Positions 1 to 64,000 of a DNA stretch of 64,000 nt are shown piece by piece. This DNA is from Anaerolineae bacterium (GTDB lineage Bacteria > Chloroflexota > Anaerolineae > UBA4142 > SHND01), in contig JAJTXZ010000004.1 of NCBI GenBank assembly GCA_021463195.1, forward strand, positions 1-64,000. The letters are read 5' to 3'. The stretch's first letter is position 1, and each line of letters starts with the position of its first letter. Under the pieces are notes generated by a model. That model was not told the origin of the DNA, ran no database searches, and worked only from the letters and a program-made list of their open reading frames with translations. The translations under genes were made by a program, and so were the position numbers.

Positions 1-363
1 CAAATATTTGGACTCGGACGAAATCCCCAATTCCTTGATCGCACGTTCCATCCCCGCAATCGAAGTCGCATTGAACGATTTGTCATCCGGCCCGCCTACA
101 TCTGTCACCAAACCAACACGAATGGCTGACGCGCCACTTGCGGCAGTCGGTTGCGCGGGCGCGGCAGTCGGTTGCGCAGGCGCGGCAGTCGGTTGCGCAG
201 GCGCGGCAGTCGGTTGCGCGGGCACGGCAGTCGGTTGCGCGGGCACGGCAGTCGGTTGCGCGGGCGGAGGCGTCGCCGCCGGCGCGCACGCTGCCACAAT
301 CACACTGAGGGCGAGCGCCAGAAATATGAACACTAAACTTTTATAACGAGCTGGGTACTGCAT
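1..363 (-). CDS. BMP-family ABC transporter substrate-binding lipoprotein (N-terminal part, runs off the left edge)
   Basis: The open frame runs off the left edge, so only the first 121 residues are present. The start ATG at 363-361 has GGAGGA about 8 bases upstream. A signal peptide (residues 1-25) ends in a lipobox VAAC with Cys26 as the expected lipidated residue. A linker follows with six copies of a 7-residue AQPTAVP/AQPTAAP repeat, then RVGLVTDVGG and DDKSFNATS. That start is typical of the BMP/Med family, which binds nucleosides or related ligands outside the cell for an ABC importer. The rest of the binding protein and any permease or ATPase genes lie outside the window. The ligand cannot be told from this fragment. 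The linker is probably a flexible spacer between lipid anchor and binding domain. Confidence 0.85.
   Translation of the reverse strand, partial: MQYPARYKSLVFIFLALALSVIVAACAPAATPPPAQPTAVPAQPTAVPAQPTAAPAQPTAAPAQPTAAPAQPTAASGASAIRVGLVTDVGGPDDKSFNATSIAGMERAIKELGISSESKYL
141..267. repeat. Six tandem copies of a 21-bp unit inside a coding region
   Basis: The core CGGCAGTCGGTTGCGC recurs with a strict 21-bp period at 141, 162, 183, 204, 225 and 246. The period is seven codons, so copy-number change keeps the lipoprotein in frame and alters only the linker length. Copies differ mainly at the base that switches Val to Ala. Confidence 0.95.
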
Positions 364-634
364 CTTTTTCTCCTCCGTTTTTATCTCGTGCGCGAAAGAA
401 TGGATCTCGGACGCGTCGCGCCGCGCCTATTAACTTGCGTGAATGACGGGTTGTGGTGTTTTTTCTAACCGACACACCCCCTTTCAGAAACGATTTGTGG
501 GCTAAAGCAAGGCAACATCATTGTTGTCGAAAAGTGGGACTGCAAATGAGGTATCCCGCGCGTGATCGCGGGACGTAAAATTTGCGTGATTATAACAAAG
601 AACAATAAAAAGAGACAATGCGCTTGCGCGCAAG
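364..634 (-). other. Untranslated leader of the BMP lipoprotein gene
   Basis: No gene is seen in this 271-bp stretch. If the promoter at 589-618 is used, about 220 bases of it are transcribed ahead of the lipoprotein gene. It holds a short perfect hairpin (TCCCGCG arms, about 554-572) and a small CAACA/TGTTG hairpin near 514-528. I compared it by eye with TPP, purine and preQ1 riboswitch cores and did not find a match. Confidence 0.4.
589..618 (-). promoter_or_regulatory. Sigma-70-like promoter with extended -10
   Basis: On the minus strand TTGTCT (618-613) is followed after 18 bp by TATAAT (594-589), preceded by TGT, which makes an extended -10. Transcription would run toward the BMP lipoprotein gene with a long leader. 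Confidence 0.5.
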
Positions 635-823
635 TCAGCGTCCGCGGCGGCGCAAAATTTCTAGCGCCGCGCCGGCAATCAAACCGAGCGTCGCGCCCAA
701 CGCAAGCCCGGACAAAACATTGCCCAAGAGCGCGCCGAGAGCGACGCCAAGGCCAGCGCCCAATACAACCACCACCAGGACGCGACTAAAGATCGAGGAA
801 CCGCTTGACGAACGGCGGGGCAT
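635..823 (-). CDS. Small glycine-rich membrane protein
   Basis: This 62-residue product has a basic Ser-rich N-terminus, then about 40 hydrophobic residues with Gly every three or four positions (GLGVALGALLGNVLSGLALG), and ends in Arg-rich RRRGR. The pattern suggests two short transmembrane helices or a glycine-zipper hairpin, with both ends in the cytoplasm. A GAGAG sequence lies just upstream of the ATG. It sits between the THX gene and the BMP lipoprotein gene on the same strand. I do not recognise a family and assign no function. It could be a chance frame, but the hydrophobic pattern and start site favour a real gene. Confidence 0.55.
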   Translation of the reverse strand: MPRRSSSGSSIFSRVLVVVVLGAGLGVALGALLGNVLSGLALGATLGLIAGAALEILRRRGR

Positions 824-896
824 GCGCGTCTCTCAAGGCAAGCCGCGCGCGCCACACAAACTTGCGCGTCTTGCGTCAAGACAATAAAGCTAAAAA

Positions 897-1076
897 TTAT
901 TCCGTAGGCGGCGCTTCGCTTGGCGTCGCGGGCTGCGAACGCGGCGCTCTGGCTTTCACTGGCGTCGGTTTCGGTTCCGGTTTTGGCGGCGCCGGCGGCG
1001 GCGTGCCGGGATGTGTTTTGCCGTGCGAACCGCGAAATAGTTTGCCGCGCTTGGTGCGTTTATCGCCTTTACCCAT
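897..1076 (-). CDS. 30S ribosomal protein THX
   Basis: The 59-residue product begins MGKGDKRTKRGKLFRGSHGK, which matches the start of the small basic THX proteins that bind the top of the 30S head next to 16S rRNA. The start ATG at 1076-1074 follows a strong AAGGAG 8 bases upstream, and the frame stops at 897. The conserved basic part takes up only the first 22 or so residues. The remainder is a Pro/Ala/Lys-rich tail (PPPAPPKPEPKPTPVK and onward), longer than in the classic Thermus protein and probably disordered. The gene is easily missed because of its size. The assignment rests on the strongly conserved N-terminus. Confidence 0.85.
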   Translation of the reverse strand: MGKGDKRTKRGKLFRGSHGKTHPGTPPPAPPKPEPKPTPVKARAPRSQPATPSEAPPTE

Positions 1077-1182
1077 AAGTGAGCTCCTTTATCCAGAATT
1101 AAAAGACCGCGCGCATTATAGTTGGGCGCGCGGCGAGTGTCAAAAAAAAGGCGCGTCTGCAAACCTTGAACTATCGCAGACG

Positions 1183-2559
1183 CTATTGCGCATAAATCAA
1201 ATCATTCACCTGACTGAACGGACTCAAATATTCCGGCATCGCTTTATTGCCGCGCACAACGCTGACGCGCCATTGATATGCGCCTGTGTTCGCCCACCAC
1301 ACCGTATCGCACGAACCGCCATCGCGGCTTGGATACAGCGTCACGCGCGTTTCTTTGGTCCAATCGGCGAGCGCCGTCCAACGCTTTTGTTCATGCGGTT
1401 TACTTTCAACCAAAAAATATTCATCGGGCGCGAGCTCGCTGTCAAACGACCACGCCAGCGCCAATTCACGCGCGCACCAATAGCGCGCCCCATTCGTCGG
1501 CTCGACGAGTCGCGGCGCCGGATATTTAAAATGCGCGTCCGCGACGTTCGCGACGGGCGAAAGCGTCTGCGCGGGCGGCGACGCTGTCGCATTCCCAACC
1601 GACGCACGCGGCGCCGCGCGCGTCGGCGCGCACAACCAGCTCGAATGAATGTACGCCACGCCATCCGATAAATTCACGACTGACCATTCGCCATTGACGC
1701 CGGTCACGGTAACGCGCGCGCCGGATTCGATTTTTTGCGCGACCGCAAAATCATCGCCGGGCCCTTGAAAGAGCGCGGCATTTTCCGCGCACACCACAAA
1801 ATTCTTGCGCGCGGTTGTCGTAGTAAACGCTTCCGGCGGTGGCGGCGGCGTTGGCGTTTCAGTCGGCGCTTTGCGCGTCCATCCGGCGGCTTGCGCATCG
1901 CCCACCGCGCAAAACCAGCGGTCGCCACGAACGAGGTCCACCTGAATGCTCGCATAGCCCGCGTCATTGGGCAAATAAAAAAAGCGCGCGCCGCTCGCTT
2001 CAACGTCGCCTTTGACCACGCAGCCCGCCGGCGGAGTTTCACAGCCGCCGCGACAGCGCGGATCGGGTGTTGGCGTGGCATCCTGTTTCGCCACTTTGAA
2101 ATCCGCGTCGGGAGTTTGCAGCACATAGGCGCGAATATCTTGCTCCGTCTGTTTCCACCACGCGCCAAAATCCACTCGCTGGCTCACGCCCCATGAAAAA
2201 ATTCCGAACGCAAACATAAAGACCAGCGCCGCAACCAAACGCATCACGCACGAACCGCCCTGAACAAACGGCGCGCTAAATTCCGTATTCGCGATGGCAG
2301 GCGTCGCGCGCAATGGCGGCGGCGCGGCGGACGATTGAAACAGTTGTCCTTCTTGACGCGCGCGGTCATACGCGGCGCGCTGCGCGGGATCGCTGAGAAT
2401 GCGCCACGCTTCATTCAATTCACGCAGTCGGTCCAATAACTGCGGCGAAGAGCGCGCTGTCGGATGATATTTTTGCATCAAACGCCGATACGCCGCGTCA
2501 ATTTGCGCGAGCGTCGCGGTCGGTTTGACGTTCAATAACGCGTAATAATCTTTCACCAC
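1183..2559 (-). CDS. Membrane protein with J-like domain, SH3b domain and C-terminal beta domain
   Basis: The product starts with a J-like domain (KDYYALLNVKP, later LNEAWRILSDPAQRAAYDRARQ). The diagnostic HPD tripeptide, which stimulates Hsp70 ATPase, reads HPT here, so it may not act as a DnaK co-chaperone. One transmembrane helix follows near residues 105-125, then two extracytoplasmic beta modules. The first is a bacterial SH3-like domain ending near YIHSSWLC. The second is an Ig/FN3-like C-terminus with several Cys and Trp. I chose the GTG at 2559 because the J domain begins there. A TTG at 2625 would add 22 residues translated from a spacer of reiterated GATTTTCG words. The beta-helix gene upstream is probably co-transcribed. 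J-like inside and SH3b outside suggests an envelope sensor or scaffold, which is inference. Confidence 0.7.
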   Translation of the reverse strand: MVKDYYALLNVKPTATLAQIDAAYRRLMQKYHPTARSSPQLLDRLRELNEAWRILSDPAQRAAYDRARQEGQLFQSSAAPPPLRATPAIANTEFSAPFVQGGSCVMRLVAALVFMFAFGIFSWGVSQRVDFGAWWKQTEQDIRAYVLQTPDADFKVAKQDATPTPDPRCRGGCETPPAGCVVKGDVEASGARFFYLPNDAGYASIQVDLVRGDRWFCAVGDAQAAGWTRKAPTETPTPPPPPEAFTTTTARKNFVVCAENAALFQGPGDDFAVAQKIESGARVTVTGVNGEWSVVNLSDGVAYIHSSWLCAPTRAAPRASVGNATASPPAQTLSPVANVADAHFKYPAPRLVEPTNGARYWCARELALAWSFDSELAPDEYFLVESKPHEQKRWTALADWTKETRVTLYPSRDGGSCDTVWWANTGAYQWRVSVVRGNKAMPEYLSPFSQVNDLIYAQ

Positions 2560-2625
2560 ACAACCCGTCAAGACAATTTCCGATTTTCGATTTTCGGTTT
2601 CCAAAATCCGCGCGGCGCGCGTCAA

Positions 2626-4038
2626 CTACCGATTTTCAATTTGCGTCGGCACATGCGTCGAAGCAGTCGCGTCGGCGATAGCTTGGTCCACGCCAATTTC
2701 GCAGCTCCAGGTGTTGCGCGAAAAAATAACGCGCGAGCCGCCGACCCAAAAAGGATATTTGCACGCCGCCCCCGTGTTGGGGTCCGCGCCCGCGCTATTT
2801 TCCACAAACTCGTTGCCATGCGCAAACGTCACTTCGTAACAATTATGCGGCGCGGCGCGACAATCGTTTTGATGAAAGCGATTATTGTTCGAGGTGAGAT
2901 TGCCTTCGCCATTCATGTAATAACAATCGCCGGAACTGGCGCACGTATTGCGCGCGATAATGTTGTCCTGGCAGGCGATGCACAACCAGCCGGCGGATTC
3001 ACAGCCGGTGGGCAAATAACCGCCATCGGGTGTCGTGCAGCTGCGATTGGCATGGCTCAACGAATTACCCGCAAACACCGCCGACTCGACTGCGAAATTG
3101 TACGAACCCCAACCGGTTGCATTATCCAAACGATTGTTGAGCAATTTTAAACCGCGCACGCGTTCCGCCGCAATGCCGGATACGCCGCCGGCAATGTCGG
3201 AATCCATAATCGTCGTATCGGACGCGCGCACCAGAATGCCACCGCCATACGCCACGCCGCCGGGTTTGCCTTTGCAGTCAGGATATAAACACAACAAAAT
3301 GGCGGCATCGTCCGCGTCCGTCGTCGCGCGAATCAAAACGTCGCGAATGAAAATACGCGCGCCTTCCGCCACAATCGCATAACCGCGCCCCTGCGCGCGA
3401 ATAACCGAACTCGGATCGCCGAATATGCCAATGTCCTCGCCGCGCACCGTGAACGCGCGATATTCTTGCCCCGCGCAAAGTTTTACCGATTCAGTCACCA
3501 CGTCCGGAAATTGATTCGCGGGCGTGCAATTCATCGGCTCTGGCGGCACCTTAATTTGCACGCGCCCCAGCTGCAGCGTCGGCGGCAATTCATACGCCAA
3601 CGTGCGCGCGGGCGAAACATTTTTTTCCGCGACTGGCATTACGGGCTGCGTCGGTTCAGGCGCCTGCGTCGGCGCGCGCGTCGGTTCAGGCGCGGACGTG
3701 CGCGTGCGGCGGACACGCGTTGCGGCGGACGCGTCCGTCGGCGCGTTGGTTGGCGCGGTCTCGGCGGTCGCCGTATGCCGAACCGCGACGAGGGTCGGCG
3801 CGCGCGTCGGACGTTTGGCGACAAGCGGCGCGGGGCGCGCTGGAAAAAAATATGCCCACGCCAATACAAGCGCCAAAACCAGGTCCAACGCGCCAAAAAG
3901 CGCCATCGCCCAGATAAAAAATTGGCGGCGATCAAAACGACGCGTATGCGCGAGACCATAGGGCTGCCCCCAAGTATCGCGCATGTAAATATTTGGCGCG
4001 CGCCGAGCGTACGAATTACGCGGACGGAGAAATTTCAT
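2626..4038 (-). CDS. Membrane-anchored right-handed beta-helix protein
   Basis: This 470-residue product has a basic N-terminus, one transmembrane helix (FIWAMALFGALDLVLALVLA, about residues 40-65) and a long Pro/Thr/Ala/Arg-rich linker. The C-terminal half has the repeated short beta-strand pattern of right-handed parallel beta-helix proteins (IFGDPSSVIRAQGRGYAIVA, IFIRDVLIRATTDADDAA, NNRLDNATGWGSYN). It contains many Cys, which could form disulfides outside the cell. The topology suggests a short cytoplasmic N-terminus and a surface-exposed helix that could bind or process polysaccharide, but I see no clear catalytic residues. It ends just before the J-domain/SH3b gene. An alternative start MRDTWGQ lies 18 codons downstream, and I could not decide between the two. 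Confidence 0.65.
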   Translation of the reverse strand: MKFLRPRNSYARRAPNIYMRDTWGQPYGLAHTRRFDRRQFFIWAMALFGALDLVLALVLAWAYFFPARPAPLVAKRPTRAPTLVAVRHTATAETAPTNAPTDASAATRVRRTRTSAPEPTRAPTQAPEPTQPVMPVAEKNVSPARTLAYELPPTLQLGRVQIKVPPEPMNCTPANQFPDVVTESVKLCAGQEYRAFTVRGEDIGIFGDPSSVIRAQGRGYAIVAEGARIFIRDVLIRATTDADDAAILLCLYPDCKGKPGGVAYGGGILVRASDTTIMDSDIAGGVSGIAAERVRGLKLLNNRLDNATGWGSYNFAVESAVFAGNSLSHANRSCTTPDGGYLPTGCESAGWLCIACQDNIIARNTCASSGDCYYMNGEGNLTSNNNRFHQNDCRAAPHNCYEVTFAHGNEFVENSAGADPNTGAACKYPFWVGGSRVIFSRNTWSCEIGVDQAIADATASTHVPTQIENR

Positions 4039-4493
4039 TGCATCGCAAATCGCAAATGCGAGGTGACGGGCGGAGCATGAACACGCAAATTATAGACGCC
4101 GTGCGCGCAATTCGCCAAATACGCGCGTTCGCCGCAAAATTAAAGCGCACCCAGACGAGCGCGCTACTCTTTGCCAAAACGATTGCGCGCGCGCCGCGGA
4201 CAGAAACCGCGCACAATGGGTCGAACAAATTTGAAATTTGCCGTGCGTTTGGCAAAAAGATTGTTTCAGCTTGAGCGCCTAGAGCCGATTCCACTTTGAT
4301 TTGTGGGTAGACCTTTCGAGTTTCCGAAAACCCGAAAGGTCTTGCCCCACAAACGAATCAGGAATTCGCTCTAGCTTGAAACTATCATTGCGAACCGTTG
4401 TCGCGTAGCAATCTCCGCATTTCAAGATTGTTTTATCGCGCAGAACGCTCCGCGCAGGGACTTGACGTTCACTTGGAATTGCAAGCGGATTGT
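4039..4493. other. Intergenic region with one palindromic repeat
   Basis: I see no convincing gene in these 455 bp. The stretch 4279-4374 is copy 1 of the CTAGAGC hairpin family. Nothing recognisable was seen in the flanks (4039-4278 and 4375-4493). Confidence 0.6.
4279..4374. repeat. Hairpin repeat family, copy 1
   Basis: This 96-bp element begins CTAGAGC and ends GCTCTAG, and almost its whole length can fold back. The inner stem is AGACCTTTCG paired with CGAAAGGTCT, and the outer arms are TTTGTGGG and CCCACAAA. Related copies lie at 25207-25301 and 58639-58731. It carries no coding capacity, so it is either a MITE-like non-autonomous element or a family of REP-like or terminator hairpins. 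Confidence 0.85.
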
Positions 4494-4829
4494 TTACGCA
4501 AAGCTCGCGACCGCCGTTTCCACATCGGGAAACGATTTCATAATGCTTGTAAAGCCAGAGAGCTCTAGCACTTTATTCACATCGGGCTGCGCGCCTGCAA
4601 GACGCAAATCACCGCCCTGTTGACGCGCCGCTTTGACGCCATTCAACAAGACGCGCAAACCCGCGCTGCTGGTGTACTCCAAACCCGCCAAGTTAGCGAC
4701 CACCCGCGTCTTGTCCTCACGCAGCTGCGTCGAAATCGCGTCCGCCAGCGCCGGCGCGGTCAACGCATCCAAATTGCCGCTAATCGCGATGACCAAAATC
4801 GCGCCACGCATTTCACTTTTAAAATCCAT
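4494..4829 (-). CDS. STAS-domain anti-sigma factor antagonist
   Basis: This 111-residue protein is a single STAS domain of the SpoIIAA/RsbV type. It contains the conserved helix start LEYTSSAGLRVLL, whose serine is the usual target of the partner kinase. When unphosphorylated, such proteins bind the anti-sigma kinase and free the sigma factor or other target. The start ATG at 4829 is preceded by GGAG and fits the domain boundary; a longer frame upstream runs through the neighbouring gene and is unlikely. It is the last of four genes on this strand that form one partner-switching cluster, with the phosphatase divergent at 6462. Confidence 0.9.
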   Translation of the reverse strand: MDFKSEMRGAILVIAISGNLDALTAPALADAISTQLREDKTRVVANLAGLEYTSSAGLRVLLNGVKAARQQGGDLRLAGAQPDVNKVLELSGFTSIMKSFPDVETAVASFA

Positions 4830-4875
4830 CGTATGCTCCGTGTGAGAATGATAATTTTTCGCGCGTCCGATTATT

Positions 4876-5289
4876 TTACGCCAACGCCGCCAACGCGCTG
4901 ACGGTGTCCGGATAAATCGGCAGCAGCGTCGTGAGCCCCGCCAAATCAAGAACGCGCTGCACGCGCAGAGTCGGATTAACCAGCGCTAGCTGCGCCTTGC
5001 CGCGCGCGGCGCGCGCATCATCCAACATCTTGAGCGTCGCCCAGCCATTTTCTATATCCGGCAAACTCTCGGCGCGCAAAAGTTTGGTGATTATATTTAA
5101 CGCCACCAAACCTGAACTGCTCATATAATCGCATTGACTCAGTTCGAGCGCGATGTGGCGCACTCCCGCCGCATACAACGTTTGGCCCTGTTTGACAAGT
5201 TCCTGATAATTCGAACCGTCCACGTTTCCGTTCACATACATAATCGCCGCCGACGGAAAATTGGCGGGATGTTCAATTCGCAATTCCAT
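4876..5289 (-). CDS. STAS-domain anti-sigma factor antagonist
   Basis: This 137-residue STAS protein has the phospho-acceptor region YMSSSGLVAL near residue 57 and a VNGNVDGSNY segment near the N-terminus that matches the first strand-loop of the fold. A strong GAGGAGG sits before the ATG at 5289. It is longer than a minimal antagonist because of an inserted helix region (about residues 75-100) between the core helix and the last strands. It lies between the RsbW-like kinase gene and another STAS gene. Three antagonists beside one kinase suggests several inputs competing for it, which is inference. Confidence 0.9.
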   Translation of the reverse strand: MELRIEHPANFPSAAIMYVNGNVDGSNYQELVKQGQTLYAAGVRHIALELSQCDYMSSSGLVALNIITKLLRAESLPDIENGWATLKMLDDARAARGKAQLALVNPTLRVQRVLDLAGLTTLLPIYPDTVSALAALA

Positions 5290-5299
5290 AAATGCCTCC

Positions 5300-5749
5300 T
5301 CAATTTTCCCCGAGCGCGCGGCGCATGGTCAAACGATTGCCCTTTACCGCGTCAAATTCAAACCGCACCTCTTGCATCAGCTGCCGCATAAAGTATAAAC
5401 CCAAGCCGCCTTCGGGACGCTGCTCCAACGGCGCGGTCAGGTCCGGTTCAGCCACTTGCGACGGGTCAAAGCTGCGCCCATAATAGTCCAGCGTCACGCA
5501 CACCGCGTCGTCTTGACGCCACAATTCGACTTGGACCTCGCCCATTTGGTCGTCAAAAACGTGATTGAAAATATTCGTGACAGCTTCATCGCACGCCAAT
5601 TCGAGCGCAAAAACATCCTCCGCGCCACATCCAAATTGCGGCGCCGTCGCCGCAATAAACGCGCGCAAACGCGCCAACTGTTCCAGCGAACCGCGCAACA
5701 CGCAGCGCGCGCGCGTTGCAACGTTCGCCGCGTTTGCGTCCCGCTTCAA
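5300..5749 (-). CDS. RsbW/SpoIIAB-like serine kinase (HATPase_c)
   Basis: This 149-residue protein has the GHKL ATPase motifs of the anti-sigma kinase group: an N-box in ELACDEAVTNIFNHVF, a G1-type DYYGRSFDPS, and GGLGLYFMRQL. Such kinases bind a sigma factor or another effector and phosphorylate the STAS antagonists on serine. Its first 4 bases overlap the end of the STAS gene upstream (5746-6138), so the two are translationally coupled. No sigma factor gene is seen in the window, so its target is unknown and may not be a sigma factor. Confidence 0.9.
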   Translation of the reverse strand: MKRDANAANVATRARCVLRGSLEQLARLRAFIAATAPQFGCGAEDVFALELACDEAVTNIFNHVFDDQMGEVQVELWRQDDAVCVTLDYYGRSFDPSQVAEPDLTAPLEQRPEGGLGLYFMRQLMQEVRFEFDAVKGNRLTMRRALGEN

Positions 5750-6138
5750 AACGACGCCACCGCGCTTGGCACGTCGTGATGAATTTCGAGAAACATGTCA
5801 AAGCCGCTCATCTTGAGCGTTTCAAGAACGCGCTTGGTCGGCGCGGCGAGTTTCAAATGCGGCGATTTGTACGTGCCTTTGACGACGCCGGCGCTCACAT
5901 TGCTGCGCGTCGCGTTCTCATCGCGCAAACTATTGTAAATTACATTCAATGCGCGTAAACCCGCGCTGCTCATGTACGGCGTCTGTCCTAAATCAAGCAC
6001 CATGTCGCGCGCGCCCTTTGCGATCAAGTCGGCGGCGGTTTGCTGAAATTGTTCGTACGAAGCCGAATCTACGTTGCCATGCACATGCAATACCGCAATC
6101 ATTTTGGGATTTGCGGCTTGCGTAATTGTGATTTCCAT
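5746..6138 (-). CDS. STAS-domain anti-sigma factor antagonist
   Basis: This 130-residue STAS protein has the core motif PYMSSAGLRALN with the expected acceptor serine and an N-terminal VLHVHGNVDSASY strand. Like the protein encoded at 4876-5289, it carries an insertion after the core helix (SNVSAGVVKGTYKSPHLK). AAGGAG lies before the ATG at 6138. It is the first gene of the minus-strand partner-switching cluster and overlaps the kinase gene by 4 bp. The two long STAS proteins look like paralogues, while the one at 4494 is the short canonical form. Confidence 0.9.
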   Translation of the reverse strand: MEITITQAANPKMIAVLHVHGNVDSASYEQFQQTAADLIAKGARDMVLDLGQTPYMSSAGLRALNVIYNSLRDENATRSNVSAGVVKGTYKSPHLKLAAPTKRVLETLKMSGFDMFLEIHHDVPSAVASF

Positions 6139-6260
6139 CGGACTCCTTTTTCTCGACGCGACAAGGCCACGGAGATTGCAGTCTTGGGCAGACTGCCTTA
6201 CAATGCGATCGTCGCGTCAAGCGCTCGTGATTCTATTATCGTTTGACCTACCCTGTCAAG

Positions 6261-6392
6261 AGAAAAATATTTGATGATTACCCACATCACGAAAACGTAG
6301 CGGACTTTTAGCCCCCAAGGGTTTTCTGCGATAGAGTTCATCGCCAAACTCTTGGGGTCTGGAAATCCGGGTAATCACCAGAAAAATATTTG
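6261..6392. mobile_element. MITE-like palindromic element between 13-bp direct repeats
   Basis: A perfect direct repeat AGAAAAATATTTG occurs at 6261-6273 and 6380-6392. Between the copies lies about 106 bp whose ends are inverted (TGATTACCC at 6275, GGGTAATCA at 6369). Longer imperfect arms nest inside (about 6301-6324 with 6346-6369, around CCCCAAG and CTTGGGG). There is no open frame. The layout is that of a non-autonomous insertion with a target duplication, in the spacer between the divergent antagonist and phosphatase genes. The rest of the 322-bp spacer shows nothing else I can name. Confidence 0.6.
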
Positions 6393-6461
6393 CGCTTACC
6401 GCCATTCAAATTAGCGTGCATTCACAACACGCCCTTGCGTCATGTGAAGAATCGCAAGTAA

Positions 6462-7730
6462 ATGCGTGTGACTCCCACCGAACAACTCCTCGCGCGTGTG
6501 CCGCTATTCGCCAACCTGCCCGCACAGGAAATTCGCAAACTCGCCGCGACCTTGACGTTGCGTCAAGTTCCCGACGGTGCCGTAATCGTGCGCGAAGGCG
6601 ATACGGGTCAACATTTCTATATCGTTCGGCAAGGCGAACTGCAAGTTATCAAAAGTCTCGGCACGTCGGATGAGCGGCTCGTCAATCGGCGCCATCCTGG
6701 TGAATTTGTCGGCGAGATGAGTTTATTCAATCCTGACGGCAAACGCACCGCAAGTCTGCGCGCGCAAGGCAATGCCGAAATTTGGGAAATGACACGCGCG
6801 GAATTTGACGCGCTATTGACGCGCGCGCCGCGTCTCGCGTATGAAATGGTGCGCGTGCTTTCCAATCGGCTCACCGACGCGCACAACAACGCGATGGCGG
6901 ATTTAATCGCCAAGAATCGCTCACTGGAACAAAAAAATATCGAACTCGCCAACGCGTATAACGAGCTGCAAGCCGCGCAAGCGCAAATTATTGAAAAAGA
7001 AAAACTAGAGCGCGAATTGCAGCTGGCGGCGGAAATTCAGTTGAGCATTTTGCCGCGCGCGCTGCCTCATCTCAAGAATTTTCATTTTGGCGCGCAAATC
7101 GCGCCCGCGCGGCAAGTGGGCGGCGATTTGTACGACTTTATTCCCCTGAGCGCGGACGCGCTGGCGATTGTGATTGGCGACGTGAGCGACAAGGGTGTGC
7201 CTGCCGCGATTTTTATGGCGCAAACGCACGCTTTGATCCGCGCCCAAGCGCGTCAAAATCGTTCGCCGCGCGAAACTCTCGAACGCGTCAATCAATATCT
7301 TTTGGAAATGAACGCGGCAGGACTGTTCGTAACTGTATTGTACGGCATTCTCGACCGTGTTACGCGCGAGTTTCAATACGCGCGCGCCGGACATGAATTG
7401 CCGCGGCTGCGCCTTGCGGATGGGAGTGTGCAAACGCCGCCGCTGCGCGAAGGCGCGCCATTGGGTATTTTCGATTTTGTATTGCTGGATGAAGAAACCA
7501 TAACGCTCGCGCCGGGCGCGACCATGTTGCTGCTCACGGACGGCGTGACCGAAGCATTCAACGCCGCGCGCGAACAATTTGGCGCAGAACGACTGGCGAC
7601 ATTTATGCGGCGCGCCGAGCATTCAAACATGCAGACCTTGTGCGACCAACTGCTCGCGCAAATCGCCGAATTTCGCGGCGCGGCGCCGGTGCATGACGAT
7701 ATAACGATGGTCGCCGTACACGCAGACTAA
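6462..7730 (+). CDS. Cyclic-nucleotide-binding SpoIIE-type protein phosphatase
   Basis: This 422-residue protein has a cyclic-nucleotide-binding domain (about residues 10-125) whose phosphate-binding cassette is intact, with GEFVGEMSLF and the Arg of GKRTAS. A coiled coil follows (about 140-185; SLEQKNIELANAYNELQAA), then a PP2C/SpoIIE phosphatase domain with metal-binding Asp residues in GGDLYDF, VIGDVSDKGVPAA and LLLTDGVTEA. Such phosphatases remove phosphate from STAS antagonists in RsbU fashion. It is divergent from the STAS/kinase cluster and so is its likely reactivator. The sensor domain implies control by cAMP or cGMP; a cyclase gene lies at 10141-11682. A terminator hairpin follows the stop. 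Confidence 0.92.
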   Translation: MRVTPTEQLLARVPLFANLPAQEIRKLAATLTLRQVPDGAVIVREGDTGQHFYIVRQGELQVIKSLGTSDERLVNRRHPGEFVGEMSLFNPDGKRTASLRAQGNAEIWEMTRAEFDALLTRAPRLAYEMVRVLSNRLTDAHNNAMADLIAKNRSLEQKNIELANAYNELQAAQAQIIEKEKLERELQLAAEIQLSILPRALPHLKNFHFGAQIAPARQVGGDLYDFIPLSADALAIVIGDVSDKGVPAAIFMAQTHALIRAQARQNRSPRETLERVNQYLLEMNAAGLFVTVLYGILDRVTREFQYARAGHELPRLRLADGSVQTPPLREGAPLGIFDFVLLDEETITLAPGATMLLLTDGVTEAFNAAREQFGAERLATFMRRAEHSNMQTLCDQLLAQIAEFRGAAPVHDDITMVAVHAD

Positions 7731-7734
7731 CAAA

Positions 7735-7765
7735 AATGCGCTGCCAAACATGGCAGCGCATTGTA
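7735..7765 (+). terminator. Hairpin terminator after the phosphatase gene
   Basis: AATGCGCTGCCA at 7735-7746 pairs perfectly with TGGCAGCGCATT at 7751-7762 around an AACA loop, followed by a short T-rich run. It lies 5 bp after the phosphatase stop and could also serve the convergent nSTAND1 gene. Confidence 0.75.
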
Positions 7766-7843
7766 TTTCTATAGTTGTTCAGATAATGTTTTGGACAGCT
7801 GTCCGCCGCGACCTTTCCGCTTTTCGGGAACTCGATATGTCCG

Positions 7844-10144
7844 TCACGGACAGACCGTAAAATTCAGATACGCGATACTGCCGTCGGGCTGCAAAAAAGT
7901 CGAACGCGCTTTGGCGACATCTTCAGAAATCGCGCGCGCGAGATATTGCGTACAAGAACCTTCGCGCACATTCCAGCCGGTCGAAGAAAATTCGCTCGTC
8001 CCGCGCGGAATCGTAATCGGACTGCATGTGCTAATACCCACCGACTTTGACACATCGCGTCCGCGAAAAATTTCGACGCAGTAATTGTATTGCGCTTCGC
8101 CTTGCGTATTGACAAAAGTCGTATAAAAGGTGATTTGATTGCCCGAACGCGGTTCGGGCGGGTCCACGCGCAATTTGGTCGCGAAAATTCCCGGCGGCAG
8201 TTCGGGCGTGGGACTCGCGAGCGGCGCCGCCGTCGCTGGCACATGGGTTGGCGGCAGCGACGTTGCTGTCGGCGGAAGCGCGGTGGGTTGCGCCGCGGTT
8301 GCGCTCGGCGGCGCATTTGTCGGCGCGGGCGTCGCGCTCGGCGGAATCACCTCAATCGTCACTGCCCGTTCGATTCGTCCGCCGCAGCCCTCCGCCGTCA
8401 AAGTGAATTTTGTCGTTGTCGTCGGCTCGACAATCTGCGAACCGGTCACACTCACCGGACCCAAGCCGGGTTCAATAAAAACATCCGTCACTCGTTCGGC
8501 TTCGGTCCATTGCAGCAACACCGAATCGCCCGGCGCGACGCTCGTTTTCGACGCGGCGAATTTTATCGCGGGCGCGCCTTGACATGTCACCGCCGCCGCG
8601 CTCGTGCCAACCGCCGCCGCTGTCGCGCGCAATGCCACAAATGTCGGCGGCACATCCGCCGAACCCGTCGGCTGTGTGGTTAAAATAGCTTGACTGAGCG
8701 CCTGCGCTTCTTGCGCTTTTTGCGCTAACGCCTGTTGGCTCTGCCGCAAATTGAACCACAACAATCCAACCAACGCGACCACCACCAACGCCACCGCGCC
8801 GCTCGCAAAATAAATCAACCGACTGCGCCGTTCTTGATAATAACGCCGCCGCCAATCCAGCATCGCGGGCGCCAACACGTCGTGAAAAATTTCGTACCGC
8901 GTCGGCGCGTCCATCTGGTCGGGCGGCGGCGCGACGGGCCGCAAAATGCGAATGCCCGATGCGGACATTTTTTCCAGCACCGGCACCAAATCTTTTTCCT
9001 GATTACCCGTGTATTCCGCCAAGTCGCGCGCCGTATGCGCGATCTTGGCGCCGGAAGGCGTGACGAGATAATGAAACATTCCCGCCGCCGCCGCGCGCTC
9101 CTTGGCGGGCAGCGTATTCATTGTCTTGTCAAGATGCGTCCGCACAATGCGCTCCGCGCCGCCCAAACGCTTCAGGGTTTCCAAACGCAGCGTCCGCGAA
9201 CCGGCGCGCAATTCTTCATCCCATAATCGCGTCATCACCAACTGCAAAAACGGCGTTTCAATCCGCGCCGTCCCATCTTCCTGTTCGCCCACTTCCAATT
9301 CATCTTTGACCGCGCCGACACCGCTATCGCCCAAGGACACGCGGCCCGTTTTCGTTTCATCCAAGACCGCTTCCACCAACGCCGCTTCAATCGTAACGCG
9401 CAAGCCCGCATCGCCAACCCCCTTGTTATATTGGTCAATCGGTTTGGTAATCGCGCTGCGCGCGGCGTCACGGTCAAGATGATCCACGCGAATATAATTG
9501 TCAAAAAGGGTGGGAATGCGTCCTTCAAAGCGGTCAAGTTTGGCGAGCGCATCCTCGCGAATCGAAACGACAAAATTGACGCGCGCTTGGGTATCGGCGA
9601 CGACAAGCGGAAATTCATACGCGAACGTGCCAGGCCCGTCTTCGTTCGGATGATACAAAAAATAATCTTCGAACTGGTCGAGCAAAATCAACAACGCGCC
9701 ATCAACACGTTCCGACCAAATTCCAAGTTGTTCGCCCAGCGTTTTGGCGGCAAAAGATTCGCCATCCGCGAACGTTTTGCCGAGCGCTTCCTGAACCGCT
9801 TGGCGCACCGCGCCCAGCAGCGCGACGACAGGATTGTCGCGCCATTGATTGAAATAAACGACCGCGAATTCAGGCGCGCCGCGCTTGAGCGAATTTTGCC
9901 GCGCGCGTTCGCGCAGAAAATGCACCACCCCCGCGCCGACGACGGAACTTTTGCCGACGCCGCTTGGGCCGTACAACAGCGTGAACCGCGACGAACGCAG
10001 ATTCGCCACAATGATGGCGCGTTCAGAATCGCGTCCAAAAAAGAGCGCATAATCGCGATCAGTGTACGGGACCAAACCTTTGTAGGGCGCGGGCGGAAGA
10101 CTGCGGTTACCAGTTGCGACATTCGCGTTGAGCGCGGCGGTCAT
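7844..10144 (-). CDS. nSTAND1-type NTPase with one membrane helix and an extracytoplasmic beta-domain region
   Basis: This 766-residue product opens with PYKGLVPYTDRDYALFFGRD, the usual start of nSTAND1 NTPases. A Walker A (GPSGVGKSS, residues 59-67) and a Walker B-like LLILLDQFEDYF near residue 155 follow, then a long helical region. A transmembrane helix at about 438-461 (ASGAVALVVVALVGLLWFNL) separates this from an outer part. The outer part has an Ig-like domain (about 510-605), a Pro/Thr/Ala linker and a final CARDB-like domain with paired Cys. STAND NTPases are signal-gated switches; here the predicted outer domains would sense and the inner NTPase respond. Its start overlaps the cyclase-SIR2 stop by 4 bp, so the two are co-translated. 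An effector such as a nuclease or TIR is absent from this chain, which suggests SIR2 supplies that role. Confidence 0.85.
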   Translation of the reverse strand: MTAALNANVATGNRSLPPAPYKGLVPYTDRDYALFFGRDSERAIIVANLRSSRFTLLYGPSGVGKSSVVGAGVVHFLRERARQNSLKRGAPEFAVVYFNQWRDNPVVALLGAVRQAVQEALGKTFADGESFAAKTLGEQLGIWSERVDGALLILLDQFEDYFLYHPNEDGPGTFAYEFPLVVADTQARVNFVVSIREDALAKLDRFEGRIPTLFDNYIRVDHLDRDAARSAITKPIDQYNKGVGDAGLRVTIEAALVEAVLDETKTGRVSLGDSGVGAVKDELEVGEQEDGTARIETPFLQLVMTRLWDEELRAGSRTLRLETLKRLGGAERIVRTHLDKTMNTLPAKERAAAAGMFHYLVTPSGAKIAHTARDLAEYTGNQEKDLVPVLEKMSASGIRILRPVAPPPDQMDAPTRYEIFHDVLAPAMLDWRRRYYQERRSRLIYFASGAVALVVVALVGLLWFNLRQSQQALAQKAQEAQALSQAILTTQPTGSADVPPTFVALRATAAAVGTSAAAVTCQGAPAIKFAASKTSVAPGDSVLLQWTEAERVTDVFIEPGLGPVSVTGSQIVEPTTTTKFTLTAEGCGGRIERAVTIEVIPPSATPAPTNAPPSATAAQPTALPPTATSLPPTHVPATAAPLASPTPELPPGIFATKLRVDPPEPRSGNQITFYTTFVNTQGEAQYNYCVEIFRGRDVSKSVGISTCSPITIPRGTSEFSSTGWNVREGSCTQYLARAISEDVAKARSTFLQPDGSIAYLNFTVCP

Positions 10145-11682
10145 TCTTCACCCTCCCCTTGCGGCAGCGCTTCCAAACGCGTTTGCAGCGATTCGACGTA
10201 ATCATCCAACGGCATTTTGATAATATCCACGTCGCGCAAACGCCAAAAATCTTGTTCGAGCGGCGGCGGCTTGTCGCCGGGCAGCGCGTTATCGGACACC
10301 GCCCATGCTTTGTATTTGAATTTTTGTTCGCCCCAGATACGATGCAAAATAACGCGTAAATTCCAATCGCGCAGCGAATAACCCAAAAAGAGAAAATGAC
10401 TCCAGCTCATTTTTTCGAGCAGCTGCGCGGGCAGCTGCTGCGCGATATCTTTGTGCGCGAGATAATCAATGTAATGGTCTTCGGTGATGACATAGCTATC
10501 GCGCGCGCGATTTTGGCGGTCCACCACACCGTGAATTTTCAAAATCGCGACGCGCTCTTCGAGATTCAAGCCGAGATATTTATTGGGCTTGTCAATGGCG
10601 CGCGCTTTGCCGTCCGGCGCAATGTGCATAAATTTGCCGCGCGCTTCGCCTTCGGCGATATACGTAATCAAATCAAACGGCTCGTTCACGGCGCGAAACG
10701 CGCGCTCTAACGCGTCATCGTAATTGGTGGTCACAATCATCAACTGCGGCGCATAACCCTGTTGGCGCATCAACGCGGGCAGCCCCGCAAAAAATTGATG
10801 CAGCATGGTGGGCGCATAATCCGCCTTGTAAATCTTTCGCAGCTCATCGTACAATGGCCCAATGCCGGCTTTGACCGCCGCGAATTGCGACACACGCACC
10901 AGATCGCGCGGTTCATTCGACGGATAATCAAACATACGCGCGAGATGTTCCGCCACCTCGGTCCCGACCGGCAAAAAATCGCTCTGCCCGAATTGCCATG
11001 CCTTGTCCGGCGGACGCCCCACCAAATTGACACTCGCGCCGAGAAACGGCACGACGCTATTTTCGCTCAACGCGCGCGCCACCGTTTCAAAATGCACGCG
11101 ATACGATTCCAACACATTGAGCGGCGGAAAGTCCGCGCGCAAATCCGGAACAACCAGTTGATAAAGATGTTCGGGAATTTTCAACCCTTTGAGCCGATGC
11201 TCGCCCATATCCTTGAGCGTCGCCTGATCGGGCAACGCGCCGCGCAACGCCTCTAGCGCATCGCCCGAAACGAGAATTTCGCCGCCATGTCCCGCCGACA
11301 TGATGCGCGCCACCCGATTGAGCGTATGACTGACCGCGTAATCGGCGCCGAGCCATTCTTCCGAGCCAGTGTGAATGCCCATCCGTACGCGCAGCGCGCC
11401 CGTTTCACCCCACGACGCGTCGCGCAGCGCGCGCTGCGCCGCGAGACTCGCCGCGAGCGCGTCATGCGGCGCGACGAACGCGGCTTGAAACGCATCGCCA
11501 ATTTGTTTAAAGACAAAACCATTATGTTTAGCGATCGCCATATGCAGCAACTGGTCATGCTGCGCCAACGCGCGCTTCATGGCATCCGGCATTCGTTCCC
11601 ACAAGGCGGTGCTGCCTTCAATATCGGTAAATAAAAATGTGACAATGCCACTCGGCGGTGTGGCGGCGGCTCCGTTCGTCAT
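10141..11682 (-). CDS. Class III nucleotidyl cyclase fused to a SIR2-like NADase-type domain
   Basis: This 513-residue protein joins a class III adenylate/guanylate cyclase (about residues 10-180) to a SIR2-like domain (about 205-490). The cyclase keeps the two metal-binding Asp (D20 in FTDIEGST, D63 in IGDAF), Lys59 at the base-selecting position typical of adenine preference, and the transition-state pair Asn122 and Arg126. The SIR2 part keeps the nucleotide loop FLGAS (about 213-217), TTNYD with Asn320, His384 in KIHG, a TEDHY stretch and GYSLRDWN. In phage-defence proteins this SIR2 type usually destroys NAD+. GGAGA precedes the ATG. Its end overlaps the nSTAND1 start by 4 bp. Fusing a cyclic-nucleotide maker to an NADase-type domain is unusual; whether both halves are active is unknown. 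Confidence 0.9.
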   Translation of the reverse strand: MTNGAAATPPSGIVTFLFTDIEGSTALWERMPDAMKRALAQHDQLLHMAIAKHNGFVFKQIGDAFQAAFVAPHDALAASLAAQRALRDASWGETGALRVRMGIHTGSEEWLGADYAVSHTLNRVARIMSAGHGGEILVSGDALEALRGALPDQATLKDMGEHRLKGLKIPEHLYQLVVPDLRADFPPLNVLESYRVHFETVARALSENSVVPFLGASVNLVGRPPDKAWQFGQSDFLPVGTEVAEHLARMFDYPSNEPRDLVRVSQFAAVKAGIGPLYDELRKIYKADYAPTMLHQFFAGLPALMRQQGYAPQLMIVTTNYDDALERAFRAVNEPFDLITYIAEGEARGKFMHIAPDGKARAIDKPNKYLGLNLEERVAILKIHGVVDRQNRARDSYVITEDHYIDYLAHKDIAQQLPAQLLEKMSWSHFLFLGYSLRDWNLRVILHRIWGEQKFKYKAWAVSDNALPGDKPPPLEQDFWRLRDVDIIKMPLDDYVESLQTRLEALPQGEGEE

Positions 11683-11803
11683 CTGACGGTCTCCCTATCG
11701 TTGAAACAATATTTTTCCGAACGTAAAACAACACAGCGCGCGCGCTGACTATTGCAAGCGGTCTATTTTTTCACGCGGGACATAATTTGTCAAATGCGCG
11801 CCG

Positions 11804-11812
11804 TGTTATAAT
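11804..11812 (+). promoter_or_regulatory. Extended -10 promoter for the PqqD/glycosyltransferase operon
   Basis: TGTTATAAT is a perfect extended -10 (TGn plus TATAAT) 26 bp before the PqqD-like start. No good -35 is seen at 16-18 bp, as expected for extended -10 promoters. GGAGG precedes the ATG at 11839. Confidence 0.6.
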
Positions 11813-11838
11813 GGGCAAAATCTCTTGGAGGCATTTGT

Positions 11839-12291
11839 ATGTGGTCAAATCAATATCAAATCGCGCATGACAATATCATCCATGATACGATTGAAGGCGA
11901 AGTGATTCTGCTAAACTTGGAGACCGGAACATATTATCAACTCAAAGACAATGGCGTTCCAATTTGGAATGAACTAACGCAAGGCGCGTCCATCGCGGAG
12001 CTAGCGGCGCCCTTGCTTGCCCAATATCCCGCGCAAGCGCAAACGATTCAACAAGAGTTGACGCGATTTATCCATGAATTGGAAGCGGAAGACCTGATTC
12101 GTCCACGCGCGCCGGAGCCAACCGCGCCGCGCGAACCACTCACGCGCGATGCCTTTGTCGAGACTAACGGAACTTTTGCGGCGCCCGTGTTATTGAAATA
12201 TACCGACATGCAGACGCTGCTATTGCTCGACCCGATTCACGATGTAGGCGCGCAAGGTTGGCCCCTCGCCAATCCGAATGAATCAGCATGA
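11839..12291 (+). CDS. PqqD-like peptide-binding protein with a C-terminal tail segment
   Basis: Residues 1-90 are a PqqD/RRE-type winged helix (EGEVILLNLETGTYYQL, then ELEAEDLI). In RiPP pathways this domain binds precursor peptides and hands them to modifying enzymes. PqqD proteins are usually about 90 residues; this one has 150. The extra part is a Pro-rich linker (about 90-105) and a tail whose core reads YTDMQTLLLLDPIHDV (residues 121-136), followed by GAQGWP. I believe similar tails occur in other PqqD proteins of polysaccharide-type clusters, but cannot check. The tail resembles a built-in substrate peptide. The gene overlaps the HprK-like kinase by 4 bp and heads a six-gene operon with four glycosyltransferases. 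No radical SAM enzyme is present, so PQQ synthesis is unlikely. Confidence 0.8.
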   Translation: MWSNQYQIAHDNIIHDTIEGEVILLNLETGTYYQLKDNGVPIWNELTQGASIAELAAPLLAQYPAQAQTIQQELTRFIHELEAEDLIRPRAPEPTAPREPLTRDAFVETNGTFAAPVLLKYTDMQTLLLLDPIHDVGAQGWPLANPNESA

Positions 12292-13343
12292 ACGCGCGCG
12301 CCGCGCAAGACGTCGCGCTCGAATTTTTTGAAACAGCGCGCCGCTTGTTCGAAAGCGCGCGCGACGCGCGCCCCGTTGAAAATTTTTTCGCGGCGGGCCC
12401 CAGTATCCTGCGCGTAATCAGCGCGCGCGCGCCATTGGCGGAAAAGTTGCTGCCCGCGCTCGCGCATTTGAGCATTCCCCCCGCGCGCGCGGACTGGACT
12501 GTTTTGATGTGGGATGATGTTTCGACAGGCACGCGAATGCCGCCGCCGCCGTGGGATTGGAACACGGCGCGCGGGCAGCGCGGCGAAATTCTCGGTTATA
12601 ACACCGCGCGCATTTTTACCGTGTATGATTCCGACGCGGGCGCGCTGCATCTCCTGGATGCCGCGACGCGGACAGCGTTATATTGGACACACGACGCGCG
12701 CCGTTTGCCCGGTTATGAAGTCAGCGCGCCGCTGCGAACCATTTTGCATTGGTTCGCGCAAACGCAAAACATGCAACTCATTCACGGCGGCGCGGTTGGA
12801 ACAACAGACGCGGGCGTTTTGCTCGCGGGCAAAGGCGGCATGGGCAAATCCACTACCGCGCTCGCCTGTCTCGATTCGGAATTATTGTACGCGGGCGACG
12901 ATTATTGTCTCATCCAAAACGAACCGCAGCCCGCGGTCCATTCGCTCTACAGTTCCGCGAAATTAAACGCCGACAGCATCGCGCGGCTGCCCCAGCTCGC
13001 CGCCTTTATCGCAAACCCAAATGCGCTGAGCCGCGAAAAAGCCATTTTGTTTCTAGCAGAACAATGGCGCGCCAAATTATCGCGCGGCTTTCCGCTCGTC
13101 GCGCTCGTTTTGCCGCGCGTGCGCGACGGACGCGACACGACCCTCGCGCCGGCGACGCGGCATGACGCGCTGCGCGCGTTGGGCATCAGCACGCTAATTC
13201 AACTGCCGCGCGCGGAAGAATCCGCCGCGCGGCGCATTCAAGCGCTCGCGCGCGCGCTGCCCTGTTATACCCTGCATCTCGGGACCGACCTCGCGCAGAT
13301 TCCGCGCCGCATTGCGGAATTGATTTCGGAATTGGCGCCATGA
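12288..13343 (+). CDS. HprK-like P-loop kinase
   Basis: This 351-residue protein has a C-terminal P-loop domain with Walker A GKGGMGKSTTA (about residues 182-192) preceded by LIHGGAVGTTDAGVLLA, and a YAGDDYCLI motif after it. This is the pattern of HPr-kinase-like proteins found beside PqqD genes, some of which phosphorylate lasso peptides. The first 150 residues are variable and of unknown fold. It overlaps the PqqD-like gene by 4 bp and the next glycosyltransferase gene by 4 bp, so all three are tightly coupled. I infer that it phosphorylates a peptide, lipid or sugar in the cluster's product. True HPr kinase is less likely, since the only HPr in the window is fused to DhaM. Confidence 0.8.
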   Translation: MNARAAQDVALEFFETARRLFESARDARPVENFFAAGPSILRVISARAPLAEKLLPALAHLSIPPARADWTVLMWDDVSTGTRMPPPPWDWNTARGQRGEILGYNTARIFTVYDSDAGALHLLDAATRTALYWTHDARRLPGYEVSAPLRTILHWFAQTQNMQLIHGGAVGTTDAGVLLAGKGGMGKSTTALACLDSELLYAGDDYCLIQNEPQPAVHSLYSSAKLNADSIARLPQLAAFIANPNALSREKAILFLAEQWRAKLSRGFPLVALVLPRVRDGRDTTLAPATRHDALRALGISTLIQLPRAEESAARRIQALARALPCYTLHLGTDLAQIPRRIAELISELAP

Positions 13344-14512
13344 AAATTTTGCTTATTGGCGCGCGTTCGCCGCTGTCCGCGCAAGGGGGAGGGCAAATGC
13401 GGCGCTGGGAAATCTTGCGTTATCTCGCGCGCCGACACGAATTGACATTTCTCTATTTCGCTCCGCCAGATACGACCGCAATTCCCGACGCGCTGCGACA
13501 AATTTGCGCGCGCGTAGAGCGCGTGAGTTTGCCGCACGCCGAACAAATTAGCGCGCACGCGTCTTGGCAGATGTTGCAGCATGGCGTCGCCGAAATGCGC
13601 CACGCCATCGAAATCAGCGCGCCCGCTTTGTTTGACCTCGTTCTCGTGGATTCGCTGTACATGTCGCTGTACCGCGCGTTCTTGCCGCCGCAAACAGTTT
13701 TGCTTGAACAAAATATCGAATCGCAAATCTGCAAACAAATCGCGCAGCACAACACTGTCGCCGCCGCGCAAACACGTTTGGATTTCACGTGGCGCATGGT
13801 GGAACAATACGAAAATCGCGCGTGGGCGCAATTCGCTTTGCGCGTGGTGGTGAGCGAACACGATAAACGCGCCGTGACGCGCCGCTGCGCGCGCGGCAAA
13901 ACGATCGTCGTCGAGAACGGCGTGGACTTGGACGCGTATCCGCGACTGCCGCGTTCGCGCGCGCGCGCGGCGCTGTTCGCGGGCGCGCTCGATTATTTTC
14001 CAAACGCGGACGCCGCGCAATTTCTTGTCCGCGAAATTTTGCCGCGCCTGACACGCGATATTACCGTGTATATCGCCGGCAGTCATCCGCCGCCAGAAAT
14101 TCAAGCGCTGTCGAATTCGCCGCGCGTGCGCGTCATTGCCGACCCGTCGGACATGTCAAGCGTCGCCGCGCAGAACGCGGTCGCGATCGTGCCGCTACGC
14201 ATTGGCAGCGGCACGCGTTTAAAAATCCTCGAAGCATGGGCGTGGGGCATCCCCATTGTGACAACGACGCGCGGCTGCGAAGGATTGGATGCGCGCGATG
14301 AGCACCACGTTTTAATTCGCGACGAACCGCAAGCTTTCGCCGACGCGCTGGCGCGACTTTTGGATGACGATGCGCTCGCGCAGCGCTTGAGCGCGAATGG
14401 ACGCGCGTTGGTGGAACAGCGTTATACTTGGAAAAATATCTTGCCGAAATTCGAGGACGCGTTAGCGCGATTTGTCGAGGATAAAAAATATGTCGTCCAA
14501 TCCTTTGATTAG
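13340..14512 (+). CDS. GT4-type glycosyltransferase
   Basis: This 390-residue protein has the GT-B layout: an N-terminal MKILLIGARSPLSAQGGGQ with the glycine-rich acceptor loop, and a C-terminal donor half with VENGVDLDAYP, VAIVPLRIGSGTRLKILEA and GIPIVTTTRGCEGL, where the Glu of the KILEA stretch contacts the nucleotide sugar. Such enzymes transfer a sugar from a nucleotide donor to a growing glycan. It overlaps both the kinase gene upstream and the GT2 gene downstream. Donor and acceptor cannot be told from sequence. Confidence 0.88.
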   Translation: MKILLIGARSPLSAQGGGQMRRWEILRYLARRHELTFLYFAPPDTTAIPDALRQICARVERVSLPHAEQISAHASWQMLQHGVAEMRHAIEISAPALFDLVLVDSLYMSLYRAFLPPQTVLLEQNIESQICKQIAQHNTVAAAQTRLDFTWRMVEQYENRAWAQFALRVVVSEHDKRAVTRRCARGKTIVVENGVDLDAYPRLPRSRARAALFAGALDYFPNADAAQFLVREILPRLTRDITVYIAGSHPPPEIQALSNSPRVRVIADPSDMSSVAAQNAVAIVPLRIGSGTRLKILEAWAWGIPIVTTTRGCEGLDARDEHHVLIRDEPQAFADALARLLDDDALAQRLSANGRALVEQRYTWKNILPKFEDALARFVEDKKYVVQSFD

Positions 14513-15170
14513 CGTTATTATTCCCGCGTACAATGCCGCCGCGTATCTGGATGCCGCGCTCGCAAGCGTTGCGGCGCAAACGCACCGCCCGCTTGAAATC
14601 ATTGTGGTTGACGACGGTTCGACCGATGCGACGGCAAAGGTCGCCCAAACGTTTCCCGAGGCGCAGTACGCGTATCAAACGCACGCGGGCATTAGCGCGG
14701 CGCTGAATCACGGCATCGCGTTGGCGACAGGCGCTTTTTTTAGTTTTCTCGATGCGGACGATTTGTGGATCGCCAATAAATTGACGCGGCAGTTGGAATA
14801 TTTTGCGCGCGACGCGACGCTCGATATGGTGTTTGGACATATACAGCAATTTCAAGTTGACGACGCGACGCACACACTTGCTTTAGCTCCGCCGTCTGAA
14901 GGATATTTCAAAGGCACGCTGTTAATTCCTCGCGCCGCGTTTTTCCGCGTCGGGCTATTTGATACCCAATGGCAAATCGGCGATTTTATTGATTGGTATC
15001 TGCGCGCGCGCGCGCTGCGGCTCAAGAGCGCGATGCTGCCCGAAGTTTTGATGCAACGCCGCATCCACACTCAAAATATGGGCATCCGTGAACGCGAACA
15101 ACGCGGCGCGTATTTGCGTATCTTGAAACGCGCGTTAGAAAAGAGACAACCTAATGACCCTATCCGTTAG
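14490..15170 (+). CDS. GT2-family glycosyltransferase (first of three in tandem)
   Basis: This 226-residue GT-A enzyme starts MSSNPLISVIIPAYNAAAYL and has IIVVDDGSTDATAKV and the metal-binding FLDADDLW. It is shorter than the usual GT2 length of 250-320 because the C-terminal region is brief. A conserved block near the end (DWYLRAR, then RRIHTQNMG) is shared with the next two enzymes. The ATG at 14490 fits the domain start and lies inside the end of the GT4 gene (22-bp overlap). No membrane segment is present, so it probably acts at the inner face of the membrane. Confidence 0.88.
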   Translation: MSSNPLISVIIPAYNAAAYLDAALASVAAQTHRPLEIIVVDDGSTDATAKVAQTFPEAQYAYQTHAGISAALNHGIALATGAFFSFLDADDLWIANKLTRQLEYFARDATLDMVFGHIQQFQVDDATHTLALAPPSEGYFKGTLLIPRAAFFRVGLFDTQWQIGDFIDWYLRARALRLKSAMLPEVLMQRRIHTQNMGIREREQRGAYLRILKRALEKRQPNDPIR

Positions 15171-15918
15171 CGTCATCATTCCCACATTCAACCGCGCCGC
15201 GTTTCTGCGCGAGGCGCTCGAGAGCGTACAGCGACAAACTTGCGCGCCGTCAGAAATTATCGTCGTGGATGACGGTTCGACGGACGAAACGCGCGCCGTC
15301 GCGCGCGCCTTTGGCGACAGCGTAACTTATTTGTATCAAACGCGGCGCGGGCCCGGCGCCGCGCGCAACGCGGGCATTGACCGCGCGCGCGGCGCAATGT
15401 TCGCGTTTTTGGACGATGACGATATCTGGCTCGCCAATGGCATTGAGCGTTGTATCGCGCGTTTGACAAATCCCGACGCGCCGCAGGTGGAGCTGGTGAT
15501 TGGCTTGCTCCAACGCGTGCGGCGCGCGACCAACGCGGCGCACGAAACATATTGGCAGCGTTTGGGGCAGCCGTGGGGCGCGATGTCATTTTCCGGCGCG
15601 CTGATCACGCGCGCCGTGATACAGCGCGTGGGGCGGCTGGACGAAACGGTTTTATATGGCGAAGACATTGATTGGTACATGCGCGCGCGCGAACTGGGCG
15701 TACGCATGGCAATTTTGGAGCAAGTGACGACCTTGTATCGCCGCCACGAAAATAACCTGACCAATGATTTTGCGACAACTCGAGCGTATCTGCTCAAGGC
15801 GTTGTCAAAATCGCTAGCGCGGCGCGCGCAAAACAGCCAAGTTGAGCTGCGCGATCTGGTAGAAATGCCCACTCCAGAAATGCTGCAAAATCTTGGGCGC
15901 GCGTCACAAGACCAATGA
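15154..15918 (+). CDS. GT2-family glycosyltransferase (second of three)
   Basis: This 254-residue GT-A enzyme begins MTLSVSVIIPTFNRAAFLRE, with IIVVDDGSTDET, GPGAARNAGIDRARG and the metal-binding run FLDDDDIWL. The C-terminal block DIDWYMRARELGVRM and YRRHENNLTN aligns with the neighbours, so the three genes look like tandem duplicates that have diverged. It overlaps the preceding gene by 17 bp and the next by 4 bp. Its sequence appears closest to standard GT2 rhamnosyl- or galactosyl-type enzymes, but the sugar cannot be named. Confidence 0.88.
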   Translation: MTLSVSVIIPTFNRAAFLREALESVQRQTCAPSEIIVVDDGSTDETRAVARAFGDSVTYLYQTRRGPGAARNAGIDRARGAMFAFLDDDDIWLANGIERCIARLTNPDAPQVELVIGLLQRVRRATNAAHETYWQRLGQPWGAMSFSGALITRAVIQRVGRLDETVLYGEDIDWYMRARELGVRMAILEQVTTLYRRHENNLTNDFATTRAYLLKALSKSLARRAQNSQVELRDLVEMPTPEMLQNLGRASQDQ

Positions 15919-16646
15919 GCGCCGCGCCCTTGGTCAGTGTCATCATTCCCATCTATAACGGCGCGCGCTTTATAGCCGATGCGTTGGCGAGCGTGCGCGC
16001 GCAAAATTATGCGCCACTCGAAATTTTGATATTAGACGACGGTTCGACCGATGAGACCGCGCAAATCGCTCAGCGGCAAGCGGACGTTCGTTATATCGCG
16101 TTGGAACATCGCGGTTTGGCGGCAACGCGACAACACGGCATCCAAACGGCGCGCGGCGAATTTATCGCGTTTTTGGATGTGGACGATTTATGGAGCCACG
16201 ATAAATTGGCGCGCCAGATTATGTTGTTGCATGAAAATCCCGCGACGCTTATTGTCAACGGTTACACCCAGCTGTTACGTTTGGTGGATGCGCGCGCGTC
16301 AGAATGGCGTTTTGAAAAATGGGGCGAACCGATTTTGGCGTTTAGTTTTGGCAGCGCGCTGTTCCGCCGCAAAGTGTTCACTCTCGTTGGCGCTTTGGAT
16401 GACACGCAACTGATGGCGGAAGATTTGGATTGGTTTCTACGCGCGCGCGAAAAAAACGCGCCGTTGTTGCTTCACACTGACGTAACGCAATTTTATCGGC
16501 GGCATACGCGCAACATGTCCAACAATATTAATTTGGGCAAACAACAGTTGCTGCGCATGTTGCAAAAATCGTTGACGCGACGCGGAGCGTATTCTGAATC
16601 AAACGGCATGCCGCTGCCCGCGCTTTCGCTTGGCGGCCAAGAGTGA
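15915..16646 (+). CDS. GT2-family glycosyltransferase (third of three)
   Basis: This 243-residue GT-A enzyme has SVIIPIYNGARFIADAL, ILILDDGSTDETAQI and FLDVDDLWSHDKL. The second acidic site is DVDD rather than DADD or DDDD, so the manganese-binding Asp pair is still present. The last part (DLDWFLRAREKNAPLL and YRRHTRNMSNN) repeats the block seen in the two upstream enzymes. It is the last gene of the PqqD-like operon and converges on an MFS gene after a 100-bp spacer. The cluster has no flippase or polymerase, so a short oligosaccharide is more likely than a long polymer. Confidence 0.88.
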   Translation: MSAAPLVSVIIPIYNGARFIADALASVRAQNYAPLEILILDDGSTDETAQIAQRQADVRYIALEHRGLAATRQHGIQTARGEFIAFLDVDDLWSHDKLARQIMLLHENPATLIVNGYTQLLRLVDARASEWRFEKWGEPILAFSFGSALFRRKVFTLVGALDDTQLMAEDLDWFLRAREKNAPLLLHTDVTQFYRRHTRNMSNNINLGKQQLLRMLQKSLTRRGAYSESNGMPLPALSLGGQE

Positions 16647-16746
16647 TTCGCGTTATGCGCTGCCGCGCATTGCGCGCGATATTTTTTTCAAGCATGCGCG
16701 CAAGGCGCGGGTGGATTATTCCAAATTGTCCCAAATGGCTTGGGGT

Positions 16747-17967
16747 TCAAGCTGCCGTTTGGCGGGCAAGTTTACGCGCGTAAAGATTGAACGCAAACAA
16801 GAGCGCGGCGGCGCCCAGATTGCCGACAACCGCGAGCGCGTACAACCAATACGCGCCAAACGCGTCAAACACGATGCCGGCAAGCGGCGCGGCAAGAATT
16901 TGAATCAGCGCGCTCAAGGTGACGGTAAATAACGCGAGCATCGTCGCCGTCTGCGCGACGGGCGCGTGTTCCGTCACATACTTGACGAGCGCAATGACAA
17001 ATAAACTGTACGCCACGCCAAAAATCGCGCGCGTCGCCAGAATCGCCCAAACTTGCGGAAAGATTACGACCAAAAGCAGCGGCGCGCCGGTGAGCAAAAA
17101 GGAAAATAACAACGCCGTCGCGGCGCCGACGCGCGCGACGATGCGGTCACCCAAAAACATGCCCGGCAGTTCGATGACCGACCCCAGCATACTCGCAACA
17201 CCGATGATAAATGTGCTGGCGCCGAGCTGTTCCAAATAGATGTTGCCGAATTGCATATAGCCGCTGCCCAATAAACCTTGCAGCAACAACGCCAGCGCCA
17301 AACCGAGCAGCGCGCGATTTTGTAAAACGGCGCGCGTGTTTCCACGCAAACTATGCGCGCGCGGCGGCATTGGCGCCAAAGATGGCGGTATCAGAATTGT
17401 CGCAGGCAGCGTGTGCACAAGCGCGGCGGCGACAAAAAACGCGACCGCGCTTCCCACAAAACCCGCGACCAGACTGGTGCGTTCGATGAGCCAACCGCTG
17501 ACGAGGACGCTGACCGCCCACCCAGCGGAACCCCATACGCGCACACTGCCATAGCCCGCGCGCCGCGCTTGGGTAATGCGTAACGCCAACGCGTCAGACA
17601 AGGGGCTGAGTCCCGCGCCGGCCGAACTTTGCAGCGCCGCGAAAAACGCCAACCACACAAAAGACGTTTGTTGGCTCAAAGCCAACAGCGCGAGCGCAGA
17701 TCCGACAAGTCCCACTTGCAAGAGGCGCGTCAAAGACGCGCCCGCATCACTGCGGCGGCCCCACAGCGGCGCCGCAATCAAACCGACAACCGAGCTGATG
17801 GTGAGAATCAAGCCGATTTCGGTCCCGCTCAAACCCTGCCACCGATAAAATAAATTGACGAACGGATACGCGAAACCAACTCCGCCGATTAAAAGAAAAA
17901 AATGAATACGCGCCAAGCGCAAATCACGCACAACAAGACTCCGCAATTTTCGAATCTGAATCGCCAC
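16747..17967 (-). CDS. MFS transporter
   Basis: This 406-residue protein has 12 predicted transmembrane segments. The loop between helices 2 and 3 reads PLWGRRSDAG, the MFS motif A, with a weaker repeat around FLGDRIVARVG in the second half. The N-terminal half resembles the nucleoside/proton symporter and LacY-like branch (GVGFAYPFVNLFYRWQGLSG). Substrate is unknown. It is transcribed toward the glycosyltransferase operon and stands alone, so it need not belong to either neighbour. Both ends of the chain are basic and cytoplasmic. Confidence 0.85.
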   Translation of the reverse strand: MAIQIRKLRSLVVRDLRLARIHFFLLIGGVGFAYPFVNLFYRWQGLSGTEIGLILTISSVVGLIAAPLWGRRSDAGASLTRLLQVGLVGSALALLALSQQTSFVWLAFFAALQSSAGAGLSPLSDALALRITQARRAGYGSVRVWGSAGWAVSVLVSGWLIERTSLVAGFVGSAVAFFVAAALVHTLPATILIPPSLAPMPPRAHSLRGNTRAVLQNRALLGLALALLLQGLLGSGYMQFGNIYLEQLGASTFIIGVASMLGSVIELPGMFLGDRIVARVGAATALLFSFLLTGAPLLLVVIFPQVWAILATRAIFGVAYSLFVIALVKYVTEHAPVAQTATMLALFTVTLSALIQILAAPLAGIVFDAFGAYWLYALAVVGNLGAAALLFAFNLYARKLARQTAA

Positions 17968-18097
17968 ATCATACCAACGCCCTTGGAAAAAGAATATTTT
18001 CCACGCGCGACGGCTTGACCATTTCCGCGATACGTTGACAATAGAGCTGCAATAGAGCGTGTATTATAAAAAAATGCGAGGACTTGTGAAACTAGCT

Positions 18098-18454
18098 ATG
18101 CGTGTGCGAATCGTCAACGCCGACGCGCCGAAACAGGGCTTGGCGAATATCACGGTCGAATTGTACGACCGCGACTGGCAAAGCGCCGACGATTTTCTCG
18201 GCAAAGGCGTCACCGATGCCAAGGGCGAGATTATTTTCGAATTTGACGAAAAGGCGTACCAAGACGCCGAAGACGGACCTGCGTGGCGCGTTGAAGCGCT
18301 GCCCGATTTGTATGTAAAGGTGTATGACGCGCGCGGCGCGATGGTCTATTCGACGCGCGAGGTGGTAGAACGCGACAAATTCCCCAAGCTTTTAATCGTG
18401 CCGGTGCCGCGCGCGCTGGCGGAACAGCACCAACTCCTACCCGGCGGCGATTGA
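18098..18454 (+). CDS. Small predicted beta-sandwich protein of unknown function
   Basis: This 118-residue product (MRVRIVNADAPKQGLANITV, then DFLGKGVTDAKGEIIFEFDE and DLYVKVYDARGAMVYST) alternates short beta strands with Gly/Asp turns. It resembles transthyretin-like or Cna-B-like domains that describe a substituent on a chain. No signal peptide or catalytic motif is seen. Earlier in-frame starts exist at 18059 (GTG) and 18074 (ATG), but the domain begins at 18098 and a TATTAT -10-like sequence overlaps the earliest start. It lies just upstream of the fad promoter. I do not assign a function. Confidence 0.6.
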   Translation: MRVRIVNADAPKQGLANITVELYDRDWQSADDFLGKGVTDAKGEIIFEFDEKAYQDAEDGPAWRVEALPDLYVKVYDARGAMVYSTREVVERDKFPKLLIVPVPRALAEQHQLLPGGD

Positions 18455-18462
18455 CATTTTAC

Positions 18463-18476
18463 CTACCGTTCGGTAG
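18463..18476. promoter_or_regulatory. Palindromic operator overlapping the fad promoter
   Basis: CTACCGTTCGGTAG is a palindrome with perfect 6-bp arms around TT. It shares three bases with the -35 box of the promoter at 18474-18502, a position suited to repression. The form matches operators of TetR-family fatty-acid regulators such as the Thermus TACCGACCGNNCGGT type. No TetR gene is in the window. Confidence 0.65.
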
Positions 18477-18502
18477 ACACGCCGTTAGCTTTGTGCTACA
18501 AT
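18474..18502 (+). promoter_or_regulatory. Sigma-70-like promoter for fadN-fadA
   Basis: TAGACA (18474-18479) and TACAAT (18497-18502) are separated by 17 bp. The start of transcription would be near 18509, about 110 bases before the FadN start. Confidence 0.6.
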
Positions 18503-18513
18503 GAGCCTAATTT

Positions 18514-18530
18514 ATGACGCAGTGCGTCAT
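18514..18530. promoter_or_regulatory. 17-bp palindrome just downstream of the fad transcription start
   Basis: ATGACGCAGTGCGTCAT has perfect 7-bp arms around AGT and would sit at about +5 to +21, where a bound repressor blocks transcription. It differs in sequence from the operator at 18463, so two regulators may act here. A one-mismatch copy lies inside the E1 gene at 23832-23848. Confidence 0.5.
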
Positions 18531-18619
18531 GTTTACAATCTATGCGCTCTCGGGTCTCGAGTCTCAAATTTCCCGTCTCCAATCTCTAATTGCTTGTCTC
18601 CACAAAGGAGTATTCTACA

Positions 18620-21004
18620 ATGTCGTATGAAATTCATCGCGTCGCGGTCATCGGTTCCGGCACGATGGGCGGCGCGCTGGCTGCGCATTTCGCCAACGCC
18701 GGATTGGATGTCTCGCTCCTCGATATTGTTCCCACCACCCTAACCGCTGACGAAGAAAAGAAAAATTTATCGCTCGCACAATCCGCTGTGCGTAATCGCA
18801 TCGTCAACGCGGGCATGAACGCTGTCTTGAAATCCAAACCCGCCGCGTTGTTCACACCGCAAACCGCCGAAAAAATCCGCGTCGGCAACCTTCAAGACAA
18901 TTTTGATTTCGTCGCGGACGCCGATTGGATTCTCGAAGCGATCGTCGAAAACTTGGACGTAAAACGCGCGCTGATGGAACGGATTGACGCGGCGCGCAAA
19001 CCCAACAGCATTATCACCACAAATACATCGGGCATTCCGATTCACGCCATCGCGCAAGGGCGCAGCAAGGCATTCAAGAAACATTTTCTCGGCACGCATT
19101 TTTTCAACCCGCCGCGTTACCTCAAGCTCTTGGAAGTGATTCCGGGGCCCGACACCTCGCGCCGAGTCGTCAAGTTCGTCAAGCGCTTTGGCGAAGATGT
19201 TTTAGGCAAAGGCGTCGTCCTTTGCAAAGACCGTCCAAACTTTATCGCCAATCGGCTCGGCTCGTTTCTTGGCACGTACACGATGCGTTACGCGTACGAA
19301 CACGATTATCGCGTGGATGAAGTGGACGCGTTCACCGGCCCCGAAATCGGGCATCCCAAAACCGCCACATTTCGTCTGTGCGATTTGGTGGGCGTGGACA
19401 TTATGTATCACGTCGCCGACAATTTGCACAACGCGGTAACGGACGATGAGGCGCGCGCCGATTTGAAACCGCCGGAATTTTTGAAAACGATGGTCGAGCG
19501 CAAAATGCTCGGCAACAAAACGCGCGGCGGCTTTTACAAAGAGACGCGCGAAGAGAGCGGCAAGAAAAAATTTTACGCGCTGAATCTAAAAACATTCGAG
19601 TACGAAAAACCCGGCAAATACTTTTTCGATTCCGTCAGCGCCGCCGAAATGGCGGACACGCTGCCAGAAAAATTGCGCGCCATCGTCGCGGGCGATGACC
19701 GCGCGGCGAAATTTGTGTGGGACACCACCGCGCATTATCTCGCGTACGCGTCGCATCGCATTCCCGAAATCGCGGACGATATTGTTTCGATTGATCGCGC
19801 GATGCGATGGGGGTTCGCGCATGAAGCGGGTCCATTTGAAATATGGGATATGCTCGGCGTCGCGGAAACCCTCGTCAAAATGGAAGCGCAAGGCATTGCC
19901 GTCGCGCCATGGGTCAAAGAAATGTTGGCGGCGGGACACGCGTCGTTTTACCACAACGGTTCGTACTATGAACCCGCGGCGAAAGCGTATCGGACGCTCG
20001 CCGCAACGCCCAACGTCATTTTGCTCAAGCATACGCGCGTGATTTCCGAAAACGACAGCGCGGCGCTCCGCGATATCGGAGATGGCGTCGCGCTGTTGGA
20101 ATTTCATACCAAGATGAACGCGCTCGACGACAATATCATCGAGGTCGCGCACACCGCCTTGTCAGAAGTCGAGAAAAATTTCGCGGGCATGGTCGTCGGC
20201 AATCAGGGCGAACATTTCAGCGCGGGCGCGAATGTTCTCGGCATTTGGATGATGGCGGAAAATGGCGAATGGGAAAAAATTGACGAGGTCGCCAAAGCAT
20301 TGCAAGATTTCACGATGCGGCTGCGTTATTCGCGCAAACCGATTGTGACCGCGCCGTTCGGTTATACGCTCGGCGGCGGCTGCGAAGTGACCATGGCGGG
20401 AGCGCGTATCGTCGCGCATGCGGAAACATACGCGGGCTTGGTCGAAGTCGGCATTGGCGTCATTCCCGCCGGCGGCGGCTGCAAAGAAATGTTGCGCCGC
20501 GTCGTCGCGCCCGCGCTGCAAACGCCAAACGCGGACGCGCTCCCCTTTCTCCAACGCGTCTTTGAAACCGTCGGCACAGCCAAAGTGGCGACGAGCGCGG
20601 CAGAAGCGAAACAGCTCGGCTTTTTTGGCGACGACACGCGCATCGTGATGAATCGCGACCAACTTGTCGCGGCAGCGAAACAGACTGTTTTGAATATGGT
20701 GGCGGAAAATTATCAAGCGCCCACGCGCGCGAAAATTTACGCGGCAGGCGCGCGCGCGCTGGCGGCGATGCGCATCGCGATTTATTCGATGGTGTCGGGA
20801 AAATATATTTCTGAATACGACGCGCTCATCGGCGACAAACTCGCGCAAGTGTTGTGCGGCGGCGCTTTGACCGCGCCCGCGTGGGTGGACGAACAATATA
20901 TCCTCGACCTTGAACGCGAAGCGTTCATCTCGCTGTGCGGCCAAGAAAAAACGCGCGAACGCATTTCGCATTTTATGAATACGGGGAAACCATTGAGGAA
21001 TTAG
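18620..21004 (+). CDS. fadN: 3-hydroxyacyl-CoA dehydrogenase / enoyl-CoA hydratase (FadN type)
   Basis: This 794-residue bifunctional beta-oxidation enzyme has its dehydrogenase half first. The NAD site is [21 protein letters not shown], shown in pieces as GSGTMGG, with TNTSGIPI and [15 protein letters not shown] near residues 130-175. The hydratase (crotonase) half comes last, about 490-680, with [11 protein letters not shown] and [13 protein letters not shown] forming the oxyanion hole. This order matches FadN of Bacillus and is the reverse of FadB. The start at 18620 has AAAGGAG before it; the longer frame from 18590 is spacer. It hydrates enoyl-CoA and oxidises the 3-hydroxy product. The thiolase follows after 20 bp, completing a FadN-FadA pair. 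Confidence 0.92.
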
Positions 21005-21024
21005 GAATTAGAAGGAGCAACATT

Positions 21025-22203
21025 ATGCGCGAAGCAGTTATCGTTTCCGCTGTCCGCACCGCCATAGGCAAAGCGCCGCGCGGCAAATTGCGCACAACGC
21101 GTCCCGACGACATGGCGGCAATCGTCGTCCGCGAAGCTTTTCAACGCGCGGACGGATTGAAACCCGAAGATGTTGATGATGTCATTATCGGCTGCGCGAT
21201 GCCCGAAGGCGAAGCGGGATTGAACATGGGGCGCATTGCCGCGTTACGCGCGGGCTTGCCCAATGCAGTGACGGGCATGACGGTTAACCGTTTTTGTTCG
21301 TCCGGTTTGCAGACCATTGCGCTCGCCGCGCAACAAATTCGCGCGGGGTGGGGCGAATGCGTCATTGCGGGCGGCGCGGAATCTATGAGCATGGTGCCGA
21401 TGATTGGCTTTCATTTCGCGCCCAATCCGCATCTCGCGCTCGAATATCCCGGCGTATATCTTGGCATGGGTCTCACGGCGGAAAATGTCGCAGAGCAATA
21501 CGGCATCTCCCGTCAGGCGCAAGACGAATTCGCGTATCGTTCCCATCAAAACGCCATCGCCGCTATCGCGGCGGGAAAATTTCAAGACGAAATCGTGCCG
21601 CTCGCTGTAGATTTGTTCGAGATGGAAAGCGGCGGCGCGCGCGAACAAAAATATATTTTCAATGTGGACGAAGGACCGCGCCGCGATACGACGCTCGAAG
21701 CATTGGCGAATCTCAAACCCGTCTTTCGTAATGGCGGCAGCGTCACGGCGGGGAATTCATCGCAAACGAGCGACGGCGCGGGCGCCGTTGTCGTCATGTC
21801 GGACGAAAAAGCCAAAACGTTAGGCATCAAACCGCTCGTGAAAATGTTGTCGTTTGCGGTCGGCGGCGTCGCGCCCGAAGTCATGGGCATCGGGCCCGTG
21901 CAAGCGATTCCCAAAGCGTTAAAGCTCGCGGGACTCGAATTAAAAGATATTGACGTTATCGAATTGAATGAAGCGTTCGCCGCGCAAGCTGTCGCCGTTA
22001 TACGTCAATTAGAAATTGACGAATCCAAAGTGAACGTGAACGGCGGCGCGATTGCGCTTGGACATCCGCTCGGCGCGACGGGCGCGAAACTTACCGCGCA
22101 GCTCATTCACGAATTGAAACGCCGCAAGGCGCAATATGGGATGGTCACCATGTGTATTGGCGGCGGCATGGGCGCGGCGGGAATTTTCGAAAATCTGGAA
22201 TAA
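21025..22203 (+). CDS. fadA: Acetyl-CoA acyltransferase (thiolase)
   Basis: This 392-residue thiolase begins [20 protein letters not shown] and has the nucleophilic Cys in [18 protein letters not shown], the His of [10 protein letters not shown] and the second Cys in [13 protein letters not shown]. It cleaves 3-ketoacyl-CoA to acetyl-CoA and a shortened acyl-CoA, the last step of beta-oxidation. GAAGGAG precedes the ATG at 21025; the longer frame overlapping FadN is not needed. It is co-transcribed with fadN. No acyl-CoA dehydrogenase is present, so the first step must be encoded elsewhere. Confidence 0.95.
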
Positions 22204-22247
22204 CTTGACGGGAGCCAAGCATCTTGTAACACACGCGCGACCATGCT

Positions 22248-22679
22248 TTGCTCTTGCCGATATTGATGTTACATCCACGAAAGCTGCAAATTATCCTCGT
22301 GGCAGGCGACCTTATCGCGCTGCTGTTATTCATATTCATCGGACAAACCGACCATGAGACTCTTAGTCCGGGCAATCCGCTCGGCGGAATTCTCTTGACC
22401 GGCGCGCCATTCGTCGCGGCGTGGCTCGTGATTGGGTTTATCTACGGCGCGTTTCGCGCGGACGTATTGGCGCCGCGCGTGATGTTGACGCGCACAGTGA
22501 CCGCATGGTTAATCGCGCTGCCGATTGGCATTGTCCTCTATGCCCTTATGCTTGGGCGCGCAGTCATTGTGCTTGGGTTTATGCTGGCGGCGTTTAGTTT
22601 TGGCGGTTTGTTCGTCCTCGTTTGGCGCATGGCATTTGTTTTCATCGCGCGCTGGCGCGGCATTACCACCGCAAAATAA
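22248..22679 (+). CDS. DUF3054-type membrane protein
   Basis: This 143-residue protein has four predicted transmembrane helices and the DUF3054 signature: LVAGDLIALLLFIFIGQTDH near the start, then GAPFVAAWLVIGFIYGAF. A GD pair and a TDH motif inside the first helix-loop are family features. DUF3054 proteins have no established function. It follows fadA by 44 bp on the same strand and ends before a terminator, so it may be the third gene of that operon, though a functional link to beta-oxidation is unproven. Confidence 0.8.
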   Translation: MLLPILMLHPRKLQIILVAGDLIALLLFIFIGQTDHETLSPGNPLGGILLTGAPFVAAWLVIGFIYGAFRADVLAPRVMLTRTVTAWLIALPIGIVLYALMLGRAVIVLGFMLAAFSFGGLFVLVWRMAFVFIARWRGITTAK

Positions 22680-22682
22680 ATC

Positions 22683-22712
22683 AACGGCGAGCGCCGCGCG
22701 CTCGCCGTTTTT
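22683..22712 (+). terminator. Rho-independent terminator after the DUF3054 gene
   Basis: AACGGCGAGCG (22683-22693) pairs with CGCTCGCCGTT (22699-22709), ending in a run of five T. It lies 4 bp after the stop. Confidence 0.85.
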
Positions 22713-22835
22713 ATCCAAGCAAAAAAACTGTCAGCGACTGTCGCTGCCGTGTTCGCGGCAAACAATTTCGCGGCGCAACCTCGCGCGCGTAAACTCGTTT
22801 CGCGATTCAATTCGCCGCCGCGCGCGGCAAAAAAA

Positions 22836-22893
22836 TAACCTTTCCCTATTGCTTCTTCGGGGGGGGTGAAGAAAACAACAGGGAAAAGGTCTA
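22836..22893. repeat. Long imperfect hairpin with a G8 loop
   Basis: AACCTTTCCCTATTGCTTCTTC pairs, with four mismatches or bulges, to the complementary arm GAAGAAAACAACAGGGAAAA and GGT. The loop contains eight consecutive G. It is unrelated in sequence to the CTAGAGC family. It could act as a terminator or a REP-like element. Confidence 0.55.
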
Positions 22894-23125
22894 GCGCAAT
22901 TATAAAATAGTTGAACGCGCTAGCCAATAACGCTCTAGTACTATAAACTCGGGCGGCATTGACGACGGTTTGCGAATCAACGCGATTTTTGATTCGCTCA
23001 AGCTATCCATCTTGCAAAATCTTTATCACATGGAATACATTTGGAACAAATCGGAATCACAAACGGCGCGCTTGGGGGCATGCTCCATTTGACCAACTCT
23101 TTAAAATCAACACAATGAATAAATC

Positions 23126-25204
23126 ATGACACACCCATTCGATTGGCGCGCCATTGCGCGTCAGGTTTTACGCGTACGTGAGCTCGACCAATTCGAAGAA
23201 CAAGAACTCGTCGCGGGCAAAATGACCGACCCGCGCCGCATTATCAAATATCAATTCAGCGCGGGCGGGCATGAACTCGTCCAAGTTTTACTCGCCAACG
23301 CGCTCGATCATCCGCGCGATGCGGCGGGCATCTATTATCGTTCGCGTCCATTTCTCTTGAGCATTGGCTTGACCGTACGCGAAGTATTAGCGGGCGGACT
23401 GGGGCGCGTGGGTTCGCCGAGCGAAGGGCGCGATGCCGGCGTAATGTTCAATCTACCCGCGCGCGGTCGCGCGACCGCGCTGCCCTGCGGCGGCGATATC
23501 GGCGCGCAATATTCGCCCTCGGCGGGTTGGGCAAACGCGATTCGTTATCGCGCGCGCGTTTTAGGCGAAACGGAATGGGAAGGCGCGATTGCTGTCGCGA
23601 TGGGCGGCGATGCCAGCGCGGCATCCAACGGTTTTTGGGCGGCGCTCAATATCGCCACGACGCAAAATTTGCCGCTGCTCTTTTCGATCGAGGACAATCA
23701 ATACGGCATCTCGGTGCCGGCGCAGCTGCAAACCCCCGGCGGCAATATCGCCGCGAATCTCGCGTCGTACGGCAATCTGAAAATTTTTGAATGCGATGGC
23801 GCCAAGCCGCTGGAAGCGGCAGAAACAATTTATGACGCAGTGCGTTATACTCGCGCGCACGGCACGGCGTTGGCGCGCTTGCGCGTCCCGCGGTTGCAAG
23901 GACACACCTACGGCGAAGACCAACGCGCCTACAAAAGCGAGGCGCTGTTGGAGCAAGAACGCGCGCGCGACCCGGTGACGCATCTGCGCGAATTTGTCTT
24001 GCAAAACGGCATGACGGCGGACGAATGGGACGCGCTGCGAAACGATGTGCGCGCGGAAATTCGCGCGGCGTGGCAGCAAGCGGTCGAGCTGCCCGAACCC
24101 GACCCCGCTCAGGTGACGCGCTTTATTTTAGCGGACAGCGCCGTTCCAATACAAGGCGGTTTGCGCCCTGAAGCCGCGCAGCTGGCAAACGGCAGCGATA
24201 CGCCGCAACCCGAAGGCACGCGCTTGAACATGCTCGACGCGATTCGCAAAACCCTCGAACACGAATTGCGCGTCAATCCGCGCATGTTGCTGTTTGGCGA
24301 AGATGTGGGGCCACGCGGCGGCGTGCATCGCGCGACCGTGGGCTTGCAAAAAGAATTCGGCGTCGCGCGCGTATTCGATACATCGCTGAATGAAGAAGGC
24401 ATCATGGGGCGCGCGCTCGGGCTCGCGTGGGCGGGTCTTTTGCCTGTGCCAGAAATTCAGTTTCGCAATTACGCCGACCCCGCGCAAAACGAATTGAGCG
24501 ATATCGGCACGACACGTTGGCGCACCGCGAATAAATTCGCCAACCCGATGGTCGTGCGCATGCCCGCCGGTATTACGATGAAACAATTCGGCGCGCTCGG
24601 CGACCCGTGGCATAGTCCGACGAATGAAGCGCCGTACGCGCACATGGTCGGCTGGCGCATTGCGTTTCCGAGCAACGCGCAAGACGCGGTGGGCTTGTTG
24701 CGCGCCGCGCTGCGCGGCGACGATCCGACCATTTTTATCGAACATCGCGGCTTGCTCGATACGCCCAACGCGCGACGGCCCTATCCCGGCGATGATTATT
24801 GTTTGCCGTTTGGCATTGCGGCGCAGATCAGCGCGGGCGATGAATTGACGGTGATTACGTGGGGCGAATGTGTGTATCGCTGTCTCGAAGCGGCGCAAGC
24901 TTGGGCGGGACGCGTCGAAATTTTGGATTTGCGAACCTTGATTCCTTGGGACCGCGAAAAAATTCTGGATAGCGTAAAAAAGACGGGCAAGGCGATGGTG
25001 GTGCATGAAGATTTGGTAACGGGCGGTTTTGGCGGCGAAATTATCGCCACGCTGGCGCGCGACGCGTTCGCAGACTTGGACGCGCCGCTTGAACGCGTTG
25101 CCACCGCCGACACGCCTATCCCATTCAATTCCGGATTGCTGGCGGCAGCATTGCCCTCGGTCGAAAAAATTCGCGCGACAATGGAAAAACTGTTGCGCTT
25201 TTAA
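23126..25204 (+). CDS. 2-oxoacid (branched-chain type) dehydrogenase E1, alpha-beta fusion
   Basis: This 692-residue protein carries both subunits of thiamine-diphosphate E1 in one chain. The alpha part (about 1-335) has ThDP-binding MGGDASAASNGFWAALN and LFSIEDNQYGIS. The beta part (about 370-692) has LLFGEDVGPRGGVHRA, FDTSLNEEGIMGRALGLAWA and HEDLVTGGFGGEI. E1 decarboxylates a 2-oxoacid and passes the acyl group to lipoyl-E2. The usual enzyme is an alpha2beta2 heterotetramer from two genes. No E2 or E3 gene is in the window. Substrate could be branched-chain 2-oxoacids, acetoin or pyruvate; the fold is closest to the branched-chain type by eye. A hairpin repeat follows the stop by 2 bp. Confidence 0.88.
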   Translation: MTHPFDWRAIARQVLRVRELDQFEEQELVAGKMTDPRRIIKYQFSAGGHELVQVLLANALDHPRDAAGIYYRSRPFLLSIGLTVREVLAGGLGRVGSPSEGRDAGVMFNLPARGRATALPCGGDIGAQYSPSAGWANAIRYRARVLGETEWEGAIAVAMGGDASAASNGFWAALNIATTQNLPLLFSIEDNQYGISVPAQLQTPGGNIAANLASYGNLKIFECDGAKPLEAAETIYDAVRYTRAHGTALARLRVPRLQGHTYGEDQRAYKSEALLEQERARDPVTHLREFVLQNGMTADEWDALRNDVRAEIRAAWQQAVELPEPDPAQVTRFILADSAVPIQGGLRPEAAQLANGSDTPQPEGTRLNMLDAIRKTLEHELRVNPRMLLFGEDVGPRGGVHRATVGLQKEFGVARVFDTSLNEEGIMGRALGLAWAGLLPVPEIQFRNYADPAQNELSDIGTTRWRTANKFANPMVVRMPAGITMKQFGALGDPWHSPTNEAPYAHMVGWRIAFPSNAQDAVGLLRAALRGDDPTIFIEHRGLLDTPNARRPYPGDDYCLPFGIAAQISAGDELTVITWGECVYRCLEAAQAWAGRVEILDLRTLIPWDREKILDSVKKTGKAMVVHEDLVTGGFGGEIIATLARDAFADLDAPLERVATADTPIPFNSGLLAAALPSVEKIRATMEKLLRF

Positions 25205-25570
25205 ATTAGAGCCGATTCCACTTTGATTTGTGAGTAGCCCTTTCGGGTTTCCGAAAACCCGAAAGGGCTTGGCCCACAAACGAATCAGGAATGCGCTCTA
25301 GGAACTGTTGTTACGCATGGGCACGGCAAATTTGAAATTTGTCGTACGTTTGCACGCTATTTTTTAGCGAATGCGCGTAACGTGAGTTATTCCGTCTCGC
25401 CATAAATGCTTAACATTGGCGATAGAATTTTGCGGAGAAACAAACCTACCCCGCAAGAAAATTTTCTTGAAACTGTAAAGCGACTTTGGTGAGATGGAAT
25501 AGGAAAACAGGCGCTGGGAAACTAGCGGCAGCTTGCAAGATACGGAACTCGATTTCGTTTCTTGCGCTTT
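25205..25570. other. Intergenic region between convergent genes
   Basis: Apart from the hairpin repeat at 25207-25301 I see no gene or clear signal in these 366 bp. The hairpin is placed to terminate E1 transcription. The minus-strand DhaM-HPr-EI gene ends at 25571. Confidence 0.5.
25207..25301. repeat. Hairpin repeat family, copy 2
   Basis: This 95-bp element runs from TAGAGC to GCTCTAG and matches copy 1 along most of its length. Its inner stem is AGCCCTTTCGGG paired with CCCGAAAGGGCT, where copy 1 has AGACC and GGTCT: both sides of the stem have changed together. Confidence 0.9.
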
Positions 25571-28021
25571 TTATTCTAACGCGCGCTGCGCCAATGTTTG
25601 CGCGTCGCGCAGACTCAACTCGCGCACAAGTTGTTTGGCATGAGGAATTAGGGGGGGGGACATCGAAAGTTCGTCTACGCCAAGTCCAACGAGCAGCGGA
25701 ATCGCGCGCGGGTCGCCGCCCATTTCGCCGCACACGCCGACCCATTTATTTTGCGCGTGCGCGGCGTCCACAACGCACGCGATGAGCTGCAACACAGACG
25801 GCTGCAACGGTTCGAGCAGCGCGGCGACATTCGGATTCCCGCGTTCAGCGGCGAGAGTGTACTGGGCCAAGTCATTCGAGCCAATCGAAAAGAAATCCAC
25901 CTCGCGCGCAAACGCGGTTGCGCGCAATGCCGCGCTCGGCGCTTCGATCATAATGCCCGTTTCGATGCGTTCGACGACGCGGCTATTTTGCGCGCGCAAT
26001 TCCGCGCGCGCTTGAGCCATCAATGTCTGGGCGTCGCGAAATTCTTGCAAAGTCGAAATCATCGGAAACATGACGCGCAGCGCGGGAAATTCCGCGCCGA
26101 CGCGCAAAATCGCGCGCAGCTGCGTTTTGAATAGTTCCGGACGGGCGAGGCACAAACGCAAACCGCGCAAGCCCAAAAACGGATTCGCTTCGCGCGGCAT
26201 GTCCACATACGGCAGCGGTTTATCGCCGCCAACGTCGAGTGTGCGCAGCAATACCGGACGCCCGTCCAGCGCGCGCGCGACGGCGCGATAGATTTCGTAT
26301 TGTTCCTCTTCGGTCGGCGCGGCGCGACGATCGAGAAATAAAAATTCGGTGCGAAACAGTCCGACCGCTTCCGCGCCCATTTCCATCGCGCGTTGCGCGT
26401 CCGACAGCGAGCCAATATTGGCGGCGATTTCAATGCGTTTATTATCGCGCGTGACGGCGGGAAGAGCGCGCTGCCGCCGCGCGTCTTGCGCCGCCGCGCG
26501 CGCCGCTTCCATACGCGCGCGACAAGCCTTGATTTGAACTGCATCCGGATTAATATAGACGCGCCCATTGTCGCCGTCCGCGATGAGCGTCGCGCCCTCC
26601 GCCACGCGTAAAATCGTTTCGCCCAAACCCACAATCGCGGGAATGCCCAAACTCTTTGCCAAGATCGCGCTGTGACTCGTCGCGCCGCCATACGCGAGAC
26701 AAATAGCTTGAATCGTCTGCGAATCAAGCGCCGCCGTTTCAGCCGGCGTGAGTTCGGGCGCGATCAAGATGCCGCGTTCAAAAACAATCGCATGCGCCGC
26801 GCCGAGTAAACGCGACAAGACGCGGCGCGTCACCGCGCGCACATCCTCCGCGCGCGCGCGTTGATATTCGTCGCTCAACGCGTCGTACGCGAACGCAATC
26901 TGTTCCGCCGCGTCATGCAGCGCGCGCGCGGCATTTTGTTTGTCTTGGAAAATCGCGCGCCGCGCGGGGTCTTGCAGCGCGTCGTCTTGGAGCATTAAAA
27001 TTTGCGCGTCAAAAATGCCCGCTTCATTCAACTTGCCGCGCAGCGCGAGCGCGGCGCGGCGCGTCCGTAATTCATCTTCCGTCTCGCGCAGCGCGTCGCG
27101 CAAACGCGCCCATTCGCTTTCGGCGTCATCCACCGTAGCGGTTGGAATTTGCGGAATGATGGGCTGATACAAACGCGCCGCGCCGAGCGCAAGTCCCGGC
27201 GATGCCGCGCGACCGATGATTTCATTCGCCGCCGCGCCAACCGCGGCGCGCGGTTCAGACGTCGATTGGCTGCCATCTGCCGCCTGTTCGATATCGCCAA
27301 AATTTTCATCCGCCAACTGTTGCAGCGCGGCGAGCGCGGCATCGGCTTGGGCGCCCGACGCGGCGATTTCGATAACATGATTTTGCAGCGCGCCGAGTGT
27401 GGCAACCGCGTTGATGCTTTTCGCGTTGACGGGGCCGCGCGCGGCGGTGAGATTGGACACGCGCACATCCGCGTCAAAGCGCGCGGCGGTTTGCGTAAAA
27501 CGCGCGGCGGGGCGCGCGTGCAAGCCAAGCCGATTCTTGACCACAAGCCGCAAATGGCGCGCCGACTCGGCGGACAAAGTCGAAACTTTTTCAGGAGGGG
27601 GAGAGTTTGGGACAACGCCCAACTGCGCGAGTTTAGGTTCGAGCGCGCGGCGCGCTTCATTTGCCACCACGTCCATAGCGCTGCCCAAGCGCGCTTGCAC
27701 AGCGGCGGCGATACCGCCTTCAACCAACGCGGCGGGCGCAATGATCATGCGCGCGCGCTGCGCGGCGGGAAACATCTCCAACGCGAGTTCGGTGGAAAGA
27801 ATCGCGCTGCCCAAATCCACGAGAATGACAACGCCCGCGTCGGAATATACTTGATCAATCGCGCGCTGTATCAAATTCGCGTCGGTGCCAAGCGGATGCC
27901 CCGGCAGGTCCAATCCGCCGGCAATCGCAATCGGCGCATCGTCACCCGCCATGCCGCGCATGAGTTCAGCGACGCCGGCGGCGAGTTGCGCGCTGTGCGA
28001 GACCACCACCAGACCAACCAT
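25571..28021 (-). CDS. dhaM: DhaM-HPr-enzyme I fusion (complete PTS phosphorelay for dihydroxyacetone kinase)
   Basis: This 816-residue protein carries the whole relay in one chain. Residues 1-130 are the DhaM EIIA-type domain with the active His9 (VVSHSAQL). Residues 155-245 are HPr with His168 in GLHARPA. Residues 265-816 are a full enzyme I with His450 in GGATSHSAILAK and the C-terminal PEP-binding half (GLFRTEFLF, EIGIM-like ETGIMIEAPS, Cys764 in VCGEMGGDP). E. coli DhaM carries only part of EI; this one needs no separate EI or HPr. Phosphate would pass from PEP through His450, His168 and His9 to ADP on DhaL. It is the last gene of the glycerol/DHA operon. A run of nine C in the coding strand lies near residue 790. 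Confidence 0.93.
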   Translation of the reverse strand: MVGLVVVSHSAQLAAGVAELMRGMAGDDAPIAIAGGLDLPGHPLGTDANLIQRAIDQVYSDAGVVILVDLGSAILSTELALEMFPAAQRARMIIAPAALVEGGIAAAVQARLGSAMDVVANEARRALEPKLAQLGVVPNSPPPEKVSTLSAESARHLRLVVKNRLGLHARPAARFTQTAARFDADVRVSNLTAARGPVNAKSINAVATLGALQNHVIEIAASGAQADAALAALQQLADENFGDIEQAADGSQSTSEPRAAVGAAANEIIGRAASPGLALGAARLYQPIIPQIPTATVDDAESEWARLRDALRETEDELRTRRAALALRGKLNEAGIFDAQILMLQDDALQDPARRAIFQDKQNAARALHDAAEQIAFAYDALSDEYQRARAEDVRAVTRRVLSRLLGAAHAIVFERGILIAPELTPAETAALDSQTIQAICLAYGGATSHSAILAKSLGIPAIVGLGETILRVAEGATLIADGDNGRVYINPDAVQIKACRARMEAARAAAQDARRQRALPAVTRDNKRIEIAANIGSLSDAQRAMEMGAEAVGLFRTEFLFLDRRAAPTEEEQYEIYRAVARALDGRPVLLRTLDVGGDKPLPYVDMPREANPFLGLRGLRLCLARPELFKTQLRAILRVGAEFPALRVMFPMISTLQEFRDAQTLMAQARAELRAQNSRVVERIETGIMIEAPSAALRATAFAREVDFFSIGSNDLAQYTLAAERGNPNVAALLEPLQPSVLQLIACVVDAAHAQNKWVGVCGEMGGDPRAIPLLVGLGVDELSMSPPLIPHAKQLVRELSLRDAQTLAQRALE

Positions 28022-28063
28022 AAGCGGAAATAATTTGCGTTCGGCGCGTGACGCGCGGCTGCG

Positions 28064-28441
28064 TCACCGCGCCCAAAACGCCACTGCGCTGTTCGCGCCG
28101 AGAATGGCATAGATCAACCAAATGCCATACAACACGGTTATAACGCCGACGACAGTCAACCCTCTCGTCACGCGACGTTCCCATTGCGCGCTCAAGCCGA
28201 GGTCAAACAAAATCGAACGCGCGCCGAGCATTGCATGAATCGTCACCGCCACCAGAAACGCGAGCTCTAGCGCGATAATGATGGGGTTGCCCAGATACGC
28301 GATGACTTGATTGAAATCGCGCAAACCGCCTGCCGCGATGAAATGATGCGCGATGAAATGAACGCCCAGCAAAAGCAGCAACAGCGCGCCCGTGACCGCT
28401 TGCCAAAACCAGCCGAGCGTAGAACGTTTTGGATTTTGCAC
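28064..28441 (-). CDS. SdhD-like cytochrome b membrane anchor subunit
   Basis: This 125-residue protein has three predicted transmembrane helices with His residues in GVHFIAHHFI and TIHAMLGARSILFDL. The second matches the SdhD/FrdD haem-ligand helix, where His is followed by a loop and Asp. It would form the membrane part of a quinone-reacting complex together with the SdhC-like protein. It lies 51 bp downstream of the SdhC-like gene and 42 bp upstream of the DhaM fusion. Divergence is high, as usual for these anchors, so the call rests on size, topology, His placement and neighbours. Confidence 0.75.
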   Translation of the reverse strand: MQNPKRSTLGWFWQAVTGALLLLLLGVHFIAHHFIAAGGLRDFNQVIAYLGNPIIIALELAFLVAVTIHAMLGARSILFDLGLSAQWERRVTRGLTVVGVITVLYGIWLIYAILGANSAVAFWAR

Positions 28442-28492
28442 AAGTTATTCACGCGGCATAACGTTTGGACATTCAAACGTCAAACCGCGCAT

Positions 28493-28885
28493 TCATCCCA
28501 TAAAAATCTTCCACGCGCCCGCCAATAGCAAAACCGCGCCGACAAGCATCAGCGCCGCAAAAAGCGTTTTCTGCGCGCCGACGCCAACGCCCACGCCCGT
28601 CAAGGTCACGCGCACGCCGTTCAAGCCGTGTATCAAAATGCCCGCGAGCAAAATCACATCGAGCGCCAAAAAGAACGGCGAACGCGCGAGCGCGACGAAC
28701 GGATCCCATTGCGTCGGACCGCCCGTTAATATGCTCAGCACGACGAGATGCAGATATAAATATACGACCAGTCCGATGGCAGTGACGCGATTGAGAATAT
28801 AAGCAAGCATGCCCACGCGCCAACTGCGAAAATCGAACCAGCGCAAAAAACGTAGCTTTTGGTTTTCAGGCAGAGATAATTTCAT
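28493..28885 (-). CDS. SdhC-like cytochrome b membrane anchor subunit
   Basis: This 130-residue protein has three transmembrane helices. The first contains SdhC-type YILNRVTAIGLVVYLYLHL, where Arg and nearby residues line the quinone pocket. The second holds GILIHGLNGVRVTL, the usual haem-ligand His plus GxR. It is encoded directly after the iron-sulfur subunit (65 bp) and before the SdhD-like gene. It therefore should anchor that subunit and pass electrons to the quinone pool. Confidence 0.82.
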   Translation of the reverse strand: MKLSLPENQKLRFLRWFDFRSWRVGMLAYILNRVTAIGLVVYLYLHLVVLSILTGGPTQWDPFVALARSPFFLALDVILLAGILIHGLNGVRVTLTGVGVGVGAQKTLFAALMLVGAVLLLAGAWKIFMG

Positions 28886-28950
28886 GATATAAAATTTAAA
28901 AATCGGACTTGGAAATTAACACGCGCCGTCTAAAATTCTCCGGCTTTTTT

Positions 28951-29697
28951 TTATTTTCCAAACCCAAATCTTTGCGCGAAAATCCGTCGGCGCAAAGCCA
29001 TAATCGCTTCGGCGGGACGAACATTTTGCGGACATGTTTCCGTGCATTCCCAGGCGCTGTGACAACGCCATACGCCTTGCTCGTCATCCGCAAGTTCGAG
29101 TAGGCGCGCGCGCCTTTGCGGGTCAGTGGTTTTATCCAGTTCGCGCTCAAGCGCCGCCAAGCTCGCCGGTCCAAAAAACTTGACGCTCGCCGCCATTGTC
29201 GGACACGCGCTCAAACAGATGCCGCACTCGATACAATTTTCAAAACGATTGAATGGCACAGTTTCAACCGAGGCGGGGTCAAGACCTTGGTCGTACGCAA
29301 TCGGTTTGCCCTCTAGCTTGTTTTCGGTCGGACGCGTAATGACTAGCCCGCTCGCCGCTTGCTTTTGAAAAAAATTGGCGACATCCACAACCAAATCGCC
29401 GACCAGCGAAAAGTTTTTTAGCGGTTCGATGGTGAGAGGTTTATCGCCATCAAGATATTTTTTGACGGGCACAATGCACGGCAAAACTTCACGCCCGTTG
29501 ACGCGCACCGCGCAAGTGCCGCACGACGCATGATGGCACGCATGCCGAAACATCAAAGCGCGGTCATGCTGCGCCCACGCCTGTTCAATCGCGTCCAACA
29601 CATTCGCCGCGTCGGGGACTGTGACCTTGAACATATCGTACCGCGCGGATTGGTCGGGACGATAGCGAAACATTCGCAAAGTTACATTGAGAGCCAT
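28951..29697 (-). CDS. SdhB/FrdB-like iron-sulfur subunit
   Basis: This 248-residue protein has all three cluster sites of succinate dehydrogenase and fumarate reductase B subunits. The [2Fe-2S] site uses Cys54, 59, 62 and 74 (CHHASCGTCAV). The [4Fe-4S] site uses Cys155, 158, 161 and 165 (CIECGICLSACP). The third site uses Cys212, 218 and 222 (CHSAWECTETCP), the usual [3Fe-4S] pattern. It should wire a flavoprotein to the membrane anchors. No SdhA gene is nearby; the gene just upstream (73 bp) is a GlpA-like glycerol-3-phosphate dehydrogenase. I infer that it serves that enzyme rather than succinate. Confidence 0.9.
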   Translation of the reverse strand: MALNVTLRMFRYRPDQSARYDMFKVTVPDAANVLDAIEQAWAQHDRALMFRHACHHASCGTCAVRVNGREVLPCIVPVKKYLDGDKPLTIEPLKNFSLVGDLVVDVANFFQKQAASGLVITRPTENKLEGKPIAYDQGLDPASVETVPFNRFENCIECGICLSACPTMAASVKFFGPASLAALERELDKTTDPQRRARLLELADDEQGVWRCHSAWECTETCPQNVRPAEAIMALRRRIFAQRFGFGK

Positions 29698-29769
29698 TTA
29701 TTTTAGCCGCCGCGCGTCGGCGCGAAAAAAGAAAATAAAAAATTCGCGCCGCGTGGTGACGCTGCGCGG

Positions 29770-30930
29770 TCAGTTATAAAATTCACGATACGAAATGAGC
29801 GGGGTCGTTTTGGTTTTGCATTCCGCGTGAATGCCCAATTCCGCGCAGACGACATCCGAAACTTTTTCCGCCATGCCGCGCGCGGTCGTCGTCTTGCCGC
29901 CAGAGATCGTAATGATGCCCGCCGCGCCGCCTTGCTTGCGATGATTGAACGCTTCGAATGTGCGCGAAAAATCGCGGGCGTCCACATTCGCGCTGGCTAT
30001 CAACGGACGCGCCACCGCCATCACGCCGCGTTGAACCCCTTTTTTCAAAATGGGCATGAGCAATTGGCCCGCCTCGATCATCTTGTCAATTTGGTCTTGC
30101 GGAATTTCAATCGCGTCGGGTTGCGTCACGCGCCACGAAGTCGTGCCGATGATGGATGTATTGCGAATCGGCACCACAATATCGCCGTCATGCGGTTTGT
30201 GCATGCGGTTAATGACCATATTGTTGAAACGTTTGCCGATGGCGACCATAACGCCCGCCGTCGGCGCGACCGGCACATCTGCCTTTGCCATCGCGGCGAC
30301 CATCCCTGCCCACGCGCCTGTCGCATTCACAATCAAGTCCGCGCCGATGCTTTCCGTTTTACCCGTGCGCTGATCAAAAATTTTCGCGCCCGCGATAGCA
30401 TTGCCCTGAAAAATCAAATCTTGGACCTCTGCAAAGTTGCGAATCGTCGCGCCATTCTTTTTCGCGGTGGCAAGAAACGATACGCAAAAACGCCACGGCT
30501 CGAATACGCCATCGGGAACTTGGACTGCGGCTTTGATGCGCGGATTCAAAAAGGGTTCGATTTTCAACGCTTGCGCGACCTGAATTTCGCGCGCGGGAAT
30601 GCGACACTCGGCGCAACCCGCGAGAAATTGTTCCTTGAACGCGTAATCCTCATCGTCGAGCGCGACAAACAAGCCATCATTCATTTCGAGGACGTGCGGC
30701 ATAATGCGCCGTAAAATAAGATTTTCCTCAATACATTCAATCGCGCCTTCTTGGTCATTCACGCAATAGCGTCCGCCCGAATGCAGCAGGCAGTGATTGC
30801 GCCCCGTCGTTCCCGACGCGATTTCGCCGCGTTCGACGACGGTGACGCGCAAGCCGCGCAGCGCGAGATCATGCGCTGTCGCGCTGCCCGTCGAACCCGC
30901 GCCGATGATGAGGACATGTGGAACGCTCAT
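29770..30930 (-). CDS. glpA: GlpA-like FAD-dependent glycerol-3-phosphate dehydrogenase
   Basis: This 386-residue flavoprotein has an N-terminal dinucleotide site (VLIIGAGSTGSATAHDLALR), the GlpA-type TTGRNHCLLHSGGRYCVND, a second FAD region LIVNATGAWAG and a C-terminal TISGGKTTTARGMAEKV. It oxidises sn-glycerol-3-phosphate to dihydroxyacetone phosphate. Anaerobic GlpA is about 540 residues with a C-terminal BFD-like iron-sulfur domain; that part is missing here. No GlpB or GlpC follows; instead an SdhB-like protein and two SdhC/D-like anchors do. A soluble or different FAD oxidoreductase (for example an L-2-hydroxyglutarate oxidase relative) is possible, but glycerol kinase directly upstream supports the G3P role. 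Confidence 0.85.
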   Translation of the reverse strand: MSVPHVLIIGAGSTGSATAHDLALRGLRVTVVERGEIASGTTGRNHCLLHSGGRYCVNDQEGAIECIEENLILRRIMPHVLEMNDGLFVALDDEDYAFKEQFLAGCAECRIPAREIQVAQALKIEPFLNPRIKAAVQVPDGVFEPWRFCVSFLATAKKNGATIRNFAEVQDLIFQGNAIAGAKIFDQRTGKTESIGADLIVNATGAWAGMVAAMAKADVPVAPTAGVMVAIGKRFNNMVINRMHKPHDGDIVVPIRNTSIIGTTSWRVTQPDAIEIPQDQIDKMIEAGQLLMPILKKGVQRGVMAVARPLIASANVDARDFSRTFEAFNHRKQGGAAGIITISGGKTTTARGMAEKVSDVVCAELGIHAECKTKTTPLISYREFYN

Positions 30931-30966
30931 AACAAATTGTCCGCTGAATGTCAGCGTGAACGATTC

Positions 30967-31002
30967 AAACCTTCGAGGATTTGAAATCCTCGAAGGTTTT
31001 CG
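30967..31002. terminator. Perfect hairpin between glycerol kinase and glpA
   Basis: ACCTTCGAGGATTT pairs perfectly with AAATCCTCGAAGGT with a very short loop, and TTTT follows on the plus strand. On the transcribed minus strand it is flanked by AAAA before and TTTG after. It could stop or slow transcription, or cap and stabilise a processed mRNA end inside the operon. Confidence 0.7.
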
Positions 31003-31009
31003 CCGTTTA

Positions 31010-32506
31010 CTATTCTAGCCAATCAAATGTCCGCGTGACGGCTTTCTTCCAACCCTTGTACAATTTATCGCGCGTCGCCGCGTCCATCTGCGGATCCCAT
31101 TCTTTGTCTTGACCCCAATTCGCGCGCAGACTTTCCACATTATCCCAGAAACCGACGGCGAGACCCGCCGCGTATGCCGCGCCGAGCGAAGTCGTTTCCG
31201 CGACGGTCGGACGAATCACCGGCACGCCGAGAATGTCCGCTTGAAATTGCATGAGCAGATTATTGTACACCATACCGCCGTCCACTTTGAGCGCGGTGAG
31301 CGGCACGCTCGAATCCGCGTTCATCGCGTCCAACACTTCACGCGTTTGATACGCGGTCGCTTCGAGCGCGGCGCGCGCAATGTGATTGCGATTGATGTAA
31401 CGCGTCAAGCCGACGATGGCGCCGCGCGCGTCGCTGCGCCAGTACGGCGCAAACAATCCCGAGAACGCTGGCACAATATAAATACCGCCGCTATCTTGGA
31501 CCGTCGCCGCGTAATCTTCGACGTGTTTGGAAAAATCAAACATGCGGAGATTGTCGCGCAGCCACTGCACCAACGCGCCAGTGATGGCGATGGAACCTTC
31601 GAGCGCGTACACCGCGGGTTGATTGCCGATTTTGTAACCGAGCGTCGTAAGCAAACCGCTCTTGGACGGAACAATTTTTTCGCCAGTGTTCAAGAGCATG
31701 AAACAGCCGGTGCCATAAGTATTTTTCGCTTCGCCGGGAGAGAAACAGGTTTGTCCAAACAATGCGGCTTGTTGGTCGCCCAAATCACCCGCGACCGGAA
31801 TACCCGCGAGCGAACCGGTGGCGACACCGTATTTTTCGGATGAAGCGCGAATTTGCGGCAGCAGCGCGCGCGGAATACCCATAATTTTGAGCATGTCCGG
31901 ATCCCAGTCGAGCGTTTTGAGATTCATCAACATTGTGCGCGACGCGTTGGAAACATCCGTCACATGCGCGCCGCCGTTGACGCCGCCGGTCAAATTCCAA
32001 ATAATCCATGTGTCAATATTGCCAAAGGCGAGATCGCCGGCATCCGCCGCCGCGCGCGCGCCGTCCACGTTGTCAAGAATCCATTTGATTTTGGGGCCCG
32101 AAAAATACGTGGCGAGCGGCAAACCCACTTGCTCGCGAAAGCGGTCTTGACCGCCATCTTTGGCGAGTTCATTGCAAATCTGGTCAGTGCGCGTATCTTG
32201 CCACACAATCGCGTTGTATACAGGTTTGCCCGTTTTGCGATTCCAGACCACCGTCGTTTCGCGTTGATTTGTCACGCCGACGGCGGCAAGGTCATTGGAG
32301 CTCAGCGCGCTTTTGGCGAGCGCGCCCGCGATGACGGATTGCACCGCGCCCCAAATTTCCATCGGGTCATGTTCGACCCAACCGGGCTTGGGATAGATTT
32401 GCGTATGTTCTTTTTGGTCATACCCAACCACTTTGCCGCTGTGGTCAAAAATCATAAAGCGCGAGCTGGTCGTACCCTGATCTATAGCGGCGGCATATTT
32501 TGCCAT
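31010..32506 (-). CDS. glpK: Glycerol kinase
   Basis: This 498-residue FGGY kinase begins [20 protein letters not shown] with the phosphate-1 loop, has [31 protein letters not shown], and [18 protein letters not shown] near the C-terminus. It phosphorylates glycerol to sn-glycerol-3-phosphate with ATP. CAAGGAGGC precedes the ATG at 32506; a longer frame would add 29 residues from a low-complexity spacer. It matches the usual 500-residue length. In the operon it lies between DhaL and the GlpA-like dehydrogenase, linking GlpF uptake to G3P oxidation. Confidence 0.97.
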
Positions 32507-32542
32507 TTTTTGCCTCCTTGCAAAAGAAAAAGTAAAAAAAGT

Positions 32543-32613
32543 AAAAAACTCAAAGCTAAAAGTTGTTCCTTGACGCTGCTTGGCATTTTCCACTTTTAGC
32601 TTTTGACTTTTTT
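32543..32613. repeat. AT-rich inverted repeat between dhaL and glpK
   Basis: AAAAAACTCAAAGCTAAAAG (32543-32562) faces CTTTTAGCTTTTGACTTTTT (32593-32612), which is its near-perfect complement. The left flank is made of repeated AAAGTA words. The ribosome-binding site of glycerol kinase lies just after the hairpin on the transcribed strand. Confidence 0.6.
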
Positions 32614-32617
32614 CCTT

Positions 32618-33256
32618 TTAGCTTGTCATGTTCCACGTTTCCGCAGCCGTTTCAAGTAAATAGCATGAGGACGTTGCGCCGGGATCTTGATGGCCCGCGC
32701 TGCGTTCGCCGAGATAACTCGCGCGGCCCTTGCGCGCGACTAACGGAATGGTAGCCGTCATGCCTTGCTGCGCCGCCGACGCGGACGCGTTCAACGCGCT
32801 GGGAATGGACGCGCCGTTATCGCGTTCCACTTTCAGCGCGTTCAAGCCGGGCGCAAGCGCGTCAATCATTGTTTTGTCGCCTGGCTGCGCTTTGCCGCGC
32901 ATAACCACGCCATCATAACCCGCTTGCATAGCGGCAACCCAATCGTCGAGTGTCAATTCCATTTTGCCCGCCGTCGCGTTGCCCATTTGCATAAACATTG
33001 TGCCGTACAACGGACCGCTCGCGCCGCCCACCGTCGAAACCAGTTTCATCCCGACAGTTTTGAAAATGGAGCCGATATCTTTGTCGGCAATTCCGGGCAA
33101 CGTAGTCAGAACCGCTTGCATTCCTCGATTCATATTCGCGCCATGGTCGCCATCGCCAATATCCGAATCGAGCTGTGTCAGATACGCCGCGTTTTCGTTA
33201 ATCGTCGCGGCAAATGTTTTGAGCCAATCGAGAATGGCGTCGCGTGAAATAGTCAT
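32618..33256 (-). CDS. dhaL: Dihydroxyacetone kinase ADP-binding subunit DhaL
   Basis: This 212-residue protein has the DhaL signature: DSDIGDGDHGANMNRG with the three Asp that hold Mg-ADP, STVGGASGPLYGTMF, GDKTMIDAL and GRASYLGERSAGHQDPGA. In PTS-type kinases DhaL keeps ADP bound; DhaM rephosphorylates it, and the phosphate then goes to dihydroxyacetone bound on DhaK. Length is normal. It is downstream of dhaK across a 143-bp spacer with 8-bp repeats. In E. coli DhaL also acts as co-activator of DhaR; the DhaR-like regulator at 36145 makes the same possible here. Confidence 0.95.
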   Translation of the reverse strand: MTISRDAILDWLKTFAATINENAAYLTQLDSDIGDGDHGANMNRGMQAVLTTLPGIADKDIGSIFKTVGMKLVSTVGGASGPLYGTMFMQMGNATAGKMELTLDDWVAAMQAGYDGVVMRGKAQPGDKTMIDALAPGLNALKVERDNGASIPSALNASASAAQQGMTATIPLVARKGRASYLGERSAGHQDPGATSSCYLLETAAETWNMTS

Positions 33257-33261
33257 AGCAG

Positions 33262-33378
33262 TTTGGTAGTTTGGTAGTTTAGTAGTTTGGTAGTTTGGTA
33301 GTTTGGTAGTTCGATAGTGGAATAGTGCGATAGCGATATCATAACTACCGCACTACCGCACTATCGCACTATCGTATG
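33262..33378. repeat. Two facing arrays of 8-bp repeats between dhaK and dhaL
   Basis: The left array repeats TAGTTTGG with an 8-bp period about six times, grading into TAGTGCGA and TAGCGATA. After a short centre a second array in opposite sense reads ACTACCGC, ACTACCGC, ACTATCGC, ACTATCG. The end of the first array and the second are complementary, so the spacer can fold into a long slipped hairpin. Confidence 0.85.
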
Positions 33379-33399
33379 ATTGCGCTGGACGTGATTGCA

Positions 33400-34401
33400 C
33401 TACGCGCCCCAACGCATGCCCGGCGTTTTCACCGGCGCGTCCCACAACGCTTTCAGTTGGTCATCCAACTTGAGCAGCGTAAGCGAACAGCCCGCCATTT
33501 CGAGCGAGGTGATATACGAGCCGATGAGATTACGCCCGATTTGGATACCGCGCCCTTTTAAAAAGTTATAGAGCTCATTGTATACAATGTACAGCTCGAT
33601 GAGCGGCGTGCCGCCCATGCCATTCACAAACGCCAAGACCTCGTCGCCGGCTTTGTATGGCAAATCATCCACAATCGCGGTTGCCATGATTTCGACAATT
33701 TCATGCGCGGACTTGAGTTTCATACGCGTGCGTCCCGGTTCGCCGTGAATGCCGATGCCGATTTCCATTTCATCATCGCCGAGTTCAAAGGTCGGTTTGC
33801 CCGCTTGCGGCACGGTGCAGCTCGTGAGCGCCATACCCATCGAACGCCCTTGCGCGTTCACCTGTTCCGCGATGGTTTTGACTTGCGCGAGCGAATCGCC
33901 GCGTTCCGCCGCCGCGCCCGCGATTTTTTCCAACAGCACAGTCACGCCCACCCCGCGCCGACCGGCGGTGTATAACGAATCCTTGACCGCCACATCGTCA
34001 TTCGTCACCACCGCTTCGACTTGGATGCCTTCGCCGCGCGCGAGGTCCGCCGCCATTTCAAAATTCATAATGTCGCCGGTGTAATTTTTAACGATATGCA
34101 AAACGCCCGCGCCGCCGTTGACCGCTTTGGTCGCTTCGAGCATCTGGTCGGGCGTCGGCGAAGTAAACACCGCGCCGGGACACGCGGCATCGAGCATGCC
34201 TTTGCCGACAAAACCGCCGTGCATTGGTTCATGCCCCGAGCCGCCGCCGGACACGAGCGCGACTTTGCCTTTGATCGGCGCATCCGCGCGCGTAATATAA
34301 TTGGGTTCGTAAAACACTTGGACCAAATCAGAATGCGCTGCCGCAATGCCGCGCAATTCTTCGACGACTACATCTTCGGGTTTATTGATTAGTTTTTTCA
34401 T
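33400..34401 (-). CDS. dhaK: Dihydroxyacetone kinase substrate-binding subunit DhaK
   Basis: This 333-residue protein begins [20 protein letters not shown], has [32 protein letters not shown], and GIHGEPG, whose His (near residue 215) binds dihydroxyacetone covalently as a hemiaminal. It presents the substrate for phosphorylation by DhaL, giving DHAP. GGAGGC lies before the ATG at 34401; the 19-residue longer version has no support. In E. coli DhaK also works as co-repressor of DhaR. It follows the glycerol facilitator gene in the operon. Confidence 0.95.
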
Positions 34402-34515
34402 CTTTGCCTCCAAAGCGCGCGGCTCTATGGAACATTCAGGACCGCGCGCTTTTTTCATTAAAACACAAGGCGGTCCGCCGCGTTGACGTAAACGCGTCGC
34501 GTCAACATCGCGCCG

Positions 34516-35319
34516 CTAACTTTTCTTTACGGGCAGCGCGGGCGTAATGCCGAAATCATAAAAGAATGCGCCCAACACGCCGCCGACGAGCGGACCAAGA
34601 ATCGGCACAACTAACCAATATAGACCGGTAAAACCGTTTGTATCGCCGACCAAGAGCGAAAAAATGCGCGGACCCAGGTCGCGCGCGGGATTAATCGCAT
34701 AGCCCGTCGGACCGCCGAGCGAAAGACCAATGGCGAAAACCGCGATGCCCACCATAAAGGGCCATAGATTAGCGCCCGGGCCAAGGTTATTCACGCTGTC
34801 TACGATAGCATAGATGAACACAATCAAGACAAACGTCCCAATCACTTCGACGATGAAATTCTGCCACAGAATGTCGCCGTAATTACCGCCCGGGCCGGTA
34901 TAAAAGACGTTCGTGAAACCTTTCTTTTGAAAGTCGCCCAGATAGACGAGATAAACCAGCGCCGCGCCGACAAAAGCGCCGACAAGCTGCGCGACCCAAT
35001 AACCGATGGCTTTGCCGATGGGCATTCCACGCCGCACCACTGCCGCCAACGTAACCGCGGGATTAATATGCGCGCCCGTGATACCGCCCGCGACATAGAC
35101 CGCCATTGCCACCGCCATTGCCCAGCCCCACGCGATGGTATTCCAATCATACGCGGTTCCCGCTAAACGCGGGGCAAATACAACATTCGCCACAACGCCA
35201 TCGCCAAACAGAATCAATAGCGCTGTGCCGACAAATTCCGCCCACAGCTCCGCGCCCAGAGTTTCTCGCCGTATCATCGGCAAGAATCCTTTGCGCGTAT
35301 AAATTTCCGATTGCGCCAT
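34516..35319 (-). CDS. glpF: Glycerol facilitator (aquaglyceroporin)
   Basis: This 267-residue MIP channel has six transmembrane helices and both pore loops: GAHINPAVTLAA and YAINPARDLGPR. The Asp after NPAR is the mark of glycerol-conducting channels rather than plain water channels. It lets glycerol, and probably dihydroxyacetone, enter by diffusion. Two in-frame ATG codons lie 6 bp apart; I chose the second (35319) because GGAGG is only 2 bases from the first and 8 from the second. It is the first gene of the nine-gene operon and sits behind a long leader. Confidence 0.95.
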   Translation of the reverse strand: MAQSEIYTRKGFLPMIRRETLGAELWAEFVGTALLILFGDGVVANVVFAPRLAGTAYDWNTIAWGWAMAVAMAVYVAGGITGAHINPAVTLAAVVRRGMPIGKAIGYWVAQLVGAFVGAALVYLVYLGDFQKKGFTNVFYTGPGGNYGDILWQNFIVEVIGTFVLIVFIYAIVDSVNNLGPGANLWPFMVGIAVFAIGLSLGGPTGYAINPARDLGPRIFSLLVGDTNGFTGLYWLVVPILGPLVGGVLGAFFYDFGITPALPVKKS

Positions 35320-35540
35320 TGCCATTACCTCCGTGTTGAATCGTACATTGCTTCAATAAGACATGCTGCCTGTTTCGGCAGCTCCCGCACGCGGAGACGC
35401 CGCTAAACATTTCCGCTTGACCGCGCAACCAATAAAGCGCGGAAACGCTGACCGATCATTTCTTTTCGCGAATTTTCAAGCTTGGCGAAACCGCCTCCTT
35501 TCTTTAGCTTGGTATCCGTCGCAAACAAGCTCCCGTCGGA

Positions 35541-35577
35541 ATAAACAAAAACCGTTCGCGCGCGAACGCGGAACGGT
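35541..35577 (-). terminator. Intrinsic terminator in the glpF leader
   Basis: On the minus strand ACCGTTC-CGCG-TTCG-CGCG and GAACGGT form a stem with a stable TTCG loop, followed by TTTTTGTTT. It directly follows the stop of the leader reading frame and lies upstream of glpF, where it would stop most transcripts unless overridden. Confidence 0.75.
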
Positions 35578-35622
35578 CTAGCTCAATAACGCAGCCCTGC
35601 GGATAAAGTCACTTTTGTTCAT
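35578..35622 (-). CDS. Possible 14-residue leader peptide upstream of glpF
   Basis: The frame reads MNKSDFIRRAALLS and stops exactly at the base of the terminator stem. It has an AAGGAGG sequence 6 bases before the ATG, stronger than most in the window. Two readings are open. It may be a leader peptide for attenuation of the glycerol/DHA operon. It may instead be the remnant of a gene cut short, since MNKSDFI resembles the start of HU-type DNA-binding proteins. Confidence 0.4.
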   Translation of the reverse strand: MNKSDFIRRAALLS

Positions 35623-35712
35623 TCCTCGCCTCCTTGATCAAAAACGTCGTCGCGCGCAACGTATCAGGTTGCGGCGAGACGATTTCGTCAAGAGGAAAAT
35701 AACACAATCCCT

Positions 35713-35742
35713 ACTGTACTATGTTTATTGGCGCCCTGTCAA
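35713..35742 (-). promoter_or_regulatory. Sigma-70-like promoter of the glycerol/DHA operon
   Basis: A perfect TTGACA (35742-35737) is followed after 18 bp by TACAGT (35718-35713). The weak -10 and longer spacer suit an activator-dependent promoter. No sigma-54 GG-N10-GC element was seen in this region. Confidence 0.6.
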
Positions 35743-35757
35743 CAAAAACGTCGTAGG

Positions 35758-35774
35758 TGTTCCATAATGAAACA
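35758..35774. promoter_or_regulatory. Operator 1 of the glycerol/DHA operon
   Basis: TGTTCCATAATGAAACA is an imperfect palindrome of the TGTTNCA-N3-TGAAACA type. It is centred about 60 bp before the expected start, the classic place for an activator. A second copy lies at 35792. Confidence 0.65.
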
Positions 35775-35791
35775 CCCGCGACGCAGTTAAT

Positions 35792-35808
35792 TGTTCTATT
35801 TTGAAACA
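35792..35808. promoter_or_regulatory. Operator 2 of the glycerol/DHA operon
   Basis: TGTTCTATTTTGAAACA shares 14 of 17 positions with operator 1 and the same TGTTC and TGAAACA ends. Centre-to-centre distance is 34 bp, about three helical turns. It lies 4 bp after the stop of the small membrane protein gene. Confidence 0.65.
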
Positions 35809-35812
35809 GCGT

Positions 35813-36064
35813 TTAGTTTTTGCCCCTGCCCGTCCAGCGGTTAAATAAAAGCATCCCTCCGAAAATAACCCAAATCAAGCCGCCGTAAATGATTCCCGAA
35901 AGAATAGCTTGCGGCGGCGTCTGCGCGCGCCAAGTCTGCGCGGTGATGAAAAGCGCCAAACCAACGCTCGTGATACTCATCAAGACGAGGCCCGCTCGCA
36001 GCGAAAGCCATGGGCGCGCTTCCGTGACGCGTTTGGGCGGCATTCGTTTTTTCGATTTTGACAT
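35813..36064 (-). CDS. Small two-helix membrane protein
   Basis: This 83-residue product begins MSKSKKRMPPKRVTEARPWL and has two transmembrane helices (SLRAGLVLMSITSVGLALFI and ILSGIIYGGLIWVIFGGMLL), ending NRWTGRGKN. The ATG at 36064 has GGGAG upstream. A longer frame to 36199 would overlap the regulator gene and has no start signal. It lies between the DhaR-like gene and the operators. I do not recognise the family. Confidence 0.65.
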   Translation of the reverse strand: MSKSKKRMPPKRVTEARPWLSLRAGLVLMSITSVGLALFITAQTWRAQTPPQAILSGIIYGGLIWVIFGGMLLFNRWTGRGKN

Positions 36065-36144
36065 GAATATACTCCCAAAAAATCGCGGCAAAACATTCGC
36101 GGCAAGTGACGCGCCAAAGAGACGCTTGGATGAATGTTTTGACC

Positions 36145-38121
36145 CTATTCGACTCGCAAGTCTGTAACGCCAATGCCCAACATTTTCATTTTCCGCCAAA
36201 GCGTGCTGCGCCCAATGCCCAGCGTGCGCGCGGTCTCGCTCAAATTGCCGCGCGCCGCGCGCCCCGCCGCCAAAATCGCCGCCGCTTCGCTTTCCGCCAT
36301 GCTCCGCACCGGCTCCGCGGCGCCCTTGCGCATCGCATAAACACGTCGCTCGCGCACATCCGGCGGCAAATGTTCGACGCGAATGATTTCGCCTTCGCTA
36401 TATAACGCCGCGCGCTCTATGATAACTTCCAATTCCGTAATATTGCCCGGAAAAGGATAGCGCTCCAAACGCTGCAGCGCGGCGGGCGCAATTCGCAGCG
36501 CGCGCCCAACTTGGCGGCTCGATTTTTCGAGCAGCCGCGCGGTCAAGCCCGCGATATCCTCGGGGCGTTCGCGCAGCGGCGGCAGCTGTATCACAATCGG
36601 CGACAACCGATAATATAAATCGCGGCGAAAGGACAACTCTTTGACGCGCTGCTCCAGCGCCGCTTCGCTTGACGCCATCACTCGCACATCCACCGCAATC
36701 ACGCGCGTTCCGCCCAAACGAATCACTTCGCCAAATTCGATCACGCGCACCAGCGCGGTTTGCATATCCAACGGCAGCGCATCCACCTGGTCCAAAAATA
36801 ACGTGCCGCCATTCGCCAATTCAAATTTGCTCGACTGCCCGCCCGCCGCCGCGCCCGCTTCAAAACCCAAAAATTCGCTCAGCGCCAAATCACGCGGAAT
36901 CGCGCGACAGTTGATCGCGAGAAAGGGTCCCGCGGCGCGTTTACTCGAATTATGAATCGCGCGCGCCAGCGCGTTTTTACTCGTCCCCGCTTCGCCGAGC
37001 AACAGCACACTGCCCTTGGCATTCGCTGCCGTCAACGCCTGTTTACGCACTCGCCGCGCGGCGAGACTATTGCCCACAAAATCATCTAGCGTTAACCGCG
37101 CATGCGCGCCCACCATCCGCGTGACCAGTTGACGCACCTGTTCCACGCGGCGCAGCGTCGCGATAAACTGAATCGGCGCGCCGTCGCTGTCTTTCAAGAC
37201 GCGCAAACTGACAAAACACTCGCGCGTCTTGCCCGCGCTTTGAAAACCGATTTCCGCTTCGCGCACTTCCTCCCCCAACGCGACCGCGCGCGCTAACGGT
37301 TCGGGCAGTGTCAGATATTCATTCCAATTGCGCCCGACGACCAAATTCGGCGCCAAACCCAATAGCGCGCCGCCCTGCTCATTCAAATGCGTCACAACGC
37401 CTTGCGCGTTCCATGCCAAAACGCCGTCCGAAATCGCTTCCAACGCCGCGTTCAATTCGCTCGCGCGTTCGTTCGCTTCGCGCATCAAGAATTCAGCGGA
37501 CAGTTGATTTTCAATCGCCCTAGCCGCCGCGACCACAATGCCCAATACGTGCGGCGTATAATGATTGACGCGCTGCATAACGCCGACCGCGCCCACCAAC
37601 GAACCGTCCAAGTCAAACACCGGCGCCGCGATCGAACTGTAGGAATGAAACACCGCCAAGAAATGTTCCGCCCCCACAATCTGCGCGGGCGCGCTTTCGG
37701 TCAACGCCACCGCGAAACCGTTTGTGCCGGCGCGACTCTCATCCAAAAATACGCCCGGGCGAATACCCAAACCGTGCAGCGCGCGCGAAATATTCCTGTC
37801 GCCCAATTCTTCCAACAGACAATGCGATTTATCCGTCAAGCCAATATATGCGCCTGTCCCTTCAATGAATTGGTAAATGTCCTCCATCAACGGACGCGCG
37901 AGCGCCAACAGCGCGGCATGTTTTTCACGCGTGCGCGCCAAGGCCGCTTTGCCCAAGTAACTCCATTGCGGCGCGGCGCGCGGATTCAGACGCGGCGCGC
38001 TGCGCTGCCACGAACGCGCTACCAAGGGGTCCAAGTCGCGCGCCAGCGCGCGCCGCGTGGTAAATTGACGCCACGCGCGGGCGAACAAGGCATGATTGGG
38101 CGCAAAGCAAGCTGGCTGCAT
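36145..38121 (-). CDS. DhaR/AcoR-type transcriptional activator with a degenerate AAA+ domain
   Basis: This 658-residue regulator has the AcoR/DhaR layout: N-terminal SWQRS region, GAF (about 75-195; SRAGTNGFAVAL), PAS (about 210-320), AAA+ (about 345-560) and a C-terminal Fis-type helix-turn-helix (LSETARTLGIGRSTLWRKM). The AAA+ domain is altered. Walker A is GEAGTSKN, not GExGTGKE. The sigma-54 contact loop GAFTGA is replaced by GAAAGG. Walker B reads FLDQVDAL, so the catalytic Glu is Gln. Sigma-54-dependent activation is therefore unlikely. E. coli DhaR also works at a sigma-70 promoter, and such a promoter with twin operators lies downstream at 35713-35808. It follows the hybrid kinase gene by 2 bp. 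Confidence 0.88.
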   Translation of the reverse strand: MQPACFAPNHALFARAWRQFTTRRALARDLDPLVARSWQRSAPRLNPRAAPQWSYLGKAALARTREKHAALLALARPLMEDIYQFIEGTGAYIGLTDKSHCLLEELGDRNISRALHGLGIRPGVFLDESRAGTNGFAVALTESAPAQIVGAEHFLAVFHSYSSIAAPVFDLDGSLVGAVGVMQRVNHYTPHVLGIVVAAARAIENQLSAEFLMREANERASELNAALEAISDGVLAWNAQGVVTHLNEQGGALLGLAPNLVVGRNWNEYLTLPEPLARAVALGEEVREAEIGFQSAGKTRECFVSLRVLKDSDGAPIQFIATLRRVEQVRQLVTRMVGAHARLTLDDFVGNSLAARRVRKQALTAANAKGSVLLLGEAGTSKNALARAIHNSSKRAAGPFLAINCRAIPRDLALSEFLGFEAGAAAGGQSSKFELANGGTLFLDQVDALPLDMQTALVRVIEFGEVIRLGGTRVIAVDVRVMASSEAALEQRVKELSFRRDLYYRLSPIVIQLPPLRERPEDIAGLTARLLEKSSRQVGRALRIAPAALQRLERYPFPGNITELEVIIERAALYSEGEIIRVEHLPPDVRERRVYAMRKGAAEPVRSMAESEAAAILAAGRAARGNLSETARTLGIGRSTLWRKMKMLGIGVTDLRVE

Positions 38122-38123
38122 CG

Positions 38124-41100
38124 TTACCTCGTCTTGCGTTGCAATTCCATTTTCAACGCCGCTTTAACGCGTTCAAACTCATCCCGCAAATCGGGCAACA
38201 ATTCTGCCAATCCTTGGCCCGACTGATTTTTGACGAGCTCTTCGATTTTCGCCGCGCGCGCCGTCAATTCGTATGCGCCCAAACTCGCGGCGGCGCCTTT
38301 GATGGAATGCGCGGCGCGGCGCAGCGATTCAAAATCTTTATCGCGCAATCCCGCTTCCATCTTTTCCAATTGCGCGCCCGTCTCTGCCATAAAAGTCTCC
38401 AACAATTGGTCTGTCGCGCCCACCGTCTCGGCCGTTTCCATTGCGCGAAAATTTTCCAGCGTCGCCGGGTCCCACGTAACCAATGGCGCCATTGCTGACA
38501 CGTCGCGCCGCGCGTCCGTTCGCATCGCCACCGCGTCAGGCAGCGCGTGCCAACGCGCCAAAACTCGCTGCAACATATTCAAGCGCACTGGCTTGCTCAA
38601 ATAATCGTCCATCCCCGCCGCCAAACACGCCTCGCGCGCGCCCGGCATTACATTCGCCGTAATCGCCACAATCGGCACGCGCCGCCCGTCAGCTTGTTCC
38701 AACGCGCGCAGCGCGCGCGTCGTCTCAAAGCCATCCATATCCGGCATCTGACAATCCATCAAGATCAATGTGTACGGCGCCCCCATACGCCGCGCCCCCG
38801 CCAACGCCATCAGCGCATCCGCGCCCGTCCGCGCGACGGAAACATTTTTAATTCCTAATTTCGATAGTTGGAGCTGCGCGAGACGTTGATTCGTCGTATT
38901 GTCTTCCACCACCAACACGCGCGCGACTTGGGATATGCGCGCGGCCATCGTCGGGTCCGCGCGCCCGAGTTCTTGCGACGACGCATCAAAAGTCCGAACA
39001 TCGTCTTGCGTCACTTGCAACGGCAGCGCAAACCAAAACGTCGAGCCCATTCCTTCCACGCTCTCGACGCCGATTTCGCCGCCCATCAATTCAATCAGGC
39101 GTTTGCTGATAGCGAGTCCCAAACCCGTTCCGCCAAAACGGCGCGTAATACTCATATCCGCTTGCATGAATGGCTCGAACAAGCGAGCGCGTGCGGACTC
39201 GCTCAAACCAATCCCCGTATCTCGCACCTCGAATCGTAACCAAAGCGTATCTGCGGACACGGACGCGCCAGCCCGCTCCAATATGGGACGCACGGTTAGC
39301 GCGATTTCGCCTTGCATTGTAAATTTTACCGCGTTGCTCAAGAGATTGAACAGCGTTTGCCGAATCCGTCCCGCGTCGCCGATAAAATGTTCTGGCAATT
39401 CTCGCGTTAACTCGGACCGCAAGTTCAAACCTTTTGCGCGCGCCTGCGGCTCGATAACTTCTTGCGCCATCCGCATCAAATCGGGCAAATGAAAATCCAC
39501 TAATTCAAGCGACAGCTTGCCCGCTTCGATTTTGCTAAAATCCAAAATATCGTTCAGGATAACCAACAGCGCATCCGTCGCGTGCCGCGCCAATTTTATA
39601 TAATCACGCTGCTCTGTCGTCAAACCGGTTTCAAGCAGCAATTCGGACATCCCCACGATGCTATTCAGCGGCGTTCGAATCTCATGGCTCATCATCGCCA
39701 AAAAGTCCGATTTCAAACGCGATGCTTCCACAGCTTGATCGCGCGCCTCCGCCAACGTTTGTTCCGCGCGCTCGCGCTGAATCGCCGCGCCAAACATATC
39801 CGCGGCGGTTTGCAGCGCGTCCAATTCCGCTTGCGACCATTCGCGCTCTTCGACGCATGAATCCAATCCGATGCAACCCCACCATTCCGCGCCCACAAAA
39901 ATCGGCACCGCCGCAATCGAGAGAATTTGCTGCTGCGCCGACAGCGCGCGTTCGTTTGCGGGAAAATCGCGGATGCGTCCATGCACCGCCAAACCCATTT
40001 TAAATTGCGTAACCCAGCGTTCGTAACCTGCTTCGATGATCGGCAAATTTTGAAACGCCCCGTCTTGATTCAACGGCATAATGCCGGGCGCCGTCCACTC
40101 GTAACGAATGCTCGTCAACAACGTCCCCTGCGCGTCGGTATGACTCTCGAAAATGTACACCCGACTGGTTTGCGCGGCTTGGCCCAAACGCAACAACGTC
40201 TCGGCAACCTGTTGTTCCCAACGCGGCGCGCGCAAAAACGCGGTGGCGGCAAAACTCACCGCTTCCAAAATCGCTTCGCGCCGACGCGCGTGTTCTTCCG
40301 CCAATTTGCGCGGCGTAATATCCGCCAAATAACCTTGCGAATACAACCCTTTGCCTTGCGCGTCGCGCACCAACACCGCCTTGTCATGCACCCATACGAC
40401 GCGCCCATCGCGCGCCAAGAGGCGATATTCTTGGTCAAACAACACGCCACTTTCATTATGCAGCCGCGTCGCCTCCAATACGCGCGCGCGGTCGGCGGAA
40501 TGCAAAATATTTTCCCATAACTGCGCGTTCGTCATCCACTCGGTCGGCGTATAACCGGTCATAGCTTGAATTTGCGGGCTAATGTACAAAGTCGTCGCGT
40601 TCGCGTCCAGCGCGTCAATAAAGGTCGCGGCGGGCAGTTGTTCCACCAAATTGCGATAACGCGCTTCTGTCTCGTGCAGCGATTTCTCGGTACGCCGCGC
40701 TGCCGCGACCGCGCGCTCCAATTCGGCGGCATGCGCCTGCGCGTCCAAACGCAGCGTTTCAACGCGCAGCAACGTACGCCGCCGCAATATGAACGCTAAA
40801 CTGGCAATGACCGTCGCGCCGCCCAAGAGCAAGCTAAAATACACGGCATCCGCCAGCGGCGCCCGCGTCCAAACTAGCCACCCCCAACTCGCTAATGTCA
40901 ACCCCAACGCCGCCGCCAACCAACGCCGCGATAGTAAGAAAATACCCGCGCCAATTAGACACAACGCGATGCCAACGCTTGGCAGCAGGTCATCGGAAAA
41001 ATACAAATGCAGCACGCCGTTCAAAACAGCGCCTGCATACAATGTCAAGCTAAGCGGATACACCCACGCATCGGGCAAAACGCGCGCCCGCAAATATCCA

Positions 41101-41327
41101 TAGATCGCGAAATAAATCAGCGCGGACAAACCCGCCACAAATGTCATGCGCGCGCTATCTTCCGATGGCAGCGCGAGCCAATGCAACAGCGCGAATACGG
41201 CGTACAAAACGCCCAACCCAAACGCGACGGGGCGCACACTGTCCGCTTGCGCGCGCAATAACGCCTGCGCCAGCTGTGAGCGCGCGCCATCCGACAATGC
41301 GACGTTGGGCGAAAATAATTTACGCAT
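38124..41327 (-). CDS. Hybrid sensor histidine kinase (membrane, PAS, GAF, HisKA, HATPase, REC, Hpt)
   Basis: This 1067-residue protein has about six transmembrane helices (40-195), a PAS domain (about 220-345), a GAF domain (about 360-510), HisKA with the phospho-His in [16 protein letters not shown], and HATPase motifs ([25 protein letters not shown]). A receiver with its Asp in [14 protein letters not shown] and a C-terminal Hpt with His in [13 protein letters not shown] complete the relay. Phosphate could move His-Asp-His and then to a separate response regulator, which is not in the window. It is co-transcribed with the DhaR-like gene, but that protein has no receiver, so a link would need another partner. 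The ligand is unknown. Confidence 0.93.
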
Positions 41328-41346
41328 CCGAGTTGACGAGCGAGAT

Positions 41347-41375
41347 AAAAAAAAGCCGCCTCAAAACTCTGCGGC
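41347..41375 (-). terminator. Terminator after the CoxE-like gene
   Basis: On the minus strand GCCGC and GCGGC enclose a loop and are followed by eight T. It separates the CoxD/CoxE-like pair from the kinase-DhaR operon. Confidence 0.75.
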
Positions 41376-41385
41376 AACAAAACTA

Positions 41386-42672
41386 TTATTGACGGGGCGG
41401 CAACCGCGACGCGCCCGTAAGCGGCAAGCGGCTCAACAGCCGCGCCAAATCTTCAAACGACGCCAGATTGTGCGCCGGCAAAAAATCGTCCACATACGGG
41501 AGCGCGGCTTGGAGTCCCAACGTCAACGGCGCGTAATCGTCGGACGCAATCAGCGGATTCAACCAAATAACGCGGTACACGCTTTTACGCAAGCGCGCCA
41601 TTTCGCGCGCCAACAGTTTTGGTTCGCCGCGGTCCCAGCCATCGCTAATAATCAAAACCACCGCGCCGGGACGCAGCACACGCCGCGCCCACACAAAATT
41701 AAACGTCTTGAGAGCGTCGCCAATCCGTGTGCCGCCCGACCAATCCACCACCGTCTCTGCCACCTCGCGCAGCGCGCGCTCTACGCTGCGCGTGCGTAAC
41801 TGGCGCGTGATACGCGTCAAGCGCGTGCCAAAAACAAAACACTCGATCTGCGCGTCACGCGTATGCGGAGCCGCCATCCAAGCGTGCGCAAAATGCAGTA
41901 ACATCCGCGAATAATTTTCCATCGAACCGCTAATGTCGCACAACATCACCAACGGGCGCGGCTTGTATTTAGTCTTGCGCCACAACGGTTCGAGCAGCTC
42001 GCCGCCATATTTCAGATTGCGCCGCATCGTCGCGCGCGCGTCAAAAAATTCAACGCCGCCGCGTTCTTTGCGTCGCGTCGCGCGTTCACCCGTGCGCCAC
42101 GACAGCGCGCGCATCAACTTTTTCGCTTCTTCGACTTCGGCGCGCGTGAATGAACCAAAATCCTTGCGCCGCAAAATCTCTTGCGCCGAATAAGTTTGAA
42201 TCACGACGATTTTGCCTTGCTGCGGGAGCGGGTCGGCGCTCAACGGCGCAACGGCAGTCGCTTGAAAACGCGTCGGCGGCGGCGGTTTGGCGAAACCGGG
42301 CGTCACCGCGCGCGCCGCGCGCCGCGCGTCCGCGCTGTACTCGCGCGCTTTCCAAAACCACTCGAACGCCTGGTCGAATAACGCCAAGTCATCGCGTCGC
42401 GTAACCAAAAGACAGCGCGCCGCGTCCTTGAATTCGCGGCGCTGCGTCGCGTCGAGATATGGCAGCGCGTGCGCGAAATCATGCGCTTGGGTGGCGCTGA
42501 CATTTATACCGAGATGGCGCAAGAGACGCGTAAAAACGACGAGATTATGCGCGAGCTGACCGCCCGCTTGATACGCGCCCGCTTGATACAAATCCCATTG
42601 ACTCATTGCGCCGATAACCATTCTGACCGCCTTATCATCGTCATGCTTTCGCTCAACGCGTGGCGCGGTCAT
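41386..42672 (-). CDS. CoxE-like VWA-domain protein
   Basis: This 428-residue protein has a C-terminal von Willebrand A domain with a full MIDAS start (LCDISGSMENYSRM), GGTRIGDAL and VLIISDGWDRG. The N-terminal half is the helical CoxE-type region (LLRHLGINVSATQAHDF). CoxE works with the MoxR-type ATPase CoxD in metal-centre maturation of CO dehydrogenase in Oligotropha; related pairs remodel other enzymes. It overlaps the ATPase gene by 20 bp, so the pair is coupled. No CO dehydrogenase genes are here, so the client is unknown. Confidence 0.85.
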   Translation of the reverse strand: MTAPRVERKHDDDKAVRMVIGAMSQWDLYQAGAYQAGGQLAHNLVVFTRLLRHLGINVSATQAHDFAHALPYLDATQRREFKDAARCLLVTRRDDLALFDQAFEWFWKAREYSADARRAARAVTPGFAKPPPPTRFQATAVAPLSADPLPQQGKIVVIQTYSAQEILRRKDFGSFTRAEVEEAKKLMRALSWRTGERATRRKERGGVEFFDARATMRRNLKYGGELLEPLWRKTKYKPRPLVMLCDISGSMENYSRMLLHFAHAWMAAPHTRDAQIECFVFGTRLTRITRQLRTRSVERALREVAETVVDWSGGTRIGDALKTFNFVWARRVLRPGAVVLIISDGWDRGEPKLLAREMARLRKSVYRVIWLNPLIASDDYAPLTLGLQAALPYVDDFLPAHNLASFEDLARLLSRLPLTGASRLPPRQ

Positions 42673-43567
42673 AACCCAATTCGCGAAAACTTTTCGCGCG
42701 CGCGGTCAATTCATCCGCCACGCCGCCGCGCACCTGTTCCACATCGTCCTGATATTTCAAAATCACGCCGAGCGTTTCATTAACCACGCGCTCATCCAAC
42801 GCGGTCTGATCCAACGCGGCGAGCGCGCTCGCCCAATCCAACGTTTCCGCGACGCCGGGCATTTTGTACAATTCGCGCGCGCGTAACTCTTGAATAAACG
42901 CCACCACCTGCTCCGTCAACTGCGCGCTGACTTGGGGCGCTTTGGCGCGCACGATAGCGAGTTCTTTGTCGAAATTCGGATAATCAATCCAATAATAAAT
43001 GCAACGCCGTTTAAGCGCGTCGTGCAATTCACGCGTGCGATTCGAGGTAATGACGACGATCGGCGGATGCGTCGCTTTGAGCGTGCCAAGTTCAGGAATC
43101 GTGATTTGCCAATCGCTCAAGAGCTCGAGCAAGTACGCTTCGAATTCCGTATCGCTGCGGTCCACTTCATCAATCAACAAAACCGGCGCGCGCGCGCGCG
43201 ATTCTTCAATCGCTTGCAAGAGCGGGCGTTTGATGAGAAATTCGGGCGCAAAGATATTGGGCGCAGGGCGCGTCGCGCTCGCGTTGTCATGCGCGCGCAA
43301 TTCCAATAGTTGGCGCGCATAATTCCATTCATACACCGCGTGGTTAATATCCAACCCTTCGTAACACTGCAAACGAATTAAATCGGTTTGCAAAATATCC
43401 GCCAACGCTTTGGCGATTTCAGTTTTGCCGACGCCCGCTTCGCCTTCGAGAAATAATGGTTTGGTTAATTTGAGCGCCAGAAACGCCGCAGTGACCAACC
43501 CGCGGTCAGCCACATAATTGCGCGCGGCGAGCGCTTGGTCCATGACTTGGATAGTAGAAGGAAACAT
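42653..43567 (-). CDS. MoxR/CoxD-like AAA+ ATPase
   Basis: This 304-residue ATPase has Walker A GEAGVGKTEIAK (about residues 41-52), CoxD-type LQCYEGLDINHAVYEWNYA, Walker B VLLIDEVDR and sensor-1 VVITSNRTRELHDALKRR. It belongs to the CoxD branch of MoxR proteins, distinct from the MoxR encoded at 54946. It should drive remodelling of a client together with the CoxE-like VWA partner downstream. Upstream is a spacer made of repeated GGTTTTT words, then the divergent aldolase gene. Confidence 0.92.
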   Translation of the reverse strand: MFPSTIQVMDQALAARNYVADRGLVTAAFLALKLTKPLFLEGEAGVGKTEIAKALADILQTDLIRLQCYEGLDINHAVYEWNYARQLLELRAHDNASATRPAPNIFAPEFLIKRPLLQAIEESRARAPVLLIDEVDRSDTEFEAYLLELLSDWQITIPELGTLKATHPPIVVITSNRTRELHDALKRRCIYYWIDYPNFDKELAIVRAKAPQVSAQLTEQVVAFIQELRARELYKMPGVAETLDWASALAALDQTALDERVVNETLGVILKYQDDVEQVRGGVADELTARAKSFRELGYDRATR

Positions 43568-43711
43568 ATTGGGTTTTTGGGGTTTTAGGTTTTTGTTTTT
43601 TTGATTTTTGATTTACGATACACCGCGCCGATTGGATGTAAACTGGATTATCCTACGCGCATTTCGATTCGTCAAACATAAAATCCGCGCGGTCTTGCGC
43701 GAAAAAGAGTC

Positions 43712-44371
43712 ATGTCCATTTCAATTCAAACCACCGCCGAGCGCCTCAAACAGAACGGCATTATCGCCATCGTGCGCGGCGATTTTTCCGTCCAACATAT
43801 TTTGCGCGCGGCGGACGCGCTACGTTCCGCGCGAATTCCAACTATCGAAGTCACGCTAAACACGCCGGGCGCGCAGCAAGCCATCGCGCAGCTGCGCGCC
43901 GCGTTCGCAGATACCATGCTCGTCGGCGCCGGCACCGTCCGCACACGCGCCCAAGCCGAACAAGCGTTGGCGGCAGGCGCGCAATTTCTCATCTCGCCCA
44001 ATTTCGACGCGGCGACGGTGAACTGGGCCTGCGCCCAAGCGCTGTTACATTTGCCCGGCGTATTTACCGCCACCGAAGCGCAAACCGCACTGACGGCCGG
44101 CTGCCGCATGGTGAAATTATTTCCGGCGGACCTGCTGGGGCCTGCGTATCTCGGCGCGCTGCGCGCGCCGCTAGACGACATTGAATTTGTGCCGACGGGC
44201 GGCGTTTCGATCCAAAATATTTCCGCGTACGCGCGCGCGGGCGCGGCAGCCGTCGGCGTCGGCAGCGCCTTGTTAACGAACAACGCGCAGAGCATCGAGG
44301 AAATTTTCGCGCGCGGCGCGGCGCTGCGCGCGGCGTGGGAGCAAGCAAAATATGACCGCGCCGCGTTTTGA
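43712..44371 (+). CDS. 2-keto-3-deoxy-6-phosphogluconate (KDPG) aldolase family
   Basis: This 219-residue protein is a class I KDPG/KHG aldolase. It has the catalytic Glu in TIEVTLNTPG, VGAGTVRTRAQAEQAL, FLISPNF and the Schiff-base Lys in MVKLFPADLLGPAYL, followed by VPTGGVS. It splits KDPG or a relative such as KDPGal into pyruvate and glyceraldehyde-3-phosphate. It overlaps the PfkB-type sugar kinase gene by 20 bp, the pairing of 2-keto-3-deoxysugar use. No dehydratase is nearby, so the exact sugar acid is open. Confidence 0.92.
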   Translation: MSISIQTTAERLKQNGIIAIVRGDFSVQHILRAADALRSARIPTIEVTLNTPGAQQAIAQLRAAFADTMLVGAGTVRTRAQAEQALAAGAQFLISPNFDAATVNWACAQALLHLPGVFTATEAQTALTAGCRMVKLFPADLLGPAYLGALRAPLDDIEFVPTGGVSIQNISAYARAGAAAVGVGSALLTNNAQSIEEIFARGAALRAAWEQAKYDRAAF

Positions 44372-45314
44372 TGTCACCGCCTTGGGCGAAACAATGCTGC
44401 GTTTGAGCGTTCCCGTCGGCGAACGGCTGGAACACGCCACCGCGCTGCGCGTGCATGTCGGCGGCGCGGAATCGAATGTCGCAAGCGCGCTCGCGCGTTT
44501 AGGCAGACGCAGCGCGTGGGTAGGCGCGCTTGCGAACAATCCACTCGGACAGCGAGCCGCAAATGAATTACGCCAAGCGGGCGTAAATTTGGACGGCGTC
44601 GTGTGGCGCGCCGACGCGCGCATGGGTTTGTACTTTGTCGAATTTGCCGCGCCGCCGCGACCGATTCAGGTGACGTATGACCGCGCGCATTCGGGCGCGG
44701 CGCAGTTGACGCGCGCGCAAATAAATTGGGCGCTGTTGTTGAACACGCGCGTTTTGCATTTGACCGGCATCACGCCCGCCCTATCGGAAAATTCATTAGA
44801 GCTTACGCGGCAAACGCTGCGGCGCGCGCGGCGCGCCCGCGTGCCCGTCAGTTTCGATATCAACTATCGCCAAAAATTGTGGGCGCCGCAAATCGCCGCG
44901 CGTACATTGCGCGAATTGATTCCAGATGTGACGCTGTTGTTTTGCGCGCGCGCGGACGCGCGCCGCGTGTTCGGTTTGCGCGGCGCGCCGGAAGAATTGG
45001 CGCGGCAATTATTGGCGGCAAGCCGCGCGCAATGCGTCATTCTCACGCTCGACGCGGATGGCGCGCTGGCGTATGATGGTAAAAATATTTTTCACGCGCC
45101 CGCGCCGCCGACCCAAATCATTGACCGCTTGGGCGCGGGCGACGCGTTCGTCGCGGGCGTATTGCACGGTTGGTTGGATGGCGACTTGGCGCAAGGTTTG
45201 CGGTGCGGCGCGATGCTCGCCGCGCTCGCGCTCTCGCAACATGGCGACATGGTGTCCACTAATGCGCGCGAGTTGGAACAGTTGACACAACTTGAAAATT
45301 TTGTGCTGCGTTAA
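44352..45314 (+). CDS. PfkB-family sugar kinase, probably 2-keto-3-deoxygluconate kinase
   Basis: This 320-residue ribokinase-fold enzyme has HVGGAESNVASALARLG near the start, SFDINYRQKLW, and the catalytic IDRLGAGDAFVAGVL near residue 260. The sequence is closest to 2-keto-3-deoxygluconate kinases and its gene overlaps the KDPG aldolase gene, so KDG is the likely substrate. The product KDPG would feed the aldolase. A strong two-way hairpin terminator follows. Confidence 0.88.
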   Translation: MTAPRFDVTALGETMLRLSVPVGERLEHATALRVHVGGAESNVASALARLGRRSAWVGALANNPLGQRAANELRQAGVNLDGVVWRADARMGLYFVEFAAPPRPIQVTYDRAHSGAAQLTRAQINWALLLNTRVLHLTGITPALSENSLELTRQTLRRARRARVPVSFDINYRQKLWAPQIAARTLRELIPDVTLLFCARADARRVFGLRGAPEELARQLLAASRAQCVILTLDADGALAYDGKNIFHAPAPPTQIIDRLGAGDAFVAGVLHGWLDGDLAQGLRCGAMLAALALSQHGDMVSTNARELEQLTQLENFVLR

Positions 45315-45341
45315 CACGCGCCTTGCGCGACCACAATGGCG

Positions 45342-45383
45342 CAACAAAAAAACACAACGCGAAAATGCGTTGTGTTTTTTGTT
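45342..45383. terminator. Two-way terminator between the sugar kinase and the subtilase
   Basis: AACAAAAAAACACAACGC pairs with GCGTTGTGTTTTTTGTT around GAAAAT. The A-tract on one side and T-tract on the other allow termination from both directions between two convergent genes. Confidence 0.85.
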
Positions 45384-45421
45384 CTTGACGTTCCTTGGCG
45401 CAAGATGCGCTCTCGAAAAAT

Positions 45422-47833
45422 TTATCGGGCGAGCGCGCGTTTCACCGCCGCGTACGCATCCACAATGCCGTATCCGACAAAATCATTTGGCGTCGCGTTC
45501 GGGTCGCCGCACACGATTTGTTCTGTCGCCACATCCACGCGCTGCGCGGTCGCGCGCAAAATTTCTTCGGTTGCGTCAATAGCGCCAATCAATTTTGGAT
45601 TCGCCGACCACAATAGCGCGACGACACCCGCCACATGCGGGCCCGCCATAGACGTTCCCGAATTTTCCGCGTATGTTCCGTCAGGCATGGCTGAATTGAC
45701 CGCCACACCCGGCGCGGCAATATCCGGTTTCACGCGTCCGCTGCCGTCCGCAAGCACCGGACCCCGACTCGAAAAATCCGCAAGGCGGCGATTGCGATCT
45801 ATGGCGCCCACCGAAAATACATCGTCATACAGCGCAATCGGGTCTTGAATGCTGCTGCAACCGGGACCATCATTTCCCGCCGACGCGACGACAAAGACGC
45901 CTGCGTCACGCAACGCGCGCACCGCCGCCACCAGCGCGTTCGCGTCACAGCCCTCGATTTGAGGACAGCCCCAACTGTTGTTTAAAATCATCGCGCCGCG
46001 CGTCGGAGCGCCATCGCGCAGCGCATCGCCGTTTTGCGGATAGGGCGCGAGCAAAAATTGCATACAGTTCAAATACAAACCGGGGTTGCCCAAATTGCGC
46101 GCGAGATTCACGCAGCCAATCCATTCTGCCTCAGGCGCGACGCCGACTCGTTTTCCCAAAATCGAGCCGAGCGTGTGCGTGCCGTGACCGCCAATATCCG
46201 TCGGCCGCGTCGTATGAAACCACGGGTCAAGCCAGTTGTAATCGTTATTGCCGTCGCGACCGCGATATTGCGCGGACAATTCCGGATGCGCGCCATCCAC
46301 GCCCGAATCGGATTGGCCGATGAGAATGCCCTGCCCGCGCACATTGAAATCTTGCCACACGCGATTCGCGCCAATCAATGTCAAATTCCAATCAGGACTG
46401 GTCGGCGCGACGGTATCTTGTCCGCGCGCCATTGGCGGTTTGGCGGGCAGCGGGCGCATCACCGGCGCAGGCAAAATGCGGTCCACTTCAGCGCCCGATA
46501 CAAGCAACCAGACGAGCCAATAGTCCGCGTCCGCCTGTATCGCATTCACCAAATAGTATGGGGTGTACGCAATACCGAATTGCGTCAGCGACGCGCGCAG
46601 CTCTGCTTGTGTTTGCGCGGCATGGTCGGTCAAAGTTTTATGCGCCCACACGCGCCGCGCGTTATAGTCCGCGTTATTTTTCGCCGCGGAAACATCAGCT
46701 TGATTTTTTAGAATGATAAAAACTTGGTCGCCGTACAAACCCGGTTGTCCGACGAATCCGTACAACAAGAGCGCCGCGCTCGCCGCGATGCCCGCGCCGA
46801 GCCACATCCATCGCGCGTCCCGCCACGCCAACAGCCGCTTTCGTGAAACAAACAGAATAATACCCAACGACCACGCGCCCAGCGTCATTAACGCGGTCGC
46901 GCCCAACACATACATTATCAACTCGCCAGCGCCGATGACTGCCACCAAAATTCCCGCCTTGGGATCAAGCAGCAACAGCGGCGCGGCGGCAGTCAACGCG
47001 AGCAGCGCGAACAGCGCGCGCTCATTCCAGCCGCGCGCTGTTTGAAAATTGACGTGCGCCAAACCCATCACCAGCCAACCCAGCGCGGCGAGCGGCAGCA
47101 TAAACCATAATTGAACGCCGTTGAATCCAAGCGCGCTGCCCATCACCAAAAGGACCGCGCCGACGACAAAACCGCCCAGCGTAATATCCCAACCCGCGCC
47201 GCGCGTGTCGGACGCCATTCCGCGCAGCCATACGCGTGTCAATAGCATCGTCGCCGCCAACGCGAATGCGCCTGCGTTGAGAATGCCCAATATCACATCG
47301 GTCAGCGAGCCGAGCGCGCCCCATGCCACCCAAGGCAGCGCCAAACCAATTCCGCAAAACACCGCGAGCGCGAGCGCATTCGACGCGGCGCGTTCCAACA
47401 GCGCGCCGCGATTAGTGCGCAGCCACAAGACGCCGGCGAACGCGAGCGCGAGCAGAATTTGCGCGAGCAAAAGCGTTTGCGAAGCGGTGACGGGCGCGAG
47501 GCGCGCGGGCGCAAGCGCCAAAAGAAATATGGTCGCGCCAAGCCACGCGCGAAATATGCCGCGATAACGCGGCGCGCGCCACAACCAAGCCAAGGGCAAA
47601 AGCGGCAGGAGCAGCGCGAGACCCTGTATTACCGCCGCGCTCGCAAAGATTTGCGCGGTGGTAATATCCGCGCGCCGCAAAAACGTGCCCGGTTCAGATG
47701 CCACCACGAGCGCGCTCATTTGCGTCAAGAGCGCGCAGCCGCAGACCCAGACGAATAGCAAGCCACACACGAGGATGCTTGCCCAATCCGCTTTTTGTTT
47801 TGACGCGGGTGAAACCATACGCGATTCAAGCAT
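45422..47833 (-). CDS. Polytopic membrane subtilisin-like serine protease
   Basis: This 803-residue protein fuses about 12 transmembrane helices (residues 15-375) to a C-terminal S8 protease (about 490-800). The triad is complete: Asp in IGQSDSGVDGAHPE, His in GGHGTHTLGSILG, Ser in SGTSMAGPHVAGVVA, with the oxyanion Asn in VVASAGNDGPGC. A stretch around DQVFIILKNQADVSAA resembles an I9 propeptide. The protease would face outward. Subtilases with such a large membrane part are uncommon; the membrane half has no family I recognise. It is the last gene of a three-gene operon and starts right at the stop of the coiled-coil protein gene. Confidence 0.9.
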   Translation of the reverse strand: MLESRMVSPASKQKADWASILVCGLLFVWVCGCALLTQMSALVVASEPGTFLRRADITTAQIFASAAVIQGLALLLPLLPLAWLWRAPRYRGIFRAWLGATIFLLALAPARLAPVTASQTLLLAQILLALAFAGVLWLRTNRGALLERAASNALALAVFCGIGLALPWVAWGALGSLTDVILGILNAGAFALAATMLLTRVWLRGMASDTRGAGWDITLGGFVVGAVLLVMGSALGFNGVQLWFMLPLAALGWLVMGLAHVNFQTARGWNERALFALLALTAAAPLLLLDPKAGILVAVIGAGELIMYVLGATALMTLGAWSLGIILFVSRKRLLAWRDARWMWLGAGIAASAALLLYGFVGQPGLYGDQVFIILKNQADVSAAKNNADYNARRVWAHKTLTDHAAQTQAELRASLTQFGIAYTPYYLVNAIQADADYWLVWLLVSGAEVDRILPAPVMRPLPAKPPMARGQDTVAPTSPDWNLTLIGANRVWQDFNVRGQGILIGQSDSGVDGAHPELSAQYRGRDGNNDYNWLDPWFHTTRPTDIGGHGTHTLGSILGKRVGVAPEAEWIGCVNLARNLGNPGLYLNCMQFLLAPYPQNGDALRDGAPTRGAMILNNSWGCPQIEGCDANALVAAVRALRDAGVFVVASAGNDGPGCSSIQDPIALYDDVFSVGAIDRNRRLADFSSRGPVLADGSGRVKPDIAAPGVAVNSAMPDGTYAENSGTSMAGPHVAGVVALLWSANPKLIGAIDATEEILRATAQRVDVATEQIVCGDPNATPNDFVGYGIVDAYAAVKRALAR

Positions 47834-48664
47834 TTAGCCAACGTTCGCGTTAAAACGTCCCAAAAAAGTTTCGATGCGTCTGCCGCCGCTTTGCAGATAC
47901 GAAATACTCGACCACGCCAACGCGACGCCGCCAATCAAAGCCGCAGCCATCACTACCGTAATACCAAAAGCAATCATGTTCACTGTGGAGGGGAAACTTG
48001 CTTGCCGCGCAATCGCGTTTGTCATGGTCGTATTCGCCCTTTGATTCAAATCATTGGTCGCATCGCGCGCGACTTGGAGCGCGCCGTCAATGCGCTGCAA
48101 ACGCGCGGTGATGCCGCCGGTAACGGCTTGCGTCGCATCCACTTTTAAATCGCGGATTTCCAGACCGACGCGCAACAATTCTTGTTCCGCTTCATCCAAT
48201 GCCGCGTCTAACGCTTGCGCGCGCGCCATATCGGGCGCGAACGTAGCTGTAAACGGATTCGCGTTCGCGGCTGCCGCGAGCGAAGCGGTGCGAGCCAGCG
48301 CGACGCGCGCCGCGCGCGCGCTTTGCAAGAGCGTACGCAGTTCCGGCGAAGCGCGCTCATCATATTGTTGTCGGAGCGCGTTTAGAATCACGGGATTCTC
48401 GCTGAGATTGACGCCGACCGTGGCGACGCGCGTTTCAATATCAGAGACATTAGTTTGCACACTGCCCACCGCCGTATCCACCAGAGTCAACAACTCGCTC
48501 GACTGTCGCGCGTTGTTCTCGACAGAGGACAAGAGGTTCAGCGCGGCAGTATTGACTGTGCCGGCTGTCCACCAGACGCCATAGATACCGAACAGCATAC
48601 ACACCGCCGCCACAATGCCGATGATCGCCAAAGCAATCGCGCTAATCTTTTTTTGCGTGGTCAT
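47834..48664 (-). CDS. Membrane protein with an extracytoplasmic helical region
   Basis: This 276-residue protein has a transmembrane helix near the N-terminus (about 8-32), a long helical and partly coiled-coil region of about 180 residues rich in Ala, Asn and Thr, and a second transmembrane helix near 230-255. This is the topology of four-helix-bundle sensor domains such as those before HAMP, yet no HAMP or output domain follows. I do not recognise it. Its stop abuts the subtilase start, and the Ntn hydrolase gene is 42 bp upstream, so it may adapt or regulate one of these proteases. Confidence 0.75.
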   Translation of the reverse strand: MTTQKKISAIALAIIGIVAAVCMLFGIYGVWWTAGTVNTAALNLLSSVENNARQSSELLTLVDTAVGSVQTNVSDIETRVATVGVNLSENPVILNALRQQYDERASPELRTLLQSARAARVALARTASLAAAANANPFTATFAPDMARAQALDAALDEAEQELLRVGLEIRDLKVDATQAVTGGITARLQRIDGALQVARDATNDLNQRANTTMTNAIARQASFPSTVNMIAFGITVVMAAALIGGVALAWSSISYLQSGGRRIETFLGRFNANVG

Positions 48665-48706
48665 ATTCTTTTGCTCCTTGTGTCTTTTCGCATTATCTAG
48701 CGCGCG

Positions 48707-49297
48707 TCATTTCGCTTTGGACGCGCGCTGCAGTTTAACAGTGTAATAAACGCACGGATGATCGCTGTGCAAATCAAATTCGCACGCCGCCGCCAGAGAC
48801 GCTTTGGCAATCTCTAACGGCGTTTTGTAGCGATGGTAATTGGCATGCAGCGCGCCGAGCGCGTATTCTTGGCCCGAACCGATTGCCCAGAATTTGGAAA
48901 AATTGGCGACGGAGCGCATATCGGTCACATAGAATGTGCCAAACGGATTGCAAATCAACGCGAGAATGCGCGACGATTCGTATGGGTCATCCTTGTCGTC
49001 GCGCGGATTGACAAAGTATTGGTCTTTGAGCTCTTTGTGCATCTTGCGCCAAAATTCAAAAATCGCTTCGGCGGAAGAGAGGTCGGCTTTTTCTTTGAGC
49101 GTAGAGAGATAACTTTTCAAAACCATTTGATGCCCGGCGAAACCGACCATACCGATATAGGCGTCGTGATATTGAAAGACTTTGCCATTGTCGAGGCCAA
49201 AATCTTGACGTTGACGAATATGCCCGCCCCACGTCGTCATGGAATCGGCGGCAATACATGCTTGCGTACCCTTGCGTACGACAATAATTGTGGACAT
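48707..49297 (-). CDS. HslV/proteasome-like Ntn hydrolase
   Basis: This 196-residue protein begins MSTIIVVRKGTQACIAADSM, which matches the start of proteasome beta-type and HslV subunits, where removal of Met exposes the catalytic Thr or Ser. Later blocks also fit: IGMVGFAGHQMVL, YVTDMRSVANFSKF, WAIGSGQEYALGAL. HslV itself uses Thr at the first position; here Ser comes first and Thr second. No HslU or other unfoldase gene is beside it. AGGAG precedes the ATG. It could be a self-assembled peptidase of the HslV-like or Anbu-like kind. It leads a three-gene operon ending in a membrane subtilase. Confidence 0.8.
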   Translation of the reverse strand: MSTIIVVRKGTQACIAADSMTTWGGHIRQRQDFGLDNGKVFQYHDAYIGMVGFAGHQMVLKSYLSTLKEKADLSSAEAIFEFWRKMHKELKDQYFVNPRDDKDDPYESSRILALICNPFGTFYVTDMRSVANFSKFWAIGSGQEYALGALHANYHRYKTPLEIAKASLAAACEFDLHSDHPCVYYTVKLQRASKAK

Positions 49298-49571
49298 ACA
49301 AACTCCTGAAATTTGATTTAACGAATCAACGATTTAAAAATCCTAGCGCTTGATTGCGCGAACATCCGCGTCACAAGACGTTCTCTAACGCCGCAGAGAA
49401 TGCGGGTTGGGCAATTTCATGTTGTTCGAATACTGGATTTGGCGACTCATTTTAGCGCGCGCGCGATGATACCCGCCTGAAACCAATTTTAGAAATATCT
49501 GAGAATGGATAAAAAAAACCGCCGCCGCGCGCGCGAATTTTCGCATTGTAACATACAAATTCATTGGTAAA

Positions 49572-50789
49572 ATGCGGCGCATGGCGACGATTTGTTTCTT
49601 TAACATTCCCGCGACAGGGCATGTCAACCCCGCCTTGGCGCTCGTGCGCGCATTGGTGGAACGCGGCGACCGCGTGATTTTTTTTGACACGCCCGCATTT
49701 CAAGACAAAGTGCAAGCGACAGGCGCGGAATTTCGCGCCGTGCCTTTGACGTATGATTTTGTGCCGCGTCAGGACGTGCTTGCGCCGTTCAAAGCGATGG
49801 ACTTGATTTTGGAACAGGCGCAGCGAGTTTTGCCGTATTGTTTGGACCAAGCTCGCGCGCTGCAACCTGATTTAATTTTGTACGACACGATGTGTCCGTG
49901 GGGCAGTCATGTCGCGCAATTATTGCGCATGCCCGCCGTCACGTTTTGCGCCATCCTGTATATCGGTTCGCGAAATTTTTTGGCGTGGCCCCGCCGCACC
50001 AAATTGACGCGCGGAATGTTGAGCAATCCGCTGTATATCGCCGCGCAGCTCGCCAAATATCAAGCGCGCGCCGCGCAGCTATGGCTGCGGTATCAAGCGC
50101 GTTCGCCGTGGTTTCTCGATTTCTTTGTCAATCCCGCCGCCCTGACGCTGCTCGCCACTTCGCGTTATTTTCAAATCGGCGGCGACCGTTTCGGCGACGC
50201 GTTTCAGTTTATCGGTCCGCTGATTGAACCGCGTCATGACGCGCCGCCGCTGCCGCGCGATTGGATGGACGGACAACCGTTGGTGTATATTTCGCTCGGC
50301 ACGTTATTCAATGACCGCGCCGATTTTTTCCGCGTATGCGTGGAAGCGTTCCGCGACGCGCCGTATCGCGTGCTTGTCGCGTTGGGCAATCGCGTGCGCG
50401 TTGAGGAACTGGGCGCGCTGCCCGCGCACATTCGCGCCGAGCCGTATGTGTTGCAGCTCCAAGTCTTGCCGCGCGCCCGCGCGTTTATCACTCACGCGGG
50501 CATGAACAGCGTAAGCGAAGCGGCATGGTTCGGGACGCCAATGCTTTTGGCGCCGCAAGGCGGCGACCAAGATTTTATCGCGTATCGCGTAGAACAGTTG
50601 GGCGCGGGCGCGCAAATTGACTCGCGCAAAATTTCGCCGCAGGCGCTGCGCGCGCAAACGGAACGGGTGATGCAAGACGAACGGTACCGCGCCGGCAGCC
50701 GCAAAATCGGCGACTCGTTTCGCGCGGCGGGCGGCGTGTCACGCGCGTTGGAGGCGCTCGACGCGTTCATGGCGCGCCACAAACGCTGA
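49572..50789 (+). CDS. MGT/UGT-type glycosyltransferase (GT1)
   Basis: This 405-residue GT-B enzyme begins ATICFFNIPATGHVNPALAL, has YISLGTLFNDRADFF in the donor half and a PSPG-like end HAGMNSVSEAAWFGTPMLLA with GGDQDFIAYRVEQLGAG. It belongs with macrolide- and sterol-type glycosyltransferases that glycosylate lipids, pigments or antibiotics. ATG codons at 49572 and 49581 are both possible. It stands alone between divergent and convergent neighbours, so the acceptor is not suggested by context. Confidence 0.9.
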   Translation: MRRMATICFFNIPATGHVNPALALVRALVERGDRVIFFDTPAFQDKVQATGAEFRAVPLTYDFVPRQDVLAPFKAMDLILEQAQRVLPYCLDQARALQPDLILYDTMCPWGSHVAQLLRMPAVTFCAILYIGSRNFLAWPRRTKLTRGMLSNPLYIAAQLAKYQARAAQLWLRYQARSPWFLDFFVNPAALTLLATSRYFQIGGDRFGDAFQFIGPLIEPRHDAPPLPRDWMDGQPLVYISLGTLFNDRADFFRVCVEAFRDAPYRVLVALGNRVRVEELGALPAHIRAEPYVLQLQVLPRARAFITHAGMNSVSEAAWFGTPMLLAPQGGDQDFIAYRVEQLGAGAQIDSRKISPQALRAQTERVMQDERYRAGSRKIGDSFRAAGGVSRALEALDAFMARHKR

Positions 50790-50896
50790 CGCAGCGCCTC
50801 GCGATTTCGGACACAGCTGTCACCGGCGCCGCAGCCGCGAATGCCGCTATCGTCAATCCGCGCAAATAGAAAACGGCGCGTCTTGATTTGACCGTT

Positions 50897-52684
50897 TCAT
50901 TTCACCAAATCTTCAAAGCGTTCGATTTCCTGTTCAATCGTCTTTAAACTCGCGCGCCAGAAATCGGGCTGGCGAATATCAAAACCGAAACGCGCGGTGA
51001 GCGTTGCCGCGTCCGCCATGCCGGTGGACGATAATAACGCGTCATAATTTGTTTTGAATTCCGACGGATTTTGCTGATACTGCGCGTACAAGCCGAGTCC
51101 AAACAACAACCCAAACATATACGGAAAATTATAAAACGCCATGCTGTCGCGATAATAATGCGGTTTCGCCGCCCACATGTACGGATGCAATGCGTTCGGA
51201 TCCAACCCGTCGCCATACGTTTCCTTTTGCGCGTCGAGCATCAAGTCGCACAATTCCCGCGCCGACCATTCACGCGCGCGCCGACCATCGAACACGCGAC
51301 TCTCGAACAAAAAGCGACTCGTAATGTCCACCACCACTTGACACGAACCTTGCAGCGAATTTTCCAAAATCGCCAGCTGTTCCGCCGCGTCCGCCTCGCG
51401 CAGCGCCGCTTGTTTCACTATCGTCTCGCAAAAAATACTCGCCGTTTCCGCCAACGTCATCGGCGTGTCGCGCTGAATGCTGGTGCGCGGCGCCAATACG
51501 AGATTATGATAAGCATGTCCCAATTCATGCGCGAGCGTGCTCATGCCGCCGAACGTGGGTTTGAAATTGGATAGGACGCGCGACTCGCCCGCGCGGACGG
51601 ACATGCAAAACGCGCCATCGCGTTTCCCCGCGCGCGGCTCGGCATCAATCCAATGTTCGTCGAACGCGCGTCGCGCCAACGCCTGCATTTTTTCGGAATA
51701 GGAACCAAAGTGCATGAGAATAAAGGCGCGCGCGTCATCGTACGACCAGACGCGCGCGTCCGCGCCGAGCGGAGCAAAGAGGTCGTAAAACGTCAACTGT
51801 TCTACATGCAGCGCGCGCGCTTTGGCGCGGAGGTAACGGCGAAAAGCGGGAAACGACTCGCGCGCGGCGAACAGCATCGCGTCGAGCGTCGCGCGGTCAA
51901 TCGCCGCGTCGAAAATGGCTTGGTCCAGCGCGGTTGCCCAATGACGCCGCGCCGAGAGCGTATTCATTTGTCCTTTGATGCTATTGAGCGCGGCGGCGAG
52001 CGGCACAGCGTATTTTTCCCACGCGGCGAGTTCGGCATAATGCGCGCGCGCGCGCGTCTCGCGGCGCGCGTCGGACGCGAGATTGCGCGCCGCGCTCATC
52101 GGCAGCGTTTGCGCCGCGCCATCCAGTTCCACCTCCACCATGATTTGCGAAGTGACGTTGCCGTGCAGACGCGCCCACGCGCTGCCGCCCGACAAATTCA
52201 ATTCCATCGCGAGTTCTTCTTCGACCGGCGACATTTGATGCGCCGCCTCGACGCGCGCGCGGCTCAACGCATATTCATGCGCGCGCGCCGTCGCCGATTG
52301 GGCGACGAGCGCGGCTTGGTCGAGCGACCCGAGCCAAGCGACGAGTCGGGCGCCGAGTTTTGACAGCGTGACGAGCTGAATTTGCAGCGCGCTCGCGCGC
52401 GCTTGCGCCAACGCATTACGCGAATCGGTGGCGACAAATGATTGAATGTACGCCATGACGGGACGCGTTTCATCGAACGTCGCGTTATAGGTGTTCAAGA
52501 CCAAATCGAATACGCGCGCGGTCTCGGCATTTGTCACCGCGTCGGGCGCGCGCGCGATGTGATATTCGTCAAACAATTCCGCGAGCGCGTTCACGCGCGC
52601 GACGACCTTCGCGAACCCTTGCTCGAATTCCGCTGATTCAAGCGAAGGAAAAATATTGGAGAGGTCCCAGTGTGGTAGAGTCAT
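50897..52684 (-). CDS. pepF: Oligoendopeptidase F (M3 family)
   Basis: This 595-residue zinc peptidase has the HExxH motif in TLAHELGHAYHN near residue 390, with the downstream Glu in TLAETASIFCETIV as third ligand. The N-terminal helical part (MTLPHWDLSNIFPSLESAEF) matches PepF/M3 clade 3 proteins. It cleaves short cytoplasmic peptides. Length is normal for the group. It lies alone on this strand, upstream of nothing obviously related. Confidence 0.93.
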   Translation of the reverse strand: MTLPHWDLSNIFPSLESAEFEQGFAKVVARVNALAELFDEYHIARAPDAVTNAETARVFDLVLNTYNATFDETRPVMAYIQSFVATDSRNALAQARASALQIQLVTLSKLGARLVAWLGSLDQAALVAQSATARAHEYALSRARVEAAHQMSPVEEELAMELNLSGGSAWARLHGNVTSQIMVEVELDGAAQTLPMSAARNLASDARRETRARAHYAELAAWEKYAVPLAAALNSIKGQMNTLSARRHWATALDQAIFDAAIDRATLDAMLFAARESFPAFRRYLRAKARALHVEQLTFYDLFAPLGADARVWSYDDARAFILMHFGSYSEKMQALARRAFDEHWIDAEPRAGKRDGAFCMSVRAGESRVLSNFKPTFGGMSTLAHELGHAYHNLVLAPRTSIQRDTPMTLAETASIFCETIVKQAALREADAAEQLAILENSLQGSCQVVVDITSRFLFESRVFDGRRAREWSARELCDLMLDAQKETYGDGLDPNALHPYMWAAKPHYYRDSMAFYNFPYMFGLLFGLGLYAQYQQNPSEFKTNYDALLSSTGMADAATLTARFGFDIRQPDFWRASLKTIEQEIERFEDLVK

Positions 52685-52747
52685 TTTTGATTTTTGCTTT
52701 CTGATTTTTAGTTTTGGATTTCAGGACGCTGCATTGCGCTATGCGCT

Positions 52748-53962
52748 TTACAAAAATTTTCGCGCCAACGCCAAAAGGCGCGAATACGCGTTGCTCAAGA
52801 GCGGCGACCACGATGAATCGGGCAGCATCGGCGGGAACGAAGAGACGCCGGGTTGTTCCCAACGATTGTTTACGCCCGAACCATCCCAAATCAACGCGAC
52901 GGCGGGAAAGCCAAATGCTTTGGCGGATGGATGCGGGTCAAAGGCGTTGTTTTCGATAATATTACCGTAGATATGATTATTTTCCGGTTCCGTGCCAACA
53001 TCAAATTCAGCGCGGTCGCTGAAAAAAGTGTGGAGCGATACCAGCGCAATCGCCGCGCTGCGATTGTCGCGAATTTCATTCCGCGTAATCTCGGTGCCAT
53101 CGGGCCCCAATAAAACGATACCGACACCGGGCGGAACGCGCGAGACGACGCTGCCGGGCTTGCCGAAATTTTCCAGATTGTTGCCGATGATGCGATTATT
53201 GATGAGCTGATTATTCGTTGTCTCTTTGCGCGCCAGGTCAGGCAAAACAAAAACGAGCAAGCCGCTAGTATTGTTATGCAAATAGTTATTGTCGGCGACG
53301 CCGTTCGACGTATTTTCAAATTCCAAACCCGTCACGTTGCCGTACGCTTCATTATCGCGAATCATGACATTTTCAGATTGTCCGATATACAAAGCCGCGT
53401 CGCTCGCGCCCGTGACGATATTATTTTCCATCAAAATATTTTTGGAATGGACGGGGAACAAGCCATACTCGCCCGTCGAATCGGCAAAGATGCCGCGCAG
53501 GGTCACGCCGTCCGAGCCATTGATGAGAATGCCGTTCGCCTGATAGTTTTTGATAATTAAATTTTCGACGACAAACTGGTCGCCGCAGGCAATGATGCCG
53601 TTGCCAATTTGCTTTTGACCGTCCAGCACAGGACGCGTATCGCCCTGCCCTTCGCCGCGCACGGTGATATTGTTGCGTTTCACAACCACACCTTCGTTGT
53701 ACGTGCCGGACGAAATTAAAACCGTGTCGCCGGGACGCGCCTTGTCAACGGCAGTTTGGATTTTTTCGCCCGCCTTGACCGTAATTGTTTGCGGATCGCC
53801 CACGACAGCTTGCTTTTCGACCGCGCAAGTCGGGGTGCGATTTTCTTCGTTCGCTTGCGCCACGTTGCCGCGATCCGCGCCGGGCGGCGCAAAGAGATAT
53901 AACAGGCAAGCAAAGAGGATGACCAGCGGAATCGCGAACAGCCACATTTTGCGATTTTTCAT
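52748..53962 (-). CDS. NosD-like right-handed beta-helix protein
   Basis: This 404-residue protein has an N-terminal signal or anchor helix (MWLFAIPLVILFACLLYLF) and then repeats of the PbH1 beta-helix type, such as NNITVRGEGQGDTRPV, SKNILMENNIVTGASD and NVMIRDNEAYGNVTG. The first block AGEKIQTAVDKARPGDTVLI is typical of NosD/DUF1565 proteins. It should be extracytoplasmic and may bind or cut polysaccharide. GGAGGC precedes the ATG at 53962; a longer frame adds 61 residues of spacer. The end is basic and Leu-rich (YSRLLALARKFL). Compare the other beta-helix protein at 2626-4038. Confidence 0.88.
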   Translation of the reverse strand: MKNRKMWLFAIPLVILFACLLYLFAPPGADRGNVAQANEENRTPTCAVEKQAVVGDPQTITVKAGEKIQTAVDKARPGDTVLISSGTYNEGVVVKRNNITVRGEGQGDTRPVLDGQKQIGNGIIACGDQFVVENLIIKNYQANGILINGSDGVTLRGIFADSTGEYGLFPVHSKNILMENNIVTGASDAALYIGQSENVMIRDNEAYGNVTGLEFENTSNGVADNNYLHNNTSGLLVFVLPDLARKETTNNQLINNRIIGNNLENFGKPGSVVSRVPPGVGIVLLGPDGTEITRNEIRDNRSAAIALVSLHTFFSDRAEFDVGTEPENNHIYGNIIENNAFDPHPSAKAFGFPAVALIWDGSGVNNRWEQPGVSSFPPMLPDSSWSPLLSNAYSRLLALARKFL

Positions 53963-54107
53963 AACGCCTCCGAAAGAGTGAATCAAAACGCCGCGCGCAA
54001 ATGGCGTCGCGCGCGGCGTCGGGCAAAATTCGCGCGCGCGGTTTGACTTGTATTTTATATCATTCTGTCCGTTGCGGCGATTGAAAAAATCCGCCGCCGC
54101 GCCTATC

Positions 54108-54135
54108 TTGAAAACTAATACGGACTCTGTATAAT
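54108..54135 (+). promoter_or_regulatory. Promoter giving a leaderless mRNA
   Basis: TTGAAA (54108-54113) and TATAAT (54130-54135) are 16 bp apart. The ATG of the next gene lies only 8 bp after the -10, so transcription would start at or next to the first codon. Confidence 0.65.
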
Positions 54136-54143
54136 CCAATATC

Positions 54144-54857
54144 ATGAGTCCAAATCGCCATGCCTTGCTGCGTTATGCGCTCTGGCTCGGCGTGGTCAAC
54201 ACCGCGCGCGCAAACCGCGATTATTTCGGCTTGCCGACGACGTGGGTTTTTCATCTCGCGCTCAATTCGTTCACGCTATTTTTGCCCGAATTGTATCGCG
54301 GCGCGACAAAGGTTTGGCGGCTTGACGCGCGCGCGCAAACTCAACGCGCTTGCCTCTCTGCCGCGCACGGCATGCTGCAAGACGCAGTGGTGAATAATCC
54401 GTACTACGCGTTGTATGTGACGCCCGTCGCGTTGGCGTACATGGTGTCGCATCCACAATTCAATATCTATAAAGGCGATTTAGCGCGCTGGCGCGTCGCG
54501 GGTTTTGGCTTGGACGCGCTGCCGCATGCGTTGACCGCGTTCGCGTTCACCAATTTGGCGTTCGATGCGCTGCACGCGTTCCATAAACACACGCCATCGG
54601 ACGCGCAATGGGCTGCGCTCGCCGCGCGCGCGGATGAACACGCCGCGCTCGTCGCGGGCGCGCTCTTGGCAAGCGCGAGCGCGTTCTATGAATCCGGCGA
54701 ATACGCGATCCATGAAGAAGAATTGCGCGAGACGCATGGCGACGCGAACAAAATCAATCTCGTCTGGAGCGCGCAAGACACCCTCTTTGATTTAATGGCG
54801 AACGCGTTGGGTTGGCTCGGCGCCATATGGCTGCGCCGCTGGCGCAAACGATGGTAA
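54144..54857 (+). CDS. Predicted membrane protein of unknown function
   Basis: This 237-residue protein has about five transmembrane helices. It contains a cluster of His and acidic residues in membrane-near positions (LPHALTAFAF, DALHAFHKH, HEEELRETHGDANK, WSAQDTLFDLMANALGWLG). The spacing of His, Glu and the final QDTLFD-N-G block recalls YjdF/DUF2238-type proteins, but I am not sure. The start has no ribosome-binding site and appears leaderless. It lies upstream of the MoxR operon on the same strand. Confidence 0.65.
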   Translation: MSPNRHALLRYALWLGVVNTARANRDYFGLPTTWVFHLALNSFTLFLPELYRGATKVWRLDARAQTQRACLSAAHGMLQDAVVNNPYYALYVTPVALAYMVSHPQFNIYKGDLARWRVAGFGLDALPHALTAFAFTNLAFDALHAFHKHTPSDAQWAALAARADEHAALVAGALLASASAFYESGEYAIHEEELRETHGDANKINLVWSAQDTLFDLMANALGWLGAIWLRRWRKRW

Positions 54858-54945
54858 CGCAAGTTCTTTGACAGACAAATCAAATTCGCCACAACGTCGC
54901 GCGCAACGCGTCGCCGCGTCGTGATATGCTACAATAACAAACGTT

Positions 54946-55893
54946 ATGGACATTTCCACCGCCGCGCAGCGTTTGCGCGAAAATGTCGGGCGCGTCATGG
55001 TCGGCAAAGAGGAAAGCGTCAATCTCGCGTTCGTCGCGCTTTTGTGCGAGGGCCATTTATTGCTCGAAGATGTGCCCGGCACCGGCAAAACCACGCTCGC
55101 TAAAACGCTGGCAAAATCGCTAGCTTGTTCCTTTCGCCGCATTCAATTCACGCCCGATTTGCTGCCGAGCGATTTGACCGGTCTCGCGATTTACAATCAA
55201 AAGACGCAGGATTTTGAATTTCGCCCCGGTCCCGTCTTGACGCAAATTTTACTCGCTGACGAAATCAATCGCGCGACACCGCGCACGCAATCCGCGCTGC
55301 TCGAGGCAATGCAAGAACGCCAAATCACGGTGGATGGCAGCGCAATGCGTTTGCCGCGTCCGTTCTTTGTCATGGCGACGCAAAATCCGATCGAACTCGA
55401 AGGCACTTTTCCTTTGCCCGAAGCGCAAGTGGACCGTTTTTTGATGCGTCTTGAACTCGGTTATCCAAGCGCGGCGCAAGAAAGCGCGTTGCTCAAACGC
55501 TTTGAACAAACGGCGCACGAACCGTTGGACGCGCTCGCGCCGGTGTTGGATAACGCGACGCTCTTGGAGCTGCAGCGCGCCGCGCAAACAGTCCGCGTCG
55601 AAGACAGCATCCGCGAATATATTGTGTCCATCGCGCGCGCCACGCGCGCGCACGACGCGATTGAATTGGGCGTCAGCCCGCGCGGCACATTGTATTTGTA
55701 TCACGCCGCGCAAGCATTCGCCGCGACCCAGGGGCGCGATTTTGTTTTGCCGGACGATGTAAAATATCTTGCGCCGTTCGTATTGACACACCGCTTGATT
55801 CTCAGCGCGCAAACGCGCTTGCGCGGGCGCACCACCCAAGCTTTGCTTCACGAAATCATTGAAAGCGTGCCTGCGCCAGTCGAACAACCTTGA
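54946..55893 (+). CDS. MoxR-family AAA+ ATPase
   Basis: This 315-residue ATPase has the standard MoxR form: MVGKEESVNLAFVALLCEGH, Walker A EDVPGTGKTTLAK (about residues 43-55), RIQFTPDLLPSDLTG, Walker B ILLADEINRATPRTQ and FFVMATQNPIELEGT. MoxR proteins act as chaperones with partner VWA or DUF58 proteins. It heads an operon with DUF58 and DUF4129 genes. A TGC-TACAAT extended -10 at about 54927-54935 suggests a very short leader. Confidence 0.95.
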   Translation: MDISTAAQRLRENVGRVMVGKEESVNLAFVALLCEGHLLLEDVPGTGKTTLAKTLAKSLACSFRRIQFTPDLLPSDLTGLAIYNQKTQDFEFRPGPVLTQILLADEINRATPRTQSALLEAMQERQITVDGSAMRLPRPFFVMATQNPIELEGTFPLPEAQVDRFLMRLELGYPSAAQESALLKRFEQTAHEPLDALAPVLDNATLLELQRAAQTVRVEDSIREYIVSIARATRAHDAIELGVSPRGTLYLYHAAQAFAATQGRDFVLPDDVKYLAPFVLTHRLILSAQTRLRGRTTQALLHEIIESVPAPVEQP

Positions 55894-55957
55894 GCGCCGA
55901 ACATTGAGGATTGAGCAACAACGGCGCGCGCGACTCAATTCTTGATGCTTTCCACTT

Positions 55958-57211
55958 TTGTTTACCTTTGTCTGGCTCGAATTTGCATTGGTGATGGTCG
56001 TGCTGGCGGCAATGTTCGGGCAACCGACACTGCTCACCATCGCTTCGCTGCTCGTCATCACCCTGCCGCTCGCGTGGCTCTGGCAGCGATTCGCGTTTTT
56101 GCGCGTCACGTATCAGCGGCAATTGAACGAAACGCGCGTCTTTGAAGGCGAACAGGTGACGCTCACGCTGCGCGTCGCCAATCGCAAATGGCTGCCTCTG
56201 GCATGGCTGCGCATCACCGACCAAATGCCGTTGGCGTTGACGCCGCGCGAAAAAACCTTGGCGCCTTCGCATCTGCCGCTCACCGGCATTCTCGAAGCGC
56301 GCGCGTCGTTATTGTGGAATGAACGCGCGCGCTGGGATTATCACATTGACTGTTCCAAGCGCGGTTATTATGCCATTGGACCCGCGACGATCGCGAGCGG
56401 CGATCTTTTTGGCTTGTTTGAACGCGGTATCGCGTATCCGCAGGTTGACCATTTGATTGTGTATCCGCGCGTGCATCTTTTGGAAGAATGGGGCTTGCCG
56501 CCCAAAGAACCGTTCGGCGAAACGCGCGCGCAGCTGCAAATTTTTCAGGACCCGACGCGCTTGCGCGGCTTGCGCGATTATCACCCGGAAGACGCGCCCA
56601 AACATATTCACTGGCGCGCCACCGCGCGACACAATGCCCTCAAAGTGAAACAGTACGACCCAACCATCAACTATAATTGGGTTTTGTTTTTGAATGTCGC
56701 CACCTATGAATTGGCGTGGCAAGGCGTGGATAGCGAACGCGCCGAGCGCGCGATTCGACTCGTCGCTTCATTGGCGAATTTTGCCGCGCAGCGAAAATAC
56801 GCGTTCGGTCTCGTAGCCAACGGCACCTATCCCGATTCCGACCAGCGACTTCGTATCTTGCCCGGACGCGACCCAAAACAATTACGCAATGTCTTGGAAG
56901 CGCTCGCGGCGGTCTCGTATTTTGTCGCGTCGCCAATCGAAACCCTCTTGCGCCGCGAGTCGCCCAATCTACCATGGGGCGCGACTTTGATTGTGGTCTC
57001 GGCGCTTGTCACTGAAAATTTATTGAGTGAAATGTTACGGCTGCGACAGGTCGGACGCAATCTCGCGCTCATTTCGCTGGATGACCACTGGACGCCGACG
57101 CCCTTGCCCGGCATCATCGTCTATCAAGCGCGCGAACCGCAAACCACCACGCCGACAATGGAACGGGCGAATATTTTTGATTTTCGATTATCCAATTTCC
57201 AATCCACATGA
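55958..57211 (+). CDS. DUF58-domain membrane protein
   Basis: This 417-residue protein has two N-terminal transmembrane helices (FALVMVVLAAMFG and TIASLLVITLPLAWLW) and the DUF58 core with RGLRDYHPEDAPKHIHWRAT at about residues 205-225. The C-terminal part resembles a VWA fold without a clear MIDAS. It should pair with the MoxR ATPase at the membrane. The start is probably TTG at 55958; no ATG fits and no ribosome-binding site is evident. It overlaps the next gene by 4 bp. Confidence 0.9.
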   Translation: MFTFVWLEFALVMVVLAAMFGQPTLLTIASLLVITLPLAWLWQRFAFLRVTYQRQLNETRVFEGEQVTLTLRVANRKWLPLAWLRITDQMPLALTPREKTLAPSHLPLTGILEARASLLWNERARWDYHIDCSKRGYYAIGPATIASGDLFGLFERGIAYPQVDHLIVYPRVHLLEEWGLPPKEPFGETRAQLQIFQDPTRLRGLRDYHPEDAPKHIHWRATARHNALKVKQYDPTINYNWVLFLNVATYELAWQGVDSERAERAIRLVASLANFAAQRKYAFGLVANGTYPDSDQRLRILPGRDPKQLRNVLEALAAVSYFVASPIETLLRRESPNLPWGATLIVVSALVTENLLSEMLRLRQVGRNLALISLDDHWTPTPLPGIIVYQAREPQTTTPTMERANIFDFRLSNFQST

Positions 57212-58614
57212 CGTCGCCACAAATCCGACCTCATTCCTATCTCCTCCGCGCGCAGTTGCGTCTGATACTGCTTGCGGCGGCGGAAACGTGTTGGATCTAT
57301 ACGGTGACGCTGCTATTGGGCGCGCTCGCGGATGCGCCGCGCCAAGTTTCGCCGCTCGGCATCTTGTTCGTATATTGGATTGCGCTGCAAACGGGACGCG
57401 TTTTGCCATCCACACAAAAAAACTGGCGCCTGCTGCAAGCGCTCGCAGTGGCGATTGCGGGACTGACTATTCTTGGCGTCATTCGCTTGAATTTGTACAG
57501 CGAACTGCCGTCTGCTGATATAAATTGGCTGCCCAATTATTTTGGACGACTTGCGATGCTGCAAGCGCGCGGCGCGACGGAACAAATTTCGACGCTCGCG
57601 CTGATTTTCGCTTTTGTGCGCGGTTTAGGTTTCGCGCAGCGTCCCCTCACCTTGTGGACGGTCGGCTATCAATTTCGCTTGGGCATTGTCGTTTTCTTTG
57701 GCGCCGCGTTACTATCTGCCCTCACTATGCCGGTAGCGTTCAGCATGTGGGTGTTTCTCTATTTCGCGCTATCGCTCCCTGCCATCGCGCTAGCGCGCAT
57801 TGAAGAGGCGGGCCAAGAATACCCTCTCAACGCAAAATGGGCGCTCGTTCTGTTAACTGCCATAGGCGCGACCATACTGCTCGGTTTCACCGTCACCCAA
57901 ATTTTCACGCTCGACGCCATCAACGCCTTTTTTGCGTTCCTCGCGCCGCTGGGTCTCATCTTGGCTGTCCTTGCCGCGCTCGCGGCGATTCCGTTGCTTT
58001 TTGTCGCGAATCTACTCGCGGAATGGTTGACGCCATTTTTTGATTTTTTGCGCGGCATGTTACAAAGTTTGGGTCCCAACTTGGGCAACGGCAATCAGGA
58101 CGCGCAGCGCTTTTTAGAGCGAATCTCGTACATCGTCATTGATCTTTTACCTTATCTGCGGCTCGGCGGCGTCGCGCTGGGCATTATCGTGAGCGGTTGG
58201 CTCATTGCGCGCGCGCTCAACAGACGCATCGAGTGGCAAGAGCATGAATTATTCGCAAGTCAAGACACGGATGCGCTTGAAAAATTCGCGCCGACAAATC
58301 CGCCGCGCGCGCGGCGCGGCGGATTTGCGCGCCACGCGCTTTACGCGGAAAATGTGCGGCGCATTTACGCCGCGCTCCTTGTCCAAGCGGCGAACGCGGG
58401 TTTGGAGCGCCGCGCGGCGGAGACGCCACTCGAATTCTTACCGCGTCTCGGCGCACGTTGGCCGGAAAGCGCGCGCGCGTTTGATAAAATTACCAACGCC
58501 TATGTCGCGACGCATTACGCGCAGCATTCCGCCACCGACGCGCAAGTGCGCGAACTGCGCGCCTTGTGGCAAGACACGCGACACAAGATGCTGCAAGTTC
58601 AAAACAAGAAATAA
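57208..58614 (+). CDS. Polytopic membrane protein with DUF4129 C-terminus
   Basis: This 468-residue protein has about ten transmembrane helices and a cytoplasmic C-terminal DUF4129 domain (YAENVRRIYAALLVQAANAG, then TPLEFLPRLGARWP). In related operons this domain follows a transglutaminase-like region; here no transglutaminase triad is seen, so only the membrane and DUF4129 parts are present. It is the third gene of the MoxR-DUF58 operon and overlaps DUF58 by 4 bp. The pathway role is unknown; envelope maturation is the usual guess. Confidence 0.88.
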   Translation: MTSPQIRPHSYLLRAQLRLILLAAAETCWIYTVTLLLGALADAPRQVSPLGILFVYWIALQTGRVLPSTQKNWRLLQALAVAIAGLTILGVIRLNLYSELPSADINWLPNYFGRLAMLQARGATEQISTLALIFAFVRGLGFAQRPLTLWTVGYQFRLGIVVFFGAALLSALTMPVAFSMWVFLYFALSLPAIALARIEEAGQEYPLNAKWALVLLTAIGATILLGFTVTQIFTLDAINAFFAFLAPLGLILAVLAALAAIPLLFVANLLAEWLTPFFDFLRGMLQSLGPNLGNGNQDAQRFLERISYIVIDLLPYLRLGGVALGIIVSGWLIARALNRRIEWQEHELFASQDTDALEKFAPTNPPRARRGGFARHALYAENVRRIYAALLVQAANAGLERRAAETPLEFLPRLGARWPESARAFDKITNAYVATHYAQHSATDAQVRELRALWQDTRHKMLQVQNKK

Positions 58615-58638
58615 ACGGCACGCGGCAGCGTTGCGAGC

Positions 58639-58731
58639 TATAGAGCGAATTCCTATTCGATGAAAGGAACAAAACCTTTCGGGTTTTCGAAACCTGAAAG
58701 GTTTGTCCCTTGAACCCATCAGGAATCTAAA
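58639..58731. repeat. Hairpin repeat family, copy 3 (diverged)
   Basis: This 93-bp element begins ATAGAGCGAATTCC and ends AGGAATCTAAAG. Its stem AAACCTTTCGGGTTT pairs with AAACCTGAAAGGTTT. Compared with copies 1 and 2 the loop and outer arms have changed, but pairing is kept. It fills the spacer between the DUF4129 and NnrDE genes. Confidence 0.75.
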
Positions 58732-58811
58732 GTTCCGAAATCTCGGAGATTGCAAGATTTTAAAGTGTTGTTTTTTCAAAAACAAACCTCGACGTTTATA
58801 CAATCAGAATT

Positions 58812-60482
58812 ATGAAACTTGTTACGGTCTCTCAAATGCGCGCGCTCGAACAACGCGCGGACGCATCCGGCAATTCGTACCCCACGCTGATGGAGCGCGC
58901 CGGCGTCTCGAGCGCGCAAGCTATCATGGAACGTTTTGCGGCGCGCGACCAACAAATTCTCGCGCTCATCGGACCCGGCAATAACGGCGGCGATGGTTTG
59001 GTCTGCGCGCGCGCGCTGCGCGACGCGGGCGCGCGCGTTGGTTTGTATCTCTGGCGACGCGTTCCCGCGCCGGACGATGTGAATTGGGCAGCATGTATGC
59101 AGCGCGGCATTCCCTACAAACGCGCTGAAGAGGATACCGCTTTTGCGGAATTACGCGCCGCGCTCGCGCAAACTTTTATTCTCATTGACGCGCTGCTCGG
59201 CGTCGGCATCGCGCGCCCCATCGAGGGCGCGCTGCGCGATTTACTTCAGATCGTCCGCGCCGCCCGCGCCAATTCAGTTTCGCCGTCGCCGTCGCTGCGT
59301 TCGTTCGCGCCGCCGCCCGCGCGATCCGCCTCTCGCCCGCAACCTTACACAGTCGCCATTGACCTTCCAACCGGACTCGATCCCGACACCGGCGCGCTTG
59401 ACGCCGCAGCGCTATCCGCTGATTTGACTGTCACCTTTGCATTTCCCAAAATCGGACAATTCGCGTTTCCCGGCGCGGACGCGGTAGGCGAATTAGTCGT
59501 CGCGGATATCGGAATCCCTGAAGCGTGGGCGAACGAAATTGACCTAACCGTCGCCACTCCCAATGAAATGCGCGCGTTACTGCCTTTACGACCGCGCAAT
59601 GCCAATAAAGGCACATTCGGCAAAGCAATGCTCGCGTGCGGTTCCGCCCATTACACCGGCGCGCCCGTGTTGGCGGCGCGCGCGGCGAGTCGCGTCGGCG
59701 CGGGTTTGGTGACGCTCACGTTACCCGAAACATTGCAACCCATCATTGCGTCAAAAATTGACGAGGCGACTTTTTTGCCGCTGCCCGACCGGCTGGGCGA
59801 TTGGCGTCCACGCGCGGCGAATGAATTGCTCGCGGCGTTGTGGGATGCCGAATACGACGCGCTGCTCGTCGGCTGCGGTTTGGGTCAAAGCGAAGGGGCG
59901 CGCGGCTTTTTGGCGCGCTTGCTCGAAAATTTCAATACGCTCGAAACGCCGCCCACGCTCATCCTCGATGCCGACGCGCTGAATTTTCTTGCCGCTTTGT
60001 CCGAAGGGCCGCGCGCCTTGACGTTTGACGCGCCGCCGATTCTGACGCCGCATCCGGGCGAAATGGCGCGTCTACGCAATACCGATGTGGCAAGTATCCA
60101 AAATGATCGCGTTGAAGTAGCGCGTGACGCGGCGCGTCAATGGAACGCGATTATCGTTCTCAAAGGCGCGTTCACTGTCATCGCCGCGCCGGATGGGCGC
60201 GTCACGCTGCTGCCGTTTGCGAATTCTGCGCTCGCCACCGCTGGCACAGGCGATGTGTTGGCAGGCACGATTGCGGGCTGCGCCGCGCAAATTCATGCCG
60301 CCGCGCGGCGCGCTGAAAAATTGGATGCGTTAGAAATCGCGTATCAAGCGGCGCGACTCGGCGCGTATTTGCACGCGTTGGCGGGTGAATTTGCCGCGCG
60401 CGATATTGGCGCCGCTGGCGTTGTCGCGGGCGATTTGGCGCCGCGCCTGCCGCAAGCGCTCGAGAGTTTGGACGCCGCATAA
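58812..60482 (+). CDS. nnr: Bifunctional NAD(P)H-hydrate repair enzyme (epimerase and ADP-dependent dehydratase)
   Basis: This 556-residue protein joins the YjeF N-terminal epimerase (about 1-235; GPGNNGGDGLVCARAL and the catalytic DALLGVGI region) to the C-terminal carbohydrate-kinase-like dehydratase (about 250-550; KGTFGKAMLACGSAHYTGAP, LTPHPGEMARL and ATAGTGDVLAG). It repairs hydrated NADH and NADPH, with ADP as phosphate acceptor. Length and order are standard. A Pro/Ser/Arg-rich insertion lies at about 155-178 in the epimerase part. Its TACAAT -10 is 7 bp before the ATG, so the mRNA may be leaderless. The stop overlaps the start of the next gene. Confidence 0.95.
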   Translation: MKLVTVSQMRALEQRADASGNSYPTLMERAGVSSAQAIMERFAARDQQILALIGPGNNGGDGLVCARALRDAGARVGLYLWRRVPAPDDVNWAACMQRGIPYKRAEEDTAFAELRAALAQTFILIDALLGVGIARPIEGALRDLLQIVRAARANSVSPSPSLRSFAPPPARSASRPQPYTVAIDLPTGLDPDTGALDAAALSADLTVTFAFPKIGQFAFPGADAVGELVVADIGIPEAWANEIDLTVATPNEMRALLPLRPRNANKGTFGKAMLACGSAHYTGAPVLAARAASRVGAGLVTLTLPETLQPIIASKIDEATFLPLPDRLGDWRPRAANELLAALWDAEYDALLVGCGLGQSEGARGFLARLLENFNTLETPPTLILDADALNFLAALSEGPRALTFDAPPILTPHPGEMARLRNTDVASIQNDRVEVARDAARQWNAIIVLKGAFTVIAAPDGRVTLLPFANSALATAGTGDVLAGTIAGCAAQIHAAARRAEKLDALEIAYQAARLGAYLHALAGEFAARDIGAAGVVAGDLAPRLPQALESLDAA

Positions 60483-62398
60483 TGGACAAGCGTTTCGGCA
60501 TTTCTTTGCGTATTTTATTTTTTTTCGCGTTAGCTCTGACGCCGCTCGCGAGCTGCGTCCCTTCACCCACCGCGACGCCGCCGCGCCAAACGCCGTTCCC
60601 CACTCTCGCCTTGACGGACGGCACGGCGACCGTTCCACCAAACGATTCAGCCGCGTTAGCCACCGTCGCGCCGAACGCCACCGCCGCGTCCCGCGCCACC
60701 AGCGCGCCGCGCCCAACGAACGCGCTGCCCTTTGCCGACATGCTTCCGCCGCTCGTGCAGTTGACAGTGCAAGACCCGGAATTGCCCATTTCGGCAAATC
60801 AACGCGTCGCGCTGAACGTCATCGGCGCGGACAATGATGTCGTAACGCGTCTCGAATTGTACGACAATAATGTCCTAATCGAACAAGCGGTCGCGAGCGC
60901 GCCGACAAATATTTTTTTTAATCAATTTCTTTGGTCGCGTCCGACGCCGGGCAAACATACGCTGCGCGTTATCGCGCTGGACGCGCACGACAACGCGAGC
61001 GCGCCCGCCGAAATCAACTTGAACGTCATCAATAATAATCGCGCGCCGGGCGTCATGCTTACAGCGCCGTCCGGTCTCAAAGACGCCGAAGTCGGCGCGC
61101 CGCTGCTGATTCAAGGCGTCGCCACCGATGATGTCGCGGTGACGCGTATGGAGTTGATTGTGGACAATCAACTCGTCACTTTTGTCACGCCGATTCAAGC
61201 GGGCGGCGTGACGCCGTTCGCCGTCGCGATTCCGTGGACCCCCATGACCACCGGTTCCCACAATATTGTTTTACGCGCGTATGACAATCAAAATGCCAGC
61301 GATGATTCGCTGCGCTACACGGTGCGCGTATTTGACAATCAGCCGCCGGTGGTGGAAGCGGAATGGGAACGCTTGGAAATTCCAATCGGCGACGCGCTGC
61401 TCGTCCAAGCGCTCGCGCTCGCCAACAATGGCATCGCGCGGCTCGAATTGTATGTGGATGAACGCGTAACCGATATCGTCAATAGTCCATCCGCCGCGCA
61501 ACAAACCATGTTGCGCGCGACTTTGGCGGCGGGCGACCTCGCGGAAGGCGCGCACAGCGCGTTCGTGCGCGCCTACGATTTAACGGGCAACACCGCCGAA
61601 TCGCCGCGCGTAAATTTCAAGGTGAGTCCCGACGCGCCGCGCCTGGCGCAGAACTTGAACATTACACGCATCCCGCCCACCGCGTCGCCGCCCACCGCGA
61701 CGCCAACGCCGGCGCTGCAGCTGCCGCCCGCGCCAACCATTCAACTCCAACTCGAAGGCAATCCGCTGCGTGTGAGCTTGCCCGACCCCGCCGTGATTCA
61801 AATCCGGGCGCACGGTTCGGCGGAATTGGACCGCATCGAATTGTGGGCGCGTTATCCCGGCGAAACAATACAACAGTTGCTGCTTGAAGAGAACGCCAAA
61901 GGCGCGACGGACAAAACTTTGACGTTCCAATGGAACGCGCCGCGCGCGGGCATTGTAGAAGTGCGCGCGCAGGTGTTTGATAATTTGGGACAAATGGGCG
62001 AATCCGCGCTGCTGCGTTTCACTTTGCAAACGCCAGAGGGCATTCAAGCCGCGCCGCAAAGCGCCACATTCAGCGGAACCTGGGTTGCGGATTCACCCTC
62101 CGCGCGTTTCGAGGCGACGTTTACGCAAATCACCAGCGCGCTGCGCGGCGGATTTGTGGAAAAACGCGCGGACGGCAAAAAACTAAATGGCAGAATCGTC
62201 AGCGGCGCGGCGAGCGACAAGACTGTTTTATTCGCGGTGGATTTTTCCGGCGACGCGCAAACAAGCGGCTCTCGAACGCCGCACGCCTTGCTCTTTGATT
62301 GTTCATACAAAGCGCGTCCGCCAACCTTGACGTGCAATTATACGAATGAATTCGGCGAACGCGGCAGCGCGATCTTTACGCCATTAGGACAAAAATAA
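60482..62398 (+). CDS. Lipoprotein with several Ig-like domains
   Basis: This 638-residue protein has a signal peptide ending in LTPLASC, so Cys25 is probably lipidated. A Thr/Pro/Ala linker (30-85) follows. Then come at least three Ig/cadherin-like repeats, each with a pattern such as VTRLELYDNNVLIEQ, VTRMELIVDNQLVTF and IARLELYVDERVTDI, then a second Pro/Thr linker and two more beta domains. The repeats match the big-7 type found in surface proteins. It is coupled to NnrDE by a TAATG overlap, which looks like packing rather than function. It probably binds a polymer or another protein at the cell surface. Confidence 0.82.
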   Translation: MDKRFGISLRILFFFALALTPLASCVPSPTATPPRQTPFPTLALTDGTATVPPNDSAALATVAPNATAASRATSAPRPTNALPFADMLPPLVQLTVQDPELPISANQRVALNVIGADNDVVTRLELYDNNVLIEQAVASAPTNIFFNQFLWSRPTPGKHTLRVIALDAHDNASAPAEINLNVINNNRAPGVMLTAPSGLKDAEVGAPLLIQGVATDDVAVTRMELIVDNQLVTFVTPIQAGGVTPFAVAIPWTPMTTGSHNIVLRAYDNQNASDDSLRYTVRVFDNQPPVVEAEWERLEIPIGDALLVQALALANNGIARLELYVDERVTDIVNSPSAAQQTMLRATLAAGDLAEGAHSAFVRAYDLTGNTAESPRVNFKVSPDAPRLAQNLNITRIPPTASPPTATPTPALQLPPAPTIQLQLEGNPLRVSLPDPAVIQIRAHGSAELDRIELWARYPGETIQQLLLEENAKGATDKTLTFQWNAPRAGIVEVRAQVFDNLGQMGESALLRFTLQTPEGIQAAPQSATFSGTWVADSPSARFEATFTQITSALRGGFVEKRADGKKLNGRIVSGAASDKTVLFAVDFSGDAQTSGSRTPHALLFDCSYKARPPTLTCNYTNEFGERGSAIFTPLGQK

Positions 62399-62453
62399 AA
62401 CATATTCATGTTCATTTTCGCCAACAACGCGCGCAAATCTTGCGGGACATTTT

Positions 62454-63278
62454 ATGCTGAATGAGCTTGCGCCAGCCGAATTTGATTTCACGCGCGACGG
62501 CGTGAAACTACATTGTCACGTTCAAGGCCAAGGCGCGCCGCTATTGTTATTGCACGGCATCACCGACAGCGGTTTGTGTTGGGGGCGCACGGCGGACGCG
62601 TTGGCACAGCGTTATTTGGTCTATGCGCTCGATTTGCGCGGACACGGCGCATCGGACGCGCCGCCGTCGGGATATACGTACGCCGATAACGCCGCGGACG
62701 CGTTGGCGCTGCTGCGCGCGCGCGGTCACGCGAACGCGATTGTGCTGGGGCATTCATTTGGCGCGCGCGTGGGCATGACGCTGGCGGCGCAATTTCCAGA
62801 GGCGGTGACGAAATTGATTCTAGAAGACCCGCCGCTGTTCGATGCGCCTGCCGCCGCGTCGCCGCAAGCGTTGGCGCGCGAACGGTTCGCGTGGTTCGAT
62901 TGGCTGCGCGCTTTGCGAAAAATGTCGCGTACGGAGCTATGCGCGCAATGTCAGGCGGAATCGCCGCGTTGGAGCGACGTCGAATGCGCGGCGTGGGCGG
63001 AAAGCAAAGCGCAAGTCAGTCCGCGTTTGTGGGAGAGCGGCGGAATTGATATGACAGGCGCTTGGCGCGTCGAGTTGGAAAAAATTATTTGTCCGACGTT
63101 GTTGGTGTACGGCGATGCTGAACGCGGCAGTTTGATTAACCTGACGCTTGCGGAACAGGTGGTCGCGCGTTTGGCGCGCGGACAAGCGGCGCACGTCGCC
63201 AACGCAGGACACAGTATCCACCGCGACGAATACGCCGCGTTTATGGCGGAAGTGAATGCGTTTTTGCAAACGACTTGA
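62454..63278 (+). CDS. Alpha/beta hydrolase
   Basis: This 274-residue protein has the fold's landmarks: oxyanion LLLHGITDSGLCW, DLRGHGASDAPPSG, nucleophile Ser in LGHSFGARVGM, and His in VANAGHSIHRDEYAAF. The acid is probably Asp in LVYGDAERGSL. It may be an esterase, a C-C hydrolase or a lactonase; the sequence does not decide. A shared terminator separates it from the convergent CapA-like gene. Confidence 0.9.
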   Translation: MLNELAPAEFDFTRDGVKLHCHVQGQGAPLLLLHGITDSGLCWGRTADALAQRYLVYALDLRGHGASDAPPSGYTYADNAADALALLRARGHANAIVLGHSFGARVGMTLAAQFPEAVTKLILEDPPLFDAPAAASPQALARERFAWFDWLRALRKMSRTELCAQCQAESPRWSDVECAAWAESKAQVSPRLWESGGIDMTGAWRVELEKIICPTLLVYGDAERGSLINLTLAEQVVARLARGQAAHVANAGHSIHRDEYAAFMAEVNAFLQTT

Positions 63279-63281
63279 CAC

Positions 63282-63317
63282 AAAAAAGCCGCGTCCTTCA
63301 GAACGCGGCTTTTTTGC
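63282..63317. terminator. Two-way terminator
   Basis: AAAAAAGCCGCGT pairs with ACGCGGCTTTTTT around CCTTCAGA-type loop bases. It lies between two convergent genes and is flanked by A and T runs on the two strands. Confidence 0.9.
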
Positions 63318-63319
63318 GA

Positions 63320-64000
63320 TTATTTGAAATTGCTCGCGCCAAACACGAGATCAAGAATTTCGCGCGCTTGCGCCGGCGTCGCCCAACGCGGCTGGACGTA
63401 ATCGTACAGCAGCGTCGGCAATAATTCCGACTGCAACAATCTGCCATTATAGATGGTGTGCCGCACGACGAGACCTTGCCGCACATTATCGCTCTGCATC
63501 TGGTCAAAGAATAAATTGCCGAGACCATAGAAAATGATTTTGTCGGCGGCGGCGAATTCGAGCGCTTGCGGTTGATGCGCTTGCACGCCCGTCACCACAT
63601 CTGCGCCATTCGCAATGCCATCGCGGAATTTATCTTTGTTAGCTTGAATCGGTTCGTATTGATACGTTTCATCCGCCTGCATATCGAGAAAAACGACATC
63701 CGCTTTTTGCCGCGCCTCTGTCAATTCTTGATGCAGTTTATCCACATCGTACTGCTGCGCGCCGGGGCGTTCATCGGTTGCCCAAACGCTTTTTGGACCA
63801 AAGCTATTCATGCCGAGAAACGCGAGTTTGTTGCCGTGATCCTCGACCACCAATACCCGACTCGCCTCCTCGATATTGCGCCCGCCGCCGTACACTTTGA
63901 ATCCATTGGCGTCGAACGCGTCCAATGTTTCGCGGAACGCGTCAATGCCGAAATCGTTCATGTGATTGCCGGTGGACGAAATCAAATCTACGCCCGCGAG
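63320..64000 (-). CDS. CapA-family (poly-gamma-glutamate synthesis type) protein, C-terminal part
   Basis: The frame continues past the right edge, so the 227 residues seen are the C-terminal part. The chain has DLISSTGNHMNDFGIDAF, the metallophosphatase-like CapA block with conserved Asn-His, and later VVTGVQAHQPQALEFA and IIFYGLGNLFFDQ, which match the CapA/PgsA catalytic fold. CapA proteins are membrane or surface proteins linked to poly-gamma-glutamate or capsule, but many homologues have no known role. The N-terminus is outside the window. Confidence 0.85.
   Translation of the reverse strand, partial: LAGVDLISSTGNHMNDFGIDAFRETLDAFDANGFKVYGGGRNIEEASRVLVVEDHGNKLAFLGMNSFGPKSVWATDERPGAQQYDVDKLHQELTEARQKADVVFLDMQADETYQYEPIQANKDKFRDGIANGADVVTGVQAHQPQALEFAAADKIIFYGLGNLFFDQMQSDNVRQGLVVRHTIYNGRLLQSELLPTLLYDYVQPRWATPAQAREILDLVFGASNFK

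Follow-up and report, generated by a model that had tools for sequence, protein, structure and literature searches.

The window, a stretch of 64,000 nucleotides from an Anaerolineae genome of 4.72 Mb that is 98% complete, carries on its minus strand a single operon in the order glpF-dhaK-dhaL-glpK-glpA-B-C-D-dhaM/ptsI, where B, C and D encode SdhB-, SdhC- and SdhD-like proteins. All of the genes share this strand, and the intergenic gaps from glpK to dhaM measure 42 to 79 bases. The first gene encodes a glpF-like aquaglyceroporin (34516..35325), assigned from its sequence and from its position upstream of dhaK, which is kept in homologous loci. There follow genes for the dihydroxyacetone kinase subunit DhaK (33400..34458; TIGR02363, 507 bits), the PTS-type dihydroxyacetone kinase subunit DhaL (32618..33256; TIGR02365, 247 bits) and the glycerol kinase GlpK (31010..32593; TIGR01311, 747 bits), which makes the glycerol-3-phosphate (G3P) substrate and whose gene precedes glpA at most of the homologous loci. 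The four genes at issue occupy 28064-30930: glpA (29770..30930), for a short FAD-dependent G3P dehydrogenase catalytic subunit of 386 aa with TIGR03377 and DAO matches; B (28951..29697), for an SdhB-like iron-sulfur subunit of 248 aa matching TIGR00384; and genes for two membrane anchors, the SdhC-like C (28493..28885, 130 aa) and the SdhD-like D (28064..28441, 125 aa, GTG start), both matching PF01127 over cut-off (E 2e-11 and E 5e-11, respectively). The flavoprotein, iron-sulfur and anchor genes are thus consecutive in one operon that holds no SdhA, GlpB or GlpC, as the initial annotation had it. The downstream end is a dhaM-HPr-ptsI fusion (25571..28021), the phosphoryl donor of the DHA kinase, read as one 816-aa open frame with TIGR02364, TIGR01003 and TIGR01417 each over cut-off. 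Some relatives encode DhaM, HPr and PTS enzyme I in two or three separate genes.

The 79-base gap between glpK and glpA holds a perfect hairpin with a 15-bp stem and no T-run (30968..30998, minus strand). Folding across a 91-nt stretch gives -34.6 kcal/mol (z -5.6), and the site is the only one in the host genome. The hairpin may be an expression or processing element, and may balance the output of the dehydrogenase against that of glpK. In some relatives the space between glpK and glpA contains open reading frames: two small ones of 89 and 126 aa at L090 (6032-6685), and a methyltransferase-like one at both L118 (6111-6827) and L202 (3831-4433).

The host GlpA matches TIGR03377 (E 6e-131) over model positions 1-379 of 530 and ends at residue 386, falling below the full-length cut-off because the C-terminal third is missing. 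A Pfam search returned the DAO domain (E 5e-48) and no Fer2_BFD (PF04324), which lies at about 412-484 in the canonical GlpA of E. coli and of three other Chloroflexota. The protein therefore has the catalytic domain of the GlpA of canonical GlpABC and, as was noted at the outset, not its C-terminal BFD-like domain. Nor does it belong to the GlpD family, scoring 103 bits against PRK12266 (cut-off 360) and 438 bits against the GlpA model. Its AF2 model (pLDDT 89) nevertheless finds its best PDB match in E. coli GlpD (2qcu; Z 40.4, 376 residues, rmsd 2.9), and the equivalents of GlpD R54, Y55, T270, R317, R332 and K354, several of which bind substrate in GlpD, are invariant in 41/41 short GlpA sequences. 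In a tree of these 41 rows with 14 canonical GlpA and E. coli GlpD, the short proteins form one clade (SH-aLRT 100, stem 0.8), outside which GlpD sits on a very long branch. This tree and that of B were built by a quick method, and some rows stand on long branches.

The B protein scores 173 bits against TIGR00384 (dhsB; cut-off 88) and has ligand sets for [2Fe-2S], [4Fe-4S] and [3Fe-4S] clusters. The 11 cluster cysteines first remarked in the host protein are all there, and are invariant in 92/92 aligned module sequences. In these, position 215 is A, S, G or I and never Cys, as expected for a third centre that is 3Fe-4S and not 4Fe-4S, and 82 of the sequences retain the residue equivalent to SdhB His207. 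Invariant residues of the module's own include E157 and S163; H56, a further candidate, was rejected as module-specific since the host's own SdhB also has it. The AF2 model of B has a pLDDT of 79, with residues 121-154 modelled poorly, and its nearest structural match is E. coli FrdB/SdhB (Z 22, about 210 residues). Whether the B subunits form a clade apart from true SdhB, a check proposed with the initial annotation, is answered by the tree: they constitute one clade (SH-aLRT 99, stem 0.77), with lone B proteins nested inside, separate from the host SdhB, other Chloroflexota SdhB/FrdB, and E. coli SdhB and FrdB.

Both anchors have the haem-ligand character ascribed to them. Invariant in C (80-82 homologues) are R33, H46, H86, G90 and R92, among them the counterparts of E. 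coli SdhC Arg31 and of its haem ligand His84, H86 being the haem-ligand histidine by alignment. D has invariant H28, H33, H69, G73 and R75 (77-79 homologues); these include the counterpart of SdhD His71, and H69 is the haem-ligand histidine by alignment to E. coli SdhD. Since the host's own SDH has matching histidines, a two-haem membrane part of the module is possible. SdhD Tyr83, a quinone-site residue, is not conserved in the D homologues, which counts against the proposed complex.

A single Succ_DH_flav_C protein is encoded in the host genome: SdhA from a separate SDH, located on a different contig with an sdhCD fusion before it and its own sdhB after it, two unrelated genes lying between SdhA and sdhB. 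Sdh_cyt matches number only four, namely the SDH pair and the module pair. An orphan SdhA with no separate SdhBCD, the arrangement that would have made the module an ordinary SDH, is therefore not what the genome holds, and that reading was rejected; a separate SdhA-family protein is likewise present in 19/19 module-bearing genomes tested (the host and 18 others). The GlpA of the window is the only GlpA/GlpD-like protein of the host, the next match being 26% identical over part of its length. No GlpC was over cut-off among the Fer4_8 proteins of the host that were tested, the best being GlcF with 83 bits against 280, and a GlpC elsewhere in the genome was rejected, the candidates being GlcF, LutB, a TfrB/HdrD-like protein and NuoI. 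On another piece of the host genome (L020, 6-1373), an open reading frame of many near-identical repeats (VELPSVELPKVDAPK...) lies directly upstream of nuo genes.

A species-wide scan with the module B alignment covered 84,980 species and confirmed 267 relatives. Among the best 80 of these 267, GlpA lies directly upstream of B at 74 loci and the full A-B-C-D unit is present at 71; of the remaining loci, five have B alone and one is cut by a contig end. In most of the best 80 of 267 glpK precedes the unit, and dhaK, dhaL and dhaM flank about half. Recurrence in about 80 loci excludes chance, and an artefact of one assembly was rejected on the same ground. Carriers include Anaerolinea thermolimosa, Levilinea saccharolytica, Longilinea arvoryzae, Thermoflexus and Dormibacterota, together with a Nitriliruptorales MAG and a MAG labelled Bacillota. 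In the Actinomycetota, the phylum of the Nitriliruptorales MAG, module B was found in 12 of 396 genomes, and A-B-C-D in 10/10 loci examined, so that the GlpA-SdhB-SdhC-SdhD order recurs there as well. The unit is thus carried by many Chloroflexota and some Actinomycetota, inside a glycerol-use operon.

Within 400 Chloroflexota genomes the B search gave a distinct high-scoring group (41-52% identity) above ordinary SdhB, and GlpA split cleanly into short proteins scoring >390 bits and canonical long ones scoring <=331 bits, whose open frames are mostly 518-700 aa. Module B is present in 22/22 of the genomes with a full short GlpA, a count that leaves out G002, which has only a contig-edge fragment of short GlpA; G144 was rejected as a case of short GlpA without B, a contig break running through its B. 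In three genomes (G037, G262 and G349) B and short GlpA are both present though unlinked, so that the association is not mere adjacency. These three genomes have also lost module C/D, and their only Sdh_cyt pair is SDH-like; such a sub-lineage means that B does not work with these anchors in every carrier, and it is counted against the proposal. B alone, unlinked from short GlpA, forms a sub-clade of six loci, without C/D in the three genomes checked. Across 41 loci and the window, pairwise distances of GlpA correlate with those of B at r 0.84, compared with 0.36 for GlpA and its neighbour GlpK, and controlling for GlpK leaves the GlpA-B correlation at 0.83 (permutation p 5e-4).

Two other genomes, G088 and G119, have an operon of the form glpF-dhaK-dhaL-glpK-X-dhaM in which X is canonical long glpA-glpB-glpC, the proteins in G088 showing BFD, FAD_binding_2 and CCG domains. 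In the host operon, the slot between glpK and dhaM is filled by short glpA-B-C-D. Of the contextual evidence, canonical glpABC in the matching slot points most strongly to B-C-D standing in for the BFD domain, GlpB and GlpC. Canonical glpA and the new unit occur together in several genomes (G399, G289, G159 and G327); in G399 (L078/L206) canonical long glpA and short glpA-B-C-D lie on one contig, a few kilobases apart.

In light of these observations, glpA-B-C-D very probably encodes a membrane-bound G3P:quinone oxidoreductase in which a DAO-fold GlpA replaces SdhA on a complex II-type relay. The proposal that GlpA is wired to an SdhB/C/D-type module gains from the recurring order, the separate B clade and the separate SDH. 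In such an enzyme the four proteins would form a complex, and GlpA would use its FAD to oxidise the G3P supplied by GlpK to DHAP. With no BFD domain, GlpB or GlpC in the path, electrons would go from FAD to the [2Fe-2S], [4Fe-4S] and then [3Fe-4S] clusters of B, which would hand them at the B/C/D interface to a quinone that is probably menaquinone; C and D presumably hold haem b. Quinone reduction would thereby depend on G3P, and the DHAP leaving GlpA would join that formed by DhaKLM. Counted against the proposed complex is that SdhA and GlpA differ in their substrate domains.

It could be supposed instead that the genome has in B, C and D an additional set of SDH/fumarate reductase subunits serving SdhA, that glpA is adjacent through operon packing, and that GlpA acts alone in the manner of GlpD/GlpO. 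The homology of B, C and D to SDH/FRD subunits and the resemblance of the GlpA model to stand-alone GlpD would suit this reading. Yet the host's one SdhA already has an sdhCD and an sdhB of its own close by, module B branches separately and has invariant residues of its own, and GlpA and B are together even where unlinked. With GlpA-B covariation far above that of GlpA and GlpK, and with the module replacing glpB-glpC in a matching operon slot, a second SDH set is very improbable.

The G3P:quinone oxidoreductase reading also implies a direction. Because the G3P/DHAP potential lies below that of menaquinone, by textbook values, G3P oxidation should run downhill. The relay could conceivably work in reverse, as a quinol:DHAP reductase, with the resulting G3P going into lipids, for instance, or the reaction disposing of electrons in fermenting Anaerolineae. 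Complex II-type relays can run in either direction, and the carriers include cultured Anaerolineaceae (Anaerolinea, Longilinea and Levilinea) that are fermenters. DHAP reduction by menaquinol would, however, be uphill, and the glycerol uptake and kinase genes of the operon point to G3P supply and not demand; the reverse direction therefore seems very doubtful. That the flavoprotein acts on another 2-hydroxy or glycerol compound, as its distinct clade and long stem might hint, is hardly credible given the invariance of the six GlpD-equivalent residues and a glpK that adjoins the unit in most loci.

The weak spot of the oxidoreductase proposal is the source of quinone, since the host and several carriers have neither MqnA/D nor an over-cut-off MenD. 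MenD over cut-off is absent from the host and eight other carriers, which hold an SDH besides the unit, MqnA/D was found in none of the eight genomes searched, and the host is among the genomes without both. MenD is present in G372, L100 and L115, the carriers with it being G372 and those from Actinomycetota and Bacillota. A bolder, rather unlikely extension would place the unit in a bacterial class related to complex II, its flavoprotein having been swapped from the SdhA type to a DAO fold through in-place replacement of glpBC; H46 and H86 of C with H28, H33 and H69 of D would hold two haems, G3P oxidation would be coupled to transmembrane electron flow, and carriers without known menaquinone pathways would gain their acceptor otherwise.

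If the proposed complex exists, a complex II relay can probably fit a DAO-fold dehydrogenase, which suggests modular exchange among respiratory enzymes. There is also a practical consequence for annotation: module B, C and D would receive the name succinate dehydrogenase, which could lead metabolic models astray. The cultured carriers Anaerolinea thermolimosa, Levilinea saccharolytica and Longilinea arvoryzae make a direct assay possible.

Among known systems, E. coli GlpABC shares with the unit a GlpA-type FAD subunit, a glycerol operon and quinone as the likely acceptor, and other Chloroflexota have GlpABC in the corresponding slot of the operon; the module differs in that its GlpA is without BFD and SdhB/C/D-type subunits replace GlpB and the HdrD-like GlpC. 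With succinate dehydrogenase/fumarate reductase (complex II) it has in common a three-cluster iron-sulfur subunit and two haem-ligand Sdh_cyt anchors, whereas its flavoprotein is a DAO-fold GlpA and not SdhA/FrdA, its B lies outside SdhB/FrdB, and the cell has its own SDH. GlpD is likewise a membrane-associated FAD G3P dehydrogenase of the GlpA fold, but stands alone. GlpA-CoxG of S. acidocaldarius is also a membrane-associated FAD G3P dehydrogenase of matching fold, but the Sulfolobus enzyme is anchored by CoxG without an iron-sulfur relay.

The closest precedent is archaeal. Schmerling et al. 2025 (PMC11962113), working with synteny and a tree of GlpA, proposed a GlpA-SdhBCD complex for Thermofilum pendens and the Thermofilales, and in our literature search, which covered openly accessible papers other than preprints, this proposal was the one report of GlpA-SdhBCD found, with none on a bacterial form. 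Both units have glpA followed by sdhB-, sdhC- and sdhD-like genes, an order shared by the window and 71 of the best 80 of 267 loci, and for both SDH-type electron transfer and anchoring are proposed in G3P oxidation. They differ in that one is archaeal, and in that the DhaKLM context belongs to the bacterial unit, none being described for the archaeal one in the text consulted. The Thermofilum proposal would thus lend independent published support to the GlpA-SdhBCD architecture, of which the bacterial unit appears, on the literature seen, to be a new and widespread instance. An untested archaeal proposal is thereby extended to two bacterial phyla, and the statement of the Thermofilum paper that in bacteria glpA is consistently accompanied by glpB and glpC is contradicted by the bacterial unit, in which short glpA goes with B, C and D.
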